From assembly GCA_009840445.1 (NCBI GenBank), contig VXNS01000011.1, positions 1 through 40,081 of the forward strand: a stretch of DNA of 40,081 nt, read 5' to 3'. The notes beneath the pieces are model-generated. The model saw only the letters and a program-made list of their open reading frames with translations, was not told where the DNA came from and ran no database searches. Shown piece by piece: positions 1-40,081 of the stretch (positions are counted from its first letter, which is position 1; every line of letters starts with the position of its first letter). The stretch is from Synechococcus sp. SB0662_bin_14 (lineage in GTDB: Bacteria; Cyanobacteriota; Cyanobacteriia; PCC-6307; Cyanobiaceae). A program made the position numbers and the translations under genes.

Positions 1-441
1 CAGCGGCTGGAGGCCCTCCATCACCCCTTCTGCGCCCCCCACCCGGAGGACGTGCATAACCTGCCCCAGGCCCGCGCCCAGGCCTACGACCTGGTGCTGA
101 ACGGCCTGGAGGTGGCCGGTGGCTCCCTGCGCATCCACAGCGCTGCCCTGCAGCAGCAGGTGTTGGAGGTGATGGGCTTTTCTGCAGAAGAGGCCCGGCG
201 GCAATTCGGCTTCCTCATGGATGCCATGGAGATGGGGGCGCCGCCCCATGGGGGCATTGCCTACGGTGTGGATCGCCTGGTGATGCTGCTGGCGGGGGAG
301 GAGTCCATCCGGGACACCATCGCCTTCCCCAAGACCCAGCAGGCCCGCTGCCCACTGACCGCCGCACCGGGACCGGTGGATGCCCGTCAACTCAAGGACC
401 TGCACGTGGCCTCCACCTGGGTGGAGCCTCACCAGAACTGA
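1..441 (+). CDS. aspS: Aspartyl-tRNA synthetase, C-terminal part (5' end outside window)
   Basis: The frame is open from the first base and gives the last 146 residues of a class II aminoacyl-tRNA synthetase, which charges tRNA-Asp (or tRNA-Asp/Asn) with aspartate in the cytoplasm. Visible AspS hallmarks are [12 protein letters not shown] followed by GGSLRIH, the class II motif 3 region [17 protein letters not shown] with its conserved arginine, and the C-terminal [17 protein letters not shown] block. Full-length AspS is close to 600 residues, so about three quarters of the gene lies upstream. It ends 50 bp before pyrG on the same strand. The GTG at 52 is an internal valine codon, not a start. 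Confidence 0.96.
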
Positions 442-470
442 CCGGTCCCCACAGTCACCTCGGGCTATAG

Positions 471-2755
<2,285 letters not shown>

Positions 2756-2796
2756 GGGAGAACGAACAATCAGCCTCTTGAACGGATTCAACAGGC

Positions 2797-3105
2797 CTAG
2801 CCGGCGGCCATTGTTTTGGAGAGACGCTCTTCTTCGGTGGATGCCGGGGTGGTGGCGCCTTGGGGGAGGGGGTCCAGGATCACGTGGTTCAAGAGCGTGG
2901 TGACAAAGGCAAACAGAAGAAAGGGGAGGGAGAGCACCAACACCAGCCCCACCGCCATCAGGCCAAACAGGGGACGGCTCGCCCCCATCAGGGCCATGGC
3001 GGCTGCCAGGCTCATGAGAATCACCATGATCCAGAGCAGAATCTGCCCATAGATATCGCCGAAGGTGAGGGTGCATCGCACCTGATAGGGGGAAAGACGC
3101 TCCAT
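2797..3105 (-). CDS. Small two-helix membrane protein, unknown function
   Basis: The predicted 102-residue protein starts with MERLSPYQVRCTLTFGDIYG and has two hydrophobic helices, about residues 21-41 and 46-68, followed by a polar tail rich in Thr, Ser and Glu. I chose the ATG at 3105 because the further 62 in-frame codons upstream look like non-coding sequence and overlap the leader of the divergent HTH gene. It converges with queE across about 40 bp and diverges from the HTH gene across 184 bp. I recognise no named family; it resembles the small conserved membrane proteins common in picocyanobacteria. Confidence 0.65.
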   Translation of the reverse strand: MERLSPYQVRCTLTFGDIYGQILLWIMVILMSLAAAMALMGASRPLFGLMAVGLVLVLSLPFLLFAFVTTLLNHVILDPLPQGATTPASTEEERLSKTMAAG

Positions 3106-3192
3106 GGACCGTGTGGCTGCCTCTACCTCATAGTTATGGCGGCGACGGCAGGGGCGGAACGGCACTGTTGTGGAACTGTTCACAAAGGTGTT

Positions 3193-3234
3193 AAGACCTG
3201 CCAGGCCCTCCCTTGGATCTGGCTGGCAGGTCTT
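3193..3234. repeat. Perfect 12-bp inverted repeat in a divergent promoter region
   Basis: AAGACCTGCCAG at 3193-3204 is matched exactly by its reverse complement CTGGCAGGTCTT at 3223-3234, with an 18-nt loop. It sits between the start of the small membrane gene (3105, minus) and the triple-HTH gene (3290, plus). It could be an operator for a dimeric regulator, perhaps the neighbouring HTH protein, or a stem-loop in the HTH leader. No T-run follows on either strand, so a plain intrinsic terminator is unlikely. Confidence 0.6.
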
Positions 3235-3289
3235 GCTCTGGATACCCTGGACTGCTTGTTCTACACTGGAGTGCTGCCTGACATCGTCC

Positions 3290-4402
3290 ATGCGTGCCAG
3301 TCAATTCACGGAGAGCCAGAAGGCCCAGATTGTGGAGCAGTATCGCGCTGGGGCCAGCAGCGTGGTGGTGGGCAAGCGTTTTGGCTGTAGCGACAGGACG
3401 GTGATGCGCTTCGTTCGCGCCCGCCTGGGTGCTGCCGAGTTCGAGGCCCTCAAGCAGCAGAACCGCAAGCGACCGGTGCCGGCCCACACCACACCGTCAA
3501 CACCGGCCCACCACTCGGCCGCTCAAAACAAGCCCGCCAGTGGCGGCGCTGGCCAATTCACGGAGAGCCAGAAGGCCCAGATTGTGGAGCAGTATCGTGC
3601 TGGGGCCAGCAGCGTGGTGGTGGGCAAGCGTTTTGGCTGTAGCGACAGGACGGTGATGCGCTTCGTTCGCGCCCGCCTGGGTGCTGCCGAGTTCGAGGCC
3701 CTCAAGCAGCAGAACCGCAAGCGACCGGTGCCGGCCCACAGCGCAGCGGCAGCACCGGACCCGGACGCCACGTCGCGGCACCACCCCTCAGCCGCTCAAA
3801 ACAAGCCCGCTGGTGATGGCGCTGGCCAATTCACGGAGAGCCAGAAGGCCCAGATTGTGGAGCAGTATCGCGCTGGGGCCAGCAGCGTGGTGGTGGGCAA
3901 GCGTTTTGGCTGTAGCGACAGGACGGTGATGCGCCTTGTTCGCGCCCGTCTGGACTCTGCAGAGTTGGCAGTGCTCAAGGAGCACAACCGCAAACGATCA
4001 AACCGGACCCGTGCCACGCCGGCAGTGCGTCACTCCAACGCCGCGGACGCTGGTCAGCGCCGAGAGGCGACTCAGGCCGCCAACCTTGACCTGAATCGGT
4101 TGCCGTCTCCCCTCTATCTCCTGGTGGATCGCAGCGTGGAGCTACAACCCCAGACCCTGGGCAGTCTCCACCACCTGGGTCCCCTGCACACTGACGAGCA
4201 ACAGCGGCAGGGGCTGGTCCTGTTCAGCAATGTTCGTCAGGCGCGGCGTCAGTGCCGCAGGAACCAGCGGATTGTGAAGGTGGCCGACCCCAACCTGCTG
4301 GGCAAGACGGCGCCCCACCTCCTGGCCCAGGGGATCAGTCGTCTGGTGATTGAAGACGCCCTCTATGCCCTGCCCGGCAGCAGCACCCCGGCTCGACCCT
4401 GA
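3290..4402 (+). CDS. Triple helix-turn-helix repeat protein with conserved-looking C-terminal domain
   Basis: The 370-residue protein contains three copies of a 62-residue unit beginning QFTESQKAQIVEQYRAG at residues 5, 89 and 180. Each holds a resolvase/transposase-like HTH (VVGKRFGCSDRTVMR). The units are joined by Pro/Ala/His-rich linkers sharing SAAQNKPA. Units 1 and 2 differ by one base in 186; unit 3 matches unit 1 for its first 108 bases and then diverges. Residues about 262-370 form a separate domain (DLNRLPSPLYLLVDRSVEL to RLVIEDALYALPG) that I cannot name. The ATG at 3290 is preferred because the 40 in-frame codons upstream cover the inverted repeat and look non-coding. DNA binding is inferred from the HTH; the target is unknown. 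No recombinase catalytic domain is present. Confidence 0.8.
   Translation: MRASQFTESQKAQIVEQYRAGASSVVVGKRFGCSDRTVMRFVRARLGAAEFEALKQQNRKRPVPAHTTPSTPAHHSAAQNKPASGGAGQFTESQKAQIVEQYRAGASSVVVGKRFGCSDRTVMRFVRARLGAAEFEALKQQNRKRPVPAHSAAAAPDPDATSRHHPSAAQNKPAGDGAGQFTESQKAQIVEQYRAGASSVVVGKRFGCSDRTVMRLVRARLDSAELAVLKEHNRKRSNRTRATPAVRHSNAADAGQRREATQAANLDLNRLPSPLYLLVDRSVELQPQTLGSLHHLGPLHTDEQQRQGLVLFSNVRQARRQCRRNQRIVKVADPNLLGKTAPHLLAQGISRLVIEDALYALPGSSTPARP
3302..4000 (+). repeat. Three in-frame direct repeats encoding HTH units
   Basis: The copies begin at 3302, 3554 and 3827, spaced 252 and 273 bp (84 and 91 codons), so every copy stays in frame. Copies 1 (3302-3487) and 2 (3554-3739) have a single mismatch, CGC versus CGT in the same Arg codon. 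Copy 3 is identical to copy 1 for 108 bases, then departs. The linkers are related but less similar, which places the strongest homogenisation on the HTH coding part. Confidence 0.95.
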
Positions 4403-4406
4403 ATCC

Positions 4407-4664
4407 TCACTCCCCCTCCTCCTCGGCTGAAGACGGACGCGGCCACACCAGGGCGCTGGCGCTGCTGCCAGCCACCAAACCGGCAATCAACCCCAGCCCG
4501 ATGATCACGCCGCTGGGCAAAGGGACCGTGTTGTGCCCAAAACCCAAATCAAGACTCAGGCGCTCCGACGAGCGTTCCAGGTTCTGGGCCCCGAGGCTGA
4601 GGCTGAGGAGCATCAGCAGGCCCACACCCCAGCCGCTGCCCAGCAGGAGAAGACGATGGATCAT
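4407..4664 (-). CDS. LapA-like small membrane protein
   Basis: The predicted 85-residue protein has two hydrophobic helices (about residues 4-25 and 51-74) separated by a polar loop starting GAQNLERSSERLSLDLGFG, with an acidic C-terminus AEEEGE. The pattern helix, AQN, beta-like loop, VPLPSG, Gly-rich helix resembles the LapA/DUF1049 domain of bacterial envelope proteins; this is a family-level guess. It begins 8 bp after the rsmI stop on the same strand, so the two are probably cotranscribed. It converges with the HTH gene, with only 4 bp between the stops. Confidence 0.65.
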   Translation of the reverse strand: MIHRLLLLGSGWGVGLLMLLSLSLGAQNLERSSERLSLDLGFGHNTVPLPSGVIIGLGLIAGLVAGSSASALVWPRPSSAEEEGE

Positions 4665-4672
4665 GGCAACCA

Positions 4673-5584
4673 CTATGGCCCAGCCCCCCGCTCCTCGCCA
4701 TGGCGCTTTTGCAACAACAGGTCGTAGAGCCGCTGTCGGCTGTGGCCGCTCCGCCGGGCCAGGACGCGGGCAGCCTGGCTGGGGCTGAGGCCCTCCTGTC
4801 GCACCAGGTGCTGCAACTGGGCCGCCAGGGCATCCCCGTCCCAGGGCAAAGTTGCCGGTTCCGGGCAGCCACCCACCACAACGCAACATTCACCCCGTGG
4901 AGGCTGGCCACGAAAGTGCTCCAGGGCCATGGCCGTGGTGGAGCCAATGAACTCCTCATGGCGTTTGGTCAGCTCCCGCGCCACCTGGAGGGGGCGATCC
5001 CCCCAAAGCTCCAGCAGATCCTCCAGCAGGGCCAGCAGCCGATGGGGGGCCTCGTAGAACACCACGGTGCGGGGCTCCGCCGCCATGTGCCGGAGTCGCT
5101 GACGGCGGGCGCCGGGCCTGGCCGGCAAGAAGCCTTCAAATACGAACCGCCCACAGGGCAGGCCACTGCCCACCAGGGCCGTGACAAAGGCGGTGGGGCC
5201 AGGAATGCAAATCACCCCATGACCAGCCTGGCGTGCTGCCGCCACCAACTCTTCGCCAGGGTCGCTGATGCCGGGCATTCCCGCATCACTGATCAGCGCC
5301 AAGCTCTGACCCGCCGCCAACAACGCCAGTAACTGGGGCTGGCGCTGTTGACGGTTGTGGCGATGAAAGCTCACCAGGCGACCGTGACCGGAGAGACCCT
5401 GCAGCAACTGGCCACTGTGGCGCGTGTCCTCACAGGCAATCAAGTCGATCTGCTCCAATACCCTGCGGGCCCTGGGGCTCAGGTCCCCCCGGTTCCCGAT
5501 GGGGGTGCCCACCACGTAGAGCACCCCGCCATGGGGTTCTTCCCTGGGTTGTTCCACAATGGCGCCTGCCTGTGTTGCCATCAT
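4673..5584 (-). CDS. rsmI: 16S rRNA (cytidine-1402 2'-O)-methyltransferase
   Basis: SAM-dependent tetrapyrrole-methylase-fold enzyme that 2'-O-methylates C1402 in the decoding centre of 16S rRNA. The 303-residue product shows the RsmI signatures LYVVGTPIGN, ACEDTRHSGQLL, ALISDAGMPGISDPG and IPGPTAFVTALVGSGLP, followed by FVFEGFLP and a C-terminal helical part ending in a Ser-Gln-Ala helix-turn region. The start is taken at the first of two consecutive ATG codons (5584 or 5581). Its start codon overlaps that of the divergent phosphatase gene on the other strand, so the true starts of one or both may lie slightly inside. Confidence 0.93.
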   Translation of the reverse strand: MMATQAGAIVEQPREEPHGGVLYVVGTPIGNRGDLSPRARRVLEQIDLIACEDTRHSGQLLQGLSGHGRLVSFHRHNRQQRQPQLLALLAAGQSLALISDAGMPGISDPGEELVAAARQAGHGVICIPGPTAFVTALVGSGLPCGRFVFEGFLPARPGARRQRLRHMAAEPRTVVFYEAPHRLLALLEDLLELWGDRPLQVARELTKRHEEFIGSTTAMALEHFRGQPPRGECCVVVGGCPEPATLPWDGDALAAQLQHLVRQEGLSPSQAARVLARRSGHSRQRLYDLLLQKRHGEERGAGP

Positions 5585-6491
5585 GGCCAGTCCTGTTGCC
5601 TTGCCCCACGGTGTGAAAGAAGACCACCTCATGGCCGTGCTGCGTCGCAGTGCCTGGGAAGCCGCGGACCTGCTGCGGGCCTATGCCCGTGGCCAGCAGC
5701 CCCCCTACGGCTATCCAGCCCGGTTGGCCGTGGAGGAAGGTCGGGACGGCCCGGTGAGCGCCGCGGATCGGGCCGTCCACCACCACCTGCTCCAAGCCTT
5801 GAGCCAGGCTTGGCCCCGTGCCCCTTGGGGTCTGCTGAGTGAAGAAACCACCCACCACGATGACCGGGACCATCCCCTGGATCGGCAGTGGGTCTGGTTG
5901 TTGGATCCCCTGGACGGCACCAGGGATTTTCTGGAGGGGACCGGCCACTACGCCGTCCACTTGGCCCTGCTGCACCAGGGCCGCCCCCGGCTGGGGCTGG
6001 TGCTGGTGCCGGAGCGGGAAGAACTCTGGTTTGGTGAAGGGGGCCGTTGCTGGCGGGAGGATCGTCAAGGGGTACGCCGCCCTGCCCAACTGAGTGGGCG
6101 CCGCCGCTGTGAAGACTTGATCCTGGTGGCCAGCCGCAACCATCGCGATGAGCGCCTGGAGGCCCTGATCCCGCGCCTGGGTCTGGCCGGCAGTCGCGCC
6201 GTGGGTAGTGTGGGCTGCAAGGTGGCCGCCATCCTGCGGGGAGAGGCGGACGTGTATATCTCCCTCTCGGGCCGCTCCGCACCCAAACACTGGGACATGG
6301 CGGCGCCGGAAGCAGTGCTCCAGGCCGCTGGGGGCTGTTTCCGCCACGGGGACGGTCGGCCTCTCACCTACAGCAGCAGCGACCTGCGCCAGACGGGCTG
6401 CCTGATCGCCAGCCACGGCCCCTGCCAGGAGCAACTGGAAGCCCGCGCCCGGACGGCGCTGGCCGCCATTGATTCGGGGTTTGTGCTTTAG
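5583..6491 (+). CDS. cysQ: CysQ/IMPase-family phosphatase
   Basis: Member of the Mg-dependent, Li-sensitive phosphatase superfamily (inositol monophosphatase, 3'(2'),5'-bisphosphate nucleotidase). The 302-residue protein has the metal-binding LLSEE near residue 84, LLDPLDGTRDF about 30 residues later, and the second metal site motif KHWDMAAPEA near residue 237. In cyanobacteria such proteins are usually assigned to PAP hydrolysis in sulfur assimilation, but substrate cannot be read from sequence. The start is uncertain: ATG 5583 collides with the rsmI start, while GTG 5607 and ATG 5631 are in frame and the conserved region begins after 5631. Confidence 0.85.
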   Translation: MASPVALPHGVKEDHLMAVLRRSAWEAADLLRAYARGQQPPYGYPARLAVEEGRDGPVSAADRAVHHHLLQALSQAWPRAPWGLLSEETTHHDDRDHPLDRQWVWLLDPLDGTRDFLEGTGHYAVHLALLHQGRPRLGLVLVPEREELWFGEGGRCWREDRQGVRRPAQLSGRRRCEDLILVASRNHRDERLEALIPRLGLAGSRAVGSVGCKVAAILRGEADVYISLSGRSAPKHWDMAAPEAVLQAAGGCFRHGDGRPLTYSSSDLRQTGCLIASHGPCQEQLEARARTALAAIDSGFVL

Positions 6492-6525
6492 GAGCTAATC
6501 TTGATGGAACTGTCGGGGTTCTTCC

Positions 6526-8235
6526 GTGAACTTCAACACAGCCAACAGCACCCTGCGTCAACTGCTGGCCAACGGCCTGCGCTATCGCGTGCCCATGTTC
6601 CAGCGGGACTATGCCTGGGGACCTGATGAATGGGATGATCTCTGGCAGGATATGACTGCCCTCGTGGATAAAGAAGATGCTGAACCGGCGCATTACATGG
6701 GCTATCTGGTGTTGCAGTCACCCAACAACAGGGAGTTTGACGTTATTGACGGTCAGCAACGGATGACCACCATGAGTGTCCTGATTCTGGCGGCGGTGGC
6801 CCATCTCATGGACTTGTCTATGGCGGAAGGTGCGGACAGCAAGAATCGCCAGCGTGCTGACCAGTTGCGTAACAGTTACATTGGCTACCTGGATCCGGTA
6901 ACCTTGGTTTCCCAATCCAAACTGACCTTGAACAGAAACAATGATCGCTTTTATCAACACTATTTAGTTCCTCTTGAACAGCCCTTACGTAAGCAAAGAC
7001 TGAATGTATCGGAAAATCTTCTCCGCCAGGCATTTTTCTGGTTCAAGGATCACATGAAGAAACAATCGGGCGGTAGCGGGGTTGCGGTAGCGCGCTTTAT
7101 TGATGCCTTGGTCGATAAATTGTTTTTTACAGTAATTACTGTAACCGATGAATTGAACGCTTTCAAAGTCTTTGAGACGCTGAATGCCCGCGGCGTGCGC
7201 CTGTCTGCGACGGACTTGTTGAAAAATTATCTGTTTTCTGTTGTGTCTCGTGACAAGCCCCATGAACAGGATATCAAGGATCTGGAAGATCGTTGGGACG
7301 GTATCGTTGATTTACTGGGCAGCGAGAGATTTCCCGAATTTCTGAGGACGTTCTGGAACAGCCGCAATAAACTGGTGCGTAAGGCAGAGTTGTTCAAGGT
7401 GATTCGCAACGGCATCCGGGACAAAGCGGGGGCCTTTGCGTTGATCCGTCAACTGGACAGAAGCGCACAGGTGTATGTGGCTTTACGCAAACCGGAGCAA
7501 GGCAGTGACTGGACGGCTGAGGAGTGCAAAAGCCTGGGGCAGCTAAGGATGTTTTCGGTGCGCCAGCCCTTGCAATTGCTATTGGCCGTATTCGAACGAC
7601 TTAGGGACAAAGACCGCAGCGGTTTTGAAAAGTTCTTGCGTGCCATAGCAGTTTTATCATTTCGATACAACGTGATCTGTGGACGACAAAGTAAAGAGCA
7701 AGAAGGCATTTACAATCAAATTGCTCAAGATGTTTCATCATCCAAGATAGAGACCATCAATGAGGTGCTGTCAAAGCTGCGTCCAATCTACCCGGATGAC
7801 CGGGAATTCGAGGGGGCATTTGCAGAGAAGACTTTACAGACAACTAGTCCTCGTAACAAGAAAGTGGTACGCTTTATTCTGTTCGCATTAGAAAAGCATG
7901 TCTCAGGTAACGCTTTTGAAATCGAAGATTCACAACATACGATTGAACATGTTTTGCCAGAAAATCCTAGCGATGACTGGTATCAGTTTGACGGACAACA
8001 GCAAGAGGCATTCACTTATCGCTTAGGCAATATGACAATTCTAAGGGCATGTGAGAATCGTGAGCTTGGTAACCTAGGCTATGATAAAAAGCGATTGACT
8101 TATCAGAAAAGTGGTTTTGACGTCACCAAAAATCTGGCAGACCGGTATGACCAATGGACGGTTGAGAAGATCTGTGCCAACCAGAGATGGATGGCCAAAC
8201 AGGCAACGTCAGTCTGGAGAGTGAATTTTCCCTGA
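6526..8235 (+). CDS. GmrSD-like DUF262/DUF1524 protein (probable type IV restriction or defence)
   Basis: A 569-residue protein combining the two halves of GmrSD-type modification-dependent restriction enzymes in one chain. The N-terminal DUF262 part has YRVPMFQRDYAW (residues 20-31) and the diagnostic DGQQR at 75-79, part of a ParB/sulfiredoxin-like NTPase fold. The C-terminal DUF1524 part has the HNH-like IEHVLPE (His475, Pro478) and RLGNMTIL. Family members cut DNA carrying modified, often glucosylated, bases of phages. The start is the GTG at 6526, since TGA at 6502 closes the frame upstream. From about 6900 the gene is clearly AT-richer than its neighbours, suggesting transfer. No partner gene is adjacent. 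Confidence 0.85.
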   Translation: MNFNTANSTLRQLLANGLRYRVPMFQRDYAWGPDEWDDLWQDMTALVDKEDAEPAHYMGYLVLQSPNNREFDVIDGQQRMTTMSVLILAAVAHLMDLSMAEGADSKNRQRADQLRNSYIGYLDPVTLVSQSKLTLNRNNDRFYQHYLVPLEQPLRKQRLNVSENLLRQAFFWFKDHMKKQSGGSGVAVARFIDALVDKLFFTVITVTDELNAFKVFETLNARGVRLSATDLLKNYLFSVVSRDKPHEQDIKDLEDRWDGIVDLLGSERFPEFLRTFWNSRNKLVRKAELFKVIRNGIRDKAGAFALIRQLDRSAQVYVALRKPEQGSDWTAEECKSLGQLRMFSVRQPLQLLLAVFERLRDKDRSGFEKFLRAIAVLSFRYNVICGRQSKEQEGIYNQIAQDVSSSKIETINEVLSKLRPIYPDDREFEGAFAEKTLQTTSPRNKKVVRFILFALEKHVSGNAFEIEDSQHTIEHVLPENPSDDWYQFDGQQQEAFTYRLGNMTILRACENRELGNLGYDKKRLTYQKSGFDVTKNLADRYDQWTVEKICANQRWMAKQATSVWRVNFP

Positions 8236-8278
8236 TCAGCCCATACCGTTCCCAATGTCCAGCTCGAATTCTGTCAGG

Positions 8279-9073
8279 TCACCCGAATCGACCAGTAACG
8301 TATTCTTTGGTGTCCTTGACCTTGGGATTATTAAAGATCTCCTTGGTCTCGTTATATTCCGCCAAGTAGCCCACCTTGCCGTCACTCCCCTCCACTTCAA
8401 CGGCGTTGTAAAAGGCGGTCATGTCGGAAACCCGCACAGCCTGTTGCATATTGTGGGTCACAATCACAATGGTGAAGTTCTTCTTAAGCTCGTGGAGCGT
8501 GTCTTCCACCTTGAGGGTGGAGATGGGATCCAGGGCGGAGCAGGGTTCATCCATCAAAATTACCTCCGGCTCCACGGCAATGGCCCGAGCAATGCAGAGA
8601 CGTTGCTGTTGCCCTCCCGAAAGGGAAAGACCGCTTTCCTGGAGCTTATCCTTGCACTCGTCCCACACGGCGGCCCGGCGCAGGGAGGTTTCCACCAGCT
8701 CGTCCATATCCCCCTTGAAACCGTTGATGCGTGCCCCGAAGGCAATGTTCTCGTAAATGGTTTTTGGAAAAGGATTGGGCTTCTGAAACACCATGCCGAT
8801 GCGCCGCCGCACCTCCACCGGATCCACGCGAGGACCGTATAGATCTTGATCATGAAATAGCACTTTGCCCTTCATGCTGAAGGACTCGATCAGGTCGTTC
8901 ATGCGATTAAAACACCGCAGCACCGTAGACTTCCCACAGCCGGACGGCCCAATGAAGGCGGTCACCTTGTGCTTGGGAATGTCCAGGAAGACGTTCCTGA
9001 CGGCCGCGAACGTCCCGTAGCTGATGGTGACGTTGTCACAACTGATGATGGGATCGGCAATGGAAGACGTCAT
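8279..9073 (-). CDS. pstB: Phosphate ABC transporter ATP-binding protein
   Basis: ATPase of the high-affinity Pst phosphate importer on the cytoplasmic face of the membrane. The 264-residue protein has Walker [10 protein letters not shown] at residues 42-50, the Q-loop [10 protein letters not shown] typical of PstB, the ABC signature LSGGQQQR, Walker B VILMDEP and the switch histidine in VTHNMQQA. It is the last gene of pstS-pstC-pstA-pstB, 24 bp after pstA. It converges with the DUF262/DUF1524 gene across 43 bp; no clear terminator hairpin is visible there. No phoU follows. Confidence 0.97.
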
Positions 9074-9097
9074 GGTGCGGGGTAGGGCAAGAGGAGA

Positions 9098-10009
9098 TCA
9101 GGAAGCGGAGAAGCGCGCCAACCAGCGGGCCAACAGATTGGCCGCCAGAATCATCACCACAAGAATGAACGCCGCCGCCCATGCCAATTGCACCTGGGGC
9201 GCAAAGGGCATGATGCCGAAGTTGTAAATCTGGACGGACATGGTGGCCGTGGGGGCCAGAAGTCCCAGCCCTGAAGACCAGTCGGGCCAGAAGGGGGAAA
9301 ACAGCGCCGTAAAGATCAGCGGGGCGGTTTCTCCAGCGGCCCGGGCAATGCCCAGCACCACCCCCGTGGCAATGGGGGAGACAGCTGCCGGCAGCACCAC
9401 CCGGGTAATGGTGACAAACCGGGAGGCGCCAACGCCCAAGGCCCCCATGCGCAACTCTTGGGACACCAGCTTGAGTCCCTCGTCGGTGGTCTTGACAATG
9501 GTAGGCAACATCAACACGGCCAGCGCCAGCGACCCCGCCATGGCCGAGAAGGACTCGCCCCAGAGAATGCGGGTGTCCACCACCAGGGCATAAATAAACA
9601 AACCACAGATGATGGAGGGGACACCAGCCAACACGTTGACGCCAAAGCGAATGAACTGGGCAAACCAACCCGTCTTGTCCACCTCTGCCAGATAGATCCC
9701 ACCCCCCACGCCAACGGGAATAGCCACCAGTGCAGCCATGCCGGTCACCATGGCGGTGCCGATGACGGCGTTGCCCATGCCCATGGGTTCAGAGAGTCCC
9801 GGCGCCGGCGGCAACTCCGTGAAGATGGCCGGCGTGATGGCTCCGCCCCCCTTGTAGAGCACATACAGGATGACCACCACCAGGGGCAGCACCGCCATGA
9901 GGGAAAACAGGGCCGCCAGCAGATTCATGGCCCGGTTCCAGACGTTGCGCGGGGCGTAGGGGTTGTAGTTCAACCCCGAGGCCGCTGGAGGATGTTGAGT
10001 GGTGGTCAT
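9098..10009 (-). CDS. pstA: Phosphate ABC transporter permease PstA
   Basis: One of the two membrane subunits forming the Pst phosphate channel. The 303-residue product has about six hydrophobic helices and the permease (EAA-like) loop EELRMGALGVGASRF-type region, here SQELRMGALGVGASRFVTIT, followed by LGIARAAGETAPLIFTALF, both typical of PstA. The N-terminus up to about residue 25 is cytoplasmic and polar. It follows pstC after 4 bp and precedes pstB by 24 bp, consistent with one transcript and equal amounts of the two permeases. Confidence 0.96.
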   Translation of the reverse strand: MTTTQHPPAASGLNYNPYAPRNVWNRAMNLLAALFSLMAVLPLVVVILYVLYKGGGAITPAIFTELPPAPGLSEPMGMGNAVIGTAMVTGMAALVAIPVGVGGGIYLAEVDKTGWFAQFIRFGVNVLAGVPSIICGLFIYALVVDTRILWGESFSAMAGSLALAVLMLPTIVKTTDEGLKLVSQELRMGALGVGASRFVTITRVVLPAAVSPIATGVVLGIARAAGETAPLIFTALFSPFWPDWSSGLGLLAPTATMSVQIYNFGIMPFAPQVQLAWAAAFILVVMILAANLLARWLARFSAS

Positions 10010-10013
10010 GGCG

Positions 10014-11051
10014 TTAGTCGTATTTCAAGGCAAGCCGTTTGACGATAACCTGGGCACAGATGTTCACCAGGAGGGTGAGGATCATCAGCACCAGGGCCGC
10101 GTAGTACAGGGCGGACACTTGAATATCGTCCGCCTCGCCAAACTGGTTGGCCAGCAGGGAAGCGATGGTGCTGCTGGGGGCAAACCAACTGGTGCTCAGC
10201 TTGGTGGAGTTGCCAATGATCATGGTCACGGCCATGGTTTCTCCAAGGGCGCGACCCAGCGCCAGCATGGCGCCCCCCACGATGCCGGAAACAGCAGCCG
10301 GGATGAGCACCTGGAAGATGCTGGTCCAGCGGGTGGCCCCAACGGCGTAGGCCCCCTGACGCAGTTCCCGGGGCACCTGGTTGAGGGAATCCCGGGAAAC
10401 GGCGGTGATGATAGGCAGCAACATCACCACCAGGATCAAGGAGGCCATGGCCAGATTGGGGCCGCCGGGTTCCGTGCCGAAGAACGGGAGCCAACCCAGA
10501 TGCACGTGCAGCGGCGTGAAGGCCGCCAGGAAGCCGTTGAGCATGGCCATGGCCCAAAGCCCCAGCACCACGGAGGGAATGGCGGCCAGGAGTTCCACCA
10601 TGAAGCCGATGATGGTTCTCAGCTTTTGGGGCAGGAAATCTTCCGTCAGGAAAATGGCGGTCCCCACCCCCAGGGGTACCGCCAGCAGCAGCGCCAGGGC
10701 CGACGTCATCAGGGTGCCGTAGATGGGCGTCAGCGCTCCGTAATCATTGCGGACGGGATTCCAACTGCTGTTGGCCAGAAAGCCCAGGCCGAAGTGGGGA
10801 ATGGCGCCCCAGCGCACCCCGAAGGTCTCTTCATCGTTCCAGGCTGCGATGCCCTGCCAGATGGAATCCTGATTCCAGGGCAGCAGGCTGGAGAGGTCCC
10901 CTTGAAACACCGCCTGGAAGCCCACCGTAAAAAAAATTCCCAACACCGTCAGGCTCACCACAGAGGCCAGAACGGCCGTCATGCGAATGAAGGCGTGGTC
11001 AACCAGCTTCTCTGTCCAGGGGCGCTTCTTGTGGGTGAACATGGGTGCCAT
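10014..11051 (-). CDS. pstC: Phosphate ABC transporter permease PstC
   Basis: Partner membrane subunit of PstA. The 345-residue protein has a long N-terminal segment with a first helix near residues 26-48, a large periplasmic loop (about residues 52-110) and further helices. The permease loop PRELRQGAYAVGATRWTS is followed by LALGRALGETMAVTMIIGNS, the PstC counterpart of the PstA motif. The start is the ATG at 11051; ATG 11042 three codons in is an alternative. It follows pstS after 87 bp containing a strong stem-loop. Confidence 0.96.
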   Translation of the reverse strand: MAPMFTHKKRPWTEKLVDHAFIRMTAVLASVVSLTVLGIFFTVGFQAVFQGDLSSLLPWNQDSIWQGIAAWNDEETFGVRWGAIPHFGLGFLANSSWNPVRNDYGALTPIYGTLMTSALALLLAVPLGVGTAIFLTEDFLPQKLRTIIGFMVELLAAIPSVVLGLWAMAMLNGFLAAFTPLHVHLGWLPFFGTEPGGPNLAMASLILVVMLLPIITAVSRDSLNQVPRELRQGAYAVGATRWTSIFQVLIPAAVSGIVGGAMLALGRALGETMAVTMIIGNSTKLSTSWFAPSSTIASLLANQFGEADDIQVSALYYAALVLMILTLLVNICAQVIVKRLALKYD

Positions 11052-11096
11052 AACGATGCCGTACCGGAGATCTTGATCCAGAGGCTTTGCCCGGGC

Positions 11097-11128
11097 GGCA
11101 AGGCTGGAGCGCTTTCCCCAGCCTTGCC
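11097..11128 (-). promoter_or_regulatory. Intercistronic stem-loop between pstS and pstC
   Basis: GGCAAGGCTGG (11097-11107) and CCAGCCTTGCC (11118-11128) form a perfect 11-bp stem with a 10-nt loop, starting 10 bp after the pstS stop. No U-run follows in the RNA, so it is more likely a transcript-stabilising or partially attenuating hairpin than a full terminator. Such an element would allow more of the binding protein than of the transporter subunits. Confidence 0.7.
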
Positions 11129-11138
11129 GTGAAGTGGC

Positions 11139-12134
11139 TCAGCGCTGCAAGGAGGCAACAGCGGCCTTGGACTTGACCACCACGCTGTCGGGCAGGGGCA
11201 CGTAGCCGAGGGAGTCGCTAATGGCCTGGGCTTTGTTCGAGAGCATATAGTTGAAGGCCTGCTTCAGGGCGTCCAGCTTGGCGCCGTTGCCGGTCTGGTA
11301 GGCCAGCACCCAGGTGAGGGACACAATGGGGAAGGAATTCTCGCCGGCAGGGTTGGCGTCCGTCCCACGCAACTGATCGTCCAGAACGATCCTGGACAGA
11401 CCCTCAGCGGCAGTGGCGGCGCTGGGCTTCACGTAATTGCCGTCCTTGTTCTGGAGGGCAGCCGTCTGCAGGCCGGAGCGCTGCACGTAGCCGTAGTTCA
11501 CGTAGCCAATGGTGCCCACCTTGTTCCGGATCAGGCCAGCCACGCCGGAGTTGCCCTTACCGCCCACGCCAACGGGCCACTCAACGGTTTTGCCGGCGCC
11601 CACCTTGTCTGTCCATGCCGAGGAAAAAGCCGAGAGGGATTTGGTGAAGCCCGCGGTGGTGCCGGAACCGTCGGAGCGGTGGGCTACGGTAATGCTGCCA
11701 GGGGCACAACCCAGGGCGGACCAGTTGGTGACTCTCCCCATGAAGATACCCACCACCTGGCTCTGGCTGAGTCTGAGGTCGCAACCAGGCTTGTTGTAGG
11801 CCACCGCAATGGCGCCGCCGGTCATGGGGATTTGCACCACACCACGGCGCACCTTAGCCACTTTGGCGTCGTCCATGGCGGAGTCCGAGGCGCCGAAGTC
11901 CACGTCGTTGTTGGTGAACAACTTGACGCCGGTGCCGGAACCCGTGGCTTGGTAGTTGACCTGGGGACCACCGTCAGTAGCCAGATCCTTGAGCCATCGT
12001 TCGTAGATGGGGGCGGGGAACGTGGCGCCAGCACCATTAAGACGGGTCTGTGCCAGAGAAGGCGCAGAAAAAGCAGTCGTAGCAGCGAATAGCCCTGCAC
12101 TGGCGGCAGTAAGGGTCTTTGCGAGGACAGACAC
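11139..12134 (-). CDS. pstS: Periplasmic phosphate-binding protein
   Basis: Captures phosphate in the periplasm and hands it to PstCA. After a signal peptide (LAKTLTAASAGLFAATTAF, cleavage probably after SLA) the mature protein begins with LNGAGATFPAPIYERW. Phosphate-binding blocks are ATGSGTGVK, FGASDSAMDD and HRSDGSGTTAGFTK, all standard PstS. No ATG precedes the signal peptide. There are two in-frame GTG candidates, at 12134 and 12149, each inside one copy of a 15-bp tandem duplication. I give the inner one (331 residues); the outer one adds five residues. It is first in the pst operon. Confidence 0.93.
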   Translation of the reverse strand: MSVLAKTLTAASAGLFAATTAFSAPSLAQTRLNGAGATFPAPIYERWLKDLATDGGPQVNYQATGSGTGVKLFTNNDVDFGASDSAMDDAKVAKVRRGVVQIPMTGGAIAVAYNKPGCDLRLSQSQVVGIFMGRVTNWSALGCAPGSITVAHRSDGSGTTAGFTKSLSAFSSAWTDKVGAGKTVEWPVGVGGKGNSGVAGLIRNKVGTIGYVNYGYVQRSGLQTAALQNKDGNYVKPSAATAAEGLSRIVLDDQLRGTDANPAGENSFPIVSLTWVLAYQTGNGAKLDALKQAFNYMLSNKAQAISDSLGYVPLPDSVVVKSKAAVASLQR

Positions 12135-12152
12135 GGAGAGGACAGACACGGA
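12123..12152 (-). repeat. 15-bp tandem duplication at the pstS start
   Basis: GAGGACAGACACGGA occurs twice in direct succession (12123-12137 and 12138-12152, plus-strand reading). On the coding strand each copy contains GTGTCTGTCCTC, so the gene has two in-frame GTG starts with nearly the same context. The length is a multiple of three, so loss of a copy would keep the frame. Confidence 0.9.
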
Positions 12153-12200
12153 AAGGTTTTTTGGAAGGAGATTTGGAAAAAACGTCTCCTCACAAGGAGA

Positions 12201-12221
12201 GCTATAGGGCAGGAGGTTAAG
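12201..12221 (-). promoter_or_regulatory. Candidate Pho box and -10 element upstream of pstS
   Basis: On the minus strand CTTAACCT (12221 to 12214) exactly matches the 8-bp unit described for cyanobacterial PhoB/SphR Pho boxes. It is followed 7 nt later by the -10-like TATAGC (12206 to 12201). A second, weaker TTAA-containing copy lies further upstream (CTTGTTAAGC, 12245 to 12236). A normal Pho box has two or three units at 11-bp spacing, which I do not see cleanly, so this is a candidate only. Its position before pstS fits phosphate-starvation control. Confidence 0.45.
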
Positions 12222-12373
12222 TTTTCACACCCAAAGCTTAACAAGTGATTAGGCTTCCCTGTGGTTCGCTGAAGACCATGGCCGCTGTTCAGCAACCAAC
12301 TCCTGAAATCGACCATTGATCTCGCCGTTCCAGCGGTGGCTCAAGTACGGTGAATCATCACGTGATCCGGTCG

Positions 12374-14599
12374 ATGGGTCGAGCCGTTGGAATCGATCTC
12401 GGGACCACAAACTCTGTTGTGGCTGTCCTGGAGGGGGGACGCCCCCAGGTGATTGCCAATGCTGAAGGTTTGCGCACCACCCCCTCCACGGTGGGCTTCA
12501 GCAAGGCGGGGGAGTTGCTGGTGGGTCGCCAGGCCCGACGTCAACTGGTGCTCAGTCCCGGCAATACCTTCGCCAACCTGAAGCGCTTTATTGGCCGCCA
12601 CTACGACGAGTTGGACGAGGTCTCCAAGGGCGTTCCCTACACAATTCGTCGCAACGACCAGGGCAACATCCGCATTGTCTGTCCGGCCACGGAGCGGGAG
12701 TATGCCCCGGAGGAGTTGGTGGCCTCCATCCTCCGCAAGCTGGTGGACGATGCCACCACCTACCTGGGGGAACCCGTTGAAGCGGGGGTGATCACCGTGC
12801 CTGCCTATTTTAACGACTCCCAGCGCCAGGCCACCCGTGATGCCGGCCGCCTGGCGGGCATTGAGGTGTTGCGCATCCTTAACGAGCCCACCGCGGCGGC
12901 GCTGGCCTGTGGATTTGACCGCAAGTCGGCCCGCTGTGTGCTGGTGTTCGACCTGGGGGGCGGCACGTTTGACGTTTCTCTGCTGCGCATTCGCAACGGG
13001 GTCTTTGACGTGAAAGCCACCAGCGGCGACACCCAACTGGGGGGCAACGACTTTGATCAGCGCATTGTGGACTGGCTGGCGGATCAATTCCAGGCCGACC
13101 ATGACGTGAACCTGCGCCGGGATCGCCAGGCCCTGCAGCGGCTTCTGGACGGGGCCGAGAAGGCCAAGCAGGAGTTGTCGGGGGTGCGCCTGACCAATGT
13201 TTCCCTCCCCTTCATTTCCACGGGTGCGGACGGACCGTTGCACTTGGAGTGTGAGCTGTCCCGCCACACGTTTGAGGAGCTCTGCCCGGACCTGGTGGAT
13301 CGACTGTTGCGGCCGGTGCGCCGGTGCCTTCAGGATGCACGGATCGCAGCCGACGACGTTGACGACGTGATTCTGGTGGGGGGCTCCACCCGGATGCCCA
13401 TGGTGCAACAACTGGTGCGCACCATCGTGCCCCGGGAGCCCGATCAAGGCCATAATCCCGACGAGGTGGTGGCCCTGGGGGCCGCCATCCAGGCCGGCAT
13501 TCTGCGGGGGGAGCTGCGGGATTTCCTCCTCAACGACGTCACCCCCCTCTCCGTTGGCCTGGAAACCATGGGCGGTGTGATGAAGCCCCTGATTCCCCGC
13601 AACACCCCCATTCCTGTCCGCAAGTCCGACACCTTCAGCACGTCGGAAGCCAACCAGTCCTCCGTGGAAATTAACGTGCTGCAAGGGGAGCGACAGATGG
13701 CCTGTGACAACAAGTCTCTCGGGCGTTTTCGTCTCTCGGGCATTCCACCGGCCCCCCGGGGTGTCCCCCAGGTGCAGGTGGCCTTTGACGTGGACGCCAA
13801 CGGCATCCTTCAGGTCTCCGCCATGGATCGCTCCACGGGGCGCAAGCAGACCGTCTCCATTCAGAACAGCTCCACCCTGAGTGAGCAGGAGATTCAACGC
13901 ATCCTGAAAGACGCGGAAAACCGCGCTGCGGACGATCGACGCCAGCGCACAGCAGTGAATCGGCGCAACCAGGCCGAGACGCTGTTGGCCCAGGCGGAGC
14001 GGCGCCTGCGGGACGTGGCGCTGGAGTTTGGCCCCTATGCAATGGAACGGCAAAAACAGGTGGTGAACGGAGCCAGTCGGGATCTGCAAGACCTGCTCCA
14101 GGACCCGGAGGCGTCACCAGGGGAACTGGACGAGGCGGCCGCTGTCCTGGAAGATACTCTGCGGGTGTTGAATCGCTGCCTCAGCCGGGAGAGCCGCCGC
14201 GAGGAGCGGGGGCCCCTTAGGGGAATTCGCCGCACCATTGGCTCCCTGCGGGACGAATTCTTTGCCGATGATGAGGAATGGGACGAGTGGTCCTCCAGGA
14301 CCGGAGACGGCCTGCGCTCCGAGGATACCTGGGATCCACCGGAGCGTTCCGGTCGAAGTGGTCGGAATGCCCCGGCACCCTATGACAGGGAGTGGCAGGA
14401 CGCCCCAGCAGCCTATGAACGCCGCCCGGCGCAACCCGTGGAGGAGGATTGGGTCTCCGGGGATACGGACTGGGGCCCCCGTCAACTGACGACCCGTGAC
14501 GGTGGGCGGCCCCGTCAGCCAACGGCAGACCCCCCTGAACCCGGACCACGTCGCTGGTTGCCTGCCCAACTGGAAGCCGATCCTTGGGAGGATCCCTGA
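12374..14599 (+). CDS. dnaK3: Hsp70 chaperone, DnaK3 type, with long C-terminal tail
   Basis: ATP-dependent Hsp70 of 741 residues, longer than ordinary DnaK (about 640). The start is the ATG at 12374, giving [20 protein letters not shown], the N-terminus characteristic of cyanobacterial DnaK3; the upstream GTG at 12350 is less likely. ATPase motifs are [33 protein letters not shown] and [14 protein letters not shown]; the peptide-binding domain follows from [15 protein letters not shown]. After the helical lid, roughly the last 110 residues are charged, Trp/Pro/Arg-rich and disordered-looking ([10 protein letters not shown] to the terminal DPWEDP). In model cyanobacteria DnaK3 is essential and associated with thylakoid membranes. 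The downstream J-protein is the likely co-chaperone. Confidence 0.92.
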
Positions 14600-14604
14600 G
14601 GGCC

Positions 14605-15525
14605 ATGGCTGGTCCCGACCAACTGGGAGGCGAGCCTGACGTTTGGGCCGTGCTGGGGCTCCAGCCTGGAGCATCTGCCGCCGAACTCAAGCGCGCCTTT
14701 CGGCAACAGGCCAGGCGTTGGCACCCTGACCTGAACCCCGGCGATCCCACCGCCGAGGAGCGTTTCAAGTCCATCAATGCCGCCTATGCGCTGCTCAGTG
14801 ACCCGTCCCGTCAGCGGGCTTGGCGGCAAGACGTTGACAGCGGCGCCAACGGGGATGACCTCAGCGGCTTCCCGTCCTTTGAAGACTATCTGGCCCACCT
14901 GTTCGGGCGACAACAGCCCGTGGATCGCTCCAGTGCGCCGCCCCCGGGCAGGGCCGAAGAAGTGGAGGCGCCTCCGCCCCCGCCAGCCCGGCCACCAACT
15001 CCACCACCGGAGCCGCCGGCAGCGCCACCCAGGCCCCAATCTGGCCATGAGACTGCCCTGGCCCTCACCCCTCAACAGGCCTGGACAGGATCCCGACACG
15101 TGGTGGCCCTGCCCGACGGGACCCACGTGGAGGTGCATACGCCTCCTGGCGCAGGGGATGGCTGGCGTCTTCGTCTGGCCGGCGTTGCCCCGGACGGGGG
15201 AGACCATCTCTTGCGCCTCCACGTGCGCACCCGGGACGGTCTCCGCCTGGACGGCCTGCATGTGCATTACCGTCTTGACGTCTCTCCTGCCGATGCGGCC
15301 CTGGGGGCCCAGGTGACGGTGCCCAGCCTGCAGGGTCCCGTGGAGTTGGAGATTCCCCCCAGGTGCTCAAGTGGTCAGTTGCTGCGACTGCGGCGCTGTG
15401 GCTTCTGCCCGGAGGATAACTGCGGAGATCAAATTGTGGAGTTGCGCATTGTCGTTCCCTCGATACTGCCGGAAGAAGCTGTGGAACTGTACCGTCAACT
15501 CCAGGATCTGGAGTCTTCCTGCTGA
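14605..15525 (+). CDS. dnaJ: J-domain co-chaperone paired with DnaK3
   Basis: A 306-residue DnaJ-family protein. The J domain (about residues 10-70) has ELKRAFRQQARRWHPDLNPGD with the invariant HPD. A linker rich in Pro (about residues 112-145) follows, and then a C-terminal peptide-binding region from HVVALPDGTHVEVHTPPG to VVPSILPEEAVELY. There is no CXXCXGXG zinc domain, so it is a type II protein; the scattered cysteines near the end do not form that motif. The start is the ATG at 14605, 5 bp after the dnaK3 stop; a TTG at 14584 would overlap dnaK3. Adjacency makes it the obvious activator of this DnaK3. Confidence 0.9.
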   Translation: MAGPDQLGGEPDVWAVLGLQPGASAAELKRAFRQQARRWHPDLNPGDPTAEERFKSINAAYALLSDPSRQRAWRQDVDSGANGDDLSGFPSFEDYLAHLFGRQQPVDRSSAPPPGRAEEVEAPPPPPARPPTPPPEPPAAPPRPQSGHETALALTPQQAWTGSRHVVALPDGTHVEVHTPPGAGDGWRLRLAGVAPDGGDHLLRLHVRTRDGLRLDGLHVHYRLDVSPADAALGAQVTVPSLQGPVELEIPPRCSSGQLLRLRRCGFCPEDNCGDQIVELRIVVPSILPEEAVELYRQLQDLESSC

Positions 15526-15568
15526 GGCAAGGGCATTCTGGTGAGAGAATTCAGCAACCGCGTTGTTA

Positions 15569-16024
15569 ATGATGATGGGCGTTCACGTCTTGCTGTTTGA
15601 TGCCGGCACCCACGGTGAGGGCATCCACTCCATTGACCTCAAGGGCAAGACCATTGTGCTGCTGTTTGAGGATGCGGACGACGCCGAGCGCTATGCCGAA
15701 CTCCTGGAGGCTCAGGACTTTCCAAGCCCGACCGTGGAGACCATTGCCCGTGAAGAGGTGGAGTACTTCTGCCGCTGTAACGGCTATGAAGCCCGGATTG
15801 TCCCCCAAGGCTTTCGTCCCCGATCCGAAGAGGACCGGCTGCTGCTCCTGCCGCCAGAACGCAATCTGGACGTGGAGAACTGGCATCACCAGCCGGAACC
15901 GCAAGGGGAAGAGTCGGAGTCGGCGCCTGATGCCGTCCAGGCGGAAACCACCCGGGATCATGGAGCCTCCGACGTGGATCCGGATTTGGACGATGTCCGG
16001 CGCAAGCTGGAGCGTCTGCTCTGA
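15569..16024 (+). CDS. DUF3110 family protein
   Basis: A 151-residue protein with the cyanobacterial DUF3110 pattern: HVLLFDAGTHGEGIHSID at the N-terminus, a LLFEDADDAERYAELLEAQDF stretch (a ferredoxin-like alpha/beta unit) and VEYFCRCNGYEARIVPQGF. The last 50 residues are acidic and low complexity, ending in a short helix DDVRRKLERLL. The function of the family is not established. Three consecutive ATG codons (15569, 15572, 15575) make the exact start unclear. It lies 43 bp after the J-protein gene and may share its transcript, hinting at a link to the chaperone pair. Confidence 0.8.
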   Translation: MMMGVHVLLFDAGTHGEGIHSIDLKGKTIVLLFEDADDAERYAELLEAQDFPSPTVETIAREEVEYFCRCNGYEARIVPQGFRPRSEEDRLLLLPPERNLDVENWHHQPEPQGEESESAPDAVQAETTRDHGASDVDPDLDDVRRKLERLL

Positions 16025-16056
16025 CCCTCTACGGTCTCTGTCCTCTTCGGTGTCCC

Positions 16057-16962
16057 TCAGGGTTGATAGGGTCCCCAGTAGGGCTGGGTGAACAGATCCA
16101 GCCGTTGGCGCGTGGGGCCGGGTACTTGGTCCGGAGTGGAGAGCAATGCGGTGGCCAGTGCGCTGTGGGCAGGGCTCTCCGGCTGCTCGGCCGCCAGGGC
16201 CGGCAAGCAGGTCTGCAGGATGGACTGGGTGGTGGCGGCGTTGGCCCGCAGGTTGGCGATGACCATTTCAACGCTCACGCTGTCATGGCTGTCATGCCAG
16301 CAGTCGTAATCCGTCACCATGGCCAGGCAGGAATAGGCGATTTCCGCTTCCCGGGCCAGCTTGGCTTCCGTAAGGCTGGTCATGCCGATCACGTCCCCTT
16401 GCCAGCGGCGGTAAAGCTGGGATTCGGCGCGGGTGGAAAAGGCGGGGCCTTCAATGCAGACGTAGGTTCCACGGCCATGGGCCTTGTGGTCGGATGTCAT
16501 GGTGCGGGCCGCTGCCTGGTGGAGCCGTTGGGAGAGCACAGGGCAGCAGGGCTGGGCAAAGCCGATGTGGGCAACACAGTCTTCGCCAAAAAAGCTGGCT
16601 TGACGGTTCACGGTGCGATCAATGAATTGATCGGGGACCACCGCGTCCAGGACGCCAATGGACTTCTGCAGAGATCCCACCGCACAACAGCCAATCAGAT
16701 AACGCACCCCCAGGGAGCGCAGAGCCCAGATGTTGGCCCGGTAGGGCACCTCGGTGGGCAGGAGATGGTGGTGACGGCCATGGCGGGCCATGAAGACCAC
16801 CGGCGTCCCGTTCAGACGGCCCTCCATCAGCAGATCCGAAGGGGGACCAAACGGCGTCTCGATGGAATGTTCACGAACCACCTCCAGCCCTTCCATGGCG
16901 TACAGGCCGCTACCGCCGATCACGGCAACACTCACTTCCCCGGAGGTGTCTGCCCCTGTCAT
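16057..16962 (-). CDS. mtnP: S-methyl-5'-thioadenosine phosphorylase
   Basis: Splits methylthioadenosine with phosphate to adenine and methylthioribose-1-phosphate, salvaging purine and methionine sulfur. The 301-residue protein is of the trimeric MTAP/PNP class: VAVIGGSGLYAMEGLEVV, MARHGRHHHLLPTEVPYRAN with phosphate-binding residues, YVCIEGPAFSTRAESQLYR and the GMTSLTEAKLAREAEI block near the active site. The Asp in VTDYDCWH matches the adenine-binding aspartate of MTA-specific enzymes, favouring MTA over guanosine as substrate. ATG 16962 is preferred over GTG 16974. It lies about 45 bp after ribBA on the same strand. Confidence 0.93.
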   Translation of the reverse strand: MTGADTSGEVSVAVIGGSGLYAMEGLEVVREHSIETPFGPPSDLLMEGRLNGTPVVFMARHGRHHHLLPTEVPYRANIWALRSLGVRYLIGCCAVGSLQKSIGVLDAVVPDQFIDRTVNRQASFFGEDCVAHIGFAQPCCPVLSQRLHQAAARTMTSDHKAHGRGTYVCIEGPAFSTRAESQLYRRWQGDVIGMTSLTEAKLAREAEIAYSCLAMVTDYDCWHDSHDSVSVEMVIANLRANAATTQSILQTCLPALAAEQPESPAHSALATALLSTPDQVPGPTRQRLDLFTQPYWGPYQP

Positions 16963-16995
16963 GCAAATCTCCACACAAGCCTGACCCCAGCTTAA

Positions 16996-17017
16996 TTCAC
17001 ACCGGGTTCACACCGGG
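16996..17017 (-). repeat. 11-bp tandem duplication at the ribBA stop codon
   Basis: TTCACACCGGG is repeated back to back at 16996-17006 and 17007-17017 (plus-strand reading). The ribBA stop codon lies in the second copy, and an identical TGA lies in the first. It looks like a recent slippage duplication with no effect on the protein end. Confidence 0.85.
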
Positions 17018-18642
17018 TCCGGGGCGTTGGGTCTGGGCTGACCCCAACAGAGCAGGCAGTGGACCCCATCATCCACCTTGGTCAAGGCCGACCAATCTCC
17101 CCAGGGCTGATCCAGCACCGGCACGTCAGCGCGGGGATGCCCACTCTGCTGCTGATCAGGGCTCACCAACAACTGCAGCCGCCGCAACGACACCCGGTCC
17201 ACCAGTTGGGGCGCCATGGCTTGCAACAACGGCCCCAAGGCGTCCGTGGGGGTCCGGGGGGCAAGGCGGACCGTCAGGTCGGGATTACAGAGGAGGGCCC
17301 TGGTGCGGATCTGCACGTCCTCGCTGGCCACAGCGCCGGCAGACCGGGCCATGGACTGCACCTGCTCCAGCAACCGGCCCCGTTCCCGGGCGGAACTCTG
17401 CTGCCCGCAGTCCAACCCCAACACCACGTGAACCCCCTGGAGCAGGTGTCCCAGCTTCCGGGCTTTTGTGTTCAGATAGTGGCGGTTGTGCCAACCGGGC
17501 TCCATCACCAGGGGAACCCGTTCGCTGACTTCCAGGCCATAGCCCCCCAAACCCGCCACCTTGCGGGGATTGTTGGTGATCAACCGCAGTTGGTGGATGC
17601 CCAGGTCGTAGAGAATCTGGGCGCCAATGCCGTAGTCCCGCAGGTCTGCGTCAAAGCCCAGCCGTTCGTTGGCCTCCACCGTATCCAGCCCCAAATCCTG
17701 CAAGCTGTAGGCCCGCAACTTGTTGATGAGGCCAATGCCGCGGCCCTCCTGGCGGAGGTAGACCACCAGACCACGCCCCTCCGCCTCGATCATCCTCAGG
17801 GCAGCGTGCAGTTGCTCCCGGCAGTCGCAACGCAGGGAGCCCAGGGCATCGCCGGTGAGGCATTCCGAGTGGATTCGCGTCAGCACGGGGCCTTCCCCCA
17901 GCCGCTCCACTGGCCCCCGCACAATGGCCAGATGATCGCGGCCGTCCAGTCGATTGTGGAAACCAATGGCCTGAAAGGTGCCAAAGCGGCTGGGCAACCG
18001 GGCCGTGGCCACCCGGGTGACAAAGCGTTCGTTGTGGAGTCGGTAGCGAATGAGGTCGGCAATGCTCACCAGGCACAATCCATGGCGCCGGGCGTAGGCC
18101 TGCAATTCCGACAGGCGCGCCATGGAACCGTCCGGATTCTGGATTTCACAGATCACCCCGGCGGGATAGAGATCGGCCATGCGGGCCAGATCCACTGCGG
18201 CTTCCGTATGACCGGCACGTTTCAGGACGCCGCCGGACCGGGCCCGCAGCGGGAAAATATGGCCGGGGCGGCGCAGATCCCGGGGGCGGGTTCTGGGTCC
18301 AATGGCCACCTGGATGGTGCGGGCCCGGTCCTCCGCTGAAATCCCTGTGGATACGCCGTGCTCCGGCGCCGCATCAATGCTCACCGTGAAGGCGGTCTGG
18401 TTGCTGTCGGTGTTGCGATCCACCATCGGGGGTAAATCCAGTTCACCCAGCCGCTCAGCCTCCATGGCCAGGCAAATGAGCCCCCGGGCCTCGCTGGCCA
18501 TGAAGTTCACCTGCCGGGGGGTGGTGAACTGGGCGGCACAGATCAGATCCCCTTCGTTCTCGCGGTTCTCGTCGTCCACCACCACGATGCAGTCCCCCCT
18601 GCGCAGCGCATCGAGTGCCTCGGGAATCGTGCTGAAGGTCAT
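17008..18642 (-). CDS. ribBA: Bifunctional DHBP synthase / GTP cyclohydrolase II
   Basis: Supplies both riboflavin precursors. The N-terminal ribB half (about residues 1-205) makes 3,4-dihydroxybutanone-4-phosphate from ribulose-5-phosphate and has [16 protein letters not shown] and [20 protein letters not shown]. The ribA half (about 210-400) opens GTP and has the zinc cysteines in [16 protein letters not shown] and the GTP-site [11 protein letters not shown]. All key residues appear intact. The protein is 544 residues, with about 140 residues beyond the cyclohydrolase core, an extension that I believe also occurs in marine picocyanobacterial homologues; its role is unknown. The start is ATG 18642. 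It diverges from argC across 41 bp, too short for an FMN riboswitch. Confidence 0.95.
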
Positions 18643-18683
18643 GGGAGGCAAGGAATGGCGGATGACTGTTTTAGGCTGGCTTC

Positions 18684-19787
18684 ATGGCGTTTTCGCGCCA
18701 TTTTTCCCGAACGGTGTCTGCTTTGCTCCCTCATCGTGTTGCCGTGATTGGCGCCTCCGGCTATGGGGGTCTCCAGACCGTGCGCCTGATCCAGTCCCAT
18801 CCCCGGCTTCGGGTCACGTTTCTGGGGGGGCATGGCTCGGTGGGCAGCCACTGGCGGAATCTGGCCCCTTTTCTCGAGGCAGGACCGGATCTGCATGTGG
18901 CCCCACCGGATCCGGACGCCATCGCTGCCGCAGCGGACCTGGTGGTGCTGAGCCTGCCCAATGGACGGGCCAGCACCCTGACGCCTGCCCTTCTGGAGCG
19001 TGGTCTGCGGGTGGTGGATCTCTCGGCGGACTATCGGTTCGCTGATCTGGAGGATTGGCGCCAAGTCTATGGGGGCCAGGTGACGGTGGAGCGTGCCGAT
19101 GCCCGCCTCTGCGGGGAAGCAGTCTACGGTTTGCCTGAATTCAACCGCCAGGCCATCGCCACGGCCCGCTTGGTGGCCTGCCCCGGCTGCTTCCCCACCA
19201 CCAGCCTCCTGGCGCTACTGCCCCTGTTGCAAGGGGGCCTCATTCTGCCCGAAGGCATCGTTATCGATGCCAAGACCGGCACGTCCGGAGGCGGCCGCGA
19301 GGCGCGACAGCACCTTTTGCTGGCAGAGGCCGGGGAAGCCGTTGCTCCCTACGGGGTGGAGGGGCATCGCCACACCAGGGAGATGGAGATTCAGGCCACG
19401 ACCCTGGGGAGAAGCCGGCCCGTTCGCCTCCAGTTCACCCCCCACCTGCTGCCCATGGTGCGGGGGCTCCTGGCCACGGTCTACGGCCAACTGCGTTCAC
19501 CGGACTGCCCGGCGGCCCAACTCGCCAGCCACTTTATTGACACCTACCGGGACCATCCCTGTGTGGACGTGCTGCCGGTGGGGGTGTACCCCTCCACCAA
19601 GTGGGTGCGCCAGACCAACCGGGCCCTTCTCTCGGTGGCCGTCAATCCCCATACGGGCCAAGTGATTGTCATGGCGGCATTGGACAACCTGCTGAAGGGG
19701 CAAGCAGGCCAGGCCGTGCAGTGCCTCAACATCATGCTGGGGTTGCCCGAGTCCACGGGGCTGCCACTGGACCCCTTTTACCCCTGA
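18684..19787 (+). CDS. argC: N-acetyl-gamma-glutamyl-phosphate reductase
   Basis: Third step of arginine synthesis: NADPH reduction of N-acetylglutamyl phosphate to the semialdehyde. The 367-residue protein has the Rossmann GASGYGGLQTVRL, SLPNGRA, VVDLSADYRF and YGLPEF, the catalytic Cys169 in ACPGCFPT, KTGTSGGGR and PYGVEGHRHTREME with the active-site histidine. The first 16 residues before HRVAVIGASG form an extra basic N-terminus, so a start slightly downstream is possible. It stands alone on its strand between ribBA and the sbt/purN group. Confidence 0.96.
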   Translation: MAFSRHFSRTVSALLPHRVAVIGASGYGGLQTVRLIQSHPRLRVTFLGGHGSVGSHWRNLAPFLEAGPDLHVAPPDPDAIAAAADLVVLSLPNGRASTLTPALLERGLRVVDLSADYRFADLEDWRQVYGGQVTVERADARLCGEAVYGLPEFNRQAIATARLVACPGCFPTTSLLALLPLLQGGLILPEGIVIDAKTGTSGGGREARQHLLLAEAGEAVAPYGVEGHRHTREMEIQATTLGRSRPVRLQFTPHLLPMVRGLLATVYGQLRSPDCPAAQLASHFIDTYRDHPCVDVLPVGVYPSTKWVRQTNRALLSVAVNPHTGQVIVMAALDNLLKGQAGQAVQCLNIMLGLPESTGLPLDPFYP

Positions 19788-19804
19788 CACTTGCACCCCC
19801 CACT

Positions 19805-20515
19805 TCAGGGGCGCTCAAACAAGTGCCGGCCGGCCATGGCCACGGCAACGGGCAGGATGCGGTGCTCCTGGGCGTGAATCCTGGGGGCCAGGGTGGCCAC
19901 GGTGTCGTCGGGGTAGGTGGGCACGGCCGCCTGGATCAGAATGGGGCCTGCATCCACCTCCGGCACCACCAGATGGGCCGTGCAACCGGTGATGCAGACA
20001 CCAGCGGCCAAAGCTCGTTCCATGGCGTTCAGCCCCCGGAAGGCGGGCAGCAGCGAAGGGTGAATGTTCACCAGTCGCTGGTCATAGGCCTGGCAGAGCA
20101 CAGGGGAGACAATTCGCATCCAGCCCGCCATGATCAGCACGTCCACCTGAAGGGCGCGGAAATGGTCCACCAGGGCATGGTCCAGGGCTTCCCGGCTGGT
20201 GTAACGACGGTGATCCATCACCGTGGCCCCAACATTCAGGCGCTCGGCTCTGGCCAGTGCCTTGCAATGGGGTGTGTTCACCACCAGCCCCACCACCTCT
20301 GCGTGCAGCGCACCATGGCGGGAAGCCTGCACCAGTGCTTCAAAGTTGGAGCCCTGGCCGGAGGCCAGCACCCCCAACCGCAACGGCCTCGGTGATGGGG
20401 AAGGAGGCCCGTGGGGAACCACCAGAGCCACGGACCGGGGAGATGGGGACCCCTCCACGGTGGCGGCTGGCAGTGGCTCAGACGGGCTCACAAGTGGAGA
20501 CGAAGGCCACGCCAC
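19805..20515 (-). CDS. purN: Phosphoribosylglycinamide formyltransferase (GART)
   Basis: Transfers formyl from 10-formyl-THF to GAR in purine synthesis. The catalytic domain starts at LRLGVLASGQGSNFEAL (about residue 45) and has MAGWMRIV, the active-site VNIHPSLLPAF (Asn, His) and CTAHLVVPEVDAGPILIQ with the catalytic Asp. The first 43 residues are a Pro/Ser-rich, low-complexity leader not needed for the fold. GTG 20515 lies inside the upstream sbtB (38-bp overlap); GTG 20491 reduces the overlap to 14 bp and is an alternative. The overlap implies cotranscription with sbtA-sbtB. Confidence 0.93.
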   Translation of the reverse strand: MAWPSSPLVSPSEPLPAATVEGSPSPRSVALVVPHGPPSPSPRPLRLGVLASGQGSNFEALVQASRHGALHAEVVGLVVNTPHCKALARAERLNVGATVMDHRRYTSREALDHALVDHFRALQVDVLIMAGWMRIVSPVLCQAYDQRLVNIHPSLLPAFRGLNAMERALAAGVCITGCTAHLVVPEVDAGPILIQAAVPTYPDDTVATLAPRIHAQEHRILPVAVAMAGRHLFERP

Positions 20516-20762
20516 CGTAGTAGGCCAGCAGTGGCCTCAGCGCAGTGCGCAGTGCTTCGGTAATGGGCTCCTCACAGAAGATGACCACGTGAACGTTGGT
20601 GCCCAACCCGGTGACTTCAAGGGCCTCGCTGGCCACCAGCCCATGGGCGCCGCGGCCCGTAATGTGGCGCGCCACGGAGTAGCCGGGTGCGCCGGAACTG
20701 TCAATCACGCTGATCAACCGCTCCAGCTCGCGCTCGCTGAGAATGACGTCAACACGGTTCAT
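20478..20762 (-). CDS. sbtB: SbtB, PII-like regulator of bicarbonate uptake
   Basis: Small trimeric PII-superfamily protein that binds adenine nucleotides and controls the SbtA transporter. The 94-residue product has the ferredoxin-like pattern NRVDVILSERELERLISVID, SSGAPGYSVARHITGRG (the T-loop region) and VHVVIFCEEPITEALR. It stops at FVSTCEPV and so lacks the C-terminal redox-sensitive R-loop with two cysteines known from Synechocystis SbtB. The identification rests heavily on its place 2 bp after sbtA. The start is ATG 20762. Confidence 0.85.
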   Translation of the reverse strand: MNRVDVILSERELERLISVIDSSGAPGYSVARHITGRGAHGLVASEALEVTGLGTNVHVVIFCEEPITEALRTALRPLLAYYGGVAFVSTCEPV

Positions 20763-20764
20763 GG

Positions 20765-21763
20765 TCAACTGGCAGGGATCACGGTCTTGATGACTTGCAG
20801 GTACAAGGGAATTCCGACAATGATGTTGAAAGGAAACGTGAGCCCCAGACCTGTGGAGATGTACAGGCTGGGATTGGCTTCCGGAACGGTCATCCGCATG
20901 GCGGCCGGCACGGCGATGTAGGACGAGCCGGCACAGAGCACGGCAAACAGCAACGCCGTACCCTGGCTCATCCCCAACACAGCCGCCAGGCCAATGGCCA
21001 AGGCGGCATTGATCAGGGGCATCAACACGGCAAATCCGATGAGAAAGGGACCGGCTCGGCGCAGTTCATTGAGGCGACGGGCCGCCACCAGCCCCATGTC
21101 CAGGAGGAAAAACGTGAGCACGCCATAGAAAAGCTTGTCCGTGAAGAATTCCAGCTTCTGCACCCCTGTGGGACCCTGTTGGGCCACCAGAAACCCCACC
21201 AGCAGGCTACCAATCAGGAGGAACACGGAACTGTTCAGGAACGCCTCGTGGAGCACGGCCCCCAGGCCCACCTTTTCCTGGCCCGGCTTCCGGGATGAGC
21301 GGCCCAGGAGGCGCACCAGCAGCAGGCCAACGATGATGGCCGGTGATTCCATCAGGGCCAGGGCCGCCACCATGAAGCCGTCGTAGGGCAGTTCCAGCAC
21401 CCGCAGAAAGGATTCCGCCGTGATGTAGGTAACTGCGCTGGTGGAGCCGTAGGCGGCGGCAATGGCGGCGGAGTTGTAGATGTCCAGGTGGGTGCGCAGG
21501 ATGAGGAAGCTGTACAGGGGAACCACCGAGGCCATGAGCACCGCGGCCCCCACGCTCAGGAGCACCGTGAGGGACAGGCCGCTGCGCTCCAGTTGCACAC
21601 CCCCGGTGAATCCGATGGCCAACAGGAGGTACAAGGAGAAGAGCTTAGGCAGTGGGGCTGGAATCTCCAGGTCGGACCCCAGCACCACTGCCAGCACCCC
21701 CAGAAAGAAAAAGAGAACGGGCGGGGTGAGGATGTTTTGTAACGCCAGTGCGGTGTCGACCAA
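20765..21763 (-). CDS. sbtA: SbtA, sodium-dependent bicarbonate transporter
   Basis: Inner-membrane symporter of the CO2-concentrating mechanism. The 332-residue protein has about ten hydrophobic helices in two inverted halves. Family landmarks are LGSDLEIPAPLPKLFSLYLL, AIGFTGGVQL, the helix-break AAAYGSTSAVTYITAESFL near the bicarbonate site, and in the second half LCAGSSYIAVPAAMRM. A cytoplasmic loop (LGRSSRKPGQEKVG) divides the halves. The only plausible start is TTG at 21763; no ATG or GTG precedes the first helix in frame. It is followed directly by sbtB, the normal arrangement. Confidence 0.94.
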   Translation of the reverse strand: MVDTALALQNILTPPVLFFFLGVLAVVLGSDLEIPAPLPKLFSLYLLLAIGFTGGVQLERSGLSLTVLLSVGAAVLMASVVPLYSFLILRTHLDIYNSAAIAAAYGSTSAVTYITAESFLRVLELPYDGFMVAALALMESPAIIVGLLLVRLLGRSSRKPGQEKVGLGAVLHEAFLNSSVFLLIGSLLVGFLVAQQGPTGVQKLEFFTDKLFYGVLTFFLLDMGLVAARRLNELRRAGPFLIGFAVLMPLINAALAIGLAAVLGMSQGTALLFAVLCAGSSYIAVPAAMRMTVPEANPSLYISTGLGLTFPFNIIVGIPLYLQVIKTVIPAS

Positions 21764-21873
21764 CCCGGAACTTCTGCCAATCCCGCCATCTTAACGGCTT
21801 GCGGTCGGATCATCCCCGACAATGGGGAGCGTGTTGTGAATTCCAGGTGTCACCCTCCTCTCCACCCCTATTG

Positions 21874-22458
21874 ATGATCGCCAGCAGCAATGCCGGTAAA
21901 GTGGAGGAAATCACCGCCATGCTCAGCCCCGTGAACATCAGGCTGGCGGCCCAGCCCGAGGGGCTGGTGGTGGTGGAGACGGGCTCCAGTTTCGCGGAAA
22001 ACGCTCGCCTGAAGGCCACAACCGTGGCGCAGCTCACAGGTGAGTGGAGCCTGGCGGATGACTCGGGGCTGGTGGTGGATGCCCTCCATGGCGCCCCCGG
22101 CGTCTATTCAGCCCGCTACGGCCCGGATCCAGCCAGCCGTCAAGCCCGGCTTCTGGGGGAACTGAAGGGCGCCCTCTACCGCGCTGCCTCGTTGGTGAGC
22201 GCCTTGGCTCTGGCCAATCCCCAGGGGACGGTCCTCCTGGAAACGGAGGGAGAGTGTCGCGGCGAAATCCTGGAACAGCCCCGGGGTGCGGCCAAGGGCT
22301 ATGGGGACATCTTCTGGATTCGAGCCGCGGGATGCACCTATGGGGAGTTGACCACCAGCCAGAAATTGAAATTTGGCAGCCGTGGGCGGGCCGTACGCAG
22401 TGTGGCAGCGGACATCAAACGTCTCCTGAATCTACAGATGGGCTGCCCTGGGACCTGA
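21874..22458 (+). CDS. rdgB: RdgB/HAM1-family nucleotide pyrophosphatase, divergent
   Basis: Family enzymes hydrolyse ITP, dITP and XTP to keep deaminated purines out of nucleic acids. The 194-residue protein has the N-terminal IASSNAGKVEEI (phosphate-binding Ser/Asn/Lys), SSFAENARLKA and LADDSGLVVDAL with the catalytic Asp. The C-terminal specificity region is unusual: where homologues read GFGYDPIF it reads GYGDIFW, two residues short, and the SHR motif is replaced by GSRGRA, losing the histidine. It is expected to fold like RdgB but its activity or substrate range may differ. Start: ATG 21874 (TTG 21871 also possible). It diverges from sbtA across 110 bp. Confidence 0.85.
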   Translation: MIASSNAGKVEEITAMLSPVNIRLAAQPEGLVVVETGSSFAENARLKATTVAQLTGEWSLADDSGLVVDALHGAPGVYSARYGPDPASRQARLLGELKGALYRAASLVSALALANPQGTVLLETEGECRGEILEQPRGAAKGYGDIFWIRAAGCTYGELTTSQKLKFGSRGRAVRSVAADIKRLLNLQMGCPGT

Positions 22459-22482
22459 AGGGATCCATGGCGGCAGCCCCGG

Positions 22483-22713
22483 TCAGGCCGTTGTGCGCAT
22501 CAGATGGGGGTCTTCCTGAAGAGTGGCCTGGCGCTTGGCGGCCTGACGGCGCAACTGGTCGTGCATCCGCTCCACTTGGGCATGGAGGTTAAGGAGTTGG
22601 TCTTGCAGATCGCTGCCACTGTCGAACCCCTGCAGAGCAGCCAGGGCTTCTTCCAGGTGGTGCTTGCAGGCAATCAGGGCGAGGCAACCTTGGGTACCGG
22701 CTTCTGTGGTCAT
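22483..22713 (-). CDS. Small helical protein, unknown function
   Basis: The 76-residue product is predicted to be nearly all helix, with a coiled-coil-like centre (LHAQVERMHDQLRRQAAKRQ) and two N-terminal cysteines (QGCLALIACKHH). It has an ATG start, converges with rdgB across 24 bp and has amphipathic codon patterns typical of real short genes here. I do not recognise the family. It could still be chance, as nothing but length and composition supports it. Confidence 0.5.
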   Translation of the reverse strand: MTTEAGTQGCLALIACKHHLEEALAALQGFDSGSDLQDQLLNLHAQVERMHDQLRRQAAKRQATLQEDPHLMRTTA

Positions 22714-22872
22714 TCAGCGTGAACCGTCTCCCTTCAGCTTACACCCTTGTTCCGGTGGAGGTTGGAGAAAGAATGTAGTGAATTTAGCAAAGACGACGTC
22801 TTCTCTGATTTTGTTGGCTCCAGACTTGCTTGATTAAGCAGTAGGGCCAAGTCCTGATAGCTAACCTGCGCT

Positions 22873-22897
22873 GACCTGCTAGGATGTGTAGCAGGTC
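22873..22897 (+). promoter_or_regulatory. Leader hairpin just upstream of the ATP-grasp gene
   Basis: GACCTGCTA (22873-22881) pairs perfectly with TAGCAGGTC (22889-22897) around a 7-nt loop, ending 11 bp before the ATG at 22909. A further copy of ACCTGC lies just before it (22864-22869). The position suggests a structure that masks or presents the ribosome-binding region, or an operator for a dimeric protein. Confidence 0.6.
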
Positions 22898-22908
22898 TGC
22901 CTGTGCTG

Positions 22909-24369
22909 ATGTTCTCTAACTACGAGCCCAAAGACGGTTTCGATGAGTACTTTGCCGCACCCAACCGACCGAGATCCTGCTTTGAGCCCCTCATCTCCTC
23001 CCTGGGGCACCTCGGTCTGGAAGAAATCAGCCGTAGCCACCGTGCCGCCGAAACACTGCTTCAGCAAGTCGGCGCCACCTTCCAACTCTACAGTGGTGCG
23101 GGTACCGACAGCAGTGAGCGAATCCTCCCCTTTGATCCCTTGCCAAGACTGATTACAGCGGCTGACTGGGCCGGGCTGGAGGCCGGGCTGGTCCAGCGCC
23201 TGCAAGCCATCGACCTCTTCTTGAGTGATATCTACGGAGAGCAGCGCATCATTAACGACGGCGTCATTCCGCGGGATTATATTGAGACATCCCAAGGTTG
23301 GCGTCCTGCCATGGTAGGGATAACCCCACCTCTGGGGCGCTGGTGCCACGTGGCGGGGCTGGACCTGATTCGTGACGAGGAAGGCATGTGGAGAGTTCTG
23401 GAAGACAATCTGCGCTGTCCCTCCGGCGTGGCCTATTACCTGGAGAACCGACGGGTAATGAAGCGTATGTTCTCCAGCCTGTTCCATAGCCACAATGTTC
23501 AAGCCATTGACGACTATCCCTCGTATTTATTTCAAACTCTGCAAGACCTTGCCCTCTGGACTGAAACCCCCAAGGTGGTTGTGCTGACGCCAGGTTCATT
23601 CAATAGTGCATATTTTGAACATAGCTACTTGGCACAGCAGATGGGTGTTGAGCTGGTGGAGGGTCGTGATCTCTTCTGCCAGGATGGTCGTGTTTGGCTC
23701 AAGAGCACCAACGGCAGGCAGGTTGTTGACGTGATTTATCGTCGCATTGATGATGACTTCCTGGATCCAGCCTGCTTCCGATCAGATTCCCTTTTAGGGG
23801 TCAGGGGGCTCATGGATGTGTACCGTCAAGGGCAGGTGTCCATTGCCAACGCTCCGGGAACTGGCGTAGCGGATGATAAATTGATTTATACCTATATTCC
23901 TGAGATTATTGATTTCTATCTTAAAGAGAAGCCCAAACTCAAGAACGTGACCACCTACCGCTGCTCTCGCCCTGAAGACTTGAACTACGTTCTGGATCAC
24001 CTGGACAAGCTGGTGGTCAAGTCTGTCTCGGAAGCGGGGGGGTACGGGATGCTGATTGGTCCCCATGCCACCGGGAAAGAGCAGATGGAATTCCGTCAAC
24101 GCATTCAAGCCAATCCCCGCAACTTTATTGCCCAGCCAACACTTTATCTATCAACGGTTCCTTCTATCAGCCATGGGGAAGTCTACCCCTGTCACGTGGA
24201 TCTTCGGCCCTACTGTTTACGGGGTCGCCAGCAGTGGGTCAGCCCTGGTGGCTTAACCCGTGTGGCCCTGAGGCGTAACTCCCTTGTGGTCAACTCGTCC
24301 CAGGGTGGTGGCTGTAAAGACACCTGGATTGTCCAGGACAACGTTCCATCTGCGGCGGTCCCATGCTAG
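22909..24369 (+). CDS. Circularly permuted ATP-grasp protein (COG2308, DUF404/DUF407 type)
   Basis: A 486-residue member of the ATP-grasp type 2 family. It starts FSNYEPKDGFDEYFAAPN, has GRWCHVAGLDLIRDEEG and VLEDNLRCPSGVAYYLENR, and in its C-terminal half LDKLVVKSVSEAGGYGMLIG, consistent with the ATP-binding segment of this permuted fold. These proteins are predicted amide/peptide ligases, always near alpha-E and often transglutaminase genes; no product is known to me. The ATG at 22909 is chosen over GTG 22903 because family members begin there. Stretches such as 23880-23945 are much AT-richer than the flanking genes. It overlaps the alpha-E gene by 7 bp. Confidence 0.9.
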   Translation: MFSNYEPKDGFDEYFAAPNRPRSCFEPLISSLGHLGLEEISRSHRAAETLLQQVGATFQLYSGAGTDSSERILPFDPLPRLITAADWAGLEAGLVQRLQAIDLFLSDIYGEQRIINDGVIPRDYIETSQGWRPAMVGITPPLGRWCHVAGLDLIRDEEGMWRVLEDNLRCPSGVAYYLENRRVMKRMFSSLFHSHNVQAIDDYPSYLFQTLQDLALWTETPKVVVLTPGSFNSAYFEHSYLAQQMGVELVEGRDLFCQDGRVWLKSTNGRQVVDVIYRRIDDDFLDPACFRSDSLLGVRGLMDVYRQGQVSIANAPGTGVADDKLIYTYIPEIIDFYLKEKPKLKNVTTYRCSRPEDLNYVLDHLDKLVVKSVSEAGGYGMLIGPHATGKEQMEFRQRIQANPRNFIAQPTLYLSTVPSISHGEVYPCHVDLRPYCLRGRQQWVSPGGLTRVALRRNSLVVNSSQGGGCKDTWIVQDNVPSAAVPC

Positions 24370-25340
24370 GCCGTGTTGCTGAGTCCTTGTATTGGATGTT
24401 CCGCAACATTGAGCGGATTGAGAACTTATCGCGCTTTTTGGAAGTGAGTAGTGCCATGGATCTGGACTCTGGCATGGCCATTGAACCATGGACCCCCCTC
24501 ATTGATGCCTGTGGCGACAGGGAGCTGTTTCAAGCGGTCAAGGGCCGCTTTAGCGCTGAAGAAATCGTAGATTTTCTGGTGCAGAGCAAGAATAATCCCA
24601 GTTCAATTCGCAATTGTCTCAATTTGGCGCGGGAAAATGCCCGACAAATTCGTGAGGTTCTTAGCAATGAAATGTGGGAACACCTTAACGCCATGTATTG
24701 GCGACTCAAGAACGAGCGACCCATTGCAGGACTGCCCAGCCAGGAGTGGCTGCTGAGGATTCGTCAGGACTGCCAGTTGTTTTATGGAATTGCCGATGTT
24801 TGCTTCAGCCGCGGTCTGGGATGGCAGTTTTGCCAACTGGGGCGTCTGGTGGAGCGGGCTGACAAAACAGCTCGTATTCTGGACGTGAAATATTTTCTCC
24901 TGCTCCCCCACGGGGAAACCGTTGGTGGCGTGGTTGACCAACTGCAATGGATTGCTGTGCTGAAAACCGCTGGCGGCTACCAGATGTTCCGACAGTCCCG
25001 ACAGTTGTCCATCACCCCGAAAGGTGTGGCTCAATTTCTCCTCCTGGATCCAAATTTTCCACGCTCTGTGCGATTCTGCCTGGATGGTATCTACCGATCT
25101 TTGAGCAGGATTGATCCGCTACAGGCCTCTAGCGAGAGTCCCCTGGGCCGTCATGTGGGCATGATGCAGGCCCGCTGGACTTATACAGATATTGCGGAAA
25201 TTATCAAATATGGATTGCATGAAAGCATTGACCGCCTACAACAGGACCTGAATGACCTCCACAACCAGTTGGAACAGGTCTACTTTCAGGCTCCCCAGTC
25301 CTTTTCCCCTCCCCATTCTTCCAACCAGAGAACCGCATGA
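24363..25340 (+). CDS. Alpha-E domain protein (COG2307, DUF403)
   Basis: A 325-residue, almost wholly alpha-helical protein beginning MLGRVAESLYWMFRNIERIE, the signature of the alpha-E family, with RNCLNLARENARQIREVLS, GLGWQFCQLGRLVERADKTA and the terminal helix RLQQDLNDLHNQLEQVY. The repeated Glu-containing helices give the family its name; it is thought to work with the adjacent permuted ATP-grasp enzyme, possibly as part of the same ligase. It overlaps the upstream gene by 7 bp and the downstream transglutaminase gene by 4 bp, so the three are surely cotranscribed. It is also somewhat AT-richer than the window average. Confidence 0.92.
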   Translation: MLGRVAESLYWMFRNIERIENLSRFLEVSSAMDLDSGMAIEPWTPLIDACGDRELFQAVKGRFSAEEIVDFLVQSKNNPSSIRNCLNLARENARQIREVLSNEMWEHLNAMYWRLKNERPIAGLPSQEWLLRIRQDCQLFYGIADVCFSRGLGWQFCQLGRLVERADKTARILDVKYFLLLPHGETVGGVVDQLQWIAVLKTAGGYQMFRQSRQLSITPKGVAQFLLLDPNFPRSVRFCLDGIYRSLSRIDPLQASSESPLGRHVGMMQARWTYTDIAEIIKYGLHESIDRLQQDLNDLHNQLEQVYFQAPQSFSPPHSSNQRTA

Positions 25341-26227
25341 AAGCCACCATTACCCACAGCTTTTATTATACCTATAGCCGACCAGTTGAGCTGGGTTCTC
25401 ATCGCTTTTGTCTCAGGCCCCGCAGCGACGGTCATCAACGGCTGGAGTCCTTCAACTTGCGGATCAGCCCTCATCCCAGCAAACAGTTCACCCTGCTCTC
25501 CGCCAGCAACGACGAGGTGATTCGTGCCTGGTTCAGTGGATGTACGGATCGCCTCACCATCGAAGCCAAGTCCCAGGTGTTCACCCAGCCTTACCCTCCC
25601 ATCGCGGAGTGCATCGCACCCACGGACCAGCCCCTTCCCTATGCCCTCAGTGATCGGGACCGCTCCCTGGAGGGCTACACCCTGGGCTGGCTGGCCAACG
25701 GCCAGCACGACTATGCCGCGGTGCAGTTGGCCCAGGAAGCACTGATGATGAGCGACCATCAGCCCCTCGGTTTCCTGCTGCAACTTGTGGCCGTGATTAA
25801 AGAACGCATCAGCTACAGCCTCCGCCACACAGGACCGGCCTGGCCGGCCGGCCGCACCATTCGTGAGGGCATTGGCTCCTGCCGGGATCTGGCCATGGTG
25901 TTCATTGAGTCCTGCCGTTGCATTGGCCTTCCGGCACGGTTTGTGAGTGGCTACCACCTGACTGAACCGCCGCCCCCCACCTACGAGTTGCACGCCTGGG
26001 CAGAGGTGTACCTGCCTGGGGCGGGCTGGCGAGGATTCGACCCCAGTGGCAACGGTGAAATCGACCAGCAGTATATCGCCATCTCCACTCCTTCCGATCC
26101 CATCAAGGCTGCCGCTGTGCAGGGCACCTATTCCTGCTCTGCTGCGGTGACCTCCAACTTCAGTTGGAGCATCACCGTTGACTCGTCGGACGACCTGTCG
26201 GAAGGTTTGTCCGGCCAGAATTCTTGA
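25337..26227 (+). CDS. Transglutaminase-like cysteine peptidase/amidase (COG1305)
   Basis: A 296-residue protein with the bacterial transglutaminase N-terminal beta domain (HSFYYTYSRPVELGSHRFCL, RLESFNLRISPHPS) followed by the papain-like catalytic core. The triad is visible: Cys182 in GIGSCRDLAMVFIESCR, His219 in LHAWAEVY and Asp235 in RGFDPS. Such proteins may cross-link, hydrolyse or trim amide bonds; in this operon it could process the product of the ATP-grasp/alpha-E pair. No signal peptide is visible, so it probably acts in the cytoplasm. The ATGA overlap with the alpha-E gene fixes the start. Confidence 0.92.
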   Translation: MKATITHSFYYTYSRPVELGSHRFCLRPRSDGHQRLESFNLRISPHPSKQFTLLSASNDEVIRAWFSGCTDRLTIEAKSQVFTQPYPPIAECIAPTDQPLPYALSDRDRSLEGYTLGWLANGQHDYAAVQLAQEALMMSDHQPLGFLLQLVAVIKERISYSLRHTGPAWPAGRTIREGIGSCRDLAMVFIESCRCIGLPARFVSGYHLTEPPPPTYELHAWAEVYLPGAGWRGFDPSGNGEIDQQYIAISTPSDPIKAAAVQGTYSCSAAVTSNFSWSITVDSSDDLSEGLSGQNS

Positions 26228-26235
26228 GGGAGGCC

Positions 26236-26760
26236 CTACCGCCAGAGCGCCTGTTTCTCCTGCTCCAACCATTGGCTCCAGGGGTGGCGGGCCAAGGCTG
26301 CGTTACTGAGCCGCCCGTTGCCAGTCACCTCCGGGCCAAGCCAGCGGGGTAGACAAAGACCGGCATCAGGCCGTTCCAACTCCACCTCCACCTCCGCCAG
26401 CACCAACCCGTGGTTGGCATCGGCAAAGCAGTCCACCACCCAGTCCCCACCAGCCAGATTGAGCGTGTGGCGCTCTTTTCTGAGTTGGTGAGGGCAATGA
26501 TCCAGCAGACACTTGGCGTCCCCAAGAGGAATGGCATACTCAAACTCCCAGCGCCGAATCGGCCCGGTGGCAGGCGCTGCCCCCGCTGCAACGGGCGCCT
26601 TCAGGGTGAGCCAGCCCTTGGCATGGTCATGGCGCACACGGGTGGTCACCCCATGGGGGCTGATGCTGATGTAGCCCTGGCTCAGGTGGACACTGGTGCG
26701 CACCAAGCTCTGCCAAGCTGTTGTGCGCACCAGGAAGCGTCGCTCGATTTCCAGACCCAT
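26236..26760 (-). CDS. CYTH domain protein (triphosphate tunnel metalloenzyme)
   Basis: A 174-residue protein with the diagnostic EIERRFLV at residues 4-11, then YISISPHGVTTRVR, LTLKAP, WEFEYAIP and VLAEVEVELERPD, the alternating charged strands that line the tunnel of CYTH phosphohydrolases. Members of this short bacterial type often hydrolyse inorganic triphosphate or have unknown substrates. It converges with the transglutaminase gene across 8 bp and lies 18 bp after the SPFH gene on the same strand. Confidence 0.92.
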   Translation of the reverse strand: MGLEIERRFLVRTTAWQSLVRTSVHLSQGYISISPHGVTTRVRHDHAKGWLTLKAPVAAGAAPATGPIRRWEFEYAIPLGDAKCLLDHCPHQLRKERHTLNLAGGDWVVDCFADANHGLVLAEVEVELERPDAGLCLPRWLGPEVTGNGRLSNAALARHPWSQWLEQEKQALWR

Positions 26761-26778
26761 GGCCCCCAGGAGAGAGGA

Positions 26779-27618
26779 TCAAACCGGCTCCCCGGAGCGA
26801 CCCACAAGCCCGCCAGGGCGCCGCTTCCCTTGCACAATCACGGGAGGAGCCTGACCGCTGCCCGGCAGGCCTGGCACCACGGTGGTTGTGCCGTCCCACT
26901 TGTCGAGGAAGAGTTTGTAGAGCACCTGGTCGTTGAGGCTCTGGTTGAGGGTCTGGTAGCGCTTGGCTTCCTGCTCGGCAATGCGCACTTCCGTGCGGGC
27001 CTTCAGCAGGCGCTGGTCCGCAATTTGCTTCTGCTCGATGGCTGCCCGGTACTCCTCGGCAATGCGCAGCCCGGTCAGGTCCAGCCCCTGAACATCCACG
27101 TAACCAAACTTGCTGAGCTCTTCCGATACCTTCTCCTGCACAATCTCGGAAATACTGTTCCACTCGGAGGCGATGGTCACCAGTTCGTATTGGGAGAAGA
27201 CCGATTTAAGGGCCTTCAGCAGAGACGGCTGGACGATGCGGCCGTAGACCTGCTGGTTGGCGGTGGCAATGGAGCGGAAGATGCGCCCAGCCTGGTTGGA
27301 ACGGATTGCATACTTGATGGTGGCCGTGGCCTCAATGACCTGCAGGTCCTTGGTGAGTGAGGAGAACTCTTCAGGTCGCACCTGGGTTTTAATGTCGAAC
27401 ATGGCAATGTTCTGCACCAGGGGGACCTTGAAATTGGGACCCGCAGACCGCGGTTCACCTGTTACCTTCCCCAGGGTGGTGACCACCGCAACGTTACCTG
27501 CGGGCACAATGAACAGCACTTGGCTCAGGAGGATCAGGGCAACGGCGACCGCAAACCCCAGTAGGGGCAAAAAGGCGTTGCCGTTATCGTTGTTGATGGG
27601 ACGGATAGGCGTCTGCAT
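26779..27618 (-). CDS. SPFH/band-7 (prohibitin-like) membrane protein
   Basis: A 279-residue protein with one N-terminal membrane helix (about residues 17-38), then the SPFH domain: VVTTLGKVTGEPRSAGPNFKVPLVQNIAMFDIKTQ, shown in parts here as VVTTLGKV and VPLVQNIAMFD, and a long charged helix (QKQIADQRLLKARTEVRIAE) that would form a coiled coil. Such proteins build ring-like membrane scaffolds and often regulate FtsH proteases in thylakoid or plasma membrane. The start is the ATG at 27618; 97 in-frame codons upstream are antisense to a neighbouring small gene and rejected. It likely shares a transcript with the CYTH gene. Confidence 0.9.
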   Translation of the reverse strand: MQTPIRPINNDNGNAFLPLLGFAVAVALILLSQVLFIVPAGNVAVVTTLGKVTGEPRSAGPNFKVPLVQNIAMFDIKTQVRPEEFSSLTKDLQVIEATATIKYAIRSNQAGRIFRSIATANQQVYGRIVQPSLLKALKSVFSQYELVTIASEWNSISEIVQEKVSEELSKFGYVDVQGLDLTGLRIAEEYRAAIEQKQIADQRLLKARTEVRIAEQEAKRYQTLNQSLNDQVLYKLFLDKWDGTTTVVPGLPGSGQAPPVIVQGKRRPGGLVGRSGEPV

Positions 27619-27757
27619 GGAGCCGGTTGGTGACCCATCCAGTCTGCAACCTCCAGGGTTCCAATGGACGCCTGTGTGACCAGACAATTTGCCCGACTTG
27701 CCCAGTTTTCCCGGTTGCTTGAAAATTGCGTCAAGCTGTTCTCCGCCTTGTCTCCCC

Positions 27758-27943
27758 ATGCCCTCCGACGATGCCAGGCAACCGCCGCAGCGGTACCACC
27801 AGAGAATACGGGTGGTGGCCACCCTTCTCTCGGGAGCCTTTGCTCTACCGGTGCTGTTCATGTTTGGCGTAACCGTTCGCGAGCTCTCCAAACCGCCGGA
27901 ACCCTCCATCTATGCAGCGCCCCCGGCGCCGCCGGAGCCCTAG
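27758..27943 (+). CDS. Small single-helix membrane protein, unknown function
   Basis: The 61-residue product has a basic N-terminus (RQPPQRYHQRIR), one hydrophobic helix (VVATLLSGAFALPVLFMFGV) and a Pro/Ala-rich end (PPAPPEP). The ATG at 27758 is chosen because residues encoded upstream look non-coding. It diverges from the SPFH gene and precedes the Tic22-like gene by 80 bp. No family recognised. The coherent topology argues for a real gene, but support is limited. Confidence 0.5.
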   Translation: MPSDDARQPPQRYHQRIRVVATLLSGAFALPVLFMFGVTVRELSKPPEPSIYAAPPAPPEP

Positions 27944-28023
27944 CAGGTGGTCTCGACATGGGTCCCGCGTCAGTCTCTCAGGGGGCCGCCCTGCCAGAGG
28001 GGCTAGCGCTATGCTGTCACCCC

Positions 28024-28827
28024 ATGCCCTTGGGCAGCATCTTTCCATTGTGTTCCGTGTGCAGCGTTTTTCTGCGGTCGCCCCGTGCTGTTGCCAAGCC
28101 TGCCCTTCGGGTGATCGGTGGGATTGTGGGCTTGATGGTGCTTGGCCTCGGGGCGATGCCCGTCCTGGCCATTCCCGAGGCTGAAGCCATCAAAAAGCTT
28201 GAGGCGGTTGTCGTCTACGTGGTGGTGAGCGCGGAAGGTCAGCCTGCCTTTGTCGTTGATCAGGAGTCACCTGATCAGTTGGTGCTCCCCATGTTCATGA
28301 AGGCCGAACGGGCCCAGCAAGCGCAAGAGACGCTGGAGGCAGACCCGAACACCGAAGGCAGCCGCGTGGTTCCCCTCTCCCTGAACATTGCCTTTGAGCG
28401 CAATGAAAAGCTGATCCAGGAGATTCGGGCGCAAGACGAGAACGCATCCCTGGTCACGCCACTGGTGCCTGCCCGGGAGGACTGGCAAAAAGCCGAAGAG
28501 ATCTTGCTGGCGCAAGGGATTGCCCAGGACGAAATTGCCCGGAACCTGACGGTTCCTGTCTTCTTCAGTGATCCTCCCATCAGCATCACGCCACCGGGGA
28601 CGGACGAGGCCAAAATTGCCCTGTTCTTTAACTACAGCCAGCTTCAGCAAGCCAAACAGGCTGTGCCGGATTTTGACGGTGAAGACAAAGTGGTGGACTG
28701 GCGCCAGGCCATTAACATCGTGATTCAGGATGAAGAGGACAGGTACTTTTTCTTCCCTACGGAGGACGCCATCAGAATCATCCAGGCTCAGCAAGAAGAG
28801 GCCCAGAAAAAGGAAGTCCAGGAATAG
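28024..28827 (+). CDS. Tic22-like family protein
   Basis: The predicted 267-residue protein has an N-terminal signal-like segment (LRVIGGIVGLMVLGLGAM then PVLAIPEAEA), so the mature part probably lies in the periplasm or thylakoid lumen. The body matches the Tic22 pattern: an N-terminal repeat with VPVFFSD near residue 180, EAKIALFFNYSQLQQA and the final PTEDAIRIIQ. Cyanobacterial Tic22 is a periplasmic chaperone-like protein needed for outer-membrane assembly. The start is uncertain: the frame is open for more than 100 codons upstream, and ATG 28024 is my best choice. Confidence 0.78.
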   Translation: MPLGSIFPLCSVCSVFLRSPRAVAKPALRVIGGIVGLMVLGLGAMPVLAIPEAEAIKKLEAVVVYVVVSAEGQPAFVVDQESPDQLVLPMFMKAERAQQAQETLEADPNTEGSRVVPLSLNIAFERNEKLIQEIRAQDENASLVTPLVPAREDWQKAEEILLAQGIAQDEIARNLTVPVFFSDPPISITPPGTDEAKIALFFNYSQLQQAKQAVPDFDGEDKVVDWRQAINIVIQDEEDRYFFFPTEDAIRIIQAQQEEAQKKEVQE

Positions 28828-28836
28828 GGCCAACAT

Positions 28837-29028
28837 TCAAGCATCCGGGGGTGAGTTCCGCAGGCCCACCAGCAATCCTGCCGCCAGCAGCAGCAATCCC
28901 AGGCCAATGGCCAGGCCACGGCTACCCGCGCTGCCCTCCTGGGACCAGAAGAGCCCCGTCGCCGTGAACACGCCCCCCAGCAACACCGCTGGCACCATCA
29001 CCAGACCACGGGCAACGGGATTGTTCAT
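28837..29028 (-). CDS. Small two-helix membrane protein, unknown function
   Basis: The 63-residue product has two hydrophobic helices (about residues 8-24 and 35-54) separated by a short SQEGSAGSRG loop. The ATG at 29028 lies 35 bp after the ilvB stop on the same strand, so it may be the last gene of hemH-ilvB. It converges with the Tic22-like gene across 9 bp. I see no family motif. Confidence 0.5.
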   Translation of the reverse strand: MNNPVARGLVMVPAVLLGGVFTATGLFWSQEGSAGSRGLAIGLGLLLLAAGLLVGLRNSPPDA

Positions 29029-29063
29029 ATTGCGTTCCGGCAGTACGAACCTGTGGCAAGACC

Positions 29064-30923
29064 TTACAGCTTGGCGCCGCAGTTGGGGCAGAACAGGTGA
29101 TCCACAGCCGTGATGAAGCCACACTTGTGGCAATCCCTGTTGGTGGCTACGGCCAATTCCGGGTGGCTGGGCAGGCCTACCATCTGGGCGTTGCTCTTGC
29201 CCGGTGGCACCATGGGGTAACAGTTTTCACCGCGGCGCACCCGTACGTCCACCAACACTGGACCCTGGTGGTCCAGTGCGGTTTGCAAACCGGAGTGCAG
29301 GTCCTCCCGCTCACGAATACAGAGGCCCTTAATCCCGAACGCTTCCGCCAAGGCCACAAAATCCGGCATCCCGTTGTTCATGTTGGATGCTGAGTAGCGC
29401 TCCTTGTAGAAGCTTTCCTGCCACTGGCGCACCATTCCCTGCCACTGGTTGTTGATGATGATGATCTTGGCCGGCAAGCCGTACTGGGCCAAGGTGCCCA
29501 GTTCCTGGATATTCATCAGGATGCTGGCGTCACCGGCAATGCAGATCACCTGCTGATCCGGCAGGCCGGTCAGCACCCCCATGGCGGCAGGCACCCCAAA
29601 GCCCATGGTGCCCAAACCCGAACTGCTGATCCACTGGCGCGGCCCGTTGCGCAGGTATTGGGCGGCCCACATCTGGTGCTGGCCCACGTCCGTGGTGACA
29701 AAGCTGTCGGGCGCCAAATCCCGCACGGCGATGAGCACCTCCTGGGGATAGATCTCCCCGGAGGCTGGCGGGGTCATGAGGGGATAGCGCTGTTTCCAGT
29801 CCGCAATGCGCTGCAACCAGGCGGCTGCTGTGCTCAAGGGAGGTTCGTCGGGTTGGCAACAGTCCAGAAGCCGTCCCAGGCTGTTGTTGAGATCCCCCAC
29901 CACCGCCAGCTCCGGCCGACGGTTTTTGGCGATTTCCGCGGGGTCGATCTCGAAATGAATGACTTGCGCACGGGGAGCAAAGGTGTCCAGCTTGCCGGTG
30001 ACCCGGTCGTCAAAGCGGGCGCCACAGGCAATGAGCAGGTCGCATTCGGTGACGGCAAAGTTGGCATAGGCCGTGCCGTGCATCCCCAACATGCCCACGG
30101 ACAGTTCATGGTTCTCGTCAAATGCCCCTTTGCCCATCAAGGTGGTGGTGACCGGGATGCGGAAACGCTTGGCCAGGATTGCCAACAGACCTTGGGCCCC
30201 TGCGGAAATCGCCCCGCCACCCACGTAGAGCAGCGGCCGCTGGGATCCGCGGATCATCTCCAACGCCTGGTGGATCGCCCCGTCGGGCGCCGTGGAGGGC
30301 GGTGTGAATCCCCTGGGCACAAAGCTGCCGGGGGGCACCGGGGTGTAATGAAACAACTCCTGCCCCACGTCCTTGGGCACGTCAACGAGCACCGGACCAG
30401 GGCGGCCCTGGGCGGCAACGTAAAAGGCCTGGGCCACAATGCGGCCCATGTCCCGGGGATCCCTCACCACCCAGGAGTGTTTGACGATGGGGAGGGTGAT
30501 GCCAAAGATGTCGGTTTCCTGGAAGGCATCGGTGCCAATGGCGGATCGGGGCACCTGACCCGTGATCACCAGCAAGGGCACGGAGTCCATCTGGGCCGTG
30601 GCAATGCCGGTCACCAGGTTGGTGGCGCCGGGGCCGGACGTGGCAAAACAGACGCCCACACGGCCCGTAGCCCTGGCGTAGCCATCGGCGGCGTGGGCGG
30701 CCCCCTGCTCATGACGCACCAGGATGTGCTGGAGCCAGCCGCGACTTTCCGCCTGATGGAGTTCGTCGTAAATGGGCAGAATGGCGCCCCCGGGATAGCC
30801 GAAGATGTGCTTGACCCCATGGCGGTGCAGTGCGTCCATGAGGGCAAATCCCCCGGAAACATGCCGGGTCTCCGTCAGGGGATGGGGGGCGGTGAAGTCA
30901 GTGTGGACAGGGGTGACAGTCAC
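29064..30923 (-). CDS. ilvB: Acetolactate synthase large subunit with C-terminal zinc ribbon
   Basis: TPP enzyme that joins two pyruvates to acetolactate (or pyruvate and 2-oxobutyrate) in valine, leucine and isoleucine synthesis. The 619-residue protein has [15 protein letters not shown], the catalytic Glu in [19 protein letters not shown], the FAD/central domain and the TPP/Mg motif [20 protein letters not shown] with [13 protein letters not shown]. After the normal end of the enzyme there is a tail with CX2C-X10-CX2C (CHKCG to CPNCGAKL), a zinc ribbon absent from E. coli enzymes. The start is GTG 30923. The small subunit ilvH is not in the window. It lies 128 bp after hemH. Confidence 0.95.
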
Positions 30924-31051
30924 GGGTGCCGGGGTCGAAGCCCCCTTTGAGGATGATGTTCAGGATATGGCCAAATTCCTTGAATGATTGGTCTTTGATG
31001 GCGAGACTTTGGAATGGTCCTGGGCGAACGACCCTGGCGCTTTTACAGCTT

Positions 31052-32215
31052 TTACAACAGACCCAGCGCATGGAGAGAGCCATGGCCGCTCAGCACCTCC
31101 AGCAGGACAGCCAAAAAGCCCACCATGGCCAAGCGGCCGTTCCACACCTCCGAGCTGTTGTTCCAGCCCCACTCCCATTTCTCCTGGGGATAAAGCTTGG
31201 TTCTTTGGGGCAGTTGGGTGAAGGTGGCCAGGTCCACAGGCTCTTCCGCCAGGCTGCCCTCCACCAGATCCGCCAGGGCGCCGATGAAGGTGGGATGGGT
31301 GCCCAAGGCCGGAACCCGGAGGAAGTTCTCGATCCCGACCTCCGTAGCAATGTGCCGGTACTCGATATCAATTTCCTCCAGGGTTTCGATGTGCTCACTC
31401 ACGAAACTGATGGGCACCACCACCAATTCCTTCACACCGGCCTCCCCCAGCCCCTGCAGCGCGTCTTCCGTGTAGGGCTGTAGCCACTCCACCGGACCCA
31501 CACGGCTTTGGTAGGCCAGGGTGTAGGCGTTCTCCCGCTGCATGGTGTCCATGATCAGGCTGGCGCAGCGTTCAATCTGCTCCTGGTAGGGGTCCCCGGC
31601 CTCCTCCACGTAACTCTTGGGCACCCCATGGGCACTGAAAAACACGTGGGCCTTGTCCGGCGCGTCGGCCTGATCCAGGGTGGTGCTGATGAGCTCCGCC
31701 ATGGCTTGTAGATAGCGGGGATGCTCGTACCAGGAGCCAATGGCCCGCAGGGGCAGGCGGGCGAAGACAGGATCGTCCTGGCGGAGCCGATCCAGCAGGC
31801 GGAAGCTGGAGCCACTGGTGCTGATGGAGAACTGGGGATAGAGGGGCAACACCACCACCTCGTCCATCTCGTCTGCCTTGATGTCGCCCACGGCGGATTC
31901 CGTGAACGGATGCCAGTAGCGCATGGCCACGTAGGTGGTGGCTTCAATCCCACGCTGGCGCAACTCGCTCTGCAACACCTTGGCCTGCTGATCCGTGATG
32001 CGCCGCAGGGGGGAACCGCCACCGATGGAGCGGTAGGCCTTTTGGGAACGCCCCGCCCGCAGGCTGCTGATGAGCCAGGCCAGGGGCTTCTGCAACTGGG
32101 GCAGGGGCAGGCGGATGATTTCCGGATCCGCGAAGAGGTTGTAAAGGAACGGTCCCACGTCCTGGATCCGCTCGGGACCGCCAAGGTTCAGCAGCAGAAC
32201 GCCAATACGGGCCAT
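31052..32215 (-). CDS. hemH: Ferrochelatase with C-terminal chlorophyll a/b-binding-like domain
   Basis: Inserts Fe2+ into protoporphyrin IX, the last step of heme synthesis. The 387-residue protein has [10 protein letters not shown], the active-site His in [11 protein letters not shown] and the Glu region [15 protein letters not shown]. Beyond the roughly 330-residue catalytic core a linker leads to [19 protein letters not shown], the generic chlorophyll-binding helix motif (ExxNGRxAMxGF) of HLIP/CAB proteins, which anchors the enzyme to thylakoids. This fusion is diagnostic of oxygenic phototrophs. The start is ATG 32215; ORF-open codons upstream are not conserved. Confidence 0.97.
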
Positions 32216-32438
32216 GTCCCCGGCGGGCAAGTGGTGATTCACAGGACCCTAATCCTTCCCGGGCGCCCATCGGAACCCTTGTCAAACTGTTATCACCCTG
32301 AAAACACTGCTGACCACGGCAGCGGCCAAACTGACCCCATGGCTCCATCGACCCCACCCCTTCCCAGCAGCCCTGGTCAACGACTGGCTGAAGCCCGCTG
32401 CTGTTGTTGGGGGCTAACGTTGCTGCTGGCGGCCTTCC

Positions 32439-32633
32439 ATGGTGTGCGGCAAGAGATCAGGACAACGGAAGCCAGCCTCGGAAGCGACTTCTAAGGCTGA
32501 ACTTCAGGCCGCAGAGAGCAGGTTGCGGGCTGACATCTCCGAACTGAGGGCAGATAACAGGGAACTGAAGGCAGACTACAGAGCCTTGAACCAGAAGCTG
32601 GATCGGGTGCTGGAGAGCCTCCTGCAGCCCTGA
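32439..32633 (+). CDS. Short coiled-coil protein, possibly a remnant
   Basis: The 64-residue product is a basic N-terminus followed by a regular heptad pattern (AELQAAESRLRADISEL, then RADNRELKADYRAL) and a terminal NQKLDRVLESLL helix. Short helical proteins with this ending are common in bacteria and of unknown role. It converges with the methyltransferase gene across 7 bp. Another frame starting at ATG 32339 encodes a hydrophobic helix (CCCWGLTLLLAAF) and runs to 32494, so a frameshifted membrane-plus-coiled-coil gene is possible. Confidence 0.45.
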   Translation: MVCGKRSGQRKPASEATSKAELQAAESRLRADISELRADNRELKADYRALNQKLDRVLESLLQP

Positions 32634-32640
32634 GCAGCAC

Positions 32641-35526
32641 CTACCCCATGGGGGACGAGCCTCGCCTGCGTATACCTGATCCGAATTTTGCCAGTGGCGC
32701 GGCGCCCCCATCCGCCCCTGAAACCACCTGGAACGCATCAGGCCAGCCGCCGTGGGCACCGATCACCTCGTCAATTCGGGACACGACGTGAATGGTTTTG
32801 TTGAGGGCGACGATGATCTTTTGGTAGTGGAGGATGTCCTCCTCCGAGAGGGTGCGACCTTTGCGGTCTTTGAGCCATTTGTAGCACACTTGATAGCCGC
32901 CCACGTGGAAGTCCCAAACGTTTTCGGGCACGCCGTGGAAACCCACCGTTCCGGGGCACTTGGCACGGTGGCCCTGGCGGGTGCCGCCCTTGCCCGCATC
33001 CAGCCAAACGGCACCGTCCAGCCAGCCCACGCGCCCAACCTGGATTGTTGGGGGACCAACGTAAGTGGTTATCAACGGATGGACGTCAGGGGACTCCAGA
33101 AGGTGTAACGCCATCAGGTCACCACCCAGTCGCGCCAACGCAGTGAACAGTTTCGGGTTTGCGGTTGACGGCACCCGTGGAAAATCAACTTTCAAGAACT
33201 CTGCATACCGCGAACGATAGTTAGGAGCATGAAGTATTGCGTAGATGAAACCCAGCACTGCTTCCGGTGTGGTTTTTATACCACCTCCATGGGGGAATCC
33301 GTTGTCCATATTGATCTTTGAATACCCGTTTGGCATCACGGCAGCATCCTCGCCGTTGTTTTCCGATGTAAGATATAGCGGAAATACACATGCGCCGCCG
33401 CGATAGAAGTAATTCAAGTCTACAGGATGCCGTGTGCAGGAGATCAGATTCCACGCCCCTGCGCCAACCACCTGCCCGGCCTTGCCAACGCATAGGCCAA
33501 TGTTAGGGTGGCCACGGAAGTGGCGGGTCACCCGCAGCCGCTGATGGACGGCCACGTGACGGTTGTAGACGGTCCATCGCCGATCAAACGGCCGGTAGGC
33601 AATCACGTCCATGGCGTTTTGCCAGTTGCTGCGTTGAAGTTCCGTTTTGGCGCGGGTGTAGTTCCACTGGGCCTGTGCGCAGAGGCGGAATCGCCCTCTG
33701 GCCTCGGCTTCACTGCCCGTCTCCAGGAACTCCTCAACCTTGGCGATCACGTCCTGTGGTGACCATGAAATTGCAAAATCATCATGGGTGGTGACGATGC
33801 CGGGCGCCGGGTCCCCGTTCACGCCCATCACGGCTGGGAGGGGAATGAAGGTTTCATACTCTCTCCTGCGTCTGCTATTCTCGGGTCGCAGCATCAAGAG
33901 GCCGGGCCTGGGGATCAGCGGCTGCCAGTCTTCCATTGCCGCCAGCTTTGCCGAGAGGGCTTTGCGCTTGTGGGAACGGAACCCGAACAGCTCGTCAAAC
34001 ACCACGGATCTCCCCTTTCCCCAAGTGCGGGAAGCCAACAGAATGGCCACACCTTGTTGAATATCAAAAACATTCTCGTCCGGTGATCCATCAGGGGCGG
34101 TTTCCCGTTTTTTGGTGTTGCCGTGGAGATCCAGGACGCGAAGAGACGAAAACGTGCTTAACAGGTGCCCCCGCATCCCCCGAAACGTGATGTTATCGAG
34201 ATAGCCATGGTTGGTGATGAGACCCAGTAATCCATAGCCAGAATTGATGATCTTCTCCTCACTGAATCGAATGAATTTTACGTAGTCGTCCTGGAGCCAT
34301 TTTGCCTGGGCCGGCTTGGACAATTCCGGGACGCCTCGCCTGTAGTCGTGAACCTTCTCCACGATCCAGGCCAGTTGGTTGTTTTGGCTGTGACCGGCGT
34401 AGGGGGGATTGCCGATCACCACCGTGAAGCGCTGATGTTGCTTGACGTGGTTCGCCGCCTGGGTCTCCCGGGCCAGCGCGGCCTGGCCATCGCACGTCAA
34501 GCGATCTTCGTCGTCGTCTGGCAGCTTCAGTCCGTTGGTCAGATATACACGAGCCCGCTCGTTCTGCTGGAACAGGTAGCCGGTTTCGTGGAGCTTGAGG
34601 CTGATCTTGAAGTGGGCGATAGCGTAGGGCGCCATCAACAGTTCGTAGCCGTGCAGACGGGGCAGCAGGTGTTTCGGGACATAAGCATTCCATCGCGCCT
34701 TGACGGCTGCCTCCCCATGGCCTTGTTCCCTCCAGGCATTGACCATGGTCTTGTGGATCAGGTCGATGGTTTCCACCAGGAAGGTGCCGGTGCCTGTGGC
34801 GGGGTCCAGAATCTGGACAAAGGCTTGATAGGGTGGGGTGCCGTTGGGGATCCGCAGACCAGCGTGGCGCTTCGCCATGGCGCCCCAGGTGGTGGTGTCG
34901 GCGAGACCGCGGCTGAGGCCGAACTCTGTGCGCAGCAGCCGGTCCACCGCGGCCACCATGGCAGACACCACAGGCCCCGGTGTGTAGAACACACCACGGC
35001 GCACCTTCCGGGTCTTGTTGTAGGCCGTGAGGAAGTGTTCGTAAAAGTGGATGGCCGGGTCCTCCTGGGGGTTGCGGACGCCAAAGTCACGGATCACTGC
35101 CGCCACGTCCACTTGATCCAGCAGGTCCACCACCTGGGAGATACCCGATGCTGCACAGTCCACCTCCACCAACTCCTTCAGGAACGGATGTGTTCGCAGA
35201 TGGGCAGTGAGGGTGGCGGTTGTGGGCCGTGTGGGGTCGGTGATGCGGGCCGAGAGCAAGCCGTAGGTGATGGTCTGGGCATACATGTCGGCAAAACCGG
35301 CCCCGTCCAGGTGGTGGACCAGGGTGGTCCGACATGCCCTCAGAAGCTGGGTGAGTGGCCCGGATCCGGCCTCAAGGGCGAGCGCCGTTCGGATACGGTC
35401 GCGAACGGTGCGGGCCAGGGCGGCCATGCGTTGGGATAACTGCTTCCAGGTGCTGACCACTGCTCCCCCACCCCACTCAAGCCCCCCTTGCGATCCCGAC
35501 AGCCCTTGCTCACCCATGGGATCCAT
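32641..35526 (-). CDS. Type ISP-like DNA adenine methyltransferase with target-recognition domain
   Basis: A 961-residue N6-adenine methyltransferase. A helical N-terminal part (about residues 60-200, including FADMYAQTITYGLLSARI and FYEHFLTAYNK) leads to RRGVFYTPGPVV, the SAM-binding DPATGTGTFLVE at 241-252 and the catalytic NPPY at 373-376. The C-terminal third matches the type ISP specificity region (AYRPFDRRWTVYNR, FPLYLTSENN, ILHYQKIIVALNKTI). The N-terminal Mrr nuclease and helicase of complete type ISP enzymes (over 1500 residues) are absent, and no such gene is adjacent. It may be a class of shorter RM enzymes or an orphan methyltransferase. ATG 35526 is the likely start. Confidence 0.85.
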   Translation of the reverse strand: MDPMGEQGLSGSQGGLEWGGGAVVSTWKQLSQRMAALARTVRDRIRTALALEAGSGPLTQLLRACRTTLVHHLDGAGFADMYAQTITYGLLSARITDPTRPTTATLTAHLRTHPFLKELVEVDCAASGISQVVDLLDQVDVAAVIRDFGVRNPQEDPAIHFYEHFLTAYNKTRKVRRGVFYTPGPVVSAMVAAVDRLLRTEFGLSRGLADTTTWGAMAKRHAGLRIPNGTPPYQAFVQILDPATGTGTFLVETIDLIHKTMVNAWREQGHGEAAVKARWNAYVPKHLLPRLHGYELLMAPYAIAHFKISLKLHETGYLFQQNERARVYLTNGLKLPDDDEDRLTCDGQAALARETQAANHVKQHQRFTVVIGNPPYAGHSQNNQLAWIVEKVHDYRRGVPELSKPAQAKWLQDDYVKFIRFSEEKIINSGYGLLGLITNHGYLDNITFRGMRGHLLSTFSSLRVLDLHGNTKKRETAPDGSPDENVFDIQQGVAILLASRTWGKGRSVVFDELFGFRSHKRKALSAKLAAMEDWQPLIPRPGLLMLRPENSRRRREYETFIPLPAVMGVNGDPAPGIVTTHDDFAISWSPQDVIAKVEEFLETGSEAEARGRFRLCAQAQWNYTRAKTELQRSNWQNAMDVIAYRPFDRRWTVYNRHVAVHQRLRVTRHFRGHPNIGLCVGKAGQVVGAGAWNLISCTRHPVDLNYFYRGGACVFPLYLTSENNGEDAAVMPNGYSKINMDNGFPHGGGIKTTPEAVLGFIYAILHAPNYRSRYAEFLKVDFPRVPSTANPKLFTALARLGGDLMALHLLESPDVHPLITTYVGPPTIQVGRVGWLDGAVWLDAGKGGTRQGHRAKCPGTVGFHGVPENVWDFHVGGYQVCYKWLKDRKGRTLSEEDILHYQKIIVALNKTIHVVSRIDEVIGAHGGWPDAFQVVSGADGGAAPLAKFGSGIRRRGSSPMG

Positions 35527-35576
35527 CTGTACCCAAACATAGAATCAAACAACCTTCCACCTGGGCGCCCTTCACC

Positions 35577-37559
35577 ATGAGAACGTCAGCCGTGGAGAGG
35601 GAACCCATGGGCCAGCAGACTGGTTCACCGGTGCGCCTGCCTGAACCTCAACGGGAATCCCCACCATGGCGCCTGCCGGAGCCACTGCCCGGTGGGGACT
35701 TGCAGTTGGCCGAGCAGTTGGATCTTCCCCCGGCGCTGCTGGCGGTGTTGCGCCGGCGGGGCCACAGCGATCCGGCCGTTGTTGAAATTCTGGAACCGGC
35801 CCCCGCACCACCGCCTGAGCAGCATTTCCCGGACCTGCCCCAAGTCGTCGCACGGCTCCAGCGAGCCATCGCCGCAGGGGAGACCGTAGCAGTCTGTGGG
35901 GACTACGACGCTGACGGCATGACCAGCACCGCCCTGCTGGTGGGGGTGGTGCAGCGCTTGGGCGGCGTGGCCACAGCAGCCATTCCCAGCCGCATGGAGG
36001 AGGGCTACGGCCTTAATCCAGCCATGGTGGAACGGCTCCAGCAGGAGGGGGTGGGCCTGTTGGTCACCGTGGATAACGGCATCAGCGCACGGCCGGCCCT
36101 GGAGCGAGCCCAGGCGTTGGGGGTGGAGGTGATCGTCACGGATCACCACGCCGTTCCCGCCCAACGCCCCCCCTATCTGGCCCTCCTGCACCCCGCCTTG
36201 ACCCCCGCCGAGTCCCCCTACCGGACGCTGGCGGGGGTGGGCTTGGCCTATCTGCTGGCGCGCTGCCTCTGCCGGCACAACCCCGCGGCCCTGGCCAGCA
36301 GCCGGGATCTGTTCTGCATCGGCACAGTGGCGGATATGGCCCCCTTGCACGGGGTCAACCGGCTCTGGTTGCGGCAGGGTCTGGCCCAGCTTCACCGCTC
36401 CTCCCTGCCAGGGCTGCAAGCCTTGATTCGCTCTGCCGGGCTGGCGGAGCGCCCGCTGGACGAGGAGGACATCGGCTTCCAGCTTGCGCCCAGAATCAAT
36501 GCCGTAGGACGGCTGGGGGATCCCCAACACGTGGTGGAGTTACTCACCACCACGTCCCAACAACGGGCCATGGCCATGGCCCGGCTTTGCGAAGACTTGA
36601 ACCAACAGCGGCGGGATCTGTGCGCCGCTGTTGAGGCGGAGGCCTTGGCATTGCTGGAAGCCGACGGTCCTGCCCCTGGGGTCCGGGTGCCGCCGTTCCT
36701 GCTGCTGGCCCAGAACCATTGGCACCACGGGGTGATTGGCATCGTCGCCGCCCGGCTGATGGAGCGCTTTGACCGCCCGGTGGCGCTGCTGGCAGGGGAC
36801 GACAAGGGTCGTTTCCGTGCTTCCGTGCGGGCCCCCCGCTGGTTTGCGGTGGACGCGGCGCTTCAGGCTTGCGGGGAGCTGTTGGAGACCTTCGGCGGAC
36901 ACCCCGCCGCCGGCGGGTTCACCGTTGCCTGCCACCGGGTTGCCTGTCTGCAGGAGCGGCTGGAGCAGCGGGCCGCCATCGCCCTTCAGCAAGGGGAAAG
37001 CGCCGTGACGGTCACCCCGGAAGCCCACCTGGGTCTGGAGCGGATCAACAAGGCGTTCCTGAAAACCCTTCGCTCCCTGGCCCCCTTTGGCGTGGGGCAT
37101 CCGGTCCCTTTGTTCTGGGCCAGCAACTGCCGGGTTGTCAGACAACAGGCCCTGCGGGGTGGACACCGGCGGTTTGAATTGACCCGTGGTGAGGCCCGTC
37201 TCCCGGCCGTTGCCTGGCGCTGGCCCCATGGACCGGCGCCCCAACAGGTGGACGTGGCCTTTCGGGTTGCCTGGGATCGCCGGGGGGCGCAACCCCAACT
37301 CCAACTGGAAATTGAGGCCCTGCGCCCTGCCCGGCAGGAGGTGGCGCTCCACAAGCAGGGTCGCCGGTATTGGTGCTCCAGCCGGGAGGGGGGCATTCAA
37401 CTGCGCAACGCCTCGGGTGAATGCCGCATGGTGCCGTGGCCCCTGCCCGGTGAGGTCACCCCGGATGCCCCCGCCAATGCACAGCAGCAACCACCCCTCC
37501 ATCCCTATGTGCGGCAGTTGGCAATCCAGGCGGCCACAGCCCTGGGACTTGCCGTCTAA
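35577..37559 (+). CDS. recJ: Single-stranded-DNA exonuclease RecJ
   Basis: 5'-3' ssDNA exonuclease in recombination and mismatch repair. The 660-residue protein has the DHH metal motifs CGDYDADGMTSTALL, LVTVDNGIS and VTDHHAVPA, the LAPRINAVGRLGD motif, then the DHHA1 domain with WHHGVIGIVAARL and the GGHPAAGGFTV loop, and an OB-like C-terminal part. The first 30 residues are not conserved, so ATG 35607 is an alternative to ATG 35577. It diverges from the methyltransferase gene across 50 bp. Confidence 0.96.
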   Translation: MRTSAVEREPMGQQTGSPVRLPEPQRESPPWRLPEPLPGGDLQLAEQLDLPPALLAVLRRRGHSDPAVVEILEPAPAPPPEQHFPDLPQVVARLQRAIAAGETVAVCGDYDADGMTSTALLVGVVQRLGGVATAAIPSRMEEGYGLNPAMVERLQQEGVGLLVTVDNGISARPALERAQALGVEVIVTDHHAVPAQRPPYLALLHPALTPAESPYRTLAGVGLAYLLARCLCRHNPAALASSRDLFCIGTVADMAPLHGVNRLWLRQGLAQLHRSSLPGLQALIRSAGLAERPLDEEDIGFQLAPRINAVGRLGDPQHVVELLTTTSQQRAMAMARLCEDLNQQRRDLCAAVEAEALALLEADGPAPGVRVPPFLLLAQNHWHHGVIGIVAARLMERFDRPVALLAGDDKGRFRASVRAPRWFAVDAALQACGELLETFGGHPAAGGFTVACHRVACLQERLEQRAAIALQQGESAVTVTPEAHLGLERINKAFLKTLRSLAPFGVGHPVPLFWASNCRVVRQQALRGGHRRFELTRGEARLPAVAWRWPHGPAPQQVDVAFRVAWDRRGAQPQLQLEIEALRPARQEVALHKQGRRYWCSSREGGIQLRNASGECRMVPWPLPGEVTPDAPANAQQQPPLHPYVRQLAIQAATALGLAV

Positions 37560-37631
37560 GGCCAGGACCCATCAACTGTGGGCGAGGAGATCCCCTTGTC
37601 CAGTTGTCCGGAACTCGGGTAAAAGTAGCTG

Positions 37632-37660
37632 TTGGCAGTCGTTGGCGGCGGCCCTATGAT
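37632..37660 (+). promoter_or_regulatory. Strong sigma70-type promoter candidate downstream of recJ
   Basis: TTGGCA (37632-37637) and TATGAT (37655-37660) are separated by exactly 17 bp, with one mismatch each to the consensus. Transcription would start near 37667 and run into the 80-codon ORF at 37703. It is the best -35/-10 pair I found in the window. Confidence 0.6.
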
Positions 37661-37702
37661 AGAGTTGCGGAATGATACAGAGGACTTCGAGTCAAACCTG
37701 AC

Positions 37703-37945
37703 ATGGTCGAAGTTCATTCAGCGACAGCGAGTGAAGTCTCGAAGGTTCTCAGGAAACTGCAGTGGCTGAAGGACTGGTTGAACGAGAACGCCGAGCAACT
37801 CCGGCAACTGTCTCAACGTGCGGACAGGGACATCCGCTACGTGTGGATTGCCAGTTCGGGCGTGCATATTCCAAAGCACCCCCCTCAAGCAAGACGACTT
37901 GCCCAGAGTGGACTGTCCTTGAAGGAAAAACTCCCATTGCCCTGA
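37703..37945 (+). CDS. Doubtful 80-residue ORF behind a good promoter
   Basis: The first 45 residues look like a real helical protein (ASEVSKVLRKLQWLKDWL, then NENAEQLRQLSQRADRDIR), while the remainder (HIPKHPPQARRLAQSG) has a random-looking composition, as if the frame were joined to foreign or decayed sequence. It has a strong promoter candidate 43 bp upstream and AGAGGA 19-24 bp before the ATG, too far for an ideal ribosome-binding site. No family recognised. Confidence 0.35.
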   Translation: MVEVHSATASEVSKVLRKLQWLKDWLNENAEQLRQLSQRADRDIRYVWIASSGVHIPKHPPQARRLAQSGLSLKEKLPLP

Positions 37946-38308
37946 ACCACCACGCAGCGGAAAGGATTGACAGGGACCGGTAGCCGTGTTCAGGTGGGGC
38001 AGGGGCAGCCCGGCCATGTGAGCCTGGGGCGTGCCGACCTGATTCGGGCCGTGGCCGCCAAGGGTGATGCCCAATGAGATAAACGGTTTTGTATCAGAAA
38101 CCACAATAAGGGGATGGGCCGTCTGCTTGGATGTGAAAATACTTTGAGCCGAGGTCATGAGCACACCCAAGCAGAGGAGGTTCTTCTGGAGAGCAAGGAG
38201 AGCAAAGGACTTCAGTTGGGACGGTGGCGGAGGGGTGCCGAGCCCTGGAGACGTTTCCGGTTCGGTAAAGCGTTCAGCCACGGAGCCGCCCCAACCCGAT
38301 AAGCTTTC

Positions 38309-38317
38309 TGCTATAAT
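38309..38317 (+). promoter_or_regulatory. Extended -10 promoter element
   Basis: TGCTATAAT is a perfect extended -10 (TGnTATAAT). No -35 hexamer is present at the normal distance, as is usual for extended -10 promoters. The predicted transcription start (about 38324) falls inside the ATCGG array, leaving a leader of only about 30 nt before the ATG at 38356. Confidence 0.55.
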
Positions 38318-38350
38318 CGGATCGGATCGGATCGGATCGGATCGGATCGG
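38316..38350 (+). repeat. Pentanucleotide tandem repeat (ATCGG)7
   Basis: Seven perfect copies of ATCGG occupy 35 bp with no interruptions, beginning inside the TATAAT box and ending 5 bp before the ATG of the exported protein. A unit of five is not divisible by three, so a copy-number change would also shift reading frames passing through it. Confidence 0.97.
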
Positions 38351-38355
38351 CGGCC

Positions 38356-40081
38356 ATGAGGTGCTCATCTGGCCGGCTAGCCTCTCCTCCATCCGGGTGT
38401 TCCCCCGTTAGCGGGTATGGCCCGCTCCTCTGGCGGCTCCTCTGCTTGGGAGGTTTCCGACGCACCCCATGTTCTGCGGGGCGTGGTGGGTTTTCCCTTG
38501 GCTGGCTGTTGCTGCTGTTGCTGTCCGTCCTGGGCGCCGCGCCGGATGGTGCCGCCCAGACCCGGACGCTGGTGAAGAACACCAGCCAGGCCGATGCAAC
38601 AGCGGCTTCGCTGTCCAGCAGCGACTTGGCCCAGGCGTTCACCACCGGCACAAACAGGGGAGGCTACATCCTGCGCAGCGTCAACGGGCCGGGCAGCCTG
38701 TCATCTCAGGAGGTTAGTGTCACCATCCGTAGGTCCTCCAACGGCGTTCCGGGAAGAACGGTGGCGATACTGTCATGGGACAACTCGGTGGGGGGCTTAA
38801 CAGCATACCGAGGTTCGGGCGTCCGTCTTGCTTCCAACACCACGTACTTTTTCACCCTGCAAGTACAAACCAACGAATATAATTTGAGACTGAGTCCAAG
38901 TATAAGCGTGAATACCACGGCATCCAACAGTGAGGACAGTGGCGGTGCGGCCGGCTGGAGCATTGCCGACAACAGCATGGCCATGAGCGGCGGCTGGGGG
39001 AGCGGCAACTCTTGGGCGAGCCAGACCAACAAGCTGGAGATCGATCTCAGGGGAGAGCTGATCACCTACAAGCCGCCGGTTCCCCCGGCTCCTTATGTGG
39101 AGAAGGTGAGCTCCGGCAAGAAGACCATGGTCAGCAACTTGGGGCAGTCAGATTTTGGGTATATAGATCTTGACAATGGTCGTAGACATCTCGCCCAGGG
39201 CCTCAGGACCGGGAGCGATGCCGGTGGTTACACCCTGCTCAGCGTCGACGTAGAGTTTGGTACTAGCGATGCTTCGTTTCCGGTCACCGCCACCATCAGG
39301 AGCAGAAACGGTAGTTTACCAGGCGACATCATCGGCACCCTGAAAAACCCCACCTTTGTTACTACGGGTGTGGACCGGGTGTACACTTTTACGACCAAAG
39401 GCATCGCGCTTAAATCAAATACCAATTACTTTGTTGCATTCTCCGTCCCCTCGGATCACGACGCCACAGACTTTCGGACGACGCAGCAGCACGCAGAAGA
39501 TGCCGGCGGCTTGACGGGTTGGAGTATTAGTAACCAACGTTTTTTCAATACGAACTTCTGGAACTTAACTGCGTTTCCTCTAAAGATCCGCATCAACGGC
39601 ATCAGCACCAGTAATCCCGTCGTGACGCCGAGTCATATCTACGAAGGGAATCCCGCTTCCGCCAAGTGTGACATCAACGAGGGGGAGAAGGAGTTGTGGT
39701 TCGAGATGAAGCTGAACAAGGCGGTGCAGCGAAGCGACCAAAGGTTGAGCGTGGGTTACGAGGTGGAGAAGCAGGACCCTGAGGACAACACCAAGTACCA
39801 CAGGGTTAAGGGTGGCGCCTACCAGTTCGGCGTCGGAGCAACAGAGGTGAACGTTAGATTGCCGTCCGAGGACGACGTCCACGAAGCCGACGGCGTCCAT
39901 ACCTACAGGTTGAAGGTGTTGCCCCTGGCCAAGCACTTGCGGGGCGGCCCAGCCACCGTGCCGGGCGATCCCGGATCGGGCTTCGGCAAGTACACCGTGG
40001 GTGATCCCGAATCCGTGGAAATAACAGTGTGCGACAACGATCCGGCGCCCCAATCCAACAGTGAGCCTGAAGGGGACGGCG
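38356..40081 (+). CDS. Large exported repeat protein, 3' end outside window
   Basis: The frame is open from ATG 38356 to the window edge, giving 575 residues. A long N-terminal segment ends in a signal peptide core of six leucines (GWLLLLLLSVLGAAP, residues 49-63), cleavage probably near AAQ-T at 68. Two related domains follow, about residues 69-235 and 256-416, sharing a jelly-roll-like pattern: (L/M)V(K/S)N, AQ..(T/R)TG, GGY.L.SV, NT.YF, then EDSGGAAGWSI or EDAGGLTGWSI. They resemble the 'choice-of-anchor' type surface domains. Residues about 417-575 are a different beta-rich region resembling Calx-beta repeats, ending VEITVCDNDPAP. It is probably a surface or secreted adhesin-like protein. 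GC is lower than in neighbouring genes. Confidence 0.8.
   Translation, partial: MRCSSGRLASPPSGCSPVSGYGPLLWRLLCLGGFRRTPCSAGRGGFSLGWLLLLLLSVLGAAPDGAAQTRTLVKNTSQADATAASLSSSDLAQAFTTGTNRGGYILRSVNGPGSLSSQEVSVTIRRSSNGVPGRTVAILSWDNSVGGLTAYRGSGVRLASNTTYFFTLQVQTNEYNLRLSPSISVNTTASNSEDSGGAAGWSIADNSMAMSGGWGSGNSWASQTNKLEIDLRGELITYKPPVPPAPYVEKVSSGKKTMVSNLGQSDFGYIDLDNGRRHLAQGLRTGSDAGGYTLLSVDVEFGTSDASFPVTATIRSRNGSLPGDIIGTLKNPTFVTTGVDRVYTFTTKGIALKSNTNYFVAFSVPSDHDATDFRTTQQHAEDAGGLTGWSISNQRFFNTNFWNLTAFPLKIRINGISTSNPVVTPSHIYEGNPASAKCDINEGEKELWFEMKLNKAVQRSDQRLSVGYEVEKQDPEDNTKYHRVKGGAYQFGVGATEVNVRLPSEDDVHEADGVHTYRLKVLPLAKHLRGGPATVPGDPGSGFGKYTVGDPESVEITVCDNDPAPQSNSEPEGDG

What the first reader, a model, noticed from the sequence alone, without database searches (positions are those of the whole stretch)
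3290..4402. Triple-HTH gene with nearly identical in-frame repeats
Units 1 and 2 differ by one synonymous base in 186, and unit 3 is identical for 108 bases before diverging, while the linkers differ. This pattern points to recent duplication or continuing gene conversion confined to the HTH. Recombination between copies would yield one-, two- or three-HTH proteins in frame, changing the DNA site recognised. The C-terminal domain is unlike known regulators and may define an undescribed family.
Basis: partly seen in the sequence, partly recalled or inferred. Interest (0 to 1): 0.6.

Follow-up and report, generated by a model that had tools for sequence, protein, structure and literature searches.

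The report
Sponge-symbiont regulator with multiplied DNA-binding domain
A gene carried in single copy by nearly all oxygen-producing cyanobacteria, and probably encoding a DNA-binding protein, has had its DNA-binding part copied two or three times over in sponge-dwelling Synechococcus, with the copies kept alike by gene conversion; this is a clear natural example of a regulator changing its number of DNA-gripping parts, although what it regulates is unknown.

Summary
Observation confirmed. The gene at 3290-4402 (370 aa) holds three in-frame HTH units. Units 1 and 2 differ by one synonymous base in 187; unit 3 is identical to unit 1 for 108 bases, then differs at 22 of 75. The gene is the orthologue of a single-copy HTH / acidic-linker / ~100-aa C-terminal domain (CTD) protein. 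The CTD was found in 324 of 340 Cyanobacteriia genomes and in none of 38 other Cyanobacteriota outside that class. The CTD has no Pfam, PHROG or PDB-sequence match. About 60 orthologues outside the genus each have one HTH; only the Candidatus Synechococcus spongiarum genus has 1, 2 or 3. Comparison with the sister genome G149 shows the copies are mosaic: the 108-bp core clusters by genome, the rest by position. Gene conversion of the core therefore goes beyond recent duplication or selection. Two points need correcting: all units share one recognition helix, so copy number should change valency and spacing rather than specificity; and the CTD is conserved across the class, not peculiar to this gene. 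Copy-number change within a species, and any target, remain unshown. Best functional guess: a multivalent DNA-binding regulator reading direct repeats of one half-site.

The parts
3290..4402 (+). CDS, 370 aa: three HTH units, linkers, C-terminal domain
   Evidence: the ATG aligns with the starts of relatives; CTD dN/dS about 0.10-0.21 within the genus
3302..3488 (+). HTH unit 1 (four-helix homeodomain-like unit)
   Evidence: AF2 of residues 1-66, pLDDT 84
3554..3740 (+). HTH unit 2, 186/187 identical to unit 1
3827..4013 (+). HTH unit 3; first 108 bases identical to unit 1, remainder orthologous to the last unit of G149
3827..3934 (+). 108-bp core of unit 3, inferred gene-conversion tract (same core in unit 1 3302-3409 and unit 2 3554-3661)
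   Evidence: mosaic site pattern, genome- versus position-clustering sites, incongruent trees
3935..4009 (+). unconverted tail of unit 3, 92% identical to G149 unit 2 and 71% to unit 1
3392..3424 (+). recognition helix of unit 1 (same in unit 2 3644-3676 and unit 3 3917-3949); SDRTVMR, against S[PA]NTVSR-type in other cyanobacteria
3489..3553 (+). linker 1 (65 bp)
3741..3826 (+). linker 2 (86 bp)
4014..4081 (+). short linker 3; lacks the acidic DADDF stretch present in G133, G008, G063, G176, G114 and nearly all other Cyanobiaceae sequences read
4082..4381 (+). C-terminal alpha/beta domain, class-wide cyanobacterial family without a Pfam model

Best explanation
The gene is the Candidatus Synechococcus spongiarum orthologue of a single-copy protein typical of oxygenic cyanobacteria (class Cyanobacteriia), built of one N-terminal homeodomain-like HTH, an acidic low-complexity linker and a conserved ~100-aa alpha/beta C-terminal domain. 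In the sponge-symbiont genus the HTH has been multiplied in frame to two or three units (shown). Intragenic gene conversion then keeps the first ~108 bp of the units alike within a genome, while the outer part of each unit and the linkers diverge (shown against G149 by mosaic sites). How it most likely works (inferred): it is a sequence-specific DNA-binding regulator. Each unit carries the same recognition helix and reads the same half-site, so two or three tethered units bind direct repeats with more avidity and longer reach, and the C-terminal domain oligomerises or contacts a partner. Conversion keeps the units' specificity equal, and unequal exchange changes their number.
For: Orthologues: CTD found in 272/300 genomes of the family, 324/340 of the class, nearly always one copy, and 0/38 phylum members outside the class. 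One HTH in all of about 60 non-genus orthologues read. Genus copy numbers 3, 3, 2, 2, at least 2, and 1. Conversion: at sites where unit 1 and G149 unit 2 differ, unit 3 matches its own-genome paralogue at 8/8 sites up to base 63 and the orthologue at 17 of the 18 resolved sites from base 109 on. Three genome-clustering sites are all in the core and 12 position-clustering sites all in the tail. Core and tail trees conflict, with support 0.96 each. Core synonymous differences between units 1 and 3 are 0/23, while G000-G149 core dS is 0.15-0.33 and CTD dS 0.13, so the core is not slow at synonymous sites. Purifying selection on the CTD (dN/dS about 0.1-0.2). Identical recognition helix in 11/11 genus units.
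Against: No binding site, target or phenotype is known. The conversion tract is short, with few informative sites (8 core, 20 tail), so the proof rests mainly on one sister genome. Units 1 and 2 could in part be a very recent duplication. DNA binding is inferred from family and fold only, and the HTH fold matches are weak in score (Z 5-6).
Confidence: 0.62

Rival explanations
1. Recent tandem duplication alone, without gene conversion: units 1 and 2 (and the start of unit 3) are simply young copies.
For: Units 1 and 2 are identical along their whole 187 bp bar one base. G149 has one unit fewer, and in G063 and G176 the copies resemble each other over core and tail, as independent duplications would.
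Against: Unit 3's tail is orthologous to G149's last unit, so units 1 and 3 split before the species did, yet the core is identical and shares G000-only states at offsets 50, 52 and 62. Linkers 1 and 2 differ about as much from each other as from G149's linker.
Confidence: 0.12
2. Purifying selection on the HTH core (protein or DNA level) keeps it identical; no exchange is needed.
For: The core is the DNA-binding part and its protein sequence is strongly conserved; core is more conserved than tail between species too.
Against: Synonymous sites in the core differ between G000 and G149 (dS 0.15-0.33) as much as in the CTD (0.13) or pyrG (0.29), but not between units 1 and 3 (0 of 23). Derived states private to G000 occur in all three units.
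Confidence: 0.05
3. Assembly or binning artefact: copies from different strains or repeat mis-joins in a draft genome.
For: Draft genome of 85 contigs; no reads available. G114's scaffold has a 10-N gap inside a unit, flanked by the same 55 bases on both sides, and four relatives' contigs end at or inside a unit.
Against: Three units anchored by different linkers on one 40-kb contig; independent assemblies give 3 (G063), 2 (G149, G176) and 1 (G133) units. Contig ends at the unit in 4 of 9 relatives are far above chance (P about 8.5e-5), as real near-identical repeats would cause.
Confidence: 0.05
4. A remnant or domesticated transposase (the HTH resembles IS630, IS481 and IS21 transposase N-termini) rather than a regulator.
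For: HTH_Tnp_1 and IS630/IS481 HTH matches.
Against: Only the HTH matches, far below the equivalog cut-offs (30.7 against 100 bits); no catalytic domain is found in the CTD. The gene is single-copy, and in Cyanobiaceae often lies next to rsmI, a cysQ-like phosphatase and pnp.
Confidence: 0.04

Closest known systems
Cbp1 / Cbp2 of Sulfolobales and Desulfurococcales (CRISPR repeat-binding proteins)
   Same: Three (Cbp1) or two (Cbp2) HTH domains in tandem from domain duplication; in Cbp1 the three HTHs line up along one repeat and deleting one weakens binding (PMC10883916). The window protein gives a weak hit to NF040595 (E 4.5e-5).
   Different: Cbp1 is archaeal and its HTHs have diverged roles (HTH3 recruits Cren7). 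Here the units share one recognition helix, there is a separate CTD, and the score is far below the Cbp1 cut-off (23.4 against 140 bits).
The single-HTH orthologue of other Cyanobacteriia (unnamed here)
   Same: Same order HTH, linker, CTD; CTD 40-57% identical outside the genus; in Cyanobiaceae the neighbourhood is often shared.
   Different: One HTH, a long acidic linker with the LAIDDADDF-type stretch in Cyanobiaceae (lost in the window), and a different recognition helix.
HTH_23 / HTH_28 homeodomain-like domains of transposases and invertases (IS630, IstA, Hin)
   Same: Sequence family of the HTH unit; structure similar to the IstA N-terminus and Hin (Z 5.0-5.3).
   Different: No catalytic domain; single-copy, vertically kept gene.
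TTHA0547 (2z0r) and Tic22 (4ev1, 4e6z)
   Same: Best fold matches of the CTD model: Z 7.6, rmsd 2.6 over 80 residues (TTHA0547); Z 4.7-5.3 (Tic22).
   Different: 9-13% identity and Z below 8, so perhaps only a common arrangement; neither has an attached HTH array (own knowledge).

Membership tests
Class-wide cyanobacterial HTH-CTD protein family (this gene's own orthologues) | C-terminal domain homologous along its length | tested here: met
   window CTD E 1.5e-49 to the family profile; 40-57% identity to non-genus members
Class-wide cyanobacterial HTH-CTD protein family (this gene's own orthologues) | exactly one N-terminal HTH (usual state; not needed for orthology) | tested here: not met
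   three units in the window, against one in all of about 60 non-genus members read
Class-wide cyanobacterial HTH-CTD protein family (this gene's own orthologues) | acidic linker with LAIDDADDF-like stretch (usual state in Cyanobiaceae; not needed for orthology) | tested here: not met
   absent in the window, G149 and G188; present in the other complete genus members
HTH_23 / HTH_28 homeodomain-like HTH (Pfam) | score above the gathering cut-off | tested here: met
   67.2 against 24.6 and 61.9 against 25 bits, summed over three units
Cbp1 CRISPR repeat-binding protein | three tandem HTH domains | tested here: met
   PMC10883916
Cbp1 CRISPR repeat-binding protein | NF040595 equivalog cut-off | tested here: not met
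   23.4 against 140 bits
Cbp1 CRISPR repeat-binding protein | binds CRISPR repeats | not testable with these tools
   no binding data
IS630/IS481 transposase | full-length model score | tested here: not met
   30.7 against 100 and 22.6 against 224 bits, HTH only
IS630/IS481 transposase | DDE catalytic domain | tested here: not met
   no Pfam match for the CTD at E up to 0.1 except one chance hit in one of 35 members
TTHA0547 / Tic22 fold | clear structural match of the CTD | tested here: inconclusive
   Z 7.6 and about 5; PDB Foldseek E above 0.02

The most novel reading that the evidence does not exclude
HTH copy number in this regulator is a mutable trait inside sponge-symbiont populations. 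Unequal exchange adds or removes identical units and conversion keeps them equal, so cells differ in the valency with which a regulator typical of oxygenic cyanobacteria grips repeated sites. A one-off change of the recognition helix (S[PA]NTVSR to SDRTVMR) in the symbiont genus would have rewired its targets.
Probability: 0.15. Interest if true: 0.72.

Novelty: new variant of a known kind. Interest (0 to 1): 0.5.

Why it matters
A protein present in nearly every oxygenic cyanobacterium, absent from the non-oxygenic relatives tested, and without a described domain family has in one symbiont lineage multiplied its DNA-binding unit and changed its recognition helix. That gives a natural series (one, two, three identical HTHs on one C-terminal domain) for testing how valency changes regulation, and a clear bacterial case of intragenic gene conversion limited to a DNA-binding core. 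It also points to an uncharacterised class-wide gene that can be knocked out in model strains.

Tried and rejected
Transposase remnant: rejected, no catalytic domain and single-copy class-wide distribution. Longer ORF (GTG at 3170, 410 aa): rejected, orthologues start at the conserved ATG. Mobile or phage origin of the CTD: no match in phage or plasmid records, only weak fold matches to viral proteins. CTD by sequence in PDB, Pfam and PHROGs: nothing. Multi-HTH outside the genus: seven Cyanobiaceae genomes gave extra HTH hits, but each orthologue ORF has one HTH. A shared upstream operator: only the ~40 bp before the ATG is conserved, with no clear repeat matching three units. Papers: none found linking Ca. 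S. spongiarum to an HTH protein, or describing this protein.

Full report
What is there. The ATG at 3290 opens a 370-aa ORF ending at 4402. It contains three HTH units starting at 3302, 3554 and 3827. Units 1 and 2 differ at one synonymous base in 187; unit 3 equals unit 1 for exactly 108 bases and then differs at 22 of 75. The linkers are 65 and 86 bp and differ. Each unit matches homeodomain-like HTH models and the predicted unit is four helices, pLDDT 84.

Which organism and which gene. The window is one contig of a 2.16-Mb draft genome. Its nearest named relatives are Candidatus Synechococcus spongiarum and sponge-derived Synechococcus MAGs. The C-terminal domain is found, nearly always once per genome, in 272 of 300 genomes of the family and 324 of 340 of the class Cyanobacteriia (139 of 144 genera). 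It was in none of 38 phylum members outside that class. It has no match in Pfam, PHROGs or PDB sequences, and full-length single-HTH orthologues match no NCBIfam model above its cut-off. In several Cyanobiaceae the gene lies next to rsmI, a cysQ-like phosphatase and pnp, a neighbourhood partly kept in the window. So the domain is not peculiar to this gene; it belongs to an apparently undescribed family typical of oxygenic cyanobacteria.

Copy number. In about 60 orthologues outside the genus there is exactly one HTH (in one, G305, HTH and CTD lie in different frames). Inside the genus complete copies have three (window, G063), two (G149, G176) and one (G133). G114 has at least two, with a 10-N scaffold gap flanked by an identical 55-base stretch inside a unit. 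In four further genomes (G008, G091, G164, G188) the contig ends at or inside the unit, which by contig-end density has a chance probability of about 8.5e-5. This is what near-identical repeats do to short-read assemblies, and it argues that repeats are common in the genus and are not an artefact of this genome.

Gene conversion. The nearest relative with an intact gene is G149 (pyrG dS 0.29, CTD dS 0.13). The tail of unit 3 is 92% identical to the tail of G149's last unit and 71% to unit 1, whereas its core is 100% identical to unit 1 and 92.6% to G149's last unit. At sites where unit 1 and G149 unit 2 differ, unit 3 follows unit 1 at 8 of 8 sites up to base 63, and follows G149 unit 2 at 17 of the 18 resolved sites from base 109 on. 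Sites grouping units by genome (offsets 29, 50, 52) lie only in the core; the 12 sites grouping by position lie only in the tail. Trees conflict: core unites the three window units, tail unites unit 3 with G149's last unit, support 0.96 each. Orthologous pair G000u3/G149u2 shows no break (p 0.48), while both within-genome pairs do (p 0.0005). Selection alone does not explain this: synonymous sites of the core do differ between species (dS 0.15-0.33) but not between units 1 and 3 (0 of 23). Linkers 1 and 2 have diverged from each other about as much as from G149's linker, so even the unit 1/unit 2 identity is better explained by conversion than by duplication alone, though a young duplication cannot be excluded. 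In G063 and G176 units resemble each other throughout, which fits either independent duplication or conversion.

What changes with copy number. The recognition helix is SDRTVMR in all 11 aligned genus units, and never so in 44 units from other cyanobacteria, where it is mostly of the S[PA]NTVSR or SN[ST]TISR type. Thus the genus as a whole changed its recognition helix, and the copies within a protein do not differ in it. The likely consequence of two or three units is binding of direct repeats of one half-site with higher avidity, not a new specificity. This is inference. A known parallel is archaeal Cbp1/Cbp2, with three and two HTHs (PMC10883916); in Cbp1 they line up along a CRISPR repeat.

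The C-terminal domain. It is under purifying selection (dN/dS about 0.1-0.2). Its AlphaFold2 model (pLDDT 87.6) is an alpha/beta domain most like TTHA0547 (Z 7.6) and then Tic22 (Z about 5), values that may reflect only a common arrangement. A role in oligomerisation or partner binding is a guess. The acidic linker of other members is missing in the window, G149 and G188, so this subclade also altered the joint between the two parts.

Limits. One genome per species: nothing is known of copy number within a population. No reads, no binding data, no expression. The strongest conversion evidence rests on one sister genome. HTH fold matches have Z of 5-6 only, though the sequence match to HTH families is clear.

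Verdict. Observation confirmed; gene conversion well supported; function inferred. A new variant (multiplied, homogenised HTH) of a known kind (HTH protein), sitting on a class-wide C-terminal domain that appears undescribed.

Noticed in passing
window 38316-38350: A perfect seven-copy ATCGG repeat ends 5 bp before an ATG at 38356; such a repeat in a leader could vary in length and change expression.
   Followed up: no
window 6526-8232: A GmrSD-type restriction enzyme gene (both GmrSD_N and GmrSD_C domains) lies between a cysQ-like phosphatase and the pst phosphate-uptake genes.
   Followed up: partly
L096 2116-4025 (and similar loci of non-Cyanobiaceae): Outside Cyanobiaceae the HTH-CTD gene often follows a DUF7469 (Npun_F0813 family) gene and a predicted membrane protein without a Pfam match in the same direction, a possible functional link.
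   Followed up: partly
window 12123-12156: A 15-bp unit repeated 2.3 times at the start of the putative pstS coding region.
   Followed up: no
L100 4300-5380 (G305): HTH and C-terminal domain of the orthologue lie in different reading frames, either a frameshift error or a broken gene.
   Followed up: no
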